Source: Pseudofabraea citricarpa
Lineage: Eukaryota; Ascomycota; Leotiomycetes; Helotiales; Dermateaceae
Assembly: GCA_029641185.1 (NCBI GenBank)
Contig: JAPWGK010000026.1
Coordinates: 62,001-126,000, forward strand
Length of the DNA: 64,000 nucleotides
Reading direction: 5' to 3'
Part shown: positions 1 through 64,000 of the stretch, piece by piece
Position numbering within the stretch: position 1 is the stretch's first letter
How the letters are laid out: each line of letters begins with the position of its first letter
Notes under the pieces: model-generated
The model's database searches: none
What the model saw: only the letters and a program-made list of their open reading frames with translations
Told to the model about the DNA's origin: nothing
Program-made: the position numbers and the translations under genes

Positions 1-1066
1 TACAAAATCTAACAAAACTCGTCGGCCTAAGATTACATTAAGCCAGAGAAAATCCACTTCTAGATTAGCATTTGATCAACTACTTACCTAGATCATAATT
101 GAGAGCGATTAGCCGGTAACTCGTGACCAAATGTGCATGTGCGTGCGGTCTGCGGATAATAAGGATGAAATCAAGACTACGCAGATTCTAAGATATACTC
201 AGGGGTAATGTAGATCAAAGCTTGTCTTACAGTGGATATAGAAAAATATTTCCCGGAAATCTGGTCCCGGTGTTGCATCTTGATTAGATTTGTATTTTGA
301 TGATACATAAAAATCTGCATTTTCCCGCCATGGTATAACCGAAATACAAGACACAACTATTAATTCTGTATTAATAAATGATGAGGTAGAAAGGTGGATT
401 TTGAGTATGATTAGCTGTTATCCAACATCAGCCGGGCTACCTATTGACTCCGGAACGATTTCATGTACAGTACAGTACAGTAGATGGAGCACGCTTACCC
501 CGCAAATCCGGCATTTGTCCTTGGCGGTTCGAATGCCGATCAGTCCCTTTATGCTTGATATTTTAGCCTAATATATTTTAAGTGGAACTATCGGCCATCT
601 CATTACCATAGCTCAAGTTCGTTTCACACATATGGGAATTTCATGCGCTGTACGCGAATGCAACTTGAAAGAGATTCTACCAACCAAAAGGCGCTTTTTT
701 GCTTCCTGACTTCGCTTAGCGATTCCTGTCATTTTAATCGAAACTTAATATGGATTCATATATCACCCGATGCCGCGCTACTAATGTTTACCAAACTTGA
801 CAAAAGGATAATAAGAACTCAGGGGAAGTGAACAATAAGAAGTGCTCCCTTCTCCCGCAAACTTTCAAAAGAGCCGCCTTGGCATTGCTCAATCAAGGTT
901 AATTTACAACTGCAGTCAGTGCACTAGTACGGTCAAGATGTAGATATAAAGCTCGCCTGAGTACCCTCTCTAGATCTAAGGTACCTGCTTCTCAAGAGAT
1001 TCTTGGGACACCACTTTCGTTGATCACAAACTCCTCAGCTTTCATCAGCAATCTAATCTGGCCATC
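1..1066. other. Intergenic, upstream of CE5 esterase
   Basis: No convincing gene is visible. The short open frame at 643-831 has no family features and no codon pattern of a gene. The only regulatory signal I can point to is the TATA-like site listed separately. A short ACAGT tandem occurs near 467-482. Confidence 0.6.
944..951 (+). promoter_or_regulatory. TATA-like box of the CE5 esterase gene
   Basis: ATATAAAG lies about 116 bp upstream of the esterase start codon, a normal distance for an inducible fungal gene with a short leader. This is sequence match and spacing only. Confidence 0.45.
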
Positions 1067-1857
1067 ATGCTCCATAAGCTTGTTACTCTTTTACTCTTAG
1101 GCACTGCTCTCGGGAATCCGATAGGCCTTGAGAAAAGAGCCTGTCCCAATGTCCACGTTTTCGGAGCCCGCGAGACTACTGCATCAGCTGGTTTTGGATC
1201 TGCTGGTACTGTGGTGAACCTCATTCTCAATGCCTATGCTGGCGCGACATCAGAGGCAATCACATACCCTGCAGCTGGTGGTACTAGTTATGGAGCCTCG
1301 GTTGTCGCAGGCGTCAAAGCTGTCACTGATCAGGTCACCGCATTCGCTCAACAATGCCCAAGCACAAAGCTTGTACTTGTTGGCTATTCTCAAGTAAGAT
1401 CATTTTGACTTTCGTGAACGCTCTCTGACTAATTATTCATTAGGGCAGCCAAATTATGGATGATGCTATGTGTGGTGGAGGTGATCCGAACCAAGGGATA
1501 ACAAGTACTGCAATCCCAATATCCAGCTCTGTCATCAGTAAAGTCAAAGCTATGATCTGGATGGGAAACCCAAGATTCACGCCCGGAGCTCCATATAATG
1601 TTGGCACATCCACTCACGCTGGTGTAAGTGACCTTCTGCAAAACAACTTCACTCAAATGAAAACTTGTGCTAAAAATATCTTGTAGTTTGACCCAAGAAC
1701 GAGTGGTTTTGTCTGCCCCTCTTCTAGTATTATTCAGTCATACTGTGATGCAGCTGATCCATATTGTTCAAATGGTAACGATGCTGCTACTCATCAGGGT
1801 TATGGGACTGAGTATGGTCAAGCAGCTCTTACATTTGTGAAGAGCAAGCTTGGCTAA
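1067..1857 (+). CDS. Secreted carbohydrate esterase family 5 protein (acetylxylan esterase/cutinase-like)
   Basis: Predicted 225-residue secreted serine esterase that would deacetylate xylan (acetylxylan esterase II type) or cut cutin-like esters outside the cell. Exons are 1067-1393, 1444-1623 and 1687-1857; both introns (50 and 63 bp) have GTAAG donors and TAG acceptors. Residues 1-16 form a signal peptide, followed by a KR dipeptide near residue 24 that could be a Kex2-like propeptide cut. The mature start CPNVHVFGARET is typical of the CE5 fold. The nucleophile elbow GYSQG carries Ser108, interrupted by the first intron just after Gln109. Asp193 in DPYC and His205 in THQGYG complete the triad with the 12-residue spacing seen in the family. 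Even Cys content fits two disulfides. CE5 membership is firm; acetylxylan esterase rather than cutinase is inferred from the N-terminal motif. It converges on the polygalacturonase gene 175 bp away. Confidence 0.93.
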
Positions 1858-2032
1858 AAGTGTACCATTACAAGCGCATGGATGCACTATCTGCAATTTT
1901 AATGGCAAAAAAAATGGAAACTGTAAATGTTGTGTATTTGTCGTTGACCATCTGGAAGTTTTGCAATTCAAAAGCCACAGCAAAAAAGTTGCAGCAACAT
2001 CTGTTTTATATACAATGATGGAATATCCCAAC

Positions 2033-3637
2033 CTAACTAATGCAATTAAGCTCCAGAATTGAGTTGTCCATATTGGTGCAAGTAAATGTTGCATTCTTCC
2101 CACTAGGAACTGTCACGTGAACATTGGTGGCTGCGATGTTTTTACATACCTAAACGTATTAGTTGATGCAGTTGAGGTTAGTGGTACTACTTACATCCTT
2201 ACTACTACAGACAAGACTGCCAGCTCTGGGATCATACTTCTTAGATGCACTTCCCGTGAAATCGTTGAATAGAACATCTTCGATAATTAATTCGGACTAG
2301 CGTTGCGTGAGCCATCTTATTCTACAGGAGAGCAAGATTTAATAACATTGACCTACCGGGTATTTGTTACATGCGTCTTGACTTGATGCAAAATAGCACT
2401 GCGAGAGACTGATCACATCTTGTTTGTTAGCTTTAATCCACATGAAAGAAATGATCACTCACTGTCGTTGTTGTTACTGTAATACTTTTCGTATGTCACA
2501 TTTCGCACATAGCCAGTGCCGCCTCCTGAAGAAGACCCTGTAGTGTCCGGAGGCACACCTGGCCAAACTTTGATACGAGCTGCATCCGAAGCATTACTCA
2601 TAGAGATATTGTAGACATATACGTTCTCTACAATATCTTTTTGACCTTGGTATTGTCCAAGACTACCAACAGAGATTCCATGTGACCCTGTGCAAACCAA
2701 TCCCTGGACAATTATTTCGGATGAATTTGGTTTGAACGACACACAATCTTGAGTTATGTTAGTAGATTCTCGATTTCGATCGAACAATAGATTTACCGTC
2801 AGTGTTAACAATCACGGAATTCTGAATTATTATGTTGGAGCTTCGGTAAGTATCCCATCCATCTGAGTTCTATTGTATCCATTAGCCTTTTCCTCGTTTG
2901 GAAATCTTTGCCACTTGCCTTCACTGAAACGCTTGCGTTGGAACTGACTGCACTGAGATCCATATCACTAGTAATTATATCGCTTGAATTTGCGAACAGA
3001 TTAAACCAATTTGGAGGATTCCTTAATTTCAGACCAGAAATTGTCGCTCCATGTAAGCCGTCCGTACCAAATAATATTGGCCGAGCAATACTGTTGTTGG
3101 CAGCCCATGCAGGCCACCATGTGTTTCCGTGACCTTATTGATCCCATTAAATTCAGTGTTCTTAAATCAAGGATTAGATATCTTACCATCAATCACCCCT
3201 GTACCTCCGCCATAGATATTGACGTCAGTTCCTCCAAATCTCCAGAAGAAACTCGTGTCTTGGTAGCTATATTTAAAGGTATTCGCTTGCCAGTAATCGA
3301 GATCATCGCCAAAGACAATAGTACCCAGAATGGCGAAGTCAATGCTTGAAAGGAATGTCAAATCTAAGACCGTGGCAATTGTGTATGTACCACCAGCTGG
3401 GAGGACCACAGTTCCTCCGTTATTACATTCTTGAGCTGCAGCAAGAATTGCCGGCCCAGTATCTTCAAGTCCTGCTGCTACAACACATGTTCGGTTTGCA
3501 TCTCTCGGAGGCGATACTGGTAGTGACTTTGAGGGCGTCTTTGGATAAGGCGTTACTTCTGGGCGGCTGTAACCACTGGCCGTTGAGCACAACGTTAAAA
3601 GGGGAATCCAGCCACAAGCGAGAATTGAGAAACGCAT
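2033..3637 (-). CDS. Secreted GH28 exopolygalacturonase
   Basis: Predicted 432-residue pectin-degrading glycoside hydrolase family 28 enzyme that releases galacturonate from polygalacturonate ends. Seven exons join in frame: 3637-3187, 3133-2925, 2869-2797, 2747-2463, 2418-2357, 2296-2195 and 2149-2033, with introns of 44-60 bp. I chose the Met at 3637 because a signal peptide ([14 protein letters not shown]...) follows directly; an upstream in-frame Met at 3685 would bury it. The four GH28 active-site signatures are all present: NTD (242-244) with the following Asp245, SHG (His267) and RIK (302-304). The wording around them ([27 protein letters not shown]) is that of fungal exo-acting PGX enzymes, not endo-polygalacturonases. 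Several NxT/S sites fit secretion. Nothing is broken; the high intron number is usual for this subgroup. The tail-to-tail neighbour is the CE5 esterase, also a plant-wall enzyme. Confidence 0.93.
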
Positions 3638-4499
3638 TCTGAACTTTTTGACTCTCGCTCTATTGATACAGAATGGAGTCCACAAAATTAATGCGCAGAG
3701 TTCGTCAAGTATCAGCCTCTGAACATGATATGATATTTGTTAAGGCTATGATTTAGCTAGGGGGGAGAAGCAGTTATAGTAACGGGAGATCTACATCAGG
3801 TGCCGTATTGAACACGGCGGCAGGAATATTTCTTCCATCACTTGGAAGAATGGATTGTGGCGCACCAAGTTGAACCGAGCATAATTCAAGCTTCCTAATT
3901 CATGCACTGCGGTGTTAATTGAACTCCGGAAGAACCTTTGACGTATTAGAAATTTTCGTTACATGTGATTTTGGTGGAGATGTGGGGAATTTTAGGCTGA
4001 ATGTAATATTTGCATCTTTCAGTGGGCTATCTTGGTCAAGAAACATTGCCTGATATTTAGCCTAATATGACCAGTTTGTACCTTCCTCTAAGCATCTTGA
4101 GTTTCGTGCTGATCTTCTTTTATTTCTATTTTCCTTCTGTGGAAAAAAAGTGCGATTCTCCACAGCTAGAACCAAATCCTGCAATGTAAAAGATGTGTCT
4201 GAAGTACTTGCGGGAATTCAATCAATACTACTAGCATTTTGTAAAACAGTACCATCAAGTTTCTAACATTACCCTCCAAACCAGCCTTAAATAGCCAATG
4301 TTTTCTTTTGTGGGATACAGGTAACGTTAGCCTTGGCGTTGTTGGTGTTCCAATATCAACATTTATACAGTGGCTCGAGCAACACAAATTATGGAACCAT
4401 AGATACGGCGAAAGCTCAAGAACTACGTCTTAGGCCAGATTTAATCCCGAGCACAACATTGCGTCGACCTTCATGATCCTCCACTAGTAATAAGTTACC
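3638..4499. other. Intergenic, between the GH28 start and the end of the first AAA+ ATPase gene
   Basis: Moderately AT-rich, with no gene recognised. It holds the polygalacturonase promoter and the ATPase 3' flank. The minus open frame at 4166-4387 shows no family feature. Confidence 0.6.
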
Positions 4500-7006
4500 T
4501 CAGTCCGTGTCTCTGCTTCTCATTCCCGATCTCCTCGGTCTGTCTTCGCTGATAGCCCCAAAATCATCATTCCGGATACCTTCTTTCTTTGCTTTCTTGC
4601 TGGGGTCAAGGTTTTCAATCGATTTCAGATAGTCCTTGAATTGATGTGACATCTGAACAACTTGTTGGATATGATCCCGCTTGAGAACGACCTTCGTTTC
4701 TTCGTTTTCATTTGCCTCGTATTCTGCGAGAGCAACGGCAGTTTGAAGGGCGTTCCTAATTTCACGTCCATTCCACTTGACAGTTTTAATTTCACTACTC
4801 TCCATCGTATATGATCTCGCTGATTCAGCTACGCGAAGAGAGGGGTAGTCGCGCTCCAATACATCAAAGTTGTACTTCCATATCTGAGCTCGACTTTCGT
4901 CCGTGAGATTTGGAAATCGAAGGGCAACATGAAAACGGGATGCAAATCCTTCGTCCAGCGCGCCCACTCGATTGGTAGTTAGGAAGAGAATGCCTTTGTA
5001 AAATTCTAGAGCCTTCAAGAAAATCGAAACGAGACTGTTGTGCTGTAATTCAGCGAGTCCACGCTCACGCTGTTCCAAATAAATATCTGCCTCATCAAGT
5101 AGCATCACAGCACCCCAGGATTCGCCAAGTGAAAAGTATCTTTCTAGATTTCTATCAACCTCAGCAGGTTCCGTACCGATATCTGCGCATGTGATTGAAA
5201 GTAGAGGTCGACCAGTGATTTCAGCGACACATTCCGCAGTGCGAGATTTGCCAACTCCTGGGGAACCATGGAGCAAGATAATTTTGATCAGATCAGACGA
5301 CCAATTATCCTTTTCTGGTGAGTCGAGTCGAGCGGTGTAGCCCCAGGTTAAAGCCTTCAATAGATTTTTAGTTTCAATCGGTAAAACCAGATGGTCAAAT
5401 GCTTTTTTGTCAATCTTGACGTCAGTAATTCCTTCGATATCTATGATCTCCCATCTTCTGTCCTGTAGTAAGAAAGCGGGCACTCGGCGTGAGCATAAAA
5501 GGAAGAAATGGTCGTCTTCAATCGTGGTTTCTTTGGGGTCAACATCATCATAAGTGCTGAATTTGACTGGTTGCCGATGTCCCCCCTTTTCGGCCTCGTC
5601 TCTACAACTTTCACAAGCACAATCCATATCCTGAAGGCCCATACCTGGTTCGAAGAAAGTCGGCTCCGGGTCGTCGTTATGCTTATAGAAACTTTTGAAG
5701 TCGACCATGATACGTCCCTTGAAATGACGTTTTGGCCAAAGCAACGTCTGGCCGTTATATTCCTTCATAGCCGCTTGGTTTAAGCTCCAGAAGTTCTTGC
5801 CATGTTGAATGCACTTTTGCTCCAGTGTCATTCCATCTTGCTTATCCAGAACCTCTTTATGAAATCTTATTGGATATGCGGGCAACGAAGTAATCTCCTT
5901 CTCTCCGTTGAAAGGATCGTAATAGATGATAGGTATCCACTCCCTTCCATACCGTTCACCGTCGAAATTGATTCTCCAACAATCCATATTGTAACCGTTT
6001 GTAATACCATTGTTGTTAGAGAATGTGTTAATGTTTTGGATCACTGCCGGCCCCCATTCCCCATCGATCTTGGTAAACACAGTCTCACCTGGCTGAAGGA
6101 GCATCCAAAGATTCTCAAATGTTGCCATAGGTGTCTCTCTAGCATGCAAAGCTTCTTCTTTACTCAGCCTATCTCCGAGTTCGCCTTCAATAAACTCAAG
6201 AACAGTGTCGATGTGCTCGTTGCATTCTTCCTGGTATTTCTGATCATGCGAAGAAGGATGGCTTGACTTATACTGTTCCAGTGCTTTCCTGTTGTGTACC
6301 AACAGAGGATATGGCTCTCTCATACTTAAAGTCTCACTGGTAAGACTGATCGAAGGAGCATACCGAACAATTTTCCTTAGAGCATTGATCACATACGTTG
6401 AACGAATCTTCAAAGTTGTAGATTGTATATTGGTCAGGTCGTACTCATCGTCGGCCTGCCCTTGAATTTTGTTTCTCTCGTCTTTGCCCCGCCTGGGATT
6501 TCCATCCGAATCCGTTGGCCGCTTAAAAGTACTCTTGACGGTTTTGGTCACTTCAATCCAGGGTCTTCCATTCATCGGCTTCGAAGGAACCTCCAACGGA
6601 GTTGCCTTTGAGATTCTGTCTGTGACATTACCCTCGTAGTCAAGGTATTCGAGCTTGTATAAGACCTAGAAGGTGATCAGCACCCAATTAATAGATATGC
6701 AGATCAACCTTATTTAGATGTTTGATTCATAGCACGAACCTTGGCATCAAGTATTGTGTTATCCATAGTAGTTTCTATGGTCGGACGGTCTTCGATATCT
6801 GATTGCCCAGCTTCCGATGCTGGCCGATGGACCACGTCTTGGGTTGGACGTCGCATCGTTGAATCTATTCCGAGGTGATCCCGACCGTCAGGGCTGTTGT
6901 AATTTCTATGGTGCCCTGATGACTATAGTTTGTTAGTCTTCTACTGTGCAAAACCGGATGGATAAAAAACCTGGATTCCAGTTGTCGCAAGTGAAACTGC
7001 GGCCAT
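4500..7006 (-). CDS. AAA+ ATPase with DUF7025-like N-terminal region, module copy 1
   Basis: Predicted 794-residue cytosolic AAA+ ATPase of a large, uncharacterised fungal family. Exons are 7006-6971, 6922-6740 and 6665-4500. The start ATG at 7006 gives MAAVSLATTGIQ before a 48-bp intron with an unusual GTTTTT donor; the long third exon carries nearly all of the protein. Residues about 130-480 match my recollection of the DUF7025 region, including a CACESC pair of cysteines. The ATPase core has Walker A HGSPGVGKS (539-547), Walker B LLDEAD (595-600), sensor 1 LTTNR (about 635) and an arginine-finger-like SRF (about 650). A lid segment WNGREIRNALQTAVALAEYE follows, and the C-terminus is basic. 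All catalytic residues needed for ATP hydrolysis are present. It is head-to-head with a DUF7708-like gene across 706 bp, and the arrangement recurs at 14-20 kb. Substrate and pathway are unknown; a chaperone or remodelling role is inferred from the family only. Confidence 0.9.
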
Positions 7007-7712
7007 CGTATCTAGTATATCTGCATCCGCAGCAGCCAAAATAGACTCCTATCTTGTTTGAACAAACAGTTGGAGTTCAGGTTTGACTTGAGAGAATGAA
7101 GACCAAACTTCAATCTCCCAAATAAATGTCTGGGGTCTTCACTTGGATGGCTGGACAACTTTAAGTCCGAGGCTGACATTGTGGCCCCCAATGCGCCCCG
7201 CATCTTGATGCATAGCGAGCATTAGTTCTACCGAGGCGACCAATGAAACATAGAACAAGAATCCTCCACGGACGAAAAAAGCAAAGACCATACATCACAC
7301 GCCACAAGGTTGCAGGAAGAGGCGTCACTATCTTTCAGCTAGAACTGGCGCCTGCTAGACTTCGCAAACTCGAGAGATGAGCAAAACCCATCAACATCTG
7401 TGCGATGATGTGCTCGGTCAGATAATGATTGCATCAAATTCTCATAGCAACCTCGGAGAGTAGGCTAATATTATTGGCCGTAAATTTCTTGATCATCGGT
7501 ATATAGTAGTACTGCCTTCGAAAAGTTGTCATCTCCACCACTTGTAGTAGCTGGGAGACAAAAGGTTCGCTGAGTTAAGCGGAAATATTCTTGTTTAGTA
7601 AGAAAGCAAGCTAACATAATTTGTTGATTGCTAATTTATCTTCGAGAAGGCACAAGGCAAAAACCTTTTCTACTGATTATTGCCTGGTCTTTAGTGGCCA
7701 CGAGCGACGAAA
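7007..7712. promoter_or_regulatory. Shared divergent promoter region, module copy 1
   Basis: This 706-bp gap separates the start codons of the ATPase (minus) and the DUF7708-like gene (plus), so both promoters must lie here. I see no clear TATA box or palindrome that would name a regulator. The minus open frame at 7012-7203 is upstream of the ATPase start and looks like leader sequence, not a gene. Confidence 0.5.
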
Positions 7713-9988
7713 ATGGCGGCTAGCGAACAAGATGCCTCTGTAGATGTCCATGGAATCATACAAAGATTTAGCGATCAGGCAGTGATACAAGATCCATCAA
7801 ACCCTATGGTCCAAGGCCTTGCAGAGGCTACCAAGGATAATTATCAGCCAAAACTACAATGGAGTGTCCGGTATCAAGAGAGCAAGGCACTTGGGGAGTA
7901 AGTCACATGATTTCCATGTATTGAAACACTCTGACTTCTTCTCAGGAGCCCAGAACTTGCCAAACTTAGTATCGAGGCCAGAGTTCTAAACGAAAAGTGG
8001 TATGAGTTTCAGTCTGAGATGAAGGAAAAAGGCAGCAAGAAAAAGAAGATTCATTCTATGATGGACGGCCGAATCGGTCAAGAGCCTACTATGAACGATA
8101 TTCTCGAGGCTGCACAGCAAGCCCGCAATGAATGGGTAGACAAGAAAAGAGTCGGAATAAATGGGACAAATGCACAAGACTATCTGCACAAGTTTACGAA
8201 TACGGTAAGAACTCCTGTGTTGATATGATATCCTATTCAACAGGCCATAACTCCTCTATACACCAATAGCAAGGCGCTAATTCTTCAAAAGCTGAGCGGA
8301 CATTCATTTTTCTTTGATATGCTCCCAACACAGAGCCAGTACTGTTCTATATTCTGTGGCGCTGTTAAGACACTCATTCAGGCGTCTATAAATCACGTCA
8401 AAATTGCGGAGGGGCTCATGCAGGCACTTGCGGAGATAAGTACTGACATTGCGCTGGCATCCGCAGAAGCAGAGATAATCAGTACATCTCAGATGTATAC
8501 TACGATCGGGCAATATTATAGCCATGTCTTCTTATTTTTGAAGGATGCGATGAGCTGGTTTCAGTCTAAATGGTATAGCAAGATTCGCAATGCGTTCAAC
8601 GAACGATTCTATGACGACTTTTCAAAGCAAATTACGACCATCAAAGAAATTTCTTCGCAGATATCAAGAATCATGAAAATTGGAAATGCAGCTGAGACGA
8701 GAGATATTAGGCTCGTTTTAGAAGATATCAGAATTGGCTTGAAAGACCGTGAGAGACAGATTGCCGAGGCGGAATATCGACAAGAACAACAGAGATTGCA
8801 AATGGAAAAGCAAGCTACTGAGATAAAAGAGCTGATGAGCTCCGAGTTTAAAAAGCTCGCAGGGCTAGAAATGATGCAGCTTTTGAAGAAAATGATTGTG
8901 GCGAAAGATGAGGAGGATGAAGAGCAATTGACAATGCCAGGTAAAACTCCCTTCAGAGCCAAAATAACGAAGCTGAATTGCAATATAGTACGGCAAATAA
9001 CAAACAGATTTACGACTCTTGAAGATGATATAATGACCTCATCTGCAGCCACCCCAACCAAAGTCAAAATACCGTCAACAGGTAATAGCCAATAATCCCT
9101 CAAGTTATCAATGATACTAATATAGCCATAGATGCAACGTATAACCTAGAAGATGTTTTAGATTGGTCTAGTCGGCTTGATCATTTCATCAAACCACCAA
9201 AGGATCTAGTGGAGTTCATGAACCCATCAGACTGCTTTGTTGAAAATACAATATCAACTAGCTTAAATTTGTGGACAACATCGTCAGGCTGTGAGATGCT
9301 ATGGATAGAGGGCTTGTATGAGACAATATACCCATCGTCCACTTCGACATTGGCTGCAGCTATTGTCTCTGCAGGCCAAAATTCAGCAGCTCGGATTCCG
9401 ATCATTTCTTTCTTTTGCCCAGACCCAGATGAAACAGATGAAGACGATGATACCAACCGGAAATCTTCCACAGACGATCGTGCTGAAGCGTTGCTCGTTG
9501 ATTTCGCCTACACAGTAATTCGGAAATTACTACATTGGCTCCCCACGAGACTGAGAACCACGGTGGATTTATCGGCTGAATATTTTGCTCTACTTGACGG
9601 GACTATGGACACATGGCAAGAGTGTTTTAAACTCTTGTCGGGTCTGTTGAAACTTGCGCCTCCCTTGTTTCTACTCATCATAGATGGGATCGAACATCTG
9701 GACAATACTGCCGCAGAAGCCGAGCTACGACAATTACTGCGCATGTTCCAAGACATATATCTTGATTGCTTGGACATGCAATTCTCCGAGCCAGATAACG
9801 AAAAGAACAAAGTTATCAAGATCCTGTTCACAACGGCTGGCAGTTCTGAAGCAATTAATGATCTTGATTTGGATTCTATGGAAACGGTTCGAGCGACTCC
9901 TTCAAAATCAAGACATTCACCCATGCGAATGAGGGCAGGGAGACAGAGGCTGACTCCTTTTGGAGAAGACTGGAATTCTGATGAGTAG
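7713..9988 (+). CDS. DUF7708-like protein with degenerate NTPase-like C-terminus, module copy 1
   Basis: Predicted 714-residue protein of unknown function. Exons are 7713-7897, 7946-8204, 8244-9081 and 9126-9988; the last acceptor could instead be 6 nt further, keeping frame. Residues about 100-300 resemble the DUF7708 domain of fungal NACHT/STAND-type proteins, with the hallmark run QSQYCSIFCGAVKTLIQ and an amphipathic helical stretch. A charged coiled-coil-like segment (RERQIAEAEYRQEQQRLQ) follows. The C-terminal part has the layout of a P-loop NTPase. A strand LWIEG is followed by YETIYPSSTST where GxxxxGK(S/T) would be expected, then a Walker-B-like LLIIDGIEHLD and a sensor-1-like FTTAG. 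ATP binding is therefore doubtful. The protein ends soon after, without the WD40, ankyrin or TPR repeats of true STAND receptors. Its divergent neighbour is an intact AAA+ ATPase, so a joint function is inferred. DUF7708 is assigned from memory of family features. Confidence 0.82.
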
Positions 9989-11626
9989 GAGAAACGTGAT
10001 GGGACAACTATTGGCCAAGCGGTCGTTATCCGCCTGCTTATGAATTCCAAGAAGATTATTAGTGCAATAGAAGATTGGCATGACGATATTTTCATGACAG
10101 AAACTCAAAATTGACAAGGGAAATCTCGGATCTGTGTCTGTGGGAAGAAAACCGCCTCTCAGTTGAAGAATAGTGGTACTTCAACATGGTTTTATGAACC
10201 GTAAGAGCCGGGGAGTCTGGGGATAGTTCAATCGGGGCTGCAACGATGATATTGTACAGACAGAAAGAGACGGTTGTTCTCCACTTAAACCTATACGTAC
10301 TAGCAAAATCTTGAAGCTAGAGTCATTTTTCATCTGATTCTCACAGCCACAAAAACCTCACCTGCCGACCCGACTTCAAAAGTCGCCTCGTGTTCACGAA
10401 GTGTTAAAGTTTACATAGAAGCTGCAATTGGAGATTTGAGAAGCGGTGCTAATTATTGATCGTTGTACAGGGGTCATAATGTAGGCATCGTGGAGTAGTC
10501 ATTGAGAACAGATGGGTGAATAAAGGGGATACGAAATACGCTCTCAAAAGATACCAAGCTACTTCCGGACCCGACCAAGTCAAAAACCGGCCAACTCTTG
10601 CCGTATCTTTCCAAAAGCTTAAACTTTGTTTCTAGCAGGGCTGGAGATCAACCAAGATCCCACTTACAGTACTGAACGTACTGCCGGTTTTAGTTGGATC
10701 GAGATGTGGATGTGGGAATTTCCGGCATCGGTGGAAATAATAACGGCCAAAGTCTAATAAGCGAGCATGACCACCTCGTTTTCGGGACTTTCGGCGAAGC
10801 CGGTTGAGAAAGTGAGATGCTCCAGGCAAAGCACCCTCACCAAAGAGGGTTTTCTTCAATGGGAATCCGCGGCCTGCGAAATCGTTCAAAATAAGTTTTG
10901 ACCGGGTGAAATTTATCAGCAAGAATGACAACTAAGGAAATTTGAGGAGTGCCAATCATTGTATTAATTCATGTGCAATAATATCATATGGCACTGGATA
11001 AATAGTTGATGCAGTAGTGCTTACAAATTGAGTAAAGAAGGACCTCATTTTACTCGCCACGTGTTTGTTTCATGGCATTTTATAGCATCTACTGCAAACT
11101 AGCTGAGAAAGCATAATGACTTAGAAGTGCTTAGAGAACGCGCAAGCAAACTGATCTCCTAGTTAAGCTTACCCACGTGCTTGCAGGTACTGTAAACTGG
11201 CAGCATCTTGTGGCAACATAAACTGCCGAATATCTGATCTCTTCAACATTGGCATTTGTGAATTGGCATTAGCATTGGCATTAAGATTGGCAACGGCATT
11301 TTCACAGACTCGGCTCGGAGCATTTATAGTTTTCACTGCTGACATATAGGCTAACGATGCAAGGTCGTGATCTGGGCCGCTTGGTTATGCAGCTAATACA
11401 ATCCAATTGTTTCGGATTGACGGTGAGCCGTGAAAACACAAGCTGATATGTAGTTTGTTTCTTGGGTAGAATATGTACAGGGAAGAAAATATATGAACAA
11501 AAAGGATTAAGCTGGCATTCCAACCACCACCGAAAAATCATATACGGAGATTTTCTCAGACGTATGAACACCTGACACCCCACCCCGCCGGCTCCCACAC
11601 CAAAAACAACGCCTGCAAGGACAAAC
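9989..11626. other. Intergenic, between module copy 1 and carbonic anhydrase
   Basis: About 1.6 kb with no recognisable gene. The minus open frame at 10632-10931 shows no family features. A cluster of GGCATT words at 11246-11300 is described among the findings. Confidence 0.55.
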
Positions 11627-12509
11627 TCATACGTTGATCTGATGTTGCCACACTTCCTGTTCAACTCTTGCCGAATACGTGCTGACTCTCAAGATCTCTT
11701 GCATCTGGCTGTTGCTGACAAATAAGATATTTCTAGCGACGAACCATCTGATCCCTTCGGTGCAAGGGGGACTCGTGAGACTTCCTTGGTAGCTCCAAAA
11801 TTCGTTGAAGTTGTTGACTTCCGATAGAGCCAAAGTCATGTTCAACTCTGTTGGGATGGTAGTATCGTTGTTGAAAGATGGGATAGATTCGAATTGGTGG
11901 ACAAAAGCCGAAGGAGTAAATTGATTGCCTGGATCGATACGTAGTGCAAATACAGCTTTCTCTTCGCCAGCTGCGTTGGCATGTACAAGATGCAATTCTG
12001 CCTTGGAGCGATCACCTTGGACGGAGTGATCTGCTGGAGAGTGGATGTGCCATCCTTTCAGATATACTGTCTCATTGTCGTATGTGACTGATGGATTGCC
12101 GCTGAGATCACCTCCGCTGCTATTCATGCTGAAAGCAGGACCATATCCCCAATTATAGATTTCTCCATTGACAGGAGTAGCATAGTTGAAAGTGGGAATA
12201 TGATTTTGCGAAAGACCCTGGTTAAGCTGCAATTGGATTGGCGCCTGCTGAGTGCCGGTTTGGCATAATGTATAGTCTGCGAAAATATTAGAAAAGCTCT
12301 TCCAATATTTATCCAACTGCTGTTCTGGAAAGGCACTAGAAACCCAGGAGAAACATACTCTCGTTCATCATTCCCCAATTGAAAGAAGCTTCATATGTCC
12401 AGTCATTGGCAGGATCGGCACGCTTGCCAAATTTATGCTGGGAGATGTCATGCTGCGGACACGCTAGAACAGCGGTCAAGAGAGAGGCAGAAAGAAGAAG
12501 ACTGAACAT
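11627..12509 (-). CDS. Secreted alpha-type carbonic anhydrase
   Basis: Predicted 266-residue zinc enzyme interconverting CO2 and bicarbonate outside the plasma membrane. Two exons, 12509-12359 and 12276-11627, flank an 82-bp intron whose branch site CTAAT lies just before a TTCGCAG acceptor. A nearer acceptor would make an implausible 34-bp intron and break the homology. The signal peptide MFSLLLSASLLTAVLA is followed by a short propeptide ending in KR (residues 29-30), a common Kex2-type arrangement in fungal secreted carbonic anhydrases. Zinc ligands are visible: His127 and His129 in GWHIHSPADH, and His146 in AELHLVH. The family signature SLTSPPCTEGIRWFV is present, and several N-glycosylation sites are seen. 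Length is normal and nothing looks broken. It sits alone between the two AAA+/DUF7708 modules with no obvious functional link to them; a role in local pH or CO2 handling during growth on a host is conceivable but not shown. Confidence 0.93.
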
Positions 12510-14484
12510 ATTGAAGAGTTTTGAAGAAGGCGTTGATGCACGAACATCTTCTTGTCAAGACTGGGGACTATCGATTTTATAAGACTACGATCGCTGGTGA
12601 TGAAATTGCGCCGCTTGGCTTATCTTTGTCGGCAGGGACAAGGTAGTACGATAACAAATGCTACTGATGAATGGCAAGTGTATACTCTGCAGGATGCTGT
12701 ACCTTGTTCCATATGTTCAGACAAGGCCAAAATCCAGTTTGTCTCCTCGAATGGAGTGGGCTCAGAGGATTGGAGAACCCAGAAGAGGCTTGGCATGCTA
12801 AAAAGTGCCAAATACTTTGCTCGCTACGGTCTGTAACGGGCCCGAACCCCCATGCAAGGATTCCTTGGGAAAGGAAATTTACGGAATTTTGGGGTTCTTA
12901 CCCTTGCTCCTCCAGAGTCCTCTGCCTCCACAGTTTGCTCTTGGGATTCTGTTCAGCGTCTGTGCGGGGCTATGCTCGTGGCATTTGGGGATCCTTGGAC
13001 TCCTCTGGAGCCTCCTCAGACCAAGAATTACGGGGGTAGAGATGACAGCTCTAGGGGCGAAGAGCGTAAGGTTGGTAGCGCCAAGATAATCACCGAGTCA
13101 CGTTCAGTGAAAGTTCTCGCTGACGTAACGCTGTCTTTGGTGTTTCTGGCGTAGCTCGTAATCTCCAAGAGCTAAGCCAAGGCGCATTAAAAGGCTCTCA
13201 TGGCATAATTCCATTATTGAGAGAAAGATATGATCAGTATAAGGTTTGGTTTCGCGAGATCTCCGGTTCTCACGACTTCCAAATTGTTGGCTTTCTGTCC
13301 AACGCCTGTTGTTGGGGCTGGATAAAATTACAAATCCTTTGCCGTGCCCCTTAAATCATTCGTTGCTCTAACAATACAGCTGTTCATTCAGCCTTGCGAG
13401 AGATTCAGGTCTAAGAGTAATCAAAAACAGTAAGATTTTTTGGCAACTTTATATGAGATCATGTTAGAATTCAGGAAAACATAGTTAAGCATAAGATTCA
13501 AACCAAGTCGTCACTCCTTAATGCAAAGTTGTTGTGCCCAAGCACAAACGAATCAGAGTTTCGCTTAAGAGCTTCTTTCTAGCATGTTTCTCGTGAAAAG
13601 GTTGAACCTTTCTCTTTAAACTTCGGTGTGCGCAAGTACTCTATCCTTAATTTGATTCAAGTATATTTTCAACACGAGAAACCAAGACAGGTGGGCTCTG
13701 TCTTCTGGCGCTTTGGCTGGAGGAACAAGAAGTAGTAGTGTTTACTTGTCCCGGTGCCATCTCTTCTCTGTTGGAAGACCTTCCGCAAAGAGGCATGATA
13801 GATTGAACACTCGGAGCCCAAGACAGCACGTGGCTTATTCTTGCCATCAAAAACATGTCAGCTGGCGATTAACACCGTTACCAAGTAAACTAGTCGGTTG
13901 CTCTATCCTGGTTTTATGGTGCAATGCCCCCCTCCGCCAATGCTGCCAATGCCCTCGAGTGCCAATGTCAAACCGGTCTAGCGCGGCATTGGCAGCCCGA
14001 AAGTATTCTGAGTCATATCCGCGTACTTCTCATCCCATAATATGCAATAAGCAACTCTAAGGTCCTATTATTAACGACAATGAAGTATATGATACTGAAG
14101 CATATGATAACAGTGATCTAGAATAATATGATTTTTTTTTGCAGCCGATCGCTTATGTAGTGAAAAACTGTAGGTAGATGTTATTCTTGCAGCTTAAGCA
14201 CTAAGATACATTCAAATCTGCCTGGTAAATATGCGGAGATGATTTGTGTTTCTTGGCCCACCCAAGAATACCCGACCCTTCGATCATCAACGTCCTTGAA
14301 GTCATCAGAATGTATGTACTTCAGAAGAATTTCTAAGATTTAGTTAGGTTCTTTTGATCGTAGTGAAAATTCGAAGCACACTCACAAGGTCAGTAACTCG
14401 CAAGATGTGCGAAACACACTTGCAAATAAATAAATAAACGCTCGCAACTCTCATTAACCTTTCTCAACTCAAAAGCATAACGCG
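12510..14484. other. Intergenic, between carbonic anhydrase and second AAA+ ATPase
   Basis: Nearly 2 kb without a gene I can support. Overlapping open frames in all three plus frames at 12671-13154 reflect a local GC-rich patch low in stop codons, not a recognisable protein. A second CCAATGC/GGCATTGG-rich cluster occurs at 13921-13992. The stretch could be decayed sequence from the duplication that produced the two modules. Confidence 0.5.
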
Positions 14485-17172
14485 CTATTTTTGCATACGA
14501 AACGCATCATTGCGACGCTCGTCACGTATTGCTCTCATAGCCTCGTCCTCGTCATGATGAGTTGAGTCAATGTATTTCTTGAACAACGTGGACATCTTCA
14601 CAACTCTTCTCAAATGCTCCGGCTTGAGAACAACAATCTCTTGCCCTTCTTGTCTCGCTTCATCCTTAGCCAGTGCAACTGCAGTCTGGAAAGCGTTCCG
14701 AATCTCCCTGCCGTTCCATTGGCACGCCTTCATATCTGGGTCTGTCATCTGATAGTAATAAATGTCGATTTCTATCTTGATGTTTTCTTCCCTCTCTAGC
14801 CGTTTGAAATTCTTTTGCCATATTTTCGTGCGCTGTTCTTCGTGCAAGAGCTCATAGTGAAAGGATACGTTGATTCGGGACATGAAAGCGTCGTCAAAAG
14901 ACCCCACGCGGTTCGTCGTAAGAAAAAGGATACCGCGAAAGTATTCGAGAGTACGAAGGAATACTACACAGTATTATTAGTAACTAAATTTTATGAACAG
15001 CTAAAGAAAGTATGAAGAAAGAAATCGGAAGGGGATTGATATTTACCAGATACTAAGCTGTTCCTCTGTAAACTTTCTGAGGTCCTTTGTTCAAGGTAGA
15101 CATCTGCTTCGTCGAGAAGGACAACCGCACCCCAACGTTCACCTAACTCGAAAAATCTTTTGAAATTGCTTTCAACCTCGGCTGCATTAATGCCCATGTC
15201 TCCACAGGTCAAAGGAAGCAGGGGTCGTCTGATTAAGTCTGCAACGCATTCTACCTTCGGTCAGTGATAGTAGGATATAATATCACTAAAACTCACCGGC
15301 TGTACACCTAATACATTTTGGTCAGCCGTTGATATTCGAGAATTAGTAAACCTCTTTACTTACGTCTTCCCCACTCCGGGAGACCCGTGAAGGAGAAATA
15401 CAAGACCTTCTCCTTTATCCTTGATAAAGTCTGTGCTCCAGGTTTGGACTTGATCTCGAGATTCTGCATAATTTCGCACTAGAGAAGCAATTGTATTTTT
15501 TATATCTGGCTCGAGAACCAAGTTTTCGAATGGCTGTGGCTCAATTTTTGGATCGGTCAATTGATCAATGTGGAGACATTCTGTGAATACGTTCAGATCA
15601 ATCAAATCTCTAATAGTACCTTCATTGAAATCTTACCCCAACGCCTTTCGTTAAGCGCATAGGCTCGTAGATAACGATCACATAAAAAGTAGAAGTGATC
15701 TGGTTTTTCTTCGTCCATCTCTTCCGGAATTTTGTATTCATATTCAAGAAATTTCGGGCTATAGTCAAGATCTTCAAGCCGCTGTTGACATGACTTGCAG
15801 GCACATCCATCGGCAGGCAAATCATTCCAATTATCGGGGTCAATTTCCCGTGGGAAGGGAGGACGGTTAACTTTACATAATTTCTCATAGGAGAAGAAAT
15901 CAATCATAACCTTTCCATTCAACTTGAAGCCAAAATATGCAGAACGAATTAGCAGTCTATCGACAACTTGTGTATTAAATAATATGACATTTGAGTACTT
16001 ACCGCGATACTAGAAGACTGTTGTGAATTTGTGTTAATCGAAATCTCATTTATTTCGAACAGGAGGTTCTGGCGTATTGTTAAGCCACTGTGATCCTTGT
16101 ACGAGGGTTTGCAAAGGCTTAAATATTTCTTGCCTCTTTCAATCAAGCAAGATCCAACGATAGAATCTTCAGGGTGGAATCTCCTCGGGAACGCTGGAAG
16201 TAACATTATTTCTTTGGTGCCATCGAAGACCGGGATATGTATCATTGTTGGCTGTGGCCGGACAGCTCCTTGTACGAAGCCTACATTCCAACAGTATAGC
16301 CGATAAGAAACGGGCTTATTTTCACCTGTGAAACCACCACTGAACTCTCCTACCACAACTGGTTGATATTCTTTCCCGCTGTTGAGACGAACATACAAAT
16401 CTTCTCCTGGTTTGAAGAACAACCAAAGATACTCAAAAGATGCCACTGGCGTAGGTCGACGATGGCCTTCTAGTTCCAATTGTAGACGCTTGCCCAACGT
16501 GTCGTCCAAAAATCTTAGTAGCACATCAATATGCTCATTTGTGTTTTTTACATACTCTTCGTCGTGTCCGTCAGGTTGGTTGTCTTTGTAGGCCTTTATA
16601 TCTTCAAGGTAATGTATTAGAGGCTCGTAAGGGGCTTTTATAACAACAGGATTCTTCCGTAAATTGAGCGTGGGGTAGTATAGAATTACTTCTCTTAGAG
16701 CATTGATAAGATAGATGGAATGAATTTTCATAACGGTTTCCCTACCAATCATGATGTTTTGTTGATTGTGTAGACCTGAGCCAGCCAACTTTGTTCGACT
16801 AATTCTTGTCGTAAGAATTTCGAGCACGGTTTGGGTAGTTAGGCCAGCTGCGGTATCATCTGGAGTAAAATCGATTGGGTGGGTGGATTCCTTTTTGGCC
16901 AGAATCTCCCCGTCATCGTCCTTGTGAAGATATCGATACAAGATAGCAGCTGGAGATGATGAATTTTGAGTTTCAGTGCCAGCTATCGGACCAAGAGTAC
17001 GCTGGTCAATCTCCCCCGAACGCATTGCTTCTGTGTGATTGACGATATTATCTCCCTTGACTCTAGAAGTGCCACTTTCCACTAATGCTTGCAGACTATT
17101 TTCATGCTGCATACCTTGGATTGTAGGCTGGCATTTCATCAGAATATCCCCTCGATTGGAAGATGAAAACAT
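14485..17172 (-). CDS. AAA+ ATPase with DUF7025-like N-terminal region, module copy 2
   Basis: Predicted 788-residue paralogue of the ATPase at 4500-7006, alignable over nearly its whole length. Six exons close in frame: 17172-16003, 15922-15637, 15580-15364, 15307-15297, 15250-15047 and 14963-14485. The fourth exon is only 11 nt. The intron before it splits the Thr codon of Walker A HGSPGVGKT (550-558), and the exon restores KTCTAECVAD against KSRTAECVAE in the paralogue. Walker B LLDEAD (606-611), the TTNR sensor and the NGREIRNAFQTAVALAKDEA lid segment are intact. The region near 15636 first looks frameshifted, but a 56-bp intron ending in TTCACAG restores RRWECLHIDQLTD against RRWEIIDIEGITD, so I regard the gene as functional. 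It is head-to-head with another DUF7708-like gene. The end of exon 1, just before the intron at 15923-16002, is the least certain part. Confidence 0.87.
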
Positions 17173-17553
17173 ACTGATGTGATGGCTCTTTGTTCTGGCA
17201 CTTCTGAAACCTTCTCTTTTTGGAGATCAAACATATTCAGTGTTTCTTAACGTCATAAAACCTCATTACTCATGAAGTTTTGCTTGGAAAGTGTGGGGAA
17301 AAATGGGGTTGATGTACTATCTTGAGGTTCCATAGCAGACAAATGATAAGCAGCCGCACTATGCGGTATCCAGGCTTCAGTTTGCTATATGCTCATGGCA
17401 TTGGGTAGCATCCGCAGGGTACTCACATCTGCAGCCTCATTTACCTTTGCCAGTTGAGGCTCGGCAGGGTTGAGGTGTAGTGGGTGGAAATCTAATTTGT
17501 CGGGATAGCAGAGGCGTCCGCCATGACAACTGTCAATATTGTGATTGGTGATC
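17173..17553. promoter_or_regulatory. Shared divergent promoter region, module copy 2
   Basis: A 381-bp gap separates the two divergent start codons, or 624 bp if the DUF7708-like gene starts at 17797. No individual element is clear. It is the counterpart of the 706-bp region of the first module, although I see no obvious sequence similarity between the two. Confidence 0.45.
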
Positions 17554-19942
17554 ATGGAAGATTCGGTGAGCGAAAGAGAACGGTGCTGCCTAACATGTAC
17601 CACGAGAAGTTGTTCGGCCAGTGAAACATGGTGGCGCTTACAATATACCCTGCCGCTACCTGATCTGCAAGTGACAGCTGAACCTGATCACGAGAAGCTA
17701 CCTTTTCCGAGCAAAATTTATCCAAAAGACAGAATTGACAGTTTCGTTTCATCTTCGAAAACCGCCGTAGCAGCGGTTTGCAGCTACACAAGTGCCATGG
17801 AAACCAATCAGGTCACTAAATTATCAGGTCCGCAAGAAAACAAGATCTTCGCCGGGAATACCACCGAGGTAACCAATGCCCAGAGCACTCGACCACATCC
17901 CTCTTTGTCTGTGTCAGAGTGGAACGGTTTGTATGAAGATGTAACTTACACAAGGTAGAATTTCAAATGTATTAATATGTAGGGTTATTCAATAACATGT
18001 GAGATAGCTCCCCTTGGAAGATAGACGTCAATATTCAAAGTAATCTGTTGTCCCAAGCTTGGGAAGACTTTCTAGTTTCCTCAAAGGACAAGAACAGCGA
18101 GCTTTACATCAAACGCAATCGATTTTCGACCATTGATATCGACTCTTTCGACGACCTCTACAAAACCATTTCAACTGCCAAAGCAAATTGTAAAAACGGA
18201 AAATTACAACAGTACTTTGACAAGTTCTGTAGCGCCGTCGATTCGCATTCATATATATTTAGTTTGATACCCAGTCAAAATCAATACTGCTCTATTTTTT
18301 GTAATCTGGCTAAAGCATTAGTAAAGGCAAAGTACTTGGGACTCCTATTCTGGGTCTTTCTAATTAATCTACATAGGGGTCGACAAATAATCAGGAAATA
18401 TTTGAGCTTATTCCAAGAGACCTCAGAGAGATTGCGGATGATATCCGGACATGTATAGAGCAGGTGCAACTCTTTTCTACTGTAGCTTTGCAGAATCAGA
18501 TTTGCCGTCTTTACGTCATTGTATTCGCTTTTCTTCACAAAGTTTTAGAATGGTATGAACAGTCATCTTTAAAAAGAGCTTTCCGAAGCCTTGACCAAAA
18601 GCACTACAAAGAAGCGTTTGGAGAGACAAAGGCCGAGATAAAGAGGATTATTGCGCTCGTTCATACAACAGGAGAGATAGGGCATCAAGCCGAAACGAGG
18701 GTGATTCATGCAGAGACAAGAGATCTAAAAGATATTCTTGGACAAGTACAAATAGGCGTGCAGTCGATACTTAGAAACCAAACCGCGTCTCTTGACCAAT
18801 GGCGCGGATGGATAGAGTACCAGGAAAGTATAGATCCAAGGCATGTTGGAAACACTATAGGCATTCAACTAGGACTTCCAGTCACAGAGAGTGAATCAGG
18901 CATTTCCAGATTTGAAACTGAATCATCAACGGACAAATCCCCTGGTGATTCAGAGTATACAGTCAACACTAGTGACTGGAGAGACGATACTGTTAAAAAA
19001 GACGAAGTCGCGGAAACAGGTCTATCTTTGATCAACAAACATTCTGAAAATACCGTCGATACCAAAATCGAACACGAATTTGATAATCCAGTGGAAGATA
19101 TCCGTAAGTTGCTTGCTCGAGCCGTCTTTATAAAAGTTTGAACTAAGAAAAGACAAGATCAAGAATCTATGGATACAAGCTACCAGAATCATGAGTACTT
19201 GACTCGTTTAGAATCTTACATGATGTCAACAGTTGATCCTTCGTCAAATATTCCCAGCATGCCATATTTTGCAGAAAATATGGTTGTGTATGCCTTGCAG
19301 AAGTGGAGCGTACTCGAGAAATCTGAGGTATTATGGATCGTGGGCGACCAAGAACACGCCTATCCGTCTTCGGCATCGATGATTACCGCAAGTGTGATCA
19401 AATGCGCCCAGGAATCTCGCATTCCTCTGCTTTACATATTCTGTGAATGGCCAAACAGAAACGAGGAGAAAGTGCTCATCAACATGCTCTATTCGTTGAT
19501 CCATCAACTTGTCAAAATTATTTCAGATCAAGGCAATACTGTCCTTGATCTGGGCTCGCTGGGAATAAACTTCCTTGATGGTTCATTTCGAACATGGAAT
19601 GAAGCCTTATCAATTTTTTCTACACTACTCGACAAATCATCCTCGCCACTTTTTATCTTGATGGATGGAATAGACCACATAAATCCGCTGAGTACTGGCA
19701 AGCTAAAAATTGAAAGCATTCTGGAGCTGCTAGAGGCCTTCGTTACAGCGAGCGAGCATGGGCGTAATAAGAAGATTTTCAAGGTTCTGTTCACAACTAC
19801 CGGAAATTATGCACCCCTGAATAAGTTGTCGGTTAAAAGACTTAAAAAGATCAAGGCATCTACAAAGGGCATGAAATCTTATCCGGCAAGACCGCGCTCT
19901 GGGTGGATGCAGATAAAAGTATTTGTAGGGTCTACAAATTAG
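17554..19942 (+). CDS. DUF7708-like protein with degenerate NTPase-like C-terminus, module copy 2
   Basis: Predicted 730-residue paralogue of the protein at 7713-9988. Exons are 17554-17954, 18041-18320, 18377-19103 and 19158-19942. The start is uncertain: the Met at 17797 (METNQVTKLSG) would remove a poorly conserved, Cys-rich leader of 81 residues. The DUF7708-like hallmark appears as SQNQYCSIFCNLAKAL, followed by the helical stretch ending LEWYEQSS. The middle is acidic and Ser/Thr-rich. The C-terminal part mirrors copy 1: LWIVGDQEHAYPSSAS where a Walker A would sit, LFILMDGIDHINP as a Walker-B-like strand and FTTTG near the end. The first and last introns have the same phases (2 and 1) and relative positions as in copy 1, supporting common descent by duplication. 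The 18321-18376 intron lies inside the domain and is the least certain. Function unknown. Confidence 0.8.
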
Positions 19943-20471
19943 TTAGCAGAGGCTTCTTATTTCTATGATTATCTAGTTTTAGGGCATATGGGCTAGGAAT
20001 ATATACAATATTATCTTTATAATCCTAAATTCTAAGACGGGTTTTAATATTCATCTAACGCTTGACAACGTTATTAAAGCTGGTCTATTGCTACATCAGG
20101 TTGAGTTCAACCAATAGTATGCTAATTTTGTTCCAAAAACCAAAAGTTATGATAGCAATGCCTCTCAGATTTAAGATGATCATAATTTCTAGGTCGGAAT
20201 CCTCTTCTTAACTTAAATAATTTCACGCCTCACAGACAATATCAAGTACATGCAAGCGAAGACAATAACCGAGCCCAAGTTTTAATTGAGCCGACCCCGA
20301 GAATATGTCTCCGAGTAAGGCGGACACCAAATATACATCACCGACTCTGGCATATTTCAGAATGAATTTGACATAAAAGAATTCAAAAAAGCGCACAGAA
20401 CCAACGAGTGATAAAGTATTCAAATTCCCATTGCGGGACCCTTGTATTTAATAACCCTGCTTGCAAAACGG
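19943..20471. other. Intergenic, convergent ends
   Basis: AT-rich spacer holding the 3' flanks of the second DUF7708-like gene and of the EthD-like gene. The minus frame at 20223-20423 is not a recognisable protein. Confidence 0.6.
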
Positions 20472-20873
20472 CTATGGTCCACTTGCCACAGGCTGACACT
20501 TCATAAACATCGGCCCTTCCGTGCTAAAGTTCGGTACGTCCGCAAACACCATCTTCCCCTCCTCGCTCGCAGGTAGCGAGTTGAATGCCTCCTCGCTGGT
20601 CCATACTACGTGTGCCTCTATGCCGAATGGTGCATCCGTAGGAAGTTTGAACACCTCCCACGATAACAAGGTAGTTGGGAAAAGCTTCGCCAGCAAAGGC
20701 ATGTGTACTTTGACGTAGTGATCAACATCGAAGACGGCGCCCTGTGGGAAGAGAATCTAGATTTTGTTCTTTAGCATATACGCAGTAGTAACTTGTACGT
20801 GACTTCGAGGACAGAGGAAATGGGGTTAACATATGTAAGAACAGGTTACACGAACCGTATATGTGACAGTCAT
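20472..20873 (-). CDS. Small EthD-domain protein
   Basis: Predicted 97-residue dimeric ferredoxin-like fold protein of the EthD family, named after a protein required for ethyl-tert-butyl-ether degradation. Many fungal members have no known substrate. Exon 2 (20741-20472) is clear: FDVDHYVKVHMPLLAK is the EthD-type entry motif, and the Phe- and Pro-rich C-terminus (NFSTEGPMFM) is typical of members of about 100 residues. The proposed first exon (20873-20850, MTVTYTVR) joins across a 108-bp intron with a GTAACC donor; its boundaries are less certain. No signal peptide, so cytosolic. It is divergent from the DJ-1-like gene across 1 kb. Monooxygenase-like or decarboxylase roles cannot be told from sequence. 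Confidence 0.72.
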
Positions 20874-21874
20874 TCTGTTATTTGGCTGGATGATGGTAGA
20901 TGCTTGAATGGAGTGATATTTTTATTGTGCTGGGGGAAAGAAGGTCATACAGGTACAGTACTAATAGATCTTGACAAAGTTTAACAAGCTATAAAAGAGC
21001 TCAGAGAAAACTCTTAAACGAAAACAAAATACGAGTCTCGTCCTAAGATCCACAAAACTTGGCTATCGAATACATGCTACCAGATGAGCGTTTAACCTTA
21101 ATTTTTAGCCTAGACATTGCCATTGGTCTCTGTTTTACATGCTTTGGGTTCTGCTAGCCATCGTATCATCGAAGCTCAAGCTAGTGTTAGTGTCGTTCGA
21201 TAACCATATCAGATTAGGAAGCGGTCTGGATACTCTTCCCCCTATTACCTCGTACTCATAAGGAGGCTACTCCTTGTTTTGACGTTTACTCTCGCTAAAA
21301 ATGAAACGGAGGTAACGGAGGTAACGGATGGCGAAATATGAACAAGCCCGAATATTAAAGGCCGAGACGTCCGAACGGGGAAGAGAGTACAATTTGTAAT
21401 TTCAAAGTACAGTATTATAAGGCCCGCATGAAAAGCTAATTCATTCGGCGATTAACATCAAAGATCAGGGGATAAAATACTCTTCATATGAATGTTAGGA
21501 CATAAGGGGAGAGTCTCGTCGGATTTTAGGTTGATAAGGTAATGAATGACAAGGAATACTTTGGATCAGAGTTCGATTTCTGAGTACTAGAGACTCGAAA
21601 GTTTGAGCTAGAATGCTGAAACCTGATACAAGGTATTGAGCGATAACAATGAGGCGGTACTCGGCCAGCCAAAGGAAAGTTGCATTCAGCTTATGTTAGG
21701 TACCTATGTGATAAGAGCAAAGAGTTAACACTGACGTCGAAAATTATTTAAACTCGCCCAGCCGCTGCACAATGTCTTCCCACAGAAAATCGAAGTTTCT
21801 TGAAGTTTTTATCAAATTTGAATTGCCAGATCAACTTATTTATCATCACTTGCTTTGAAACTCAACATAATAGA
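20874..21874. other. Divergent intergenic region (EthD-like / DJ-1-like)
   Basis: One kilobase between two divergent starts. A short direct repeat GGAGGTAAC occurs twice at 21308-21325. No gene seen. Confidence 0.55.
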
Positions 21875-22696
21875 ATGGCTCCTAAATTGCTTGTGGTTCT
21901 CACCTCAGCTGACAAGTTCCCGAGCGGAAAACCCACTGGTTGGTATGTGGTAAGTAACCCATTACCTCAAGTGCGTTCTGTGCTAACAATGCCACTTCAA
22001 ACGGGTAGCCAGAGTTCGCGCATCCATACCATGTGCTCGCTCCCCATGTCGAAATTACGGTCGCTTCACCAGCAGGTGGGAGAACGCCTCAAGATCCTAT
22101 CTCTGTAGAAGCATGGAAGGACGACGAAATCAGCATGAATTTCTTGAAAAACCAGATGTCGCTGTATAATAATACCCAAAAGTTATCGAACTTTCTTGGC
22201 AAAGCTGAAGAATTTGATGCTATATTCTACGTTGGTGGCCAAGGCCGTACGTAACCTCTACTTTCTATATCTCCAATTAGAGCATTTGAATAGCCAGTCA
22301 ATTATAGCAATGTTTGATCTTGCCAAAGATGGAGTGTCTCACAAGATCATCAACGAGTTTTCAGATGCAGGAAAAATCGTGTCTGCTGTTTGTCACGGCC
22401 CGGCGGCTCTTGCATTCGTCAACAAACCTGATGGCACCCCATTCCTCTCTGGTGCAAAGGTTACCGGATTCTCAAACAGCGAAGAGGATGAATCTGGAAC
22501 CACTTCGGAAATGCCATTTTTGTTAGAGACTGAGCTGAATAAGGCCAGTAATGGTGGATACCAGAAGGCAGCAGAAAATTGGGGAAAGCACATCGTAGTA
22601 GACCGTGATGGAAAATTGATTACGGGACAAAATCCTGTAAGTGCCACAGGGGTTGGGGAAGCACTTCTGAAAGCACTTCTTTTTACTCAAGCTTAA
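21875..22696 (+). CDS. DJ-1/PfpI superfamily protein, Hsp31-like
   Basis: Predicted 233-residue cytosolic protein of the Hsp31 branch of the DJ-1/PfpI superfamily. Members of this branch act as glutathione-independent glyoxalase (methylglyoxal to lactate) and as stress chaperones. Exons are 21875-21949, 22009-22246 and 22308-22696. The catalytic triad is visible: Glu27 in PEFAHPY, and Cys133-His134 in the nucleophile elbow SAVCHGPAAL. The segment YVGGQGPMFDLAKD carries the conserved glycines, its Pro codon being split by the second intron. GWYVPEFAHPYHVL at the start is the Hsp31 signature that distinguishes it from short DJ-1 proteins, and length matches yeast Hsp31 (237 residues). Everything needed for activity appears present. 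No targeting signal. Expression under oxidative or carbonyl stress is usual for the family; nothing in the upstream sequence confirms it here. Confidence 0.93.
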
Positions 22697-23927
22697 GACA
22701 CTATGTATGTGGAATTGCATGGAATGAAAATCCATGTACAACATTTGAATGTAGCGGAGAAATATTTAAATTCGATCGCAGATTCAAACTCTTGATGCGA
22801 CGATAATATTTAAACCTCCCAGTGGTTCATGTCCGTTTTCCAGTAGCTGAATGCCTTCATGTATGTCCGACACAGCGATAATTTTTGGAGTTTATCGACT
22901 GGAAAACTAACACCCACCTTTTATTTTTGTCCGAGCGTGACACTATCTATCAGTAAGCTCCATGAACTATTAGTGTATAGAAGGATGCGTGAAGTAGTAC
23001 AAATTGGCGTGGTTCTTTCATTCGGTATCTGACCAAGCTTTTACGCTACTGTGCTCTGCTGACGCGCTAAAATAGGGTTCAGTTCCTGGGCCTTGAATTT
23101 ATGCTGAAAACCATGTTGGAGAATTATGAACCATCTACCCCGAATCCAAGATGTTAATAACCGTAAATATCAAAGTCACAAGAGATTGATAGCCGCACGG
23201 TCCAACAAGTTTGTATGAGACGAACAAGGTACATTCTATAGATATATTCAGATTGAGCACTGTCGCTTACGACCGGATATGCTCGTTTACAGATGCCTGG
23301 ATACCATGATCTGGCTACTTGTGATAGTCTGGGAAAGTTTCCTTGGAACTTCTTGTACAGAGATATTCTTAAATTGAAATTTTATGCTGAAGAAGAGTTT
23401 CATTATCCAATTCTACCAAAGGTAGGTTGCTTATTATATCAGAACATAATTGTTTGATTTTGTGAATCTATTATTAAGAATGAGTGACCCATCTGTCTTT
23501 TTTAAGCGATGTTAGCCTCTCGCTCAAGTATTAATCCCCAGTTCACATCTAAGGGATAAATAAATTATGCCTGCACTTCGGCGTCACCGTGGGCATCTTC
23601 TTGGATTATGCATTAAGTGAATCTGTATTGTATAATAATGGCAGTTCCTCATTGTCTCACCGCTTTCAACGTGTACTCATTCTTGTGAGTTGTGCATGGG
23701 ATTCGGAAGTGGAAACCTATCCCCGGAGCCAAGACCCGGCATAACGTCTGCAAGTGGTTCGATTATCAGAACGTGCGTCCACTTCCCTATTTAGTGATGA
23801 GCTGCGTAAAACCTTAGTGGATCAGCTGATCATCTGCTGTGTAAAATCTCAAGAGCGCTCAAAATACAATATCTTTTCACAAGCAGTAGCTGACAATTTA
23901 TATCTGTCATATTACCATCAAGTTACA
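22697..23927. other. Intergenic, upstream of the methyltransferase
   Basis: About 1.2 kb without a gene. The open frame starting at 23754 runs into the methyltransferase first exon and is probably its leader. Confidence 0.55.
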
Positions 23928-25605
23928 ATGGCCCAGAATCCAGACCAGTCGGTTGCTGGTGCGCTTGTTGCAGAGGTCGGTATCGCCCCGTTGTCGACAA
24001 TTCTTTTAGTGGGACTGATTGTAGCGTTAGGACGACAATTGGGATGACAATGACTCGGCATTGGGAACCGTAAGCACCTTCTACCTTCAAGCCAGAGTAC
24101 CACAACACGTGGCTTATGTGAACCTCAGGAAAGCAATGCCAGTTCTACGACTAGCCTCAACGAGAGTGTCTTGAGGTACCGAGAAGAGAATGGCCGCTCG
24201 TACCACAGATACAAGGACGGGAGTATGTTTTGAAACTTATTTGATACATATGATACTAATGCACCGCAGAGTACCTAATACCAAATGATGAGGTACCTAT
24301 TTATCGCCGTGTTTTACCTTGTTCTTTTGACTGATCACGTGAACAGGGAGAAAATGACCGGCTTGGTATGAAGTACCATTCTGTCTGACATTGCGTTCTC
24401 TGACCATTCCAATCAACAGACCTTCAGCACCATACTTTCTCTTTGACCTTCGAGAATAAGCTGTTTCTTTTCCCTGTCACCAAAGAAAACAAACTCCAAC
24501 GAGTACTAGATATAGTGTGTATGACACTCGTCACAAAAATGACTACTGACAAGAACTACAGGGTACTGGCACAGGAATCTGGGCTATAGACTTTGGTAAG
24601 TTGCATTGGCCACCATATCACAACGCCATTCTAATGATTATCGTAGCGGACGAACATCCCGAATCCGAGGTAAACCAATACTTTATAATACAATTCGTTT
24701 GCTAAAGTTTGCCTTTCCAGGTTCTTGGGGTTGATTTATCCCCAATCCAGGTAAGTCTCACACCTAGAAAAATCAATCAATACCTTCTAATACAACTTAG
24801 CCATCATTGTATGCTCATATGGAGAACACATAGGGAATTTTCTAATGAATTATAGCATACCACCTAATTTAAGTTTCCAAATCGATGATATAGAAGAACC
24901 TTGGACTTTTAATTCGAAATTCGATTTCATCTACTGCCGAGCGATGACGGGTGGTATTGCAGACTGGCAAAAGTTGTTCAAGCAATCATTTGAGTACGGA
25001 ACTACAGTTTTATTACCTTTCATATACTGATTAACTTTTGGCAGCAACCTTCTTGTTGGTGGCATATTTGAGGTTGCCGATATTGCTTTTCCCATAATGA
25101 CGGATGATAACTCTTTCCCGCCTGACTCAGCACTTAAGAAATGGAGCGATCTTGTTGGAGAAGGCTTCCAAAAAATTGGGCGTGACCTTGCGAGCGCGGT
25201 GAACAACAAAGCTTTAGTTGAAGCTGCCGGGTTTTCTAATGTAACGGAAGTTAGATATAAGTGGCCGTTGAATCGATGGCCAAAAGATCCTAAGGCTAGA
25301 GAACTGGGTATGTTTCCTCATCTCCACAGAGCCGTGAACCAGGTGGCTAACTTTGCGGCACAGGAATGTGGGCACACGAGAATCTGTCCGGAGGTATTGA
25401 TGGAATCAGTCTCGCTGTCTTCACAAGAGTCCTTGGTTGGTCCAGGGAGGAGATGGAAATCTTTCTGATTGATGTGAGAAAGGAACTCAAAAATCGAAAT
25501 ATTCATTCTTACATGCAGGTGTAAGTCTTCCGATCCAAGGAGAGATGGATTTTTTTTTACTAATGATGACCCTCTAGAATTGTGGTTTATGGGCAAAAAC
25601 TATAG
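23928..25605 (+). CDS. LaeA-like class I SAM-dependent methyltransferase
   Basis: Predicted 332-residue methyltransferase of the fungal LaeA/UMTA-like family. These transfer methyl groups from S-adenosylmethionine; the substrate cannot be told here. Fourteen exons close in frame: 23928-23975, 24031-24069, 24129-24222, 24270-24292, 24347-24365, 24420-24514, 24562-24595, 24647-24669, 24721-24750, 24801-24808, 24856-24993, 25045-25307, 25364-25520 and 25578-25605. Family landmarks appear in order: SVLRYREENGRSYHRYKDGK, YLIPNDEGENDRLDLQHHTF, SAM-binding motif I DIGTGTGIWAIDFADEHP, LGVDLSPIQP, PPNLSFQIDDIEEPWTF, GGIFEVADI and LAVFTRVLGWSREEME. The C-terminus VVYGQKL is also family-typical. Thirteen introns in 1.7 kb and an 8-nt exon are striking but every junction restores the expected motif. 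The acidic N-terminus (DDNWDDNDS) is usual for this group. No biosynthetic core gene lies next to it. Confidence 0.9.
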
Positions 25606-27096
25606 TATCTTATAAAAGCATCTGTAAAGCAGTTCAACAACACGTAGAATAGCGTCCTCTCAAGTTAGCGAATCCATGATTTAAGTTTCGTTCTCCATCA
25701 CAACCTTTTATATATGATTGAATTAAATTTTAATTGTACATACAATTCCAATGTTCGAGGCGGAGATACAAGTGCAAATTCATCTAGATCTCTTCTGCCC
25801 TCGCTAAAGAACGGCACCATCCATAACCTAGCCCCATAACTGTCCCATTCAATGGGACATCAATATATTTTTTAGTTGCGATCTCACATCGCCACGTAGT
25901 ACAAAAAAAGACTCTTATTTTTCGCTACAGCTAACAGAGACACGATGAAGTTGGATAACATATTGACGACTGAGTGGTAAAGGAAGGAGTGGGTGGGATG
26001 CTCAGCAGAACGAAACACAATGAGCAGTCATTAGTTAAATATGTATACTACTGGAAAACAATACAGTGGTTTTAATATTATGCGCTTTACCACATGTTTA
26101 CCCCTAGTAGAATCAAGAAATTGAATATACCAGTCCGTGGGTGAGTATACTGAATTAATTTCTTATTATGGACAATTTACTCTCTATAATTAAACGAAGT
26201 TTGAGAGACCTAAACGTAAGACTAACTAAAGGTCCTATGTTGATAATTCTCTCAGTCCGTCACACATGAGTTCCTAAACCCCGCATATTGCACATTCGTT
26301 GGCGAGATGATGCCATACTGCAGTGGCGGGTTTGTGATTGGCGCATACGCATTTGTTAGAACATTGATCAACCATTGCTCTCGTTTGAATGTCATAATTT
26401 CTGAATAGTGGGATGCTCAGTTCCTCCGAATCGATGGCTTACAGGCCTCTTCGGTCAAAGACCTTGCTCCGAAACGCTTGGCTAAATTACACAAATATAC
26501 AGCTCTTCTTGCTTTTCCTTGGTTGACGAAAAAACTACGATTCCATTATATCAAGGCGGGCTTTTTTACGTTGTGGTAAAAAACGCACAACGTCAAGCTA
26601 AGACCAGGTATAACTCTCAGTTCTTTCTAAACACTAATATAAATCATATATGCTCTTGTTTTGACGATAACTGCGCCTAATTAAGATTTATTTGAGGTCT
26701 GAAATAACTATTCTCGTTGCGATAACTAATTGGTAGATAGTGTTATATTCGTACATCGACAGCATACCTTGTAAGCACGCAACGACCCAGCCAAGACGTC
26801 AGTGCAACCCACGTACATCATGATTTCTTTTCGGCAGCTCTGATTGATGGATCAGATCTAGTGTTGACATTCAGAGGTTCTTTCTCAGCGGAGATAGGCT
26901 TATCAAATGTGGATTATACTTCTTCGGGGAACAACTCCAAGGGAAAGGGCTGGGAATACCAAGACTATGCAATCACCAAGACAATAACGACAGCAGGGTG
27001 GCACCATGATGCAATTCTTATTTGACTTAAGTTCATACCTTATCTCAACAACCTTCTACTCTAAATCTTTCTCTAACAAGACTCTGCCTTTCAATC
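25606..27096. other. Intergenic, between methyltransferase and MFS transporter
   Basis: AT-rich spacer of 1.5 kb. I see no coding stretch, RNA gene or clear repeat; the MFS promoter must lie near its right end. Confidence 0.6.
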
Positions 27097-29336
27097 ATGT
27101 CTCCTTCGAAGGATATATCTGAAAGTTCAAGGTACTCGAGCGAGGGAATCAGCAACGAGAAAGACCCTGAAAAGATTCGAGCACGCATTCTTGAAGAAAC
27201 GGCAAAGAATGAACCCACCTCTACCGGGCATGCCATTACAAGTTTCTTTAAGAGGCAGAAGGAAAGGCACAATCCAGATGACATCGCAACTCAACCATCT
27301 GTATTTGATGACCCCGTACAGGCTCAGTACTTTCAACCTAGCCCAAGGTACGAAAATCTTCATCGATTTGATCCTTCAGAGAGATGGACATGGAAGGAAG
27401 AGAAGGTTTGTGATACCCATACTGTAAACCCCCTTTTGTTCTAACTGTTGAGGAAATAGAAACTCGTATGGCGTATTGATTGGAAGGTTACTGCATGGGC
27501 GTGCATTGCATTCTTTGCCTTGGACTTGGACCGGAGTAATCTAAGCCAAGCAAACACGGATGACTTTCTCGAAGATATGAACCTTAGCACTAATGGTAAG
27601 TAGAATCTTGTCTTGTGATAACTGACCCCACTAATTGAATACTAGATTTCAATCTCGGGAACACAGTCTTCAAAACTGCCTTTTTGTTGGCCGAACTGCC
27701 TTCTCAACTAATCAGCAAGAAGATTGGTCCCGACAGATGGGTAAGTTCATATTAGTATTGGTCATTAGAAGCACATCTGATGTCTTCCAGATTCCAGCTC
27801 AGATGATCTTATGGAGTATTGTTGCGGCGTCTCAGTTCTGGTTAAAAGATCGAGCTACATTCTTAGCTTGCAGAGCTTTGCTCGGGCTGTTGCAAGGTGG
27901 TTTCATACCTGACGTTATCCTTTACTTGGTAAGAAATTCGATTTTCAAATAAAAGCAGTTCTAATCATTAAATTATTTAGTCATACTTCTTCAAAGGAAC
28001 AGAATTACCATTCCGCTTGGCTCTCTTCTGGATGGCAAATCGACTTACTGATGTTGTGGCACCCTTGCTTGCGTATGGACTTCTTCGTCTTCGTGGAGTT
28101 CATGGACACGAAGGTTGGCGCTGGCTGTAAGAGCACAAGATTTCCTTCCATTGAAAACTCGACTGATTGAAATTTTTAGATTCCTTATAGAGGGGATATT
28201 GACTCTTGTAATCGGTATTTGGTCTATCTTCATGATGGCCCCTTCTCCGACACAAACCAAAGCCTGGTGGCGGCCAAAGGGATGGTTCACAGAACGCGAA
28301 GAAAAGATCCTTGTGAACCGCATCTTGAGAGATGATCCATCAAAGGGCGATATGCATAATCGGCAGGCAATCACACCGAAAATGTTATGGAAATCTCTAT
28401 CCGATTATTCTCTATGGCCAATCTACGCTCTTGGCCTGACTTTTGGAATCCCAGCTGGACCTCCAGATCAATACCTCACCTTGACGTTGCGACAATTGGG
28501 ATTCGACACTTTTGATTCTAACTTGCTAAGTATACCAGCTCAGGTTGCTACTACAATCAACGTTAGTTATTCCCTGACACTGAGGTTCGCTTCTTGCGGC
28601 TAACAGTCTCAGATGTTACTCCTGACTTATCTCTCAGAATTGATCAATCAACGAGCTCTATTGGGACTATTTGCTCAGATCTGGTTTCTTCCTTGTGTTA
28701 TCGCTCTAGCTATACTGCCTGCCGAGACATCTAAATGGGGATCCTATGCACTAGTGACCGTGCTTCTTTCTTACCCAAGTCGTAAGTTTCTTTGGATTAG
28801 GAATGTATAACTACCTGACATTATGCAGCCCATCCAATGCAGGTTGGGTGGAGCAGTCGTAACTCAAATACCGTCCGCACCAGAACCGTCTCAGCAGCAA
28901 TGTATAAGTAAGTATCAATGTCCATAGAACATTAAATGGTGTGGTTTTGACTCTCCTTGTAGCATTTGCGTGCAACTCCAAGCCATCATTAGCTCCAATA
29001 TTTACCGAGCGGACGACAAACCACATTGTATGTTTCCACACCATTCATTGAATGAGTACGCGACATGCTAAGATACCTCAGATCGTCGTGGAAATCGAGT
29101 TCTCATTGGTATCGCTTCGATGAATATTGTTCTATACCTAGCAGTGAAGGCTTACTATGTCTATGAGAACAAGAGAAGAGATAAGATTTGGGATGGAATG
29201 ACTTTGGAGGTCAGTAACCTTGAGCTACTTAAATAAACACGGCAAAGTGCTAACAGTCCAAAAGGACCAGAACGATTATCGTGACAACACAAAAGATGAA
29301 GGAAGCAAGAGGATCGACTTCAGATTCGCGTCTTAG
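27097..29336 (+). CDS. MFS transporter, anion:cation symporter (Dal5/allantoate permease-like) family
   Basis: Predicted 572-residue plasma-membrane transporter of the ACS (Dal5/Tna1-like) family, whose members import vitamins, allantoate or related organic anions by proton symport. Eleven exons close in frame: 27097-27405, 27460-27595, 27646-27740, 27791-27928, 27981-28126, 28180-28561, 28613-28781, 28829-28907, 28963-29027, 29082-29209 and 29265-29336. A hydrophilic N-terminus of about 105 residues precedes the first helix. Family motifs include [20 protein letters not shown] after helix 1, [17 protein letters not shown] at the helix 2-3 loop, [20 protein letters not shown] and, late in the protein, [20 protein letters not shown] with [13 protein letters not shown]. 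Around ten to twelve hydrophobic segments are visible. Nothing is truncated. The substrate cannot be named from sequence. It is separated from the methyltransferase by 1.5 kb, so clustering with it is not implied. Confidence 0.92.
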
Positions 29337-30605
29337 AAAACGCCAAAGAACACATATGTGGTCTAGTGCTTGTGTTGTGGTATAATTATCATAGCCGTTC
29401 AAAATATCTCGGCTTGTTGGAAACTTGCGTAGATTCTACAGAACATCAGTTTTCGAGGATGGAATGGAACCAATGGCAAGAAGCTGTATCCACTCTTTTA
29501 CAATTAGAAATCGCATATTGTTCATCAGTGCTAGAGAATAGATTTGTTGACTAAGCCACAATTGACAACTCGGGAGGTACTGGTGCTTAAACACCAACTG
29601 ACAAGAAACGAAGAGGCTCATCTAAAGGGCCCGCTAGTGAATTCATCCTTCATCTATACTGATAAATATATGCTGAGAATACGGGAACAGAAAAGGGTTA
29701 GATAAACCTACTCTCAGAATCTGTCCCGAGTGAGAAAGAAGGGGTACAGCTAGGCTGTAATCCCTGATCGATCTGTTATTTAGCAGTACCGTTTTGGTAT
29801 ATCTTGACACTCTAGACGAATATTTGAATGTTACTTTATCACCTGGACGGAGACAATTTAGAGTGGGCTGAGATATTTGGGTCGAAAAGAGGGTACTCAT
29901 ATAACGGTTCAGAATAACCCTATGATCATAGACAATCATAGCTATTTCAAAGATAGGCATAAGTTGCAGGTATACTTGTAGAACCAGAAGCAATTTTGAA
30001 GCGACTTAGCTCATTTATCGAGGGGCTTCATGTACAAGCATTAGTGATTCTCTAGCAAGCGTATCCTTAACTCTATCTACGAGTTTATCAAAGAAAAATA
30101 GGTTTATTTAGTCTTTCGGGATAAAGGAACGGTATTGACCCCTGAAACATTAGACCTGAGAATCATTGGATCACAATTGCTGAAGGATTTTCAAAACTTT
30201 AAAATTAGAAAAGACTAGTGATGGTTCGAAGAGCAAAAGAAATAATAATAAAACAAGCCACTGCTGATTTTTGGGCAGCTTCGCTGGTCGATGTTATCAT
30301 GCAGTCTCAGACGATAGGGTCCGTGTGATTGGCACATGTTAAAGCCTTCATTTGAGCGACAGTTGGAAAATCATTCTCTATTGGCTCGTTTTTGCGTGTG
30401 GTTTCTCAAAGTGTGCATTAGTACTAAACCAAGCAGTGACACAGAAACTCAGCCGCAATACTGCATAGAACATTTTGAGACATAGTAATAAGCTCTCTAG
30501 CTTCTATTTTTAAGTCTGTTGACGGACGTTGTCTTTCCCTCTTTCCCCTTCTTCAGTCTTGATGTTTCAAGCGGGTCTCTTTTCTGGTTTGCTTTGATCA
30601 TTAAA
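29337..30605. other. Intergenic
   Basis: AT-rich, with short unconvincing open frames on both strands (for example 29643-29993, minus). No gene or RNA recognised. Confidence 0.6.
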
Positions 30606-31461
30606 ATGCATGCTAGTCTGTTTTTCTTGCCTTGTGTTGCTGGCGTCGTTTATTCCCAGGCAGTGGAAAGCACCTTCATAAATCCTCCAACCTATGGCCC
30701 CGCTGGCGACTACAGAACGAATTTAGAATGGCCAATTTTGAGCATGCAGACTATCCAATGGACTAGTAACTTTAGTAGTTATCAACTCCAATTATGGCAA
30801 GACAACCATGAAGGGGGCAATCCCACTGTACTGAGTATGTTAACTACAGTCCAGACTCCTCGTCTCTCTTGAAGTATTTTTACCTAACAAAAAGTTTGTA
30901 GCGAATGGGAATAATTCAGAATCTGGTCAGCAACAAGGTTCCTTTACGTGGCAAGTCAGAACAGCACTCAACTACTTTACCTACCCGGCATTCTGGCTCA
31001 CACTGTACGACGATGAATCCGGCACGAGTATCAACTGTCATTATTTCAATATCATATCGTTACCCACTTCCTCCTCGTCCTCTTCATTCTCTTCAACAAT
31101 AATATCTTCCTCTGCCACTTTACCAGCTTCAATTACCTCACAGCCGTCAACCTCTGGCACTGCATCGGCACTTCCAACCACCACTTCGAGCTCTTCACTT
31201 ACGGACGGTGCAAAAATCGCTATCGGGGTCGGTATTCCACTAGGCATTCTTTCAATCGCTATATCTGCGTTTCTTTTCTGGAAAATGGCCAAAGCCCGTA
31301 GAAACATGACGAGCCATGGAGAGGCAAATAAGTCTGGAGAATTGGCGAGATTACATGGCTTGTATACAGACGGGAAGCACGAGTTATCGGCGGTTGCTGC
31401 TGTAAGGTATGGATTGCAGGATAGAGAGAACAGAAGTAGTGACGTACATGAGATTGAGTAG
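30606..31461 (+). CDS. Single-pass membrane protein with Ser/Thr-rich stalk
   Basis: Predicted 262-residue type I membrane protein, function unknown. Exons are 30606-30834 and 30902-31461. A signal peptide (MHASLFFLPCVAGVVYSQA) is followed by an extracellular domain of about 115 residues with many aromatic residues (TFINPPTYGPAGDY, QTIQWTSNFSSYQLQLW, YPAFWLTLYDDESG). Next comes a Ser/Thr-rich stalk likely to be O-glycosylated, then one transmembrane helix (IAIGVGIPLGILSIAISAFL) and a basic cytoplasmic tail. This layout is common among fungal surface proteins and sensors but I recognise no named family. It converges on the F-box gene 299 bp away. An unrelated protein with the same architecture lies at 38628-39575. 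Confidence 0.82.
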
Positions 31462-31759
31462 TTGAGTCGTGGTGTGTCTTTCGAGATTGAAGCGTTTTAA
31501 GTCTACGAAGTGGCAAGTTTTTCAACTGATATAACTTACGTTTCATGAAGGCATCACAGTGTACAATGAGATTTGGAGTGCGATTGAATATTAGTAAGCA
31601 TTTCCATAGCTCATAATTTGAAAACTTATGATCGGTATCCTCGAGAGTCTCACAAGGCGTGACCAATAAGTACTACTCATGACAATTTGAAACCAATAAT
31701 ACAAGGTCTTGCCATGTACCCAAGTCCAATTCAATGTCCGGTAATTTGACATCAACTGG

Positions 31760-33649
31760 CTAGACATCAGCAAGCGGCCAGCTAGACCAATCATTACGCC
31801 AATCACCAGACCCGCTACCAGGCCAAACCTGTCGGAAGACTCGCTCGGCGTTTTTATAGAGAGGAATAGAAGCCCAGTTTTCCTCTCTCTCCCGTGCTTC
31901 CCGTCCAAGTTCTGTTGATATTATTTCGTCGCGGCAAGGAGATCGCTCAAGTAGCCATGCCCGAGCGATATGTCGCATAATATCGTCATATTCGAAATCG
32001 CTCATCCCCCCAATAAAGTCTCCCTCAACAGCATGTAGCTCTAACCTTTCAAGTGAGAGGGCATCTCGAGGTTTGCTCATAGATATCTTCTGGAAGATGG
32101 CCCTGGCAAGATCTTCATCCAGCGCGCTGTTAATTAATACATCTTGAGCGGAGTCCTTGGAGCCAACGTAATCGTCGTCTTCTAAGTTTGATGGTTTCCA
32201 AGACCCAAGCATAATACAGAGCCTTTGAACCTTTGGTAGCATCCCTAATGTTTTGTAAATCGCCACCTCCATCTTGTCTCCCATGGAACGTCGTATAGGC
32301 AGCTTAAGATATTCTATGTTTGGACAGAACCGTAGAATCTCCTCACATTCATAATGTGACAACAGTAGTATATGTTTTGTTGTACCTGACATTGCTGCCG
32401 GTGTTGGAAGACGTAGTTCTCTCAGGGACTGGCCATGATGCTCAAGAATAACTTTGAAGGTACTGAGATCGCAATTCGAAAAGATTTCAATTTTTGTCAG
32501 AGGTGGCAGGGCCTTCAAGAAAAAAACTGTCTTCTTGTAGTAGTCGCTGACGTCAACAGTATTTTCATGCATAGTAGTAGGGTCGAGCTGCAGAGAGAGT
32601 TCCGTGAGAGAATTGAAAGTACAATTTTCTGTCATCCATGTGAATATCTTGCTGCAAAGAACACCCCGTATTCTAAGAACACGCAAGGTTGAGAAGTCCA
32701 GATGAGTGCACCAATTCTCGAATGGAAGGCAGAAGAGTTTAGATGACCATCCCAAGTCATCTGGCCCATTAAGTAGATCGAATTTCGCTAGAGACACAGG
32801 CACAGGTAACTTCTCATGCTGCCTGAGCGAATAGCGTTCCGATGACAAATTCTGATGTTTAATGGCGCCCCGATGTTGTTTATGCCAACTCCATATCATG
32901 CGTACTTCTTTCAAGTTGGGCGCCAATCCTGTTATGATCTGCAAGATTGCATCGAGCACAAGCATATTATCATTTGGATAGACTGTGCAATGATCTACCC
33001 AGATGGAATGTAGAGAAGGCGAAGTCACCAAAGCAAGCTCTTGGGCGTCAACTCCGCCTCCTTGTAGACTGTGAAGTCTGAATTTTGAAACATGCAGTCT
33101 GCATTGAGGCCGATAGCGATGTAAAGTATCTAGTATGCATGGCGCTAATCGATCTGGTGAATCATAAACTAAATCCATAAGTGCTGGTAACTGGCGAATG
33201 AAGCTGGCTAGAGGCTTCCACATCTCATCATCTACAGCAATCACGTCAGGTGGCTCGTCGTTGAGGTTGTTGTCCAATTCTTTAAGCAACATATACAATT
33301 CGTCGTCTCGAAGATCGCGTCTAGGTATTCTGGCTCTCTCTCTGTCTGTCAGAATGAGACTCTTTTCGTCTTTGTTGTCGACATGGCGCCTCCGGCTAGT
33401 TACCTTCAAGCGGAGGACACGCTTGAGGCAGCCTGTACGTCCGAGTATTTTGATCCAACGGTCAATGTCCAACTCGATATTTCTTTTACTGAACAGTCGA
33501 ATGTAGATTGTACGAAACAATACCATAGACGTCCCAGAGTAGGATTCCTTGCTCGCAAGAGCCAAGGCGTTGAGGGAGGCGCGGTCAAGACATTCACAAA
33601 TGAGGTGCAGAATCTCTACCGGTACGCTCTCAATTCTGGACGGCGCCAT
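31760..33649 (-). CDS. F-box domain protein
   Basis: Predicted 629-residue F-box protein, likely a substrate receptor of an SCF ubiquitin ligase. A single exon is assumed. The Met at 33649 is chosen because the F-box begins at once (IESVPVEILHLICECLDRASL); an in-frame Met 24 codons upstream adds unconserved sequence. After the F-box comes a long region with repeated Leu-rich segments (LRLPTPAAMSG, IEYLKLPIRRS, LERLELHAVEG) that probably folds as irregular leucine-rich repeats for substrate binding. Fungi carry many fast-evolving F-box paralogues of this type, so no target can be named. The C-terminus WSSWPLADV is Trp-rich. Its 3' end faces the membrane-protein gene. Coding confidence rests on the 630-codon open frame and the N-terminal F-box. 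Confidence 0.85.
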   Translation of the reverse strand: MAPSRIESVPVEILHLICECLDRASLNALALASKESYSGTSMVLFRTIYIRLFSKRNIELDIDRWIKILGRTGCLKRVLRLKVTSRRRHVDNKDEKSLILTDRERARIPRRDLRDDELYMLLKELDNNLNDEPPDVIAVDDEMWKPLASFIRQLPALMDLVYDSPDRLAPCILDTLHRYRPQCRLHVSKFRLHSLQGGGVDAQELALVTSPSLHSIWVDHCTVYPNDNMLVLDAILQIITGLAPNLKEVRMIWSWHKQHRGAIKHQNLSSERYSLRQHEKLPVPVSLAKFDLLNGPDDLGWSSKLFCLPFENWCTHLDFSTLRVLRIRGVLCSKIFTWMTENCTFNSLTELSLQLDPTTMHENTVDVSDYYKKTVFFLKALPPLTKIEIFSNCDLSTFKVILEHHGQSLRELRLPTPAAMSGTTKHILLLSHYECEEILRFCPNIEYLKLPIRRSMGDKMEVAIYKTLGMLPKVQRLCIMLGSWKPSNLEDDDYVGSKDSAQDVLINSALDEDLARAIFQKISMSKPRDALSLERLELHAVEGDFIGGMSDFEYDDIMRHIARAWLLERSPCRDEIISTELGREAREREENWASIPLYKNAERVFRQVWPGSGSGDWRNDWSSWPLADV

Positions 33650-35342
33650 CGTGGTGGTAATGGTAGAAATAATCCAGATATTGTTGTCTCGACCTGCAAG
33701 ATGTCTGAGGGAGATACGCAATAAAATACTGTGCTGATGTTGTTCCTGTCAAGTGCTTCAGCGCGTAAAATATTGGGGAAGTAGCACCCACAGCAGCCGC
33801 CCACGTGATGATGACCTGATTTTAATTTAGTCATTTCCAACAAACCCGAGGTGGTATACTATTATAACAGCTTTCGCGTGCTTCTTTATTCGCAAATTCA
33901 GCTGTTATAGCTCTGAATAGCACGATTTTTGTATATGGTGGTGAAACAGGTAACTAATAACTAGCTTTTAGACTCTTGGCAGAAATAAAACACTCCATCA
34001 ACTAGGCTGCTTCATGAAAGTTTGTAAAGACTCCGCAAAATCTTAAAAGCAACTGTGATTATATCAAGTTTCAATAATCGCTTTAAATTCTGAGTCTTCT
34101 AGACTTCTCTTTTCGTCTCGTGTCACTAAGAATTTTCTCCTGCGCAAGCATTCCTGTTTACTGAGATATAATATCTGGAGCTACCCTTTCACCCAAAGTT
34201 GTATTTGATACTTAGACTAAACCTTATATTACTAGAGTTCCGTTAGACTTTTATTCGAAGATCTTTTTAGATGTTTATTTGGTTTATGATTGACTGCAGG
34301 TAATTTTAGCACCTTCAATCTTCTAAGACTATCATATGAATTACAAAAACTAAACCATCCGGTAGCCTTAGTGCTTATATTATGCACTTTCAATAAAACA
34401 TAATATTATTCCATCTTGCTTGATCTTCACTGCTCGGAGTGTATACCAACCTTGCGCAGGGCAAGGCTTAGATTACATAATGCAAAGCTCAAATTGCGCA
34501 ATTAAAAAATGATAAAATAATTAATTTAACGTAATTTACAGTTGAGATACTTGAATAGTATTTTTCTTCTTCTCTCTTGACTGCTCGCTTACCTATGCTA
34601 GTAGCAAAGTTCAAGGTTACCTCTCTTTCGCTCGCCAATGGGTTTACCAAACAAGTATACGAACATGAATCGGTGGGTTACCCTAAAATATTTTGAAAAT
34701 TTGGTTAAAATATACGTATGGCTGAAGTAATGAGCTCACTTTCAAGTGCCTCAGCCGTCAGGGCATGCCAGTTCGCTGATACAAGCGTTGAGCTGACGTA
34801 TTACAATCCCAGGATTGAAAAAGGGAGGAGTTTGGGATCGCTGCTATGTCTATTAGAAAGCATTACTCGAGATTTTGGAAACGCACTTGGATATAAATTA
34901 CTGAGGTGCTTATATGTCGTGAACCTCAACGGCTCTGACTTGGAAGAATAATGTCTGACAGAAATATTTTAATAGCGAAGAACGCTACTTGTATTAGAAT
35001 TTCCACAGGAATTCTTAACTAGGGTGGTTTTTTAAAAGAACTACAAACCATCTTAACAAAGATAAAGAATAAACATGTAAAAGAAGGACACAGGATTTCT
35101 GTTTTCTAGCCGAGCAGCAAAGGTGGTGAACCGAGATAATGATGCATGAGCTAGATCTTCGCTTGACTTACTAGCTTAGCTAGAGCAGCATATCAACCCC
35201 ACATCTACCCACACCCACACAAACTTTAAATAAATTATTCTGGTCATTATGCTCCTGGGAAAGAAAAGGCAAAAAGAAAGGAGGCAAAAAGTGAGGCGTC
35301 TGAGCTTTTTACGCTCAGGGTCCTGAATATCTGAGAATATAC
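33650..35342. other. AT-rich gene-poor stretch
   Basis: The first 200 bp contain the F-box promoter. From about 33850 the sequence is strongly AT-rich and full of short homopolymers. The plus frame at 34718-34951 has no supporting feature. It may be decayed repeat DNA. Confidence 0.5.
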
Positions 35343-35425
35343 TCTCTGACGGGGAGTCGAACCCCGATCTCCCGCGCTCGCAATTGCTTGACAAGCGGAA
35401 ATCATGACCGTTAGACCATCAAAGA
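35343..35425 (-). tRNA. tRNA-Asp (anticodon GUC) with a short intron
   Basis: On the minus strand the sequence folds as a tRNA. A 7-bp acceptor stem TCTTTGA/TCAGAGA includes one G-T pair. There is a D-arm with TGGTCTAACGGTC, an anticodon stem TCCGC/GCGGG, a 4-nt variable loop and a perfect 5-bp T-stem around TTCGACT. Between the anticodon-stem strands are 19 nt where 7 are expected. A 12-nt intron after the base 3' of the anticodon explains this and leaves the loop TTGTCAC with anticodon GTC. Total 83 nt, about 71 after splicing. Partial copies of its 5' half lie nearby. Isotype is read directly from the anticodon. Confidence 0.87.
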
Positions 35426-35439
35426 TGAGTAGTTTTTGC

Positions 35440-35489
35440 GACTGATTGTCGTATCGAAATATAAGACTGATCGTCGTAGCGAAATATAA
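35440..35489. repeat. Two-copy 25-bp tandem repeat next to the tRNA gene
   Basis: Two 25-bp units of the form GACTGATyGTCGTA.CGAAATATAA follow each other directly and differ at two positions. They begin 15 bp beyond the 5' end of the tRNA gene. Confidence 0.85.
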
Positions 35490-35730
35490 GACTACTTTTA
35501 TGCTTTTGGGAGCGCACATTCTTTTCCCCGGTTTTTGCAATACTTGGTCGAAATCCGGGTGTGCTTTGCGTAAATTTGTTTTTCTTAGGTTATTGTTAGA
35601 ACAATTAGTTAGCCAGGAAAGGGAGTAGATACGTGCTCAGGTTTCCCGCGGTCTTCCTTTACAAATTTTTATAGCGACACGGCGGGCTAAACTAAGAAGA
35701 AGAAGAAGTCGCATTGTATAAATGTCTGTT

Positions 35731-35754
35731 CGACCATCAAGGATGAGAAGTGAG
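35731..35754. repeat. Diverged fragment of the tRNA-Asp 5' end
   Basis: CGACCATCAAGGATGAGAAG matches the D-arm to upstream-flank junction of the tRNA gene (near 35413-35433) with a few mismatches. Confidence 0.5.
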
Positions 35755-35983
35755 TTAAACACTTGTTTGACCATGAAGAATTAGAGTATGTTTGGTCTGC
35801 TTGCTACTACTTGAGCGACTACCTATACGGCATCATGTGCCCCACAGCTAGTATGATTCACATTTTGATTCTTCGCAAAAAGCCGCACCATCTCGTCAAG
35901 TGTGCACGCCAAACAGAGAAAATTTGTCTTAGTTTCGGTCGCTAGCATATAATTATAGTACTTAAGAAACCAACTTTTCTTCC

Positions 35984-36002
35984 CTCTCTCTCTCTCTCTC
36001 CT
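35984..36002. repeat. CT dinucleotide microsatellite
   Basis: About nine uninterrupted CT units followed by further pyrimidine-rich sequence up to about 36030. Confidence 0.9.
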
Positions 36003-36782
36003 GCCCATTCCCTTCCCTCCCTTCCCTGCCTTCCCAAGTCCATTCGTACCCTATTATAAGTCTATGACCTTCGACAGGATTCGCAACTGATGACACGGAA
36101 TGTAGGATTATCGGTCTGCGACTGGTTGTGTAGCATGCCGTGTTACTCGGATTCCAAGAATTTCATTATCGAAGACTTGAAGCCCTGTTCTTCTATCGGG
36201 AGGGACAAAGCACTTAAGTGCAATTATCGCGTCAACCTAGCTTCGTTGAGACGGGATAGATAACCCTCCGTAGATTACGGCATCGAAGTCCGAGTCGAAT
36301 TGGCCAAGCTGCCATGCTAGGTCCTGAACACCGAGCAACAAAAAGATTGATTAGTACGAACCCTGTAAGTCTTCTAATCATGATAGTAGGTCGTCACCCT
36401 CTTTGCACACTTGAGCTAAGAACCGGCTGCAGAGGACGATGGGAGAAGAAAACGTAGAGAGCTTACCACCGTCGAATTTCTTCTTCACACCCTTAGCACA
36501 GCCAAAGAATGCAATGAAAAAAAAGTTGTCGTCTTGAGTATGGAGGAAGTGTAATACCAGTGACTCTAGACTGAAAAGGTTCCAAAAATTGGGATAAAGG
36601 AAAGCGCTCGTGGCGACCCTGTACACCGTCAGCGAATTGAAAAAAGGATGCAAAAGATTTACCCATGGTCTCGGTGAGACTCACCATCCCTCCACGTGCA
36701 ATGAGAGAACAGAGTGCCAACTGGGATCTTGAGCTCCAGAGGGCAATGAGTAGCCACGGCTTTGGAAGCGGCGGGTAGTTAT

Positions 36783-36818
36783 GAAGAAGAAAGAAAGAAG
36801 AAGAAGAAGAGGAAGAAA
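36783..36818. repeat. GAA-rich purine tract
   Basis: Interrupted GAA/GAAA repeats of about 36 bp. Confidence 0.85.
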
Positions 36819-37739
36819 AGATAACGAGGACCGGCTTTATACCTGCATCCCATCCTGTTAGTGCTAATCAGAGCTAGTTGGAATATGAAGGATCCTTGGG
36901 TGCCGATCGCGAGGTAAAGAGGGAGTATGGAGAAGGAGGGCAGGGAAGAAGTTCAGCGAAAGAGCGACACTTCAACGAGGTCACAATAGGATCGGACACA
37001 TATACTATCGAAACATCTCCCCAATTTATGATACAATAGGAAGCACAGGAACAACCGTACGTTTCAAATACCACCAAAGATGTCCTTCTACTAACCTCAT
37101 CAAGCACAGTAGACACAAGTTATCGCCATTGTCGACGGATCGCAATTACACAAAAATATATCTAGCTAAAGACTAGGTATGGGGAAGATATCTCACAATT
37201 TTCACAGGCGTACTAACCTTACTCTCAAGATGTCAACGAGGAAATCGAACTCTTTCGCGAGCAGAGGACCAGCTGCAGAGACAAGCTGCTGCCTCTTACA
37301 TTTGTCTACAACCTGTTGGATAGGCGGGTGAACGATGTGTTCTAGGAAGACTGTACGGAACGAGGAAGCTAGTCGCAGATGGTTGGTGTTCGGATCCTCA
37401 GCAGTAGGTAATATACTACTCTGGTCTGTGGAGAATGGGCTGTAAAGGGCGTGTACAAGGAAACGTCGGAGGTTAAGGAGGTAGAGACATCAATGCAATG
37501 CATGGACTTTCTCTTTTGGTGACCAAGAAAACCGACATCTTTTAAGAAAGCTACTTGGGGAAGACAATCTATTAATTGTCTACAATATATATAAAGAGAG
37601 CAAAAAACATCACGGGAGCAGATGGAAATAAAACCCCGAAGAACAAAAATTCCAAGATGCCACTAGGTTATAGGTAATAATTTCTACGTATTTTAGTGTT
37701 TATACAATGGAGTATACGTTTTAATCTTTTATGGTGCAA

Positions 37740-37774
37740 ATGACCGTTAGACCATTAAAGATGAGTAGTGTTTG
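37740..37774. repeat. Partial tRNA-Asp copy including its upstream flank
   Basis: This 35-bp segment matches 35404-35438 with two mismatches. The match covers the first 22 nt of the tRNA (read on the minus strand) and 13 bp of flanking DNA outside the gene, so it is a DNA-level duplicate, not a reverse-transcribed tRNA. Confidence 0.75.
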
Positions 37775-38627
37775 TTAAGGAGGATTTCCATAAGTCAGTA
37801 TATCAAGAACCTGTACCTATGCCACTTTTCAGTTACTGATTCTCAATGCCTGAAGCTGGATTTCAGATTTTTTCTTTTTGCATGTAGGCTCGCTGCTCTC
37901 AATTATTACCTGTAATAATCACACGATTCAGTTTATAGATCCTAGATTTATAGAATCGGGTTTTCAACTTCCAACATTTGGGACGCTGTTCACGCTCAAG
38001 CCCAGCACACCCACTTTGTGACAGAAAGATAGAAAGAGAGTACACTCCTAAGTGCCCCTTGACCAACAGAACTTGTTGACTTGCTACTAATGCAAGCTCT
38101 CATTCCCTGTTTATTCTTTGTGGAAGACTCTAATTGGGTAATATGTTGTTTCTAGAAACGAAAGCACCAAAGCTCCAGGAATAATGAAAACTACTTTTGT
38201 TCTTGGAGTCCGCGTCTAACTAGCAACATAAATAATCAATCTTTAAGTACTCGAGGACATTGCATTCAACCTGATCGATGCATGAACGAGTAATACCTCT
38301 CGGGATTACGTAACTTCTTAAAAGGCGGGGATTTACAGTTGATATTGGTTCAAAAGTCGTGCTTATATAACTGTATTTGCGGGGCATATTTCTCTGATGT
38401 AGTGGGTAAGAACCATAAGTCATAAGTTACCTGTTTATTTGGCATGAATGTGCCTTGACAACGACCTTTAAATAATATGGCAAACCCTCGTTGTACCAGT
38501 AATCAATTTCTTGCCAGGACATTCTTCTTCTCACTCGTGCCTCCTTCTAAAAAGTATGATGGAAGAACCCAAGATCTCAGATATTATAACTACTCTGTTT
38601 CACTTGAATATAAATTACATTTCCTCC

Positions 38628-39575
38628 TTATCCCCTCATCTCATGTCGTTCTTCTGTGGCATTCGGAAGTTCTACAGCATTCAAAGGTGGCCTGCTAGAA
38701 CCATGCAACTGTGCCTCCTTAGAATTCGAATCTGGCTTCTGTACCAACAGAAGCTCATTTGAATTGCGCCCTGCCCTTTTCTCTTTCTTCTTCTCCCTCC
38801 ACACAAGAAATCCCAGTAGACCACACGCTAATAATCCTAGCGGTATCCCAATTCCCGCACCAAGAGCCACACCTAAATTTGTCGAACCCGCGGGTGCACT
38901 AGTAGCTGTGCTAGTCGGAGCTGAGCCAGTCGAGGTAGCGGAGGAAGAGGCGGTAGAGGCGGTAGAGGAGGTAGAGGAGGCGAGTCCTGCTAGGAGGGCA
39001 TCTGTCCCGGGCTTGAATGCCATGCCAGTGTTTGGCAATTGGAAGGAGCTAGAGCAGCAGCTTTCGTTTAAAAAAGAAGCGCAACAGAATTCTGTCGTTT
39101 GCAGTCCGGCTGCACATGGAAAGATGTTTGTCCATCCAGCGTACGGCGTGTTCGCTATGGGATCTAGATGGAGGTCTCAATTAGCCCCAGCAGCAGCAGA
39201 ATAAAATGAATATGCTGAGATGAAGGGCGTGCAAAAAAATATACTTGGATATACCTGAGTGGCATTGTGATGGGCAGAGAGAGGATGACCACGATCTGTC
39301 TGTGCATCCAGATCGATAAAGATATCCTATTGAACCAAAGCACAGGCCGCTTGTCTAGACATTTTCATAGTACAAATTAGCATGTTCCCCGTAGTATCAC
39401 AAGAGCTCCATAAAAGTGTGTTCAAGTCTATGAGATGACTTTAGGAACTACCTACCGAACAGCTATCTCCTGGGGCGCAACAGGCAGACACCGTGGCTGT
39501 AGTGTTACATGGTGTTAGGTCATTGTCGATTGTACCATCGGGATAGAAACACACGGAATCAATAAGTGATGACAT
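38628..39575 (-). CDS. Cys-rich single-pass membrane protein with Ser/Thr-rich linker
   Basis: Predicted 251-residue membrane protein, function unknown. Exons are 39575-39456, 39354-39255 and 39163-38628, with two 90-101 bp introns. The N-terminal part is rich in Cys (CFYPDG, SACCAPGDSC, FCCASF, SCCSSS), suggesting a disulfide-bonded extracellular domain. It is followed by a Ser/Thr/Ala linker, one transmembrane helix (LGAGIGIPLGLLACGLLGFL), a stop-transfer sequence WREKKKEKR and a polar tail. The model starts at MSSLIDSVCFYPDG without a clear signal peptide, which is odd for this layout; an upstream exon may be missing. The CFYPDG...CC pattern recurs in many fungal putative receptors and sensors, but I know of no assigned role. 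Confidence 0.75.
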
Positions 39576-40334
39576 TAAGAGTGGAATATTCCAATTAGTT
39601 CAAACGAGGCAGTGGGACTCGGATGTTATTGCAATTGACAGCAAAGGACGAGGAGTAGATATGGGCAGATGACCACGTCCCACTTCAAAGTGGCACAATC
39701 TTATTTTAGGGACGTGCTAGCCATAACACTGGTTAAATTAATCCTTGTGTAATGCATCAAGTGGTACAAATGTAAGCGCAAACTTCTCATACGGGACTCA
39801 TGCATGAGAGTATCCAAGACACGTGATGGCGAAGAGAATGCTCCAACTTCAGAAAATCTAGAAGTGTTATATAGAATAGATTAGTGGGCTACTAAAATCC
39901 TTAAGTGTTAGAAACTACTAAGGTTAGAATGAACGGGTTCCAAGTTTAAAAAAGGGGGGTGGAGTACTAAATCTTACAACCGGCACATCGATCGGTACCT
40001 CGGTACTTGACCTTGAGTACATAGTAGGTAGTTATTTTCGGTAAAGGAATTCCTTTTCCTGTACCGCCTCCTTTTTGCTTTATTAAAAAACTATTTAAAC
40101 GGTTAGTAAAATAATAACAATTGGTTCGACAACATGATCAAGTTTCGATTAAACAAATATAAATTTTCTTTGAGATGGTGCGCCCAAATGATATATCATG
40201 ACTGGTCGGAAACAAATGCATCGCATTAGAAGGCATCTTTTGAATTGTGTCTACCTACGTATCTAGCTACTTGTAATTAGATAAATAAAGACGATTTCCC
40301 ACTTCAGCAAGATATCATATGATGTGCGGGTATC
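39576..40334. other. Intergenic
   Basis: AT-rich spacer; no gene or notable repeat seen. Confidence 0.6.
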
Positions 40335-41644
40335 CTAAGCCTTACCCGCCCAGTGTTTTGCAAGGAACTCCTCAGCCCCTGTAAACCTATAATCAGGCAA
40401 CAGGCGGTTCCATTCATCCGATACGACCCAAGACCGGGTAAGGCCGCTAAGCAGACAACCCTTGAGGATCAGCTTGGAGAAATAAGCGCTTTGCTCAGGT
40501 GAAAGACCGGGGGCTTCAAATTTCGGGATCCATGGTGATTTGATGATGTCGGCACGCACATCTTCTTCTTTGAGAGTGGTAATATCAAGTGGTTTACCAT
40601 CTATTTCAATCGGTTAGCTAACGGTTTCTTTGCTCGAAGAGAGAGAGAAGAAAGAGCAAAATTATTGCAGATTTTGGTGCGTACTTCGAATCTTGATCCC
40701 GATTTCTAACAGCTTTGAGAGTGACAAAGTTGTTCCATGAACACCTCCAATTACTGGCCACTCTCCGGGGTAATCGATAGCTCGGACCACAACATTGGCT
40801 AGATCATCCGCAGTCGTCAAAGTAAAAAATCCATCCTTCTCTTCGAGGGTAATGGCTCGGCTCTTTGTGAAGTCAATGAACAGTTCCTGTGTGGTTGAAT
40901 ATAAAGAAGTGGTCCCTCGAGGGGCCAAATAGTCCACAAGTAGTCCTGGTTGAAAAAGGGTGTATTCAAGAACCTGCGACTTAGTGATGAGAAACCTTCG
41001 TCGTATTTTACGGGTGTTTTCGATGAACTTGCCTTCTTTTCTTTGTTGATCTCTTTGAGATACTCCCTGATGTTACCCTTCTCTTCATACCAAGGTAGTT
41101 CTTCGATGCTAGAGCTTTTCCATTGTGCAAAGTCAGTTTGAGTTTCTTTCCGTGACCGTCATTATTGCCCACTGATTTTGATCGCTTTAGAAACTCACCT
41201 CGACCACTCGCTTGGAGCAAAGCGCTGGACACCAGCAGCGACTGCGGCGTCAATCAAATTCTTCTGGAGAACGCTACCAGGGTCTTGGGGACCACCGAAA
41301 AATGAGAGAACCGTATGTACATCTTTAAGATCCTTGGTTAATATATTTTTGTCGTTGTAATCCGTTTTGACCCAAGTAATGCCAGAAACATTATCAGTCT
41401 CAGTAGGTTCCTAAGATCCTAAGTGAGCAAATGCTAACACGACAAGGGCTCTATCAGATCACGAACCCTGCGAGAGAAAATTAAGATCTCATGCTTTTTG
41501 CTTGCGACAAGGGCGTTGATGATTTCAGTAGCAATTTCTGCATACTCTACTGTCAGATACAGATGTCAAGAGTTAAGGACGTGATAAAAAGCAAGTATAA
41601 CACGACATACTCCCTGAGCCGCCGGCTATTGCGATCTTGACCAT
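40335..41644 (-). CDS. NmrA-like / isoflavone-reductase-type NAD(P)-binding oxidoreductase
   Basis: Predicted 321-residue cytosolic Rossmann-fold protein of the atypical short-chain dehydrogenase (NmrA-like, isoflavone reductase-type) family. Six exons close in frame: 41644-41611, 41549-41467, 41410-41199, 41114-41033, 40973-40685 and 40600-40335. The N-terminus MVKIAIAGGSG is a dinucleotide-binding glycine loop, its last codon split by the first intron. Other landmarks are ILIFSRR after beta-2, WVKTDYND, HTVLSFFGG, RFAPSEWSRSS, LPWYEEKGNIREYLKE and LFQPGLLVDYL. The intron at 40974-41032 appears to use a GC donor (GCAAGT): it joins EKK to VLEYTLFQPG as the family requires, whereas a GT donor further in would leave a 38-bp intron. 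Catalytic activity is uncertain, because related NmrA proteins sense NAD(P) without reducing a substrate. No partner genes are adjacent. Confidence 0.88.
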
Positions 41645-42067
41645 GATGTATTAGGCTTGGGTTTGTAGATTGGAATAGATTCTCGAGTTGGACTGGAATG
41701 TCAAAGATTGTTAGTTAGATTTAGAAGTAGACTTCTATTCATATATACCTCATCTTTTCATTCCCACAAGATTATTACATAGTCCATACGTTCGGAGAGA
41801 ATATTCGTCCGCTTAGTCTCTATTACAAAGCTAGATTATGGAGAAAAAGGCACCAAATTAGACTAAATTCTCTAATGAAGATAAGGCCAGATGAAAGTCA
41901 TCTCTCAATATTGCCTGTCTCTAATATTATTGTCGTGGTTTTGATCCAAATGTGGTCCTGGTCCACGGATTCCCCACGCTACCATAACGTTAGCCCGACA
42001 CCGACAAGCCATTGTAAGCGACACTGGACCAAAACCATACTGATGGACCAAAACCACGCCTGACGTG
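41645..42067. promoter_or_regulatory. Divergent intergenic region (NmrA-like / DUF3505-like)
   Basis: Holds the promoters of both flanking genes. The right third contains a large imperfect inverted repeat, annotated separately. Confidence 0.45.
41934..42058. repeat. Imperfect inverted repeat upstream of the DUF3505-like ORF
   Basis: The left arm 41934-41965 and right arm 42025-42058 are near-complementary, sharing CGTGGTTTTG and GGTCCA blocks, with a 59-bp loop. The right arm itself contains the word TGGACCAAAACCA twice. The repeat ends 9 bp before the start codon at 42068. It could be a transposon-end relic or a cruciform-forming regulatory site. Confidence 0.7.
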
Positions 42068-42691
42068 ATGTCATCCACCACTCCTGTCCACAAACTCACA
42101 ATGAACGGCCTAATCATTGCAAGTTCTGCAAGGCAACATAGTCCTCAGCTGCCGGATCCGTTGAAGCCATACCTGGTACTCATCGACGACCCTGTAGGAT
42201 TGCCAGTGTGTCAGGCCTGTCAGGCAGCACTACTACCAAAAAGCGTCTTGGACCACCTCCGGAAAACCCACGAGCTGCCAGTAGGATTGAGGGGCGATGT
42301 GAGATCGCTGGTGGCAACACTACCGCCCCTAGACTTCAAGGATGTGCCCAAAAAGCTTGATGGCTCAGCCCCGTTGGAAGCCCTGCGAGTGGTAGACGCA
42401 TTCCAATGCAGACACTGCCCCTTCATCCGTCGGGATTTGACCGACGTGCGCAAACATATCAACCAAGAACACAAAGCTTCCGCTGCTGGTAGCTACGATC
42501 AAATAAAAGCGCAGTCCTATTTTGGTGGTCGTAGGGCTGCCTATTGGCGGGTTTGCGTTGTTCCAAAGACACGCACAGTACGGGAAGAACCCCCTTGCGT
42601 TTGGGGGTTTTATGGGAAAGGTTTCGGACATAGACGGCCGATGGTCTGGAAGAAGGAGGAAGTTGCAGAAAGTCTTGCTCCAGATTCATAG
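42068..42691 (+). CDS. DUF3505-like protein with two C2H2-type zinc-binding motifs
   Basis: Predicted 207-residue protein. Two zinc-finger-like motifs are plain: CQACQ...HLRKTH (about residues 46-68) and CRHCP...HINQEH (about 116-137). The arrangement and spacing recall the DUF3505 region found in fungal OrsD-like proteins and in some transposon- or helicase-associated proteins. After the second finger the segment AQSYFGGRRAAYWRV fits the same family. The protein then ends soon, while family members I recall are several hundred residues longer, so this may be a truncated or domesticated copy. Single exon; ATG at 42068. The ORF looks GC-richer than its neighbours and has a large inverted repeat immediately upstream, both hinting at an inserted element. 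DNA binding is inferred from the fingers. It may not be expressed. Confidence 0.65.
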   Translation: MSSTTPVHKLTMNGLIIASSARQHSPQLPDPLKPYLVLIDDPVGLPVCQACQAALLPKSVLDHLRKTHELPVGLRGDVRSLVATLPPLDFKDVPKKLDGSAPLEALRVVDAFQCRHCPFIRRDLTDVRKHINQEHKASAAGSYDQIKAQSYFGGRRAAYWRVCVVPKTRTVREEPPCVWGFYGKGFGHRRPMVWKKEEVAESLAPDS

Positions 42692-43231
42692 CACAACACT
42701 AAAGAGAAATACGAGAAAGGCTGTTGCATGACTGGACGGGCGCCAAGATTACCATGTTCGAGTCGCTTCGAGACCTCGAAGCAATTGTTGACGTCCAGAC
42801 TGCACCACAATGGCTCTTCCATCTTGACCACGACTACCTCTGATGCGGTTCTATAAGAATTTCCACGGCCTCGTTAAATATCTTTAAGATAAAGATTTGC
42901 CAGCAGCCGGAATTGGGAGGACATTCGGTTTGTTTCATCAGACACAGTTTATCACTTACTGCACGACCTTGGCATGAAGGAATCATTGGGTTGAGTTAGG
43001 AATGTCAGCAAATAGAAGTCGTTTCTAAACAAAGGATTAAAATGGCACGCTTGTTGTCAATATACTCAATTCAAAATTCTCAAACGATGAACCATAATTC
43101 AGTTGAAATGAAGATCTTCCCCAGGAATCATCACCAAGTACGGTGAAAGTTTGCTTGGGTGCCAGTTGGGAAAGAACATTGTCTACAAGCTTGAAATTGT
43201 TTTGATTCTTCATAGAGCGATTTCCTATTAT
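42692..43231. other. 3' flank of DUF3505-like and CipC-like genes
   Basis: Convergent spacer. The GC-rich part up to about 42850 keeps short open frames in other phases and could be the decayed remainder of the DUF3505-like gene; I could not find a frame that matches the family. Confidence 0.45.
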
Positions 43232-43731
43232 CTAGTATTGCTCATCGGCGAGCCTCTGGACATTCTGATGAGCATGTCGCTTAGCCTTCTCGCGATCAAC
43301 GAAGTCAAGCTAAGAAGCAATATCAGCAAACACTGACTACCAATTCAAGACCACAGTCAGGGAGGAGGAAACGTACACCTTTAGTCTCGATCTCGCGATC
43401 GATGAAAGCACTAGCGAACCCAGCCAGAAGCTCCTTAGCCTGAGCATGAGAATCGGGTTTGCCGTTTTGAGCACAATGATCCTCATATGCTTTAGCAGCC
43501 TGTTAATCTTTCAATATATGTTCTAATTAGGCAAACCCAGGGGGGCATTTGACCTCGTAAGCGGCAGCTCCGGCGATGAGCTCGTGGCTTAATTTCGCTT
43601 GGTGCTCTTCGGGGGCCATGTTTTGATACTATGTTTACCAGTCAGTTAACCGTGTCTTTACATTGCAAGTAACATATTCATACTCTGTTATAGGCCTGAG
43701 CCTCCTCACTGTCATGGCTGTACATGCCCAT
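43232..43731 (-). CDS. CipC-like protein (DUF3759)
   Basis: Predicted 107-residue protein similar to the Aspergillus CipC family, first noted as induced by the antibiotic concanamycin and common in filamentous fungi; molecular role unknown. Exons are 43731-43684, 43628-43554, 43499-43377 and 43309-43232. Family landmarks are MGMYSHDSEEAQAYN, LSHELIAGAAAYEAAKAYEDH, the segment FIDREIETKGLDFVDREKAK and a charged C-terminus. The last donor must be GTACGT at 43376, because the GT two bases earlier would bring an immediate stop. No signal peptide or membrane segment. Members are often strongly induced during stress or host colonisation, but nothing here shows regulation. The match is strong throughout the short length. 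Confidence 0.9.
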
Positions 43732-45047
43732 TGTAGATTATTGGTAATTTGAAGTCGAGTTTGTAATGAGATGAACAACTCGAAAAAGACGAACGGTAAC
43801 AGAAGATAGGTACAGGATTAGTGAAAGGGAGAAGGTGATTGCTTTCAAGTACGTGAAGACTTTCCCCCTCAACCATGAGATCTATATACAAAATATTCAA
43901 GCATGTGAATTCACATGAAACGGCGCAACCTTGGTGCTGAAATAAGACTAGATAGATGATCGAATATGTCCTAATAGGTATAGCAAGCAATACAGTAATG
44001 ACAATCTCAACTTTTGTGGTAAGGTCGTGAGAGTCAATAGAAGAGCCATATAGTATGAAGTCACTGGCTTTGATATTAAACTGCAAATGGGAGACAGTAT
44101 AGCGCCTTTCCAAAAGGTTGATCATACATAGAGAATAATTATGGCTACGAGGTGAGGGCGAGACTTGCTACATCCGACAGAAAGTTTTCGCGAATGCCAT
44201 TGCAACCACAGAATTAGAAAAGTTTAAAGACGATGTCAGCTGATTTTGGTACAGTACTGGATAAGGAATGTGGGAAGTTTGTCTATTCAAATCAATAGTC
44301 GCCCGTCTATTATCGGTAGAGATTCTAGACGAAACCTTCGCAAAGTCTACCAGCTAAGCTTCAGCTAGTCGGGCAAATCATAGTTTCCAGGGATTTCGAG
44401 TAATAATACAGCTTCGTTGATTCAAGTGGGAGGTTCGGTGTTGTCAAGATCAAGATCTCCCCAGATCTCTTCTCAACTAGAAAAGATTTAACTTAGTGCT
44501 GGCATAGCTCAAGCTCTCGAGTTTGCATGCCTGCGAACGCATTACTTAGCTGAACTAAAAAATGGTAGCGAAGTACCAGTGTGGGGAAAAGATGGAGCCA
44601 CATTTCTGAGTTTAGTGTGGAAGGTAATAAGCACGAACTAATGCGCTGCTTCCGTCAGAAAATCCATTAGTTCCCAAACGAAATCAAGAATAGTGTCTAA
44701 CCTTACTGGTCATGAAGGACGAAGACAAATAATACTAGAAAATCATACCGAGTTGGGCTCTAAATGGGTCTTTAACAAGCAGAATTATTAGCGCTGTGCC
44801 TGTCGTATTTGATTGACATATAACAGTACTCCTTCCCAACAAGATAGGATGAGATCTTGTCTATGGGCAACACGGCTTAAAGGATTTCTCACTAACGCAT
44901 GAAAAAAAATTCTCCATCTTTATTTCTTCACTTCAGATGGCTAAAGATGATAACAATCCGGATAAAACTCGTAGAATAAACCAACAGAATTACTTCCATT
45001 CAGAACCACAGTGCTTCGGCAAACCAAGTATCAGCTATAGTTTGCAC
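43732..45047. other. Intergenic
   Basis: About 1.3 kb; the minus frame at 43712-44125 overlaps the CipC-like leader and is not supported. No repeat or RNA gene recognised. Confidence 0.6.
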
Positions 45048-45500
45048 TCACTTATGCAAAATGCCCGAAGCATACAAAGCTGGAATGGCCTGATATTGAG
45101 TCCACTCAGTACATTTGATCATCGGCGGGCGAGACTCCCCAGGCTCATAGAAAGTTCCATCGGGTTCCATCTGCTCCGTCTTCATGGTCTTGATGTTAAA
45201 GTGTTTCTGCTTTGGCGGAGCAGGCTGGGCCCTTAATATTTCATCCAATCTGCGAGGGTAATCTTCTTGGTTGATTGTGCCAAGGAGTTCCCTGTCAAAG
45301 AATGACTCAGATTCTTCTGGGCGGTTCCCATCCTTTGCTTCGTAGTACATCCCGCTAGTAATATCACCGGTGACTTGGTGAATGGCCCCCTTTCCGTTTG
45401 TTCCGCACTCGACGAATATTATATGGTGGTATCTTGGAACGGGCATATCGGGGTCGGGAATTGAGATGGTTTCGCGGACTTTGTAGACATTGTAAGACAT
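45048..45500 (-). CDS. Hypothetical protein, fungal
   Basis: Predicted 150-residue soluble protein with no family I can name. The start at 45500 (MSYNVYKVRET) is preferred over an in-frame Met at 45653 because the intervening residues look like untranslated leader. Visible features are a beta-rich first half (YHHIIFVECGTNGKGAIHQV followed by TGDITSGMYYEAK), a Pro-rich middle and a C-terminal segment CTEWTQYQAIPALYASGIL. Coding character is supported by the open frame, the absence of low complexity and the compact domain-like pattern. No signal peptide. It stands between two large spacers, so context does not help. Confidence 0.7.
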   Translation of the reverse strand: MSYNVYKVRETISIPDPDMPVPRYHHIIFVECGTNGKGAIHQVTGDITSGMYYEAKDGNRPEESESFFDRELLGTINQEDYPRRLDEILRAQPAPPKQKHFNIKTMKTEQMEPDGTFYEPGESRPPMIKCTEWTQYQAIPALYASGILHK

Positions 45501-46154
45501 GATTCGTGGGTGGATGTTGAGAATGGCTGGAGATGAAAAAGACTTGAAGACAGATTTGGTCGTGTTGAAGCGTTGAAGCTCATTCACCTCGCTGTACACG
45601 TGACCTTTCAATCTAGACTTTTTATTTGCGATCTTTGTTTGTCCAAAATACATTTTCTGATACTTTTCCTAGACACAGTATCTCCAAACTTATAGATACT
45701 CTTGGAATTCTTTATTGTTTTAGAGAATCGAATGTTTTTCATTCATGAACCGCTTCGGTATTCGAGGACTATTTAGGAACTCCAACAAAGTTTTTAACTT
45801 TTTTTAAGGCACATTTGAACAAACGTGTTGGAATTTGAGGGTATGGTCGCTTAATTGGATGAGCTCAATATCGGCCAAGTGTGTAAATTGGACTTTGCTC
45901 TCGTTAGACAAAACGAATTTCTGAAGGTGCAATTTAAGATATTTCAAACGCTTCCTTGTTGTAAGGGGAAGCATTTTGAAAAACGAGAGAAAACGTCAAG
46001 CTTTACAAATGTTTGACTGAATTAGCATGCAACAAGTAGTAGAAACTGTATATTACAAGTACATCACTAGAAGAATTTGCCGTACAAGATTCAGCATCAT
46101 AGCCAAAAAGAGCTTTTAACTACAAGCCAGCAAGATTGGAATTATCGATTACTA
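45501..46154. other. Intergenic
   Basis: Convergent or flanking spacer with no recognised feature. Confidence 0.6.
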
Positions 46155-47311
46155 TCAAATCCCTGCAAACCATGGATGCTCTAATGCCTGGCGTGCTGTG
46201 ACTCTCTTCGCGGGGTCTAGATTTGTTAGTTGCCGGACCAGATCCTTAAATACTTTATCTTTGACATCTGGCCACTCGGAGAATGGTTTGTATGGGATAT
46301 GTTCCTCTGTCCGCTCATCCCAAAGCATCCGCAGGACTTGGCAGTTTGTCTCGTCATCGCCAACATGCTTCATCAACCCATTTATACCCTCCTTGTCCCC
46401 AAAATATGAAACTTGACGCTGTAGGCGAATGAGGGCAGGTAGTGCACCCTGCGCCTGATGTTTTTGAAAATCATCGTCAGGACCAAAAATCACGCGCCCA
46501 AGAACAGCGTAGATACACTAAAAACGAAAATCAGTAAGTTGGGTCTCCGTTGAAAGAGCATCTACCTACCACAGTTCCAAACGAGAACATGTCTGATGCT
46601 TTATTGAGTTCCCCCTTGAAGTGTGCTTCTGGGCTACGCCAGTTATCGTTGCCAGCCAGCATCCCTTTAATACACCTGCCTTTAGGGAGATAAGCAGCGT
46701 TTTCAAGGTCGGTGATCTGAACCTGTTCGACTATCATTTCTTTGTTTACGTGGCGACAATTGGCCATAATATTATCTGGCTTGATATCTAAATTTGATTA
46801 ATTTCTGCACTTCGGCCCTTGCGAATAGAGAAGTAGCTTGGATTACCTAAATGCACCACGTCCCTCTCGTGTAGTTCAGCAATCCCTTTGAGACAAGCCT
46901 TAAGAATTTTCTTTCTAGCCTGCATTGGGATTTGCTTCCTGACAAGGCTAAGAAAGTCATCGGTCATGTATTTGTACACAAATATCCGCTGCTCTTGAAT
47001 GGTGTCCAATGGCAGCCGAATGTAGGGATTGTCACGAAGCTGTGGCAGAATAGTCCCATTGAAGTTGGAGAAGATGTCCTTTGGAATGTCCTTCAAAACA
47101 AATTGGTCTGTTCCTGATCTAAAAAGAAAAAAGCGTTAGTTCATGAGTAGCATCACAAAAGGCAGGAGAATATCCTATCGTACGTGGCTAGCCAGACGCG
47201 CCCGAGGTGTTGTCTCTCTTGAATGAGCCTCTTGAATCGATAGTGACGCCCTGCACCACCAACCATTTCATGGGCCGCGTGTGCCATCTTGGAAATGTTC
47301 TGTCGAAGCAT
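46155..47311 (-). CDS. Protein kinase-like protein
   Basis: Predicted 326-residue compact serine/threonine-type kinase domain, alone in the protein. Exons are 47311-47184, 47118-46847, 46787-46570 and 46517-46155. Landmarks are a glycine-loop-like [11 protein letters not shown], the lysine of FVLKDIP, the catalytic loop [12 protein letters not shown] (Asp134, Asn139), an APE-like segment [10 protein letters not shown], and lid-proximal [21 protein letters not shown] typical of the kinase C-lobe. Two deviations stand out: the HRD motif reads VHL-D, and DFG is replaced by TDLE, although the Asp is kept. The glycine loop is incomplete. Activity is therefore possible but not assured. Similar small kinases are common and lineage-expanded in fungi; no substrate can be named. 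The start codon is followed by a 20-residue tail rich in His. Confidence 0.85.
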
Positions 47312-47880
47312 GCTACCTTTGCTGATACACTTGTTGCTACTAATCGATACCCGTATTTATAACCAGCCCTAGTTCGATTACGCGCTCAGAAGTACGGAAG
47401 ATGGTCAGAAGGATTAGTATTGTTGGAAGGATGATACGAGATGGTACAGGTGTCTGGTGCTTGGAAATATACTCACGTGATTATACAGCCAATGACGACG
47501 TGGTCTTTAGCGCCACTCCACTCAATCCATATTTAGACCAAGATTGGTCACATTAAGCGCGGGGGTAAACTCCAAGTCTCCATAAATGTAAAACAACCTC
47601 TCAGCCTGGCACCTATCATATTCACAAGTGTTGAAGTTCTGAGAATGCGGACCGCCTGATTCCAACAACACACCCATGATATACGGAGTACAGGAGTCGT
47701 CATACCTGCATTCTCATCACAGCAAGTGTGTGCCATGCTGCTGTGCTATTAAGTATAAGTAGAAGTATGCCTTGCGGATATGGGATAATTTCTAGCATCA
47801 AATCCAAAGTCTCTTTTATTATCCCAACCTCGTCGGTTTTTTAAAACACTTATATCTGTTCCGTTCAATCTCCAATAAAA
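47312..47880. other. Divergent intergenic region (kinase-like / small protein)
   Basis: Holds both promoters; the minus frame at 47548-47736 is Cys-rich by chance and unsupported. Confidence 0.5.
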
Positions 47881-48249
47881 ATGTACAAAGCCAGTCAATT
47901 CATCAAGACCATCACTACTTCAAAGGGAACAGAAGTTGCTATAGCCTATGTAACCAAGACTGATGTTTGGGAACGTCCTCTCCTCGCCAAAAAAGCCCAG
48001 GAAGAGTTTGCCGAGGTTGCTGAAAAGTACAAAGAGACTTTGCAGCCCAATACTGTCAAGGTCGCAATGAAGTGAGTCAAGTCGCCACCCTCCCACATGG
48101 AAATTCAGTTGTTATACCTTAATGATCTGTCTGATATCTTTAACAGGGAGGCGGAGCATCCAAGCACAAACGATCCCGTCCAACACTATTCTGTATTCGA
48201 ACTTGACAAAAGTGGAAATGTTATCGCATCCAAGCATTATTACAAGTAG
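47881..48249 (+). CDS. Small conserved-looking protein of unknown function
   Basis: Predicted 97-residue soluble protein. Two exons, 47881-48071 and 48147-48249, joined across a 75-bp intron with donor GTGAGT and acceptor TTAACAG. The sequence has alternating strand-like and helical segments (ITTSKGTEVAIAYVTKTD, then KKAQEEFAEVAEKYKETLQ) and ends YSVFELDKSGNVIASKHYYK, a beta-hairpin-like finish. No signal peptide or membrane segment. I do not recognise a family. The intact splice signals and balanced composition argue that it is a real gene. It is divergent from the kinase-like gene and convergent with the hydrolase gene. Confidence 0.75.
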
Positions 48250-48711
48250 GCATGCAATGCTGGTATGAAAGAGTTAGATCTACGGAGCATTGGGATAAGA
48301 AACTCAGGGGCAAGAGAAGTTGAGTCAAGCTTGTGACATTGCTGGGTGTATACATCGGTGGATATTTTTGTTGCGCCCTTTGCATTTTAATGTGACATTT
48401 TGGATCTAACTGCGCGATTTGTTTCCGGGGAATCTTTTTTCGGTATCCTGGAACTTAGCAATTAAAAATGTCCAAATTTCTTTGATTTCAGTAAATCATG
48501 CAGTGCTTTATTCCAGAACGAAAATTTTGACTGCCCTCCTTGTTGACTAATTCCATGCAGCCAGATAAACTTCCAGGAAACGTCACATGTGTTATACCAT
48601 CGCAATGCAGTTGCCAACAAATGAACCAAATTGCGAGTTGAACTCATCCTGGCTCTGCTACGAAGCCCTTCTAATATTACTACGCCCTTCAAGTCCTAAT
48701 TTTACTCTCTT
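48250..48711. other. Convergent 3' flank
   Basis: Spacer between the small-protein gene and the serine hydrolase gene; nothing recognised. Confidence 0.6.
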
Positions 48712-49750
48712 TTAGAGACCAATAACCTCATGAAGAAAAGAAGAAATATCGTCCACACCATGTTCCGGATGAATCCAGTGACCGCCGTCTTCATATTCCC
48801 TCCATGTGACATCAAATCCTAGATTTTTGATGTTTTCGTACAAGCCTTGGCCGTGAGTCAAAGGGACAGTCTGCATAAAACCTCCGAGTTAGTACTCATC
48901 TATAAATCAACCTTCCACAAGAAAAAATAGCCATCGATATTTCAAAGACAAAACATACCTCATCATCTCGGGAGTGGGAAAGGAAGACTCGAGTTCTTGT
49001 CACCGGCGGTTGGCTGACGGACAAGCTACTGAGAGTTGCTTCTAGCTCGTCGGTATCACAGCTTCTAGTGTTGGGGACAAGGTCTTCGGGTATTTGCAAG
49101 ATTTGATGGATATGTCGAGATATTTCATCGTTACTGATGTCGGAACTCCAGGTGATGTTCTGGAGGGTATTTTGAAATGGGAGCCAGCTAGATAAGCCAA
49201 CGAAACCTCCCAGCTTCGTGCCAGAGGAAAGGAGAGCGTAGATGGCAGTAGCACAACCTTGGCTAATTCCCCCCAAAAAGATTCGATCCAAGGGAACAGC
49301 TTCTGCCTCTTCTTGAACGATATCGACGATGTCTTCAATGCTCTCTCGCAACCCGGGAATCATTAGCTCTTGTTTGAAACTCGGAACGTTGATATCCCAG
49401 ACATCAAACCATTGCGATATGATTTCTTCGCCTTTCAAAGATTCGGCGAATGAGCTCGTACTGAATTCATGATCTCTTTGTGCTGAGTATCGAAGTTTCG
49501 CTGTTGGGAAGACCCATTTCATCGAGGGGAACATCTCTGCTAGAGATCGTCCATCGGAAGCTTTGCTGTCGAAGAAATACTGGGCTAGATCTTGGCCGAA
49601 GTCCTCACGGCCATGGAGAAATATAAATGTATGAGTGTGCTTGTTCCCCAAAGGAGCAATGGTGGTTGTAGTATCGCTGGGAATATCGTCGTCTCTAAGG
49701 GTGTCCATCGCGGGAGTGTCGAGGAAAGGGATGCTAGGAGGGCTTGACAT
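48712..49750 (-). CDS. Phospholipase/carboxylesterase-family serine hydrolase (acyl-protein thioesterase-like)
   Basis: Predicted 316-residue alpha/beta hydrolase related to acyl-protein thioesterases and carboxylesterases, acting on thioesters or short esters in the cytosol. Two exons, 49750-48959 and 48870-48712, surround an 88-bp intron. The opening strand gives HTFIFLHGREDFG (oxyanion region). The nucleophile elbow is FLGGISQGCATA, the acid lies in SHSRDDETVPLTHG and the base in YEDGGHWIHPE. All three catalytic residues are thus present. Compared with typical thioesterases of about 230 residues it carries insertions, including an acidic one between LGGFVGLSSWLPF and the Asp-bearing strand. 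That enlarged form is common in filamentous fungi. No signal peptide. Substrate not predictable. Confidence 0.88.
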
Positions 49751-50168
49751 GCCTACGAGTTGCTCGATTCTGTGTTCAAACTTGGACTGACGTGTTGTAA
49801 AGTTGGATGTTTTAGTAAAATGTTTGGATATCTGTTGGAATATAGAGAGAAAGGAGAAAAAACTGTTTTATATATCTCGGAGCCGCTAATCTATGAGTGA
49901 ATCAAAATTAGGTCAATCATCAATTTTTACTTCGACTGAACTATAAACAAACTTGAGTTGGCTTAGAGTGCTACTAAACTAGCCTGTCGTAATCTGCACC
50001 GATCGGTACCGTACCTTAGTCCGAGGCTCCTAACCTTAGAGCATATGAAAATAATTTGAGTCTACAACCCAGTTTTGAAGAATACTCGCCTCTCTTCAAG
50101 TTATGCCTACGTGGTATTTTCCAAAGGGGGGACAGAGTTATCATTAAATCTCTAGCAAAAGCTATCCT
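49751..50168. other. Intergenic
   Basis: Short spacer holding the hydrolase promoter and the 3' flank of the DUF6594 gene. Confidence 0.6.
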
Positions 50169-51142
50169 TTACTCCTTTCCACTTGAAACAAAAACCGACA
50201 AAACCGCTGCATAAGCCGCCGAAACCATCATCATCTCTAGATTCGACACTCGGAGAGTAACTGAGACCAAAAAAGCAAACACCACAATACAAAGAGAAAT
50301 AGTCAAGATCTGGACTTCGGCATCCTTAGTCTTAGATAAGATAGCTAGAGGGACCACCAAAAAGAGTCCCGTAACAGTAGCAACGAGAAAGCGGCCAGTA
50401 ATCTCAGAAAGCAGCATACTATTGTTATACGAATAGCTCGAAGAAGATCGAGACGACGTTAAGGTCTCTGGATCTGAGGGCGCACCAGAGAGACGCCAGT
50501 AGCGAAAGAAGCGGAAGCATTCGTGTAAGCGATGCTGAACTGGATCCTTCACCCTCCTGGGCCCGCGATCAACGCGAATTAACCTTGTTTTGTATTTTTC
50601 AAGAAGGCTTAGGTCGGTTCTCTGCCGGCACTGCTTTTCATCGTCGAGGAGAGAAAATGTCTCCATGGCCATGATCTGGTTGAAGGATGCGAGTGCTTCA
50701 TCTATCCTCAAAACAGTTACGCCTCACTGGGTTTCCAATCGAGGATACACGAGAGCTTACCATATTGTTTTATCAACTCCCTGAAACGGAGCACAAATTC
50801 TCGAGTGATCACTTCCTCTACTGGCTTTTTTTGGGCTTCGGGATTCAGGCGTGCGTGTTTGATGCCCAGGCGATCGTAGGCGCTCCGTTCTGTGTTGAGG
50901 CTGAATCCCGCCTGGTAGAGTTGATGGTCCATCACGGCCATCTCATCTTCCAGGAAGCGCAGGTTGATGAGATGGCTGGTTTTGAACCGGCGGAATCCAT
51001 GGAGCGTAAGATTGTCATCATCGGTACTTCTGCTCCAATGTCTATGGAAGTCCAGCCTTGCGGTAGACAGATAAGGTGATTCTATAGCGGGTGCTTCCGA
51101 GTCTATTCTCTTGATGCCAAGTTCCAATCTCTCGGATCCCAT
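50169..51142 (-). CDS. DUF6594-type membrane protein
   Basis: Predicted 304-residue integral membrane protein of the fungal DUF6594 type, function unknown. Exons are 51142-50761 and 50701-50169, joined across a 59-bp intron whose acceptor is GGATAG; the nearer GAG acceptor would break the frame. The N-terminal 200 residues are helical and charged, with motifs usual for the family: LRFLEDEMAVMDHQLY, then EALASFNQIMAMETF and a Leu/Arg-rich stretch. Near the C-terminus are two or three hydrophobic helices (FLVATVTGLFLVVPLAIL, ILTISLCIVVFAFLVSVTL, MMMVSAAYAAVLSVFV), the last ending in a short polar tail. Such genes form large, variable families in filamentous ascomycetes. Location in a cell membrane is inferred from the helices. 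Confidence 0.85.
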
Positions 51143-52262
51143 AGTATTTTTATTGACAGTGGCTGTTGGATGAGGGATGCTCAGTTGATTATCGGATGGG
51201 ATTTTGTCTCATGTTGCTCTTTTATCTGACGTCGGCACCATGCGGCTCTGATATGAGGCAGATTTGTAAAGTGCAAGTTCTAAGACGAGGCTGGGCTATG
51301 TTGTGTGCCACTTCGAGGCTGACCGGCTGATTAAACCTTGCGCACCAATTGAGTTATATTTCGGTACACCATCGGCAACACAAGGCTCTTCCAAGAGAAA
51401 TAAATGGAGAACATGCCAGAAAACCCCATGGTGTTTGCATATTCATGAAACTTTTATGCTCAGCCTTTGCTCAATCTCTAGACACGTTATACTTCTTCTA
51501 TATCCCAAAAAGTTCTGGCTCTTTACTACGCGTGAAAGGAAGGATTGCCGCTCGCTTACCGCAGCAAGCCATCAATCAACATACCTACCTACATATGCTC
51601 CAGTAAAGAATAAAGCAAGCTAGCAGATCATCCAGTAAAATTCACACAAACACAGCTATGATACAGAGTTTCGTTTCAATTGACAATCATTCTCCTATAT
51701 TCCCAAACATCAAATTATACGAACACGTCAAAGATATCCAATAAACCAAGGTCAAGACCGACCTGACTGATCAGCAGTGCCAATTTCCATCATGTGGTTT
51801 ATGTATACGCAGAACCTACTCTTTCTATGATTGATTCTTTGATAGCTAACCAGATGTGGTAAGACAAAGAGAGAGAGAGAGAGAGGATTATCACATGCTG
51901 TGAATAACGAAGCTCCGTATAGTAACCAATTCACATTCCTCTCAACTATCTACCTACCTACCTAGGTATTCATCCATACGCCTCCAATCTTTAGCATCCG
52001 TCAAGGAATTTATCACAAGCACAATCAAAACCACAAAACAAACAGCCGTGAATAAACAAAACCACGCATTTGCCGCACACGTAAGTTCGCAACATCACGA
52101 TCAACGTCACAGTGCGACGCACGCTAATGCCAACAGAGATATAAAAGCCGCGTCTCTGACATCCTCCTGATCTCTTTCCTCGCCAGGAGCTCAGATACAA
52201 ACACACTCGCATCACACCAAGCTGAACCAAAATCCAATTTCTCAATCTTCCGCAGCATCAAG
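51143..52262. other. Divergent intergenic region
   Basis: About 1.1 kb containing a GA dinucleotide run near 51869-51884 and a CTAC tetranucleotide run near 51950-51964. No gene supported. Confidence 0.55.
52139..52147 (+). promoter_or_regulatory. TATA-like box of the repeat-containing gene
   Basis: ATATAAAAG sits about 116 bp before the start codon at 52263, the same spacing as at the CE5 gene. Confidence 0.45.
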
Positions 52263-53126
52263 ATGCCACCCCACAACAACAACAACAACAACAGCAGAGC
52301 CGGTGGAGAACCGAGCAGTAAGAAGCCCAGCAAGGAAGAAGCTGACAGGGTAGCAGCGGCGTTCTTTGGCGGGAACAAGAATAAGAAGAACGGCACTGGC
52401 ACAAACACAAACACAAACACAAGCACAAGGGAAGGAAACAGTGCAATGGCGTCAGGATCCAATATCCACGATGCAGGAAGCAGCAGTAGCAAGACAGGCG
52501 ACGAGGCAGTAGCGGACTTCTGGGGTCAGAGTCTACAGAAAGCCTTCACATCTGCCATGCCGAGCGGATCGACATTCCACGACTTGAGTGCGATGCCAAG
52601 TGGTTCTGCATTCCGAGATTTCAATCCCACAGCGACGGGCATGCCGAGCGGTTCTTCGTTCCGGGACGCAACAGCTGTAGGTGCAGGACCAGCAGGAAGT
52701 GCAATGCCGAGCGGCTCTTCATTCCGGGACTCAACAACTCGAGTAAAGACGGCATTCAAAGACCCAGCCGACATCCAGCGCGCCAATCTGCAGATGCACA
52801 TCAGCACGATGGGCGCGCGCGAGCGGCAGGATCAGGAGAGGTGGGCGCAGAAGAAGATTGCCGATATGGCGCTGTGCCCGGCTGGCTTTGCGTGGGCTCG
52901 AGTCGATGATATCCCCTTCGTGCAGACGGGTCGCGTCGGTGGGTATGTTTGTCACGGCGGCAATCACTGGATGCCGGATGTGCTGCTGGCTGAGGGCCGT
53001 GGGGGTTGCTTGGGCTGTGTCAGGGGCTTGCCCTGGGTGCTGTATCCAGATCAGGAACCGACGATTTGGCTGCCGGGTATCGACCCGGGAGTCCTTGGGC
53101 TACTTAGAGCGGCTGGGGTTTTCTGA
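52263..53126 (+). CDS. Protein with MPSGSxFRD repeats and a Trp/Gly-rich C-terminal domain
   Basis: Predicted 287-residue protein, no known family. The N-terminal third is low complexity: an Asn run (residues 5-10), Lys/Ser-rich sequence and a TNTNTNTST stretch. Then comes a series of short repeats: MASGSNIHD (62-70), MPSGSTFHD (99-107), MPSGSAFRD (111-119) and MPSGSSFRD twice (127-135, 148-156). The C-terminal 110 residues look folded, with GFAWARVDDIPFV, GGYVCHGGNHWMPDVLLAEG and a terminal Trp/Pro-rich part; Cys and His there could bind metal. No signal peptide. Single exon with a TATA-like site upstream. The repeats could be short binding motifs for a partner protein. The C-terminal domain is the best handle for homology search. 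Confidence 0.78.
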   Translation: MPPHNNNNNNSRAGGEPSSKKPSKEEADRVAAAFFGGNKNKKNGTGTNTNTNTSTREGNSAMASGSNIHDAGSSSSKTGDEAVADFWGQSLQKAFTSAMPSGSTFHDLSAMPSGSAFRDFNPTATGMPSGSSFRDATAVGAGPAGSAMPSGSSFRDSTTRVKTAFKDPADIQRANLQMHISTMGARERQDQERWAQKKIADMALCPAGFAWARVDDIPFVQTGRVGGYVCHGGNHWMPDVLLAEGRGGCLGCVRGLPWVLYPDQEPTIWLPGIDPGVLGLLRAAGVF

Positions 53127-53779
53127 AGAAGAATTTTATTGTTGGCTTGCATAGGTTGCTGTGATGAGTGGTGGATGTTAGGTTTGAGAGGATAGTTGAA
53201 CGTTGAGGTTTGTGTATATTGCTGAAAACCAAAATGGAATTGTTTGTCTTGATTGAAAACGTGGAATATGCCTACTAGTTATAAAACCAGAGTCGAAGAA
53301 TGTCTCTTTCTTCACTAACTGTATACTTCAGCTTGAAACACAAAATTGTGAAAGAGTAAAGATTGAGTTCCTATAGTTGAATGAACCACATCATGCTTCA
53401 TTAGCTGACACAACGAGGTTGGTAAATAACATGTACGAATTAACAAGTTGTGACAAGCTAGATATTGAGTTTGCGAATTGAAAGAATCATGTCACTATCT
53501 GTTAGCAAACACAAACGGGCGTCAATACTCAGCACATATGAATTTAGCGACCAGAACAAGTGATGAAGTAATATATATTTTCATTAAGACTCACTTATAT
53601 ACCAACCAACCACATCTCATCTCAGCTCATCCGGAACCCTAAAATCTCGAGAAAGGCAACCTAGACAAACGAAGATCAGCAAACCAATTGAAGAAAAGGT
53701 CACCCAGCAGCAAGCAAGCAAGCAAGCAAGAAAAACAAAAACAAAAAACAAAACAAAAAACAAAGACGAAAAACAAAAC
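53127..53779. other. Convergent 3' flank with low-complexity tract
   Basis: Spacer between two convergent genes. It contains a tract of AAGC repeats turning into CAAAA repeats at 53708-53763. No gene. Confidence 0.65.
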
Positions 53780-54352
53780 TTACCACTTCCCCCTCAGCGT
53801 AATAACCGCCCACTCAGCCCCCTTATCATCAACCTCCTTCTCGACCTTGGTGGAGAAAGAGATGGCGCTCATGATGCCATCGCCAAACTTCTCGTTGAGG
53901 ACCGCCTTGTACGCGTAGCCGTAATTCTGGACGATCTCGTAGAGGCGGTAGATGAGGGGTTCGACGGGGGGCATGGGGCCAGCGCGGCCGCGGTCCGGGA
54001 AGCCCAAGAGCTGCTCAGCGAGGACGGATTCCGGGACGTCGAGCAGGGCCGAGAGCTTCTCGACGTCGGCCGCTGACGCTTGCGCTTGCCCGTAGAAGAG
54101 CGCCGCCACGGCCACCTCGCTGCGGCCCAGTGAGCCCGCGATGGCTTCGAAGGATAGCTTCTTGCTCGCTTTCGCTGTGAAGAGCGTTTTGGACGACGCG
54201 GGGAGCCGGGGCTCGAGACTGGTCTGTTTTTTTGGGTTTGGGGAATCAGTCTTTGTTTCTTTCTAGCTCTTAGGGAGGGGAAAAGGAGGGGGGAAAGTGA
54301 AGTTGGGTCAGTTACATACGTCCAAGACAGCGATTTTCGACTGGTCCGTCAT
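53780..54352 (-). CDS. cyn1: Cyanate hydratase (cyanase)
   Basis: Predicted 158-residue cyanase, converting cyanate and bicarbonate to carbamate and CO2, with carbamate then decaying to ammonia. It detoxifies cyanate and supplies nitrogen. Exon 1 (54352-54320) encodes only [11 protein letters not shown]; exon 2 (54223-53780) the rest, across a 96-bp intron. The three catalytic residues of the bacterial enzyme, Arg96, Glu99 and Ser122, appear as Arg104 and Glu107 in YRLYEIV and Ser130 in FGDGIMSAI, each shifted by exactly eight. An N-terminal helix-turn-helix-like region ([24 protein letters not shown]) and the signature [15 protein letters not shown] confirm the family. The enzyme is expected to be a cytosolic decamer. 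Length is normal. The gene symbol follows common fungal usage. A G-rich tract lies about 160 bp upstream of the start. Confidence 0.95.
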
Positions 54353-55054
54353 TGTGATTAGGAGAGAGTATCAATTGATATGAGAGGGTGATTAGAGAGA
54401 GAAAGAAAAAGATTGAAGAGCGGACGGCGAATGATTATTTGTACTGCTTTCTTTCTTTTTTTTTTTTCTTTCTCCCAGCCTTCATAAGGTAGCTAGGTCA
54501 TCAGGTCCATGGAGGGGGGAGGAGGGGGAGGGGTTCATCTGAACTATGTCATAATTCATCTTGCCAAGTTATCTCCGAATCTGCTCCGATAAGCTCACGA
54601 AAGCTAACCCCGCAATTCAGAACAACATGGCAAAAGAACCATTCTGTGGCCCCGATGGGGATTTCGATTGACTTTCTGGGTATCTGTTAGTCATGGCTCT
54701 CTTGGATGAGTAATGCTGGTGGGTATGTATTTGGAATCCTTGGTCAGGAAATCCATGGTGCAGATTCAAACCTCAAGACAGCTCCGGAATCTAGAGCGGG
54801 CTTCCAATGGCAAGACGGAATGGAATGTAATGATAACCTGGGGAGTACCAAGTTGGAGTACTGATTTATGTACAATCCATATCTGCTCTAAGTTCTAAGT
54901 CTTGCTCGGCAGTCAAACAAAGTATGCAAACCCAGCCAATGCTGTGCACACCTAGAAAGGGATATAAGGTATCTACCACCCAATGCACCGTTGATCCGAA
55001 AAAAACACCTGCCCCGGAACCCCAAGAACACCGAAAATCCAGAAAAAATATCAT
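54353..55054. other. Intergenic, upstream of cyanase
   Basis: Contains a T-rich pyrimidine run near 54448-54474 and the G-rich tract at 54511-54534. No gene. Confidence 0.55.
54511..54534 (+). repeat. G-rich tract with quadruplex potential
   Basis: Runs of six, five and four G separated by one to three bases on the plus strand. It is about 160 bp from the cyanase start, in its promoter region. Confidence 0.6.
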
Positions 55055-56558
55055 CTACCAGACCTGCTTACTAGCAGCTCTCAAATCATCGACATTCAAC
55101 ATGTCAACGCCTTCGCGGACGAGAACATCCCAGATGTGGTTCCTTAGCCCGATTGGCCATGAGGGAAGATCCCAGTATCGAGCTCTTAAGCCGCGTCGAT
55201 GTGCACCTCGGATCTGTCCGCGGATGATCTGCATCTGATGTGCACTTAATCTTCCTCTCCAGATCTGACCGACAGCCTGGTTGAAAGATACGGATGCGTA
55301 GTACGAGTTCGTAGGGTCGAACTTGGTGTCTGCTGTCACACCCGACTGTCCTTGTCCCACGTCCTCCTGTCTTGGCCTCGAAATCTTTTCAGATGATCTC
55401 TCTGCCTCTTTCTCCCATGCCACTGAACCGTCAAGCTCTGATGCCTCGTTCTCTTGCACCTCCCACATGTCGTTGAGAGGCGCGTCAAAGAAGGCATCTC
55501 GATAGGTAGTATTCGCAGTAAGGACGTCAAAGGGAGTGTTACCCGTTCCCACAACGGTCACCTGTCGCGTGACGAGGGTATCGTTCACGACGTGGGTGAG
55601 CCAGCCTCTTTCTCTTAGTGGTTCAAGCTGTTTTAAAACCCATGGCCATGTCTCGGCACCAGATGTTTTGACGTCTACCAAAAGAGTCAAAGATTTCCCA
55701 GGATCTGTATCAAATACCCCATGACTAGTCCCGTTGTAGAAATCGGTTTCGGAATTTTGCCCCTCTAGTATTTGAACGAGGGGTAAAACATAGAGGGATT
55801 GAAAGGTTCGGTTTCGCGTGAGGGATGCAGTGTTGTGCCCAACATATAGATCGTCATCAAACAGCCAAACATCGGCTTCCACTCCGGTACAACCTGCTCG
55901 CAGGGCCGAGAAGAGGGGGACCTTTCGCCAATAATCATTGTGTGAATGGCACGGAATCGGGTTGATGTCGCGTGTGAAATCTGTGGGGTACCAAGCCAAC
56001 CCTTCTGTGCCTTCGTCTTGTCAGCGATTTTGCTACCAAATGAAATGTGACACTTACCGGTACCTGGCTTTCCCCAATCGGCGAGGACTTGATCAATATC
56101 CTCAGCCCAGAACATGGTAGCGACCCCCACCATGATATTTATGGACAGGAGAAATAATCTACATCCATTAGTCATGATCCCCCTCGATGTTCAACACAAA
56201 CTCACAGGACTGTGCAACCACTGATTCCGCTGAAGACCAAGAAATTGAAACAATTCCTCTTCCGCCTTGGACGCGCATTCACGGAATGCAAATCTGCCAA
56301 TATGCCATGTGTCTCTGCCTCTCCATTCTCTTCATCCTTGTAGGGTTGCCGCGACTTGCCCATGGTCCACCAATTCTTGTTTGGCGGTCTCTGGGGACTG
56401 TGTGCGTATTTGTGCTCATCTCCTCCAGCATCCAGATCCAACTCTGGGAGCTTTTCTAACGACGAGGTATCTGTGAAGGTAGAGGCCGGAGATAAGGGGG
56501 TTTGGTCGTAGAGGAGGAACGAATCGACCGAGGGGCTTTGGGGAGCTGTTCGCGGCAT
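55055..56558 (-). CDS. AIM6-like membrane-anchored PLC-type phosphodiesterase
   Basis: Predicted 467-residue protein similar to yeast AIM6 (altered inheritance of mitochondria 6), a PLC-like phosphodiesterase-fold protein of unknown substrate. Exons are 56558-56206, 56158-56058 and 56004-55055. I use the Met at 56558 (MPRTAPQSPSVDS); the frame continues upstream without an ATG. An N-terminal cytosolic part of about 115 residues is Ser/Pro-rich. It is followed by one transmembrane helix (LFLLSINIMVGVATMFWA) split by the first intron. The phosphodiesterase-like domain then shows PIPCHSHNDYWRKVPL, GCTGVEADVWLFDDDLYVGH and LTLLVDVKTSG, which carry the His, Asn and acidic residues that would bind metal. 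The C-terminal LRARYWDLPSWPIGLRNHIW and VDMLNVDDL are family-typical. It is probably a type II membrane protein with an exofacial or lumenal domain. Confidence 0.9.
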
Positions 56559-57569
56559 GGTGATGGGAGTGCGGAGGGGTGATGACAATGTGCAACAGCT
56601 CTCTCAGGATGCCATGTAGCTATTTAATTGAGGAGCGCACTGTTTTCCTGACGTCGTCTCGAGCTCTATTCGGGTGTGACGGTTGGCGATGGAGTCTCTC
56701 TACTCGGGTACTCCGTGGACGAGAGGGCGATCAGCCGTGCTACTGGTCGGCAGAGCTTATTAAGAGCGGAAATGCGGGATCAGAGGATACAGGAACAAGG
56801 CCGACATGAAGAATTTTATGTTGGAGAGCAAATGATGCTGGGCTGACGAAGCATCGGAGGGGGAGAGGGGGAGAGGGGGAGAGGAGGAGGTGGTGGTGGT
56901 TGGTGTATTTGTAATGTTGATATTCTGTTCTGCTCTCCGGGGATGTTTCGTTTCTGATCTTCGTGCCGGCTGGTCACCATGTCGCCATGTCGCCATGTCG
57001 CCAACCATACTCCCTACAGGCTACAGTACGCTACAGTACAGTACAAAGCACCACTACAACACATCACATCCACTCACATTTGACCCTCCCGGACCGTGGT
57101 CTGGGCACTGGCCTGTATCTCTATAACGCACGTGCGACGATGCAACGGTGCTTTGGGAGCTGTCTCACACCGGCATTTGACAGTTGCTGCCCTGGCGTGC
57201 TGGAGAGAGGGCATGGGGACGAGGAGCCATTTGTTTGGCGGTACGGTCGCATCTCATGGTTCATCACAGCCAAAAGGGATGTCAGCTGAGAGTGAAGGGG
57301 GGGTCCATCTGAGGATCCATCTGAAAATCTGAAATGTGAAGCCTGAAGCTTTTGCCAAGGCGGCGAGCTCTAGACCCTGAGCTTGTGCTTGTCGCTCATC
57401 GGCTCCAGCAGGAGAAAAAAAAAAATAGCTTATCGATGCTTCACGACTCGTTACGATACATCTCATGCAACATCACTAAACACCCTCACCCTCAGTCACC
57501 CTCGCCCTCGCCCGCGACTGACATCTTTTCAGCTGCTGACCTTGGTGACATCTCCCTGCGCTCTCAAAA
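56559..57569. other. Divergent intergenic region (AIM6-like / basic protein)
   Basis: One kilobase of GC-richer spacer with a G-rich tract at 56856-56890 and a tandem of ATGTCGCC words near 56979-57003. Many short open frames occur on both strands but none is convincing. Confidence 0.55.
56856..56890 (+). repeat. GGGGGAGA tandem tract
   Basis: Three to four units of GGGGGAGA followed by GGA triplets. The many G runs give quadruplex potential in this divergent promoter. Confidence 0.7.
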
Positions 57570-58594
57570 ATGCCGCACAAACATACGAGGAAGGGCGAGG
57601 ACAAATCAACGTACGTTGCAGTGTCACTGATGCGACCCGGCCCCAAACTAATGACTCCCCCAGCATCAACCTTCCCCCGACCACGATCGCAAAGCCCCTC
57701 TCCACAGCCAAAGGCGCCAACTCGAACGGCATCTTCACGAGCGAGGTGACGGCGAACAAGAGGGCCAACAAGAAGCGCAAGCGGAAGGATGACACCGATG
57801 ACACTCCAAAGGCCTTCGCGCGCCTGATGGCTTTCCAGCAGGGGAAGAAGCTGCCCAAAGGACTGGACGACGGTGTCAAGCCGGCCAAGAAGAAGACGCG
57901 CAAGCAGGCGGATGATGCGGAGATTCCAGAGGTGCGCAACAACGATGGCAATCGAGGTGTTGTCACAGACGTGCCGACGATACGAGTCGGCGAGAAGATG
58001 TCGGAATTCTCTGCACGCGTCGACGCTGCTTTACCGGTGTCGGGCCTGATCAACAAGACGGCGAAGCAAGGGAAGGATCCGCTCGGCTTGAAGATTGGCA
58101 GGACGAAGACGGAGAGGCGCATGCACAGGATGTACGATGAGTGGAGGGAGCAGGACAAGAAGATCAAGGACGCCCGCGAGGAAGCTATGGAGCTCAAGGA
58201 GGAGGAGATGGAGGAAGATGAGAATGGAAAGGTGCAATGGAAGGCTGATCTGATCGACTCGGTCAAGGCAACAAATTCGAAAAAGAAGGGCAAGGCGAAG
58301 AAGAAGAAGGTCATTGGAGAGATGGATGATGGTGAAGATGATCCCTGGGCTGCGGTGAAGAGAGCGAGAAATGAAGGACCCAGACGGTTGAACGATGTTG
58401 TGCTTGCCCCGCCGAATCTGAAAGCACCCCGAGCGAAGTTCAAGATTCAGGCTGGCGCCAGGGTGGATGTGGATGATGTCCCCAAAGCCAGTGGAAGTTT
58501 GAGAAGAAGAGAAGAGTTGGGTGAGGTTAGGAGGAGTATTGTTGAAGGTTACAGAGCCATGATGAAGGGTAACCAAAAGCCGAAGGATGAGTGA
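57570..58594 (+). CDS. Lysine-rich, probably nucleolar coiled-coil protein
   Basis: Predicted 323-residue, very basic protein. Exon 1 (57570-57610) encodes MPHKHTRKGEDKST; exon 2 (57664-58594) the rest, across a 53-bp intron. Several stretches look like nuclear or nucleolar localisation signals (NKRANKKRKRKDD, KPAKKKTRKQ, SKKKGKAKKKK). A central motif GKDPLGLKIGRTKTERRMHRM precedes a long charged coiled coil (EWREQDKKIKDAREEAMELK). The C-terminal part has LNDVVLAPPNLKAPR and a helical end. The pattern suggests a ribosome-biogenesis or pre-rRNA-associated factor; it recalls the CCDC137-type proteins but I am not sure. No enzymatic motif. The long minus-strand open frame across it is a composition shadow. 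Confidence 0.8.
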
Positions 58595-60088
58595 TCTTAG
58601 GTATTTCACAATGAAAGACTTGAACATGTGGCCCTTCCAACAACTGCCAGCAGTCTATGACGATGTTTCGAGTGAAATTTCGAGATTAGGTCGAAGATGT
58701 TTACCAGAGAATCCTGGATTTGACATAACCTCTGCTTAGAAATGATACTGTCGGGAGGCGAGAGGCAATGCTAACATTGAGGTGAAGCAGCTATCTCGAC
58801 GAGCTTTAGTTAGAAGTAGGAATGAACCCAACGAGGCTCAGTTCACTCCACAGAGCTAGGAATCTTCCATGATCAAGTAGCCCTCCAGCATTGCATACGC
58901 TAAGATGACTGCCAGAATCAGATTGCACGCATGTCCATACAATACAAAAAGCCCATCCAATCTCCCCCACTCACTCCTCTATGCAACAAGCAATCCAACC
59001 ACCTGCAAAATCCGTATCACGCGCGAGACAGACAGGACGACTCGGTATTCCAGCCCGTGACAAACAAGCAAGCAAGCCTCCTCAGATGGCCAAACCCCAA
59101 AGAGAAAATCCCCCAAAATTCCCTTAATATTGTTCTCTCGTCTCTTTGAGTGACGAAATCGGACTCGTGAATCATGTTTGCTGCAACCTCATAGGCTCCT
59201 TCTTGCTTGATATTGTTCTCGCACCGTTGCCTGTTTGGGATGAGGCTTCTTTGATCGAGGGTAGGAGAGGAATATGGTGGAGCTGATGGGCTGTGTGTCG
59301 TGTGTTGTGTTGTGTGTTATGTTAGAAGAGGGTGGTGTGCTATACGCTCGCTAGCTTCGTGGATGGTTTGTATGTGATGTGTCGAATTGAAAATTCATCC
59401 GCATTAGCTCTCGTCTGAATGAAGAGAAAGCAAAGGCCTTGGATACCAGCCACTCATGGAACAGGCTCCTGGCAGTGCAGCTCACATCTAGAAGGCATAC
59501 AGACCATATCCTGCCATCGGCACCCTCAGTAAGCCACAAAGGCTCGTTAAGCAAATCGCAGCAACACGTCTCAGCAATCCAACAGCAGTCGAAGCGTCCC
59601 TCCCGAAAAAGCAGCAACCAAGAACAGCGAAGCCGACAAAAGGTGCGCAAAGAAAAAGCGAGAGGTTTGCAAGTCCTGCTCTCTACTCTATGAGGTGCGA
59701 GATGGGCTGCTCTGCATTCCTTTGATCTCTGATCTGGCCGTCATGCAGACACGCCTACGATTGTTCTCGAGAACAATATTAAGGGGGTTAAGCGAGGATG
59801 GAGGGCGCTGGCCATCTTTGAATCTGCTGCAGCAGAGAGACAATATGAAAGGCGAGAACAAACGTAAGGATAGCAGATAGCCTCTATGGATAGATGGTAA
59901 TATAAATATCCAGCATCCTTCTCTCTTCTTTTTCTTTTTTCCTTTCCCTCCTTACCTCAAAAGTCAAAACCCCAAATTCTCTCTCGTCATACTCTCACTA
60001 CACGATATAACACAGGCCCTCTCCAATACTCAACCCCTCACACACAGACGAAAACGAACAACCACACATACATCCACTCGCACAAGAA
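58595..60088. other. Intergenic, upstream of the GCTVM-repeat gene
   Basis: About 1.5 kb. No protein gene is supported; open frames at 58931-59880 lack features. The right end carries a TATA box and a pyrimidine-rich block typical of strongly expressed fungal genes. Confidence 0.55.
59901..59953 (+). promoter_or_regulatory. TATA box and CT-rich block before the GCTVM-repeat gene
   Basis: TATAAATA at 59901-59908 is followed within 12 bp by a nearly pure C/T run to about 59953. In filamentous fungi this pair often marks the transcription start of highly expressed genes. It would give a leader of roughly 130-150 nt before the ATG at 60089. Confidence 0.5.
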
Positions 60089-60256
60089 ATGCCCGCAAAG
60101 CGAACCCTTCACCAGAAAGCTGCCGGGGGACGTGGCTGCACTGTCATGAAGGCGGCTGGAGGACGAGGCTGCACGGTGATGAAAGCCGCCGGCGGTCGAG
60201 GATGTACGGTCATGAAGGCATCCGCATCCGCCAGCGATGGGAGAGGATGCACCTAG
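60089..60256 (+). CDS. Repetitive GCTVM peptide precursor, candidate a-/h-type pheromone precursor
   Basis: A 55-residue ORF: a 9-residue leader (MPAKRTLHQ), three identical 11-residue units KAAGGRGCTVM (residues 10-42), then a diverged unit of 13 residues, KASASASDGRGCT, ending at the stop. CTVM is a perfect CaaX prenylation box if exposed at a C-terminus, and GCTVM matches the core of the h-type pheromone motif (L/I)GC(T/S)VM described for Trichoderma reesei Hpp1. Classical ascomycete a-type precursors are similarly short, lack a signal peptide and end in CaaX. Here the boxes are internal, so cleavage after each Met would be needed; a KR pair sits at residues 4-5 only. The last unit stops at CT, lacking VM. 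The three DNA units differ at 7-8 of 10 synonymous codons and at no amino acid. A TATA box and CT block lie upstream. A mating role is inference; a RiPP-like precursor is the main alternative. Confidence 0.78.
   Translation: MPAKRTLHQKAAGGRGCTVMKAAGGRGCTVMKAAGGRGCTVMKASASASDGRGCT
60116..60214 (+). repeat. Three tandem 33-bp coding units
   Basis: Units at 60116-60148, 60149-60181 and 60182-60214 encode the same 11 residues. A fourth, partial unit (60215-60253) keeps only the ends of the peptide. Confidence 0.93.
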
Positions 60257-62345
60257 CACAATGTGATGCGATGCGATGCGCATCTCAGAGCCAGCCAGCC
60301 TCCCCGCCTTAGATCTCACACGGCATTGCTGCTGCCTCGGTTCACGATGTAGATGATGCTTTCTTCTAATCTTCACTTCGCTTCAACGCACATGCTTTTC
60401 TTCGATTCTCTGCACGACATATTCACACATTCAGCAGCGCCAGGACGTCGCCTTCTAGTGGTCTCGTCACCGCGCTTGTTACTTACTGTACTGTACTTGC
60501 TCTTCTTCGACACTATGGTTCCTTTCGCCTTTCACGATCATCTCTTCAGCACATTCAGTCATTCAGTCATTCGTTCGACCTCGACAAGTTCAAATTCAAG
60601 AACAAGCCATCTATCTTAGAAACAGAGGCTTTTCTCCGGAGGAAGATGGAAGATGGAAGATGGAGCAAGAGATGATGATGCGAGCGATGGACTTTGGTTG
60701 CCGTTTTTCTCACTTTACATACATACATACCCAACTCACTGTCCTGATGGGGTTTTTCACCGATGTACAAAATTACGGCATCGAGTAGTACGGATTATGG
60801 ATTCTTCACTCACTCACGAACTTGCGAGATGGTGGGTGCTGGGGATCTCTGCGCTGTGCTTTTTATACTTGGTTGATGGATGCGGTGCGATGAATATAAC
60901 GATTCATTAGCCATTATTTTGTGTTCTCTCTTCTTTCAGTTTGTGTGTATGTGCGAGTGAGTGAGACAGAGAGAGGAGTTTGGGGTTGATGTGTGTGCTT
61001 GATGTGACGTGATGCCATGTGATGTGATGATGTAGATTTCGATCTCTGTATATGTGGATTCTCGGGCTTCAGTCCTCAGCCAAGTCTACTACTCTAAATG
61101 TAGAATATGTTCAAGGTATGATTCTTCGTTGCAGATCTTGTGATATACGCTATTCTTGTCTATTGTCTTTGTCATTGATCGCGTCCTCTCCCTCGCTAAA
61201 GCAAGGACTCAAGGCAAAGGCTTCCAATTCTGTCGGTTACAACGCGCCTCTTGGAAGACGTTACACAAGTACGATAGCTGAACAAGTAAACCAGTCTATC
61301 ATTAAAGATGCACCAGCAAGAGGGCCAAAAAGGAAAGATCACATCAGTCTGACCTGGCAGACGACCAGGATTATATCTGCTTAGTAAGCAGGATATCCTG
61401 AGAGCAAGCTTCCTCCTCCAAGCTGTGCTGGGTTCTCAATACATATGTTATTTCTTAGCCAACTGAGCCGTAGCCTCCTAGAGACTAATCAAACCCCAGC
61501 TTAATAAATGCAACGCATCGCAATAGAAACCCTTCTGAGTAATAAATCCAGGGCAGACCAGCTGACAGAGGCAACCGTCTTGAGCCGAGGTTTCAGAAGG
61601 CGCGAAGAAAAAAGTGGCCTGATCGATCCCGAATTCATCCATCGTCAAAAGAGAGACGAGAAAAAAAAGAGAAGAATCTGATCCACAAAATCTGATCCGC
61701 CAAAGGGAAATCAAGCACGTGGTACAATCACACCTTATTTCTACCCGATCGTCGGCGCGAGGGAGACTGTCTTGAGTTTTCCTTTTTTTTTTCTTTTGGT
61801 ACTGTTCTTGGGGGTTTCGATCTGATAAGGAAGAAGACGGGAATGTTGAGCGCATCCATATCCATACCCGTTACCGTTTTACTCCATACAGGATCCTGGA
61901 TTCTGCTCAGCAACGCTTGATCTCCTGTCCCGCACCGCAGCGCACCGCACATCACTACCCTCTCTCTCTTCCTCCATACTCTGTCTGTCTATCTGCAAGG
62001 TACGAGGTCCCCTCCCCTCCCCTACCCTGCCCGGTCCTGCTTCTCTCCTCTCCTCTCTCTTCTTCTCATGCACCCACACCTCCATTCTGTATCCTCTCAG
62101 CCTGCATTCTGCATCCACCTCTGACGAATCGTAAAAGAAGAAGAAGACGCATCCCAAACATCCATCCATCCCACAGCAACCAACACACAACACAACATAC
62201 CAGACCGCCTCGATTTCGCTCCGGTCCGTAGCAGGCCGAACCCAGCCGACGAGCCCCCAGAATGGAAATAGGTCAGCTGACATGATATATCTAGACATCG
62301 TAATCACTCATCCTGTTGAAAGAAAAAGAGAGAGAAAAAGGCAAA
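60257..62345. other. Intergenic, downstream of the GCTVM-repeat gene
   Basis: About 2.1 kb without a supported gene; includes a CATA tetranucleotide run near 60717-60730 and pyrimidine-rich sequence at 61975-62080. The open frame at 61052-61384 has no recognisable feature. A long 3' UTR of the repeat gene may occupy the start. Confidence 0.5.
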
Positions 62346-62567
62346 ATGCCCATCGTTCGTCGCTTCTCGCTGACCAACTGCGCCATCGGGTCCACGGCGC
62401 TGCTCTTCCAGATCTTCGTCCTCTACCCGTGGCACAAGCAGCTGGACGACGATTTCGCCCTCTTGCGGAAGCAGAATGAGCGCGTCTTGGCCCTGCTGAG
62501 CGAGCGGGAGGAGAGTCTGGCGCGGAAGCTGGACGTGGTGCCGAAGGTGGTTGCGAAGGGGAAGTGA
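62346..62567 (+). CDS. Small single-pass membrane protein with coiled-coil tail, probably mitochondrial
   Basis: Predicted 73-residue protein. The N-terminus MPIVRRFSLTNCAIGS is basic, then a hydrophobic helix (TALLFQIFVLYPWH) and a charged helix likely to form a coiled coil (LDDDFALLRKQNERVLALLSEREESLARKL). The Arg-rich start followed by one membrane helix resembles small inner-membrane subunits or assembly factors of mitochondrial complexes, but I cannot assign one. Start at 62346 chosen because the upstream in-frame codons (MKEKEREKGK) look like leader. Codon use favours G/C at third positions, as in highly expressed fungal genes. A pyrimidine-rich leader precedes it. Single exon. Confidence 0.75.
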   Translation: MPIVRRFSLTNCAIGSTALLFQIFVLYPWHKQLDDDFALLRKQNERVLALLSEREESLARKLDVVPKVVAKGK

Positions 62568-63298
62568 GGGAGACGGAGACGCCATGCTGTTCGTTGCTCG
62601 GGAGGCTCTTTTTTTTTTCGGGGCCGTTTCGTTTTCTACGAAAGTTCGTCGATGAATGGGTGGATAGAGATTAATATTTCGAGATACCTATTAGATGGAG
62701 CGAGCGAATCGCTGTTGGAATAGAGAGATTTTAGAGTCTGGCAATTTATAAGTTCGTACCTTTAGTCTTGTCTCTGTTGTGCCTGGTTTAGAAGAACATG
62801 CACCTCATATTCTGCACAATCTCAAGAAAGCACGTTTGTATTCTCAAGGTGCATGTGCTTTCGAAATAGGCTAGCCGTCTCAAAGTCATTCATCTTGAAA
62901 GATTCGACTTGTCGATATACTGATACTCGCAACCAGCCAGTCGTACTTACCAACCCGGGCAGGACGTTCAACAATTTAACCGAGGACACTTCCTTCTTCA
63001 CGTTTCCAAGTCCTCACAAAACCCAAACTATATTTGATTATGTGTTCAAATATAGCTTATAACACCCAAGCAGCCTTCTCAGCAGTTATGATAGACTTAC
63101 TCGATCCCCATCCAATCTTTACGCACATGATTAGACACAACGACGCAGGCTTGGCATTACCGAGACGAGACGAGACGAGACCAGCAGACGTACTTAGCAG
63201 CGGATAGGAATCCACAGCCAGAAGCCAAGAGAGAAAGAGAAGTGTAACTTCAACACTCTGTTGACATATCGTCAGGTGAAACAAGTAACAAGCCTACT
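62568..63298. other. Intergenic
   Basis: No gene supported. A short GAGAC tandem (ACGAGACGAGACGAGACC) lies near 63162-63180. Confidence 0.55.
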
Positions 63299-64000
63299 AT
63301 GAAAACGACCATGGCCACTGACGGCAAAGCGCGCTTATCCTCTATACCGACGACGCAGGAGGACATGCAAGCAGAAGTCACATCTGCATCCAAATCGTCA
63401 GCAGCAAGCACAACAAGCGAATCCCATAGCAACTCATCCAACTCCTCCATCGATTCCAGCGCAGCGGCAGAACAAGCAGCAGATAAACAAGGTCACACAC
63501 ATAAGCAACGGACCCAGAATATTGAAACTCCTCGTCAGCTCGAGCAACGCGATACAGGAGCAGGCGAAGCAACAGTAGCAGTAGCAGCAGCACAAAGCCG
63601 GCCGCCGGAGCGACTCCTCCTGCGCTTCGCAACAATGAACCACATGATGAGCAACGCAGGTCGCGGTCTAGGACCTACACCTGGATATCAAGCGAGGGAT
63701 ATAGGCGCAGCGGACGCGCTCTGTGCTCTCGGGAATCCGGACCTAGAGCGCCTCACTGATGAATGTGAGAGGTTGATGATAGATGAGCGGCGGCCCAAAC
63801 AACAACAACAACAACTCAAACGATCGCAAGCGAAGGCGCGTTCTGAGGAGATTGAAACTGAACGCGACCGCAGGAGGTCAGAAATAGTGGCTGGGAATGC
63901 GAGAGATGAAAAATGTTTCCAAGCGATCGATAGATATCTAGAAGATACCGGTGTGCTGTACTCACAAAATTCAACAGGACAAGAAGGAGAAGGGGGTCCG
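63299..64000 (+). CDS. 5' part of a low-complexity protein, cut by the window edge
   Basis: An open frame of 234 codons starts at ATG 63299 and runs without a stop to the window end. The first 120 residues are Ser/Thr/Ala-rich and disordered-looking. Then comes a more structured piece (RLLLRFATMNHMMSNAGRGL, DALCALGNPDLERLTDECERL), a short polyglutamine run (QQQQQ) and a charged helical segment (ARSEEIETERDRRRSEIV). No family recognised; the order suggests a regulatory or nuclear protein, but that is a guess. An earlier in-frame Met lies four codons after the first, so either may be used. The minus-strand open frames here are shadows of the repeats. Confidence 0.6.
   Translation, partial: MKTTMATDGKARLSSIPTTQEDMQAEVTSASKSSAASTTSESHSNSSNSSIDSSAAAEQAADKQGHTHKQRTQNIETPRQLEQRDTGAGEATVAVAAAQSRPPERLLLRFATMNHMMSNAGRGLGPTPGYQARDIGAADALCALGNPDLERLTDECERLMIDERRPKQQQQQLKRSQAKARSEEIETERDRRRSEIVAGNARDEKCFQAIDRYLEDTGVLYSQNSTGQEGEGGP

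Follow-up and report, generated by a model that had tools for sequence, protein, structure and literature searches.

In the window analysed here, i.e., the whole stretch of 64,000 nucleotides of Pseudofabraea citricarpa DNA, a very small open reading frame (60089-60256, + strand; here called the tandem ORF) encodes the protein MPAKRTLHQ-(KAAGGRGCTVM)x3-KASASASDGRGCT, and a 33-nt array was detected within it by TRF (Table 1). A first-pass annotation, made from the sequence alone, had described three identical 11-residue units ending in GCTVM, with Arg instead of Leu or Ile before GC; the translation bears out both points, and the unit alignment confirms the first. Among units 1-3 there are 10 variable nucleotide sites, which require at least 12 substitutions, and all 22 pairwise codon differences (22/22) are synonymous and fall in third positions. 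In simulation, random substitutions were synonymous in ~27-28% of cases, which gives p ~2e-7 for 12 silent changes out of 12. The unit differences being all synonymous, the reading frame has been under selection at the protein level; the tandem ORF is a selected coding frame, and a chance ORF is ruled out.

Table 1. Features of the tandem ORF, its upstream region and the linked cyanate lyase frame (positions in the window)
Feature	Position	Strand	Basis
Cyanate lyase open frame	53783..54262	-	PF02560, 103.5 bits; PDB cyanate hydratases; 1 genome match
Promoter element CTTAATATTGTTCT, copy 1, exact	59123..59136	+	Genome pattern search
Promoter element copy 2, CTTGATATTGTTCTC	59206..59220	+	Repeat comparison, genome search
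Promoter element copy 3, weaker, CCTACGATTGTTCTCG	59754..59769	+	Repeat comparison, matrix
Palindrome ATTGTTCTCGAGAACAAT from two element cores	59760..59777	.	Sole genome place at <=1 mismatch
Promoter element CTTAATATTGTTCT, copy 4, exact	59770..59783	-	Genome pattern search
Promoter element copy 5, weaker, CTTACGTTTGTTCTCG	59853..59868	-	Matrix
TATA box (59901) and C/T-rich stretch (59920-60000)	59901..60000	+	ATG-free from TATA box to ORF start
Tandem-CaaX ORF, candidate a-factor pheromone precursor	60089..60256	+	55 aa; translation, synonymous unit differences, single copy
Unit 1, KAAGGRGCTVM	60116..60148	+	TRF, unit alignment
Unit 2, KAAGGRGCTVM	60149..60181	+	TRF, unit alignment
Unit 3, KAAGGRGCTVM	60182..60214	+	TRF, unit alignment
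Degenerate unit 4, KASASASDGRGCT and stop, without VM	60215..60256	+	Unit comparison; no CaaX-like end by intron trial

The degenerate fourth unit had escaped the first-pass annotation and, with it, the lack of a CaaX box at the end of the protein. This partial unit retains GRGCT (its Arg codon is AGA vs CGN in units 1-3, a silent difference), and the stop codon comes precisely where VM would follow, so that the precursor ends in GRGCT and a C-terminal CaaX box is absent. The missing box was read in one assembly of one strain, and the stop may be strain-specific or an assembly error. Splicing as a means of restoring the terminal box was rejected, since none of the 106 possible GT-AG introns tried (35-400 nt, donor within the ORF) yielded a protein with a CaaX-like end and there is no GT between unit 3 and the stop. 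The precursor thus contains three AAGGRGC peptides, each directly followed by TVM. Judged by eye, its N-terminus MPAKRTLHQKAAGG is polar and basic, neither hydrophobic nor Ser/Thr-rich, and, again by eye alone, nothing in it resembles a signal peptide, which agrees with a-factor identity, as a-factors likewise show none; the GY motif is absent.

The tandem ORF is unique in the genome, a 44-Mb assembly of 43 contigs in which pattern counts are possibly lower bounds: the two matches found are the ORF itself and one with E=0.28 in an unrelated frame. The pattern GGNTGYACNGTNATG has 11 matches in the 44 Mb (reversed control, 5), three of which are units 1-3. The protein has no Pfam match, and among 478 word-sharing candidates from a database of 5.8 billion proteins no homologue was found at E<=10; small genes of such kind are often left unannotated, and the database result therefore does not show absence in relatives.

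The TATA box and CT block noted upstream in the first-pass annotation were found as described, with a C+T content of 78% in the latter, and together with the ATG-free leader they fit a short transcribed gene. All copies of the promoter element fall within 1 kb upstream of the tandem ORF. The exact 14-mer CTTAATATTGTTCT occurs at four places in the 44-Mb genome, vs none for the reversed control and 0.54-0.73 expected under Markov models of order 2-4; two of the four sites lie upstream of the tandem ORF, one upstream of STE2 (564 bp from the ATG) and one upstream of a STE6-like exporter gene (~180 bp from the ATG). At all three loci the 3' end of the upstream neighbour faces the site, as judged by open frames and not by gene models, so that each site would belong to the gene given above. 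With 0.7 sites expected genome-wide, the chance of finding one within 600 bp upstream of one given gene is ~1e-5, and its occurrence at two mating genes by chance is thus not credible, even allowing for the choice of genes and for AT-rich promoters. The exact 14-mer common to the tandem ORF, STE2 and the STE6-like gene suggests that the tandem ORF would be regulated together with the a-specific genes STE2 and STE6.

Allowing up to one mismatch, a search for CTTRATATTGTTCTC gave 21 places vs 9 for the reversed control: three at the tandem ORF, which defined the motif, one at STE2, one at the STE6-like gene and 16 elsewhere. A site matrix was built from the element copies at the tandem ORF, the alpha-type genes serving as a built-in control. 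Its best scores were 18.1 and 15.7 bits at STE2 and 20.4 bits at STE6, vs 10.6 bits at the STE3 locus (1.4 kb upstream) and 12.6 bits at the MATalpha locus; the latter two do not exceed what 18 unselected loci reach (up to 14.5 bits), i.e., there is no comparable match to the element at STE3 and MATalpha. When small CaaX ORFs were sought at 18 loci (the 16 other element-match loci, STE2 and the STE6 region), 13 were found, among them no convincing tandem CTVM-like pair.

The ATTGTT core of CTTAATATTGTTCT, which we take to fit HMG-box proteins, would be a fitting target for a factor of this type, e.g., MAT1-2-1, and CTTAATATTG fits the pattern C(A/T)8G, presumably as a MADS-type site. An HMG protein cooperates with Mcm1 at a-specific genes in Candida, and the core a-specific genes of yeast include those for a-factor, STE2 and STE6. 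In Podospora, the HMG regulator FPR1 is described as activating the lipophilic a-type pheromone gene and PRE2; it also activates the STE6 ortholog, though at weaker significance (PMC3125171). A 17-nt perfect inverted repeat, CCCTTAATATTGTTCTC, is also present at 59121-59137 and 59769-59785, with 631 nt between its arms, and the STE6 promoter site has the first 16 bases of it.

The cyanate lyase frame, whose match is the sole one found in the genome, lies 5.8 kb from the tandem ORF, with at least two ORF regions in between. In several Sordariomycetes (N. crassa, M. grisea, F. graminearum and others), the a-factor gene adjoins that for cyanate lyase, and EBP2 and a MYND gene are found nearby (PMC3068285); the tandem ORF shares the cyanate lyase linkage. 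Neither EBP2 nor MYND was found among the frames scanned by Pfam or by a crude MYND pattern; given this and the intervening ORFs, synteny with the Sordariomycete a-factor locus is partial. Neurospora mfa-1 and the Sordariomycete locus thus have in common with the tandem ORF the linkage to cyanate lyase, but they differ in the single terminal CaaX box and in the neighbouring EBP2 and MYND genes, neither of which feature was found here.

The other mating components were located in the same genome. There is one STE3 match and one STE2 gene, the latter in two pieces (contig C1, 1247164-1248061), the first of which has one in-frame TGA; STE2 probably contains an intron near its 3' end. The STE3 protein is closest to that of Coleophoma cylindrospora (65% identical across the whole query) and to that of Phlyctema vagabunda (72% identity over 58%); nine of the 11 database matches carry organism names, and all nine are, we assume, Leotiomycetes. 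The STE6-like frames (locus L048, 1984-6541) encode ABC membrane and ATPase domains. Among the best 120 of 5838 matches, the top one is an "ABC a-pheromone efflux pump" of Phlyctema vagabunda (77% identity), and others are called "related to STE6 full-size ABC transporter responsible for export of the a factor" and "ABC a-pheromone efflux pump AtrD", while several bear generic names (bile salt export pump, MDR/TAP protein 1); all of these are the annotators' names. In a PDB search, mammalian ABCB1 (459 bits) outscored yeast Ste6 (7qkr, 388 bits), and the name STE6 therefore rests on the close fungal matches. The STE3 and STE6-like matches together place the host among the helotialean Leotiomycetes, close to Phlyctema. 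The MAT locus (contig C39, 67000-86800) contains an HMG-box ORF (PF00505, partial match, 26.5 bits vs a cut-off of 25.4) and a partial MATalpha ORF (PF04769, partial match, 41 bits) between APN2-like and SLA2-like frames, which were named from their sequence and not by database match. This arrangement suggests homothallism, which the MATalpha match, being only partial, does not prove. A search for an alpha-factor gene with the pattern TGGTGYN9GGNCARNNNTGY, which covers Trp-starting repeats only, did not find it: there were two matches, neither in a repeat protein, vs one in the control.

Tandem CaaX units separated by single Lys residues have a precedent in the rhodotorucine A precursors of Rhodosporidium toruloides, in which a single Lys precedes every copy, although that fungus is a basidiomycete and the peptide is a different one. 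Among ascomycetes, the a-factors of Huntiella and other Ceratocystidaceae carry a peptide of 7-10 residues in one to five copies, every copy having its own CpaX (PMC10182648, PMC13037118). They resemble the tandem ORF in that a short precursor without apparent signal peptide carries repeated peptides, each with a CaaX box; they differ in that these Sordariomycete proteins have a hydrophobic N-terminus, other peptides and always a terminal CaaX/CpaX, whereas the tandem ORF has none of these. As described there, every a-factor of the Ceratocystidaceae survey has a terminal CaaX, which was used as a criterion (PMC10182648, PMC13037118).

The first-pass annotation had likened the units to the hybrid h-type pheromone precursors of Trichoderma. 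The h-type is defined by three copies of (L/I)GC(T/S)VM, one of them at the extreme C-terminus as CaaX, and was found solely in Hypocreales in the 2010 study (PMC3068285). HPP1 of Trichoderma reesei, a precursor of this type that is required for male fertility (PMC3068285), and the tandem ORF are alike in their very small size and their three GC(T/S)VM boxes, and to that extent the likeness holds. It ends there: in HPP1, GC is preceded by L/I, and there are two Kex2 sites and a terminal copy, whereas the tandem ORF has Arg, single Lys residues and a GRGCT end, and thus falls outside the h-type definition. The Kex2 sites of HPP1 are dispensable, and Schmoll and colleagues raised a rhodotorucine-like route, noting that the enzymes for it had yet to be identified (PMC3068285).

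In the Leotiomycetes themselves, a-factor candidates of the BCIN_13g03330 family are 45-64 aa long, with a Ser/Thr-rich N-terminus and a terminal box that is most commonly CTVM; a GY motif is found in 87 species, and a terminal CaaX was a criterion here too (PMC10569646). The tandem ORF resembles this family in length (55 aa), CTVM boxes and fungal class, but it lacks the terminal CaaX, the Ser/Thr-rich N-terminus and the GY motif, which is often present in the family; internal repeats are not mentioned for the family in the part of that report consulted (PMC10569646).

We propose that the tandem ORF is very probably an a-factor (lipopeptide pheromone) precursor gene, either functional or recently so. 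The suggestion of a lipid-modified multi-copy pheromone, already made in the first-pass annotation, gains from the promoter element shared with STE2 and the STE6-like gene, the cyanate lyase linkage and the presence of STE2, STE3 and STE6-like genes, and is weakened by the missing terminal CaaX. Other points against a-factor identity are the polar N-terminus, the absence of GY and of any homologue, the partial synteny, and the 16 of 21 element near-matches that lie elsewhere. In the proposed scheme, the tandem ORF, STE2 (alpha-factor receptor) and STE6 (a-factor exporter) would form an a-specific set with CTTAATATTGTTCT in common. The precursor would lack a signal peptide, be synthesised in the cytosol and be cleaved at the single Lys between units; the exposed CTVM ends would then be farnesylated, trimmed to Cys and methylated, giving several copies of approximately AAGGRGC(farnesyl)-OMe (or KAAGGRGC), which STE6 would export and the STE3 of the partner would detect. 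As there is no CaaX at the end of the protein, cleavage must precede prenylation if the gene works as it is. We infer these steps (transcription, cleavage, prenylation, export and perception) from what was directly observed, namely the selection on the coding frame, the units, the absent terminal CaaX, the common element, the cyanate lyase linkage, the mating genes and the HMG-box ORF at MAT.

How such a precursor could give rise to pheromone is less certain than its identity. That the copies are made from internal CaaX boxes alone, the gene working as it stands, is a real possibility somewhat short of probable. Equally tentative is the fuller proposal of an a-factor without C-terminal CaaX, in which a cytosolic protease exposes the internal boxes before farnesyltransferase acts, under an a-specific element, so far undescribed, shared with STE2 and STE6. 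We give about the same weight to a tandem a-factor gene that was once functional, recently lost its terminal CaaX, perhaps through selfing, and is now crippled. This alternative overlaps with the a-factor assignment, and the degrees of confidence expressed here do not add up to a whole. Unit 4 still has GRGCT with the stop where VM is due; one a-factor gene of unisexual Huntiella species has lost its terminal CpaX to a stop codon (PMC10182648); and both an HMG-box ORF and a partial MATalpha are present at the MAT locus, which could befit a homothallic species. Yet recent loss sits less easily with zero nonsynonymous changes in three units, several intact promoter elements and no frameshift, and homothallism is unproven, the MATalpha match being partial.

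Alternatively, the true a-factor might be encoded by a conventional single-copy gene elsewhere, a BCIN_13g03330 homolog or the locus L021, leaving the tandem ORF as the source of an accessory lipopeptide. Of 124 genomes of Leotiomycetes surveyed, at least 111 are reported to encode a putative a-factor, which mostly ends in CTVM (PMC10569646). Among nine CTVM-stop sites in the genome (control, 7), one belongs to a plausible small ORF, L021 (contig C23, 1587488-1587502, - strand), a Cys/Ser-rich frame of 60 aa from the first Met (MCSSSS...PCTVM) that is possibly a conventional Leotiomycete a-factor candidate. It matches no Pfam family at E<=1. Its 3-kb locus, however, lacks the element common to the tandem ORF, STE2 and STE6 (best score, 10.5 bits); the pattern GY-C-x-x-M-stop has no match in the genome, and the Leotiomycete survey itself doubts the mating role of its candidate (PMC10569646). 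We consider this alternative unlikely. Still less credence is due to a CaaX repeat peptide that is not a pheromone, or an ordinary small protein whose incidental CTVM repeats are never prenylated: the absence of a terminal CaaX, a homologue and a Pfam match would accord with it, but the element shared with two a-specific genes and the cyanate lyase linkage would then be coincidence. The short tandem array and the upstream 17-nt perfect inverted repeat might suggest non-coding repeat DNA, or a piece of a transposon that has the inverted repeat as its termini. This reading can be all but dismissed, since the unit differences are all synonymous and the core of the inverted repeat has just two further exact copies in the genome, both in mating-gene promoters (STE2 and STE6-like), unlike the copies of a mobile family; transposon ends were therefore rejected as its source.

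Tandem CaaX units are already known, not only in Ceratocystidaceae but also in Fusarium, Trichoderma and Rhodosporidium (PMC3068285); what appears to be new is the variant in a Leotiomycete without terminal CaaX, along with the promoter element. In the literature searched, which was covered in part and as main texts, no Leotiomycete tandem CaaX pheromone and no promoter element like CTTAATATTGTTCT is described, and no functional tandem precursor without terminal CaaX is presented. Beyond the Sordariomycetes, a-factors of filamentous ascomycetes have proved very difficult to detect; in the 2023 survey of Leotiomycetes, the candidate, whose mating role was doubted there, was called the first outside Sordariomycetes (PMC10569646). 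If the element holds in relatives, a-specific genes, including a-factor, could be found independently of the pheromone sequence. If the proposed control is true, the element, in which an HMG core overlaps with a MADS-like site of the type C(A/T)8G, would carry the yeast a-specific circuit into Leotiomycetes. A tandem precursor without terminal CaaX would also make internal CaaX processing directly testable, a question that HPP1, Huntiella and rhodotorucine A raise as well.

Two of the other element matches lie at loci with protease frames: an exact CTTRATATTGTTCTC match (contig C34, position 1361980) with a serine carboxypeptidase S28 frame (PF05577), and a one-mismatch site (contig C34, position 50281) with a protease-like frame that we read as a sedolisin. 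A gene for a protease that degrades pheromone would fit naturally into an a-specific set, and these may be such genes or possibly chance neighbours. Elsewhere in the window there are two DUF7025 frames, 4500-6575 (- strand) and 15949-17172 (- strand), of which the first alone has an AAA ATPase and a fungal lid domain; they form a duplicated, perhaps broken family.
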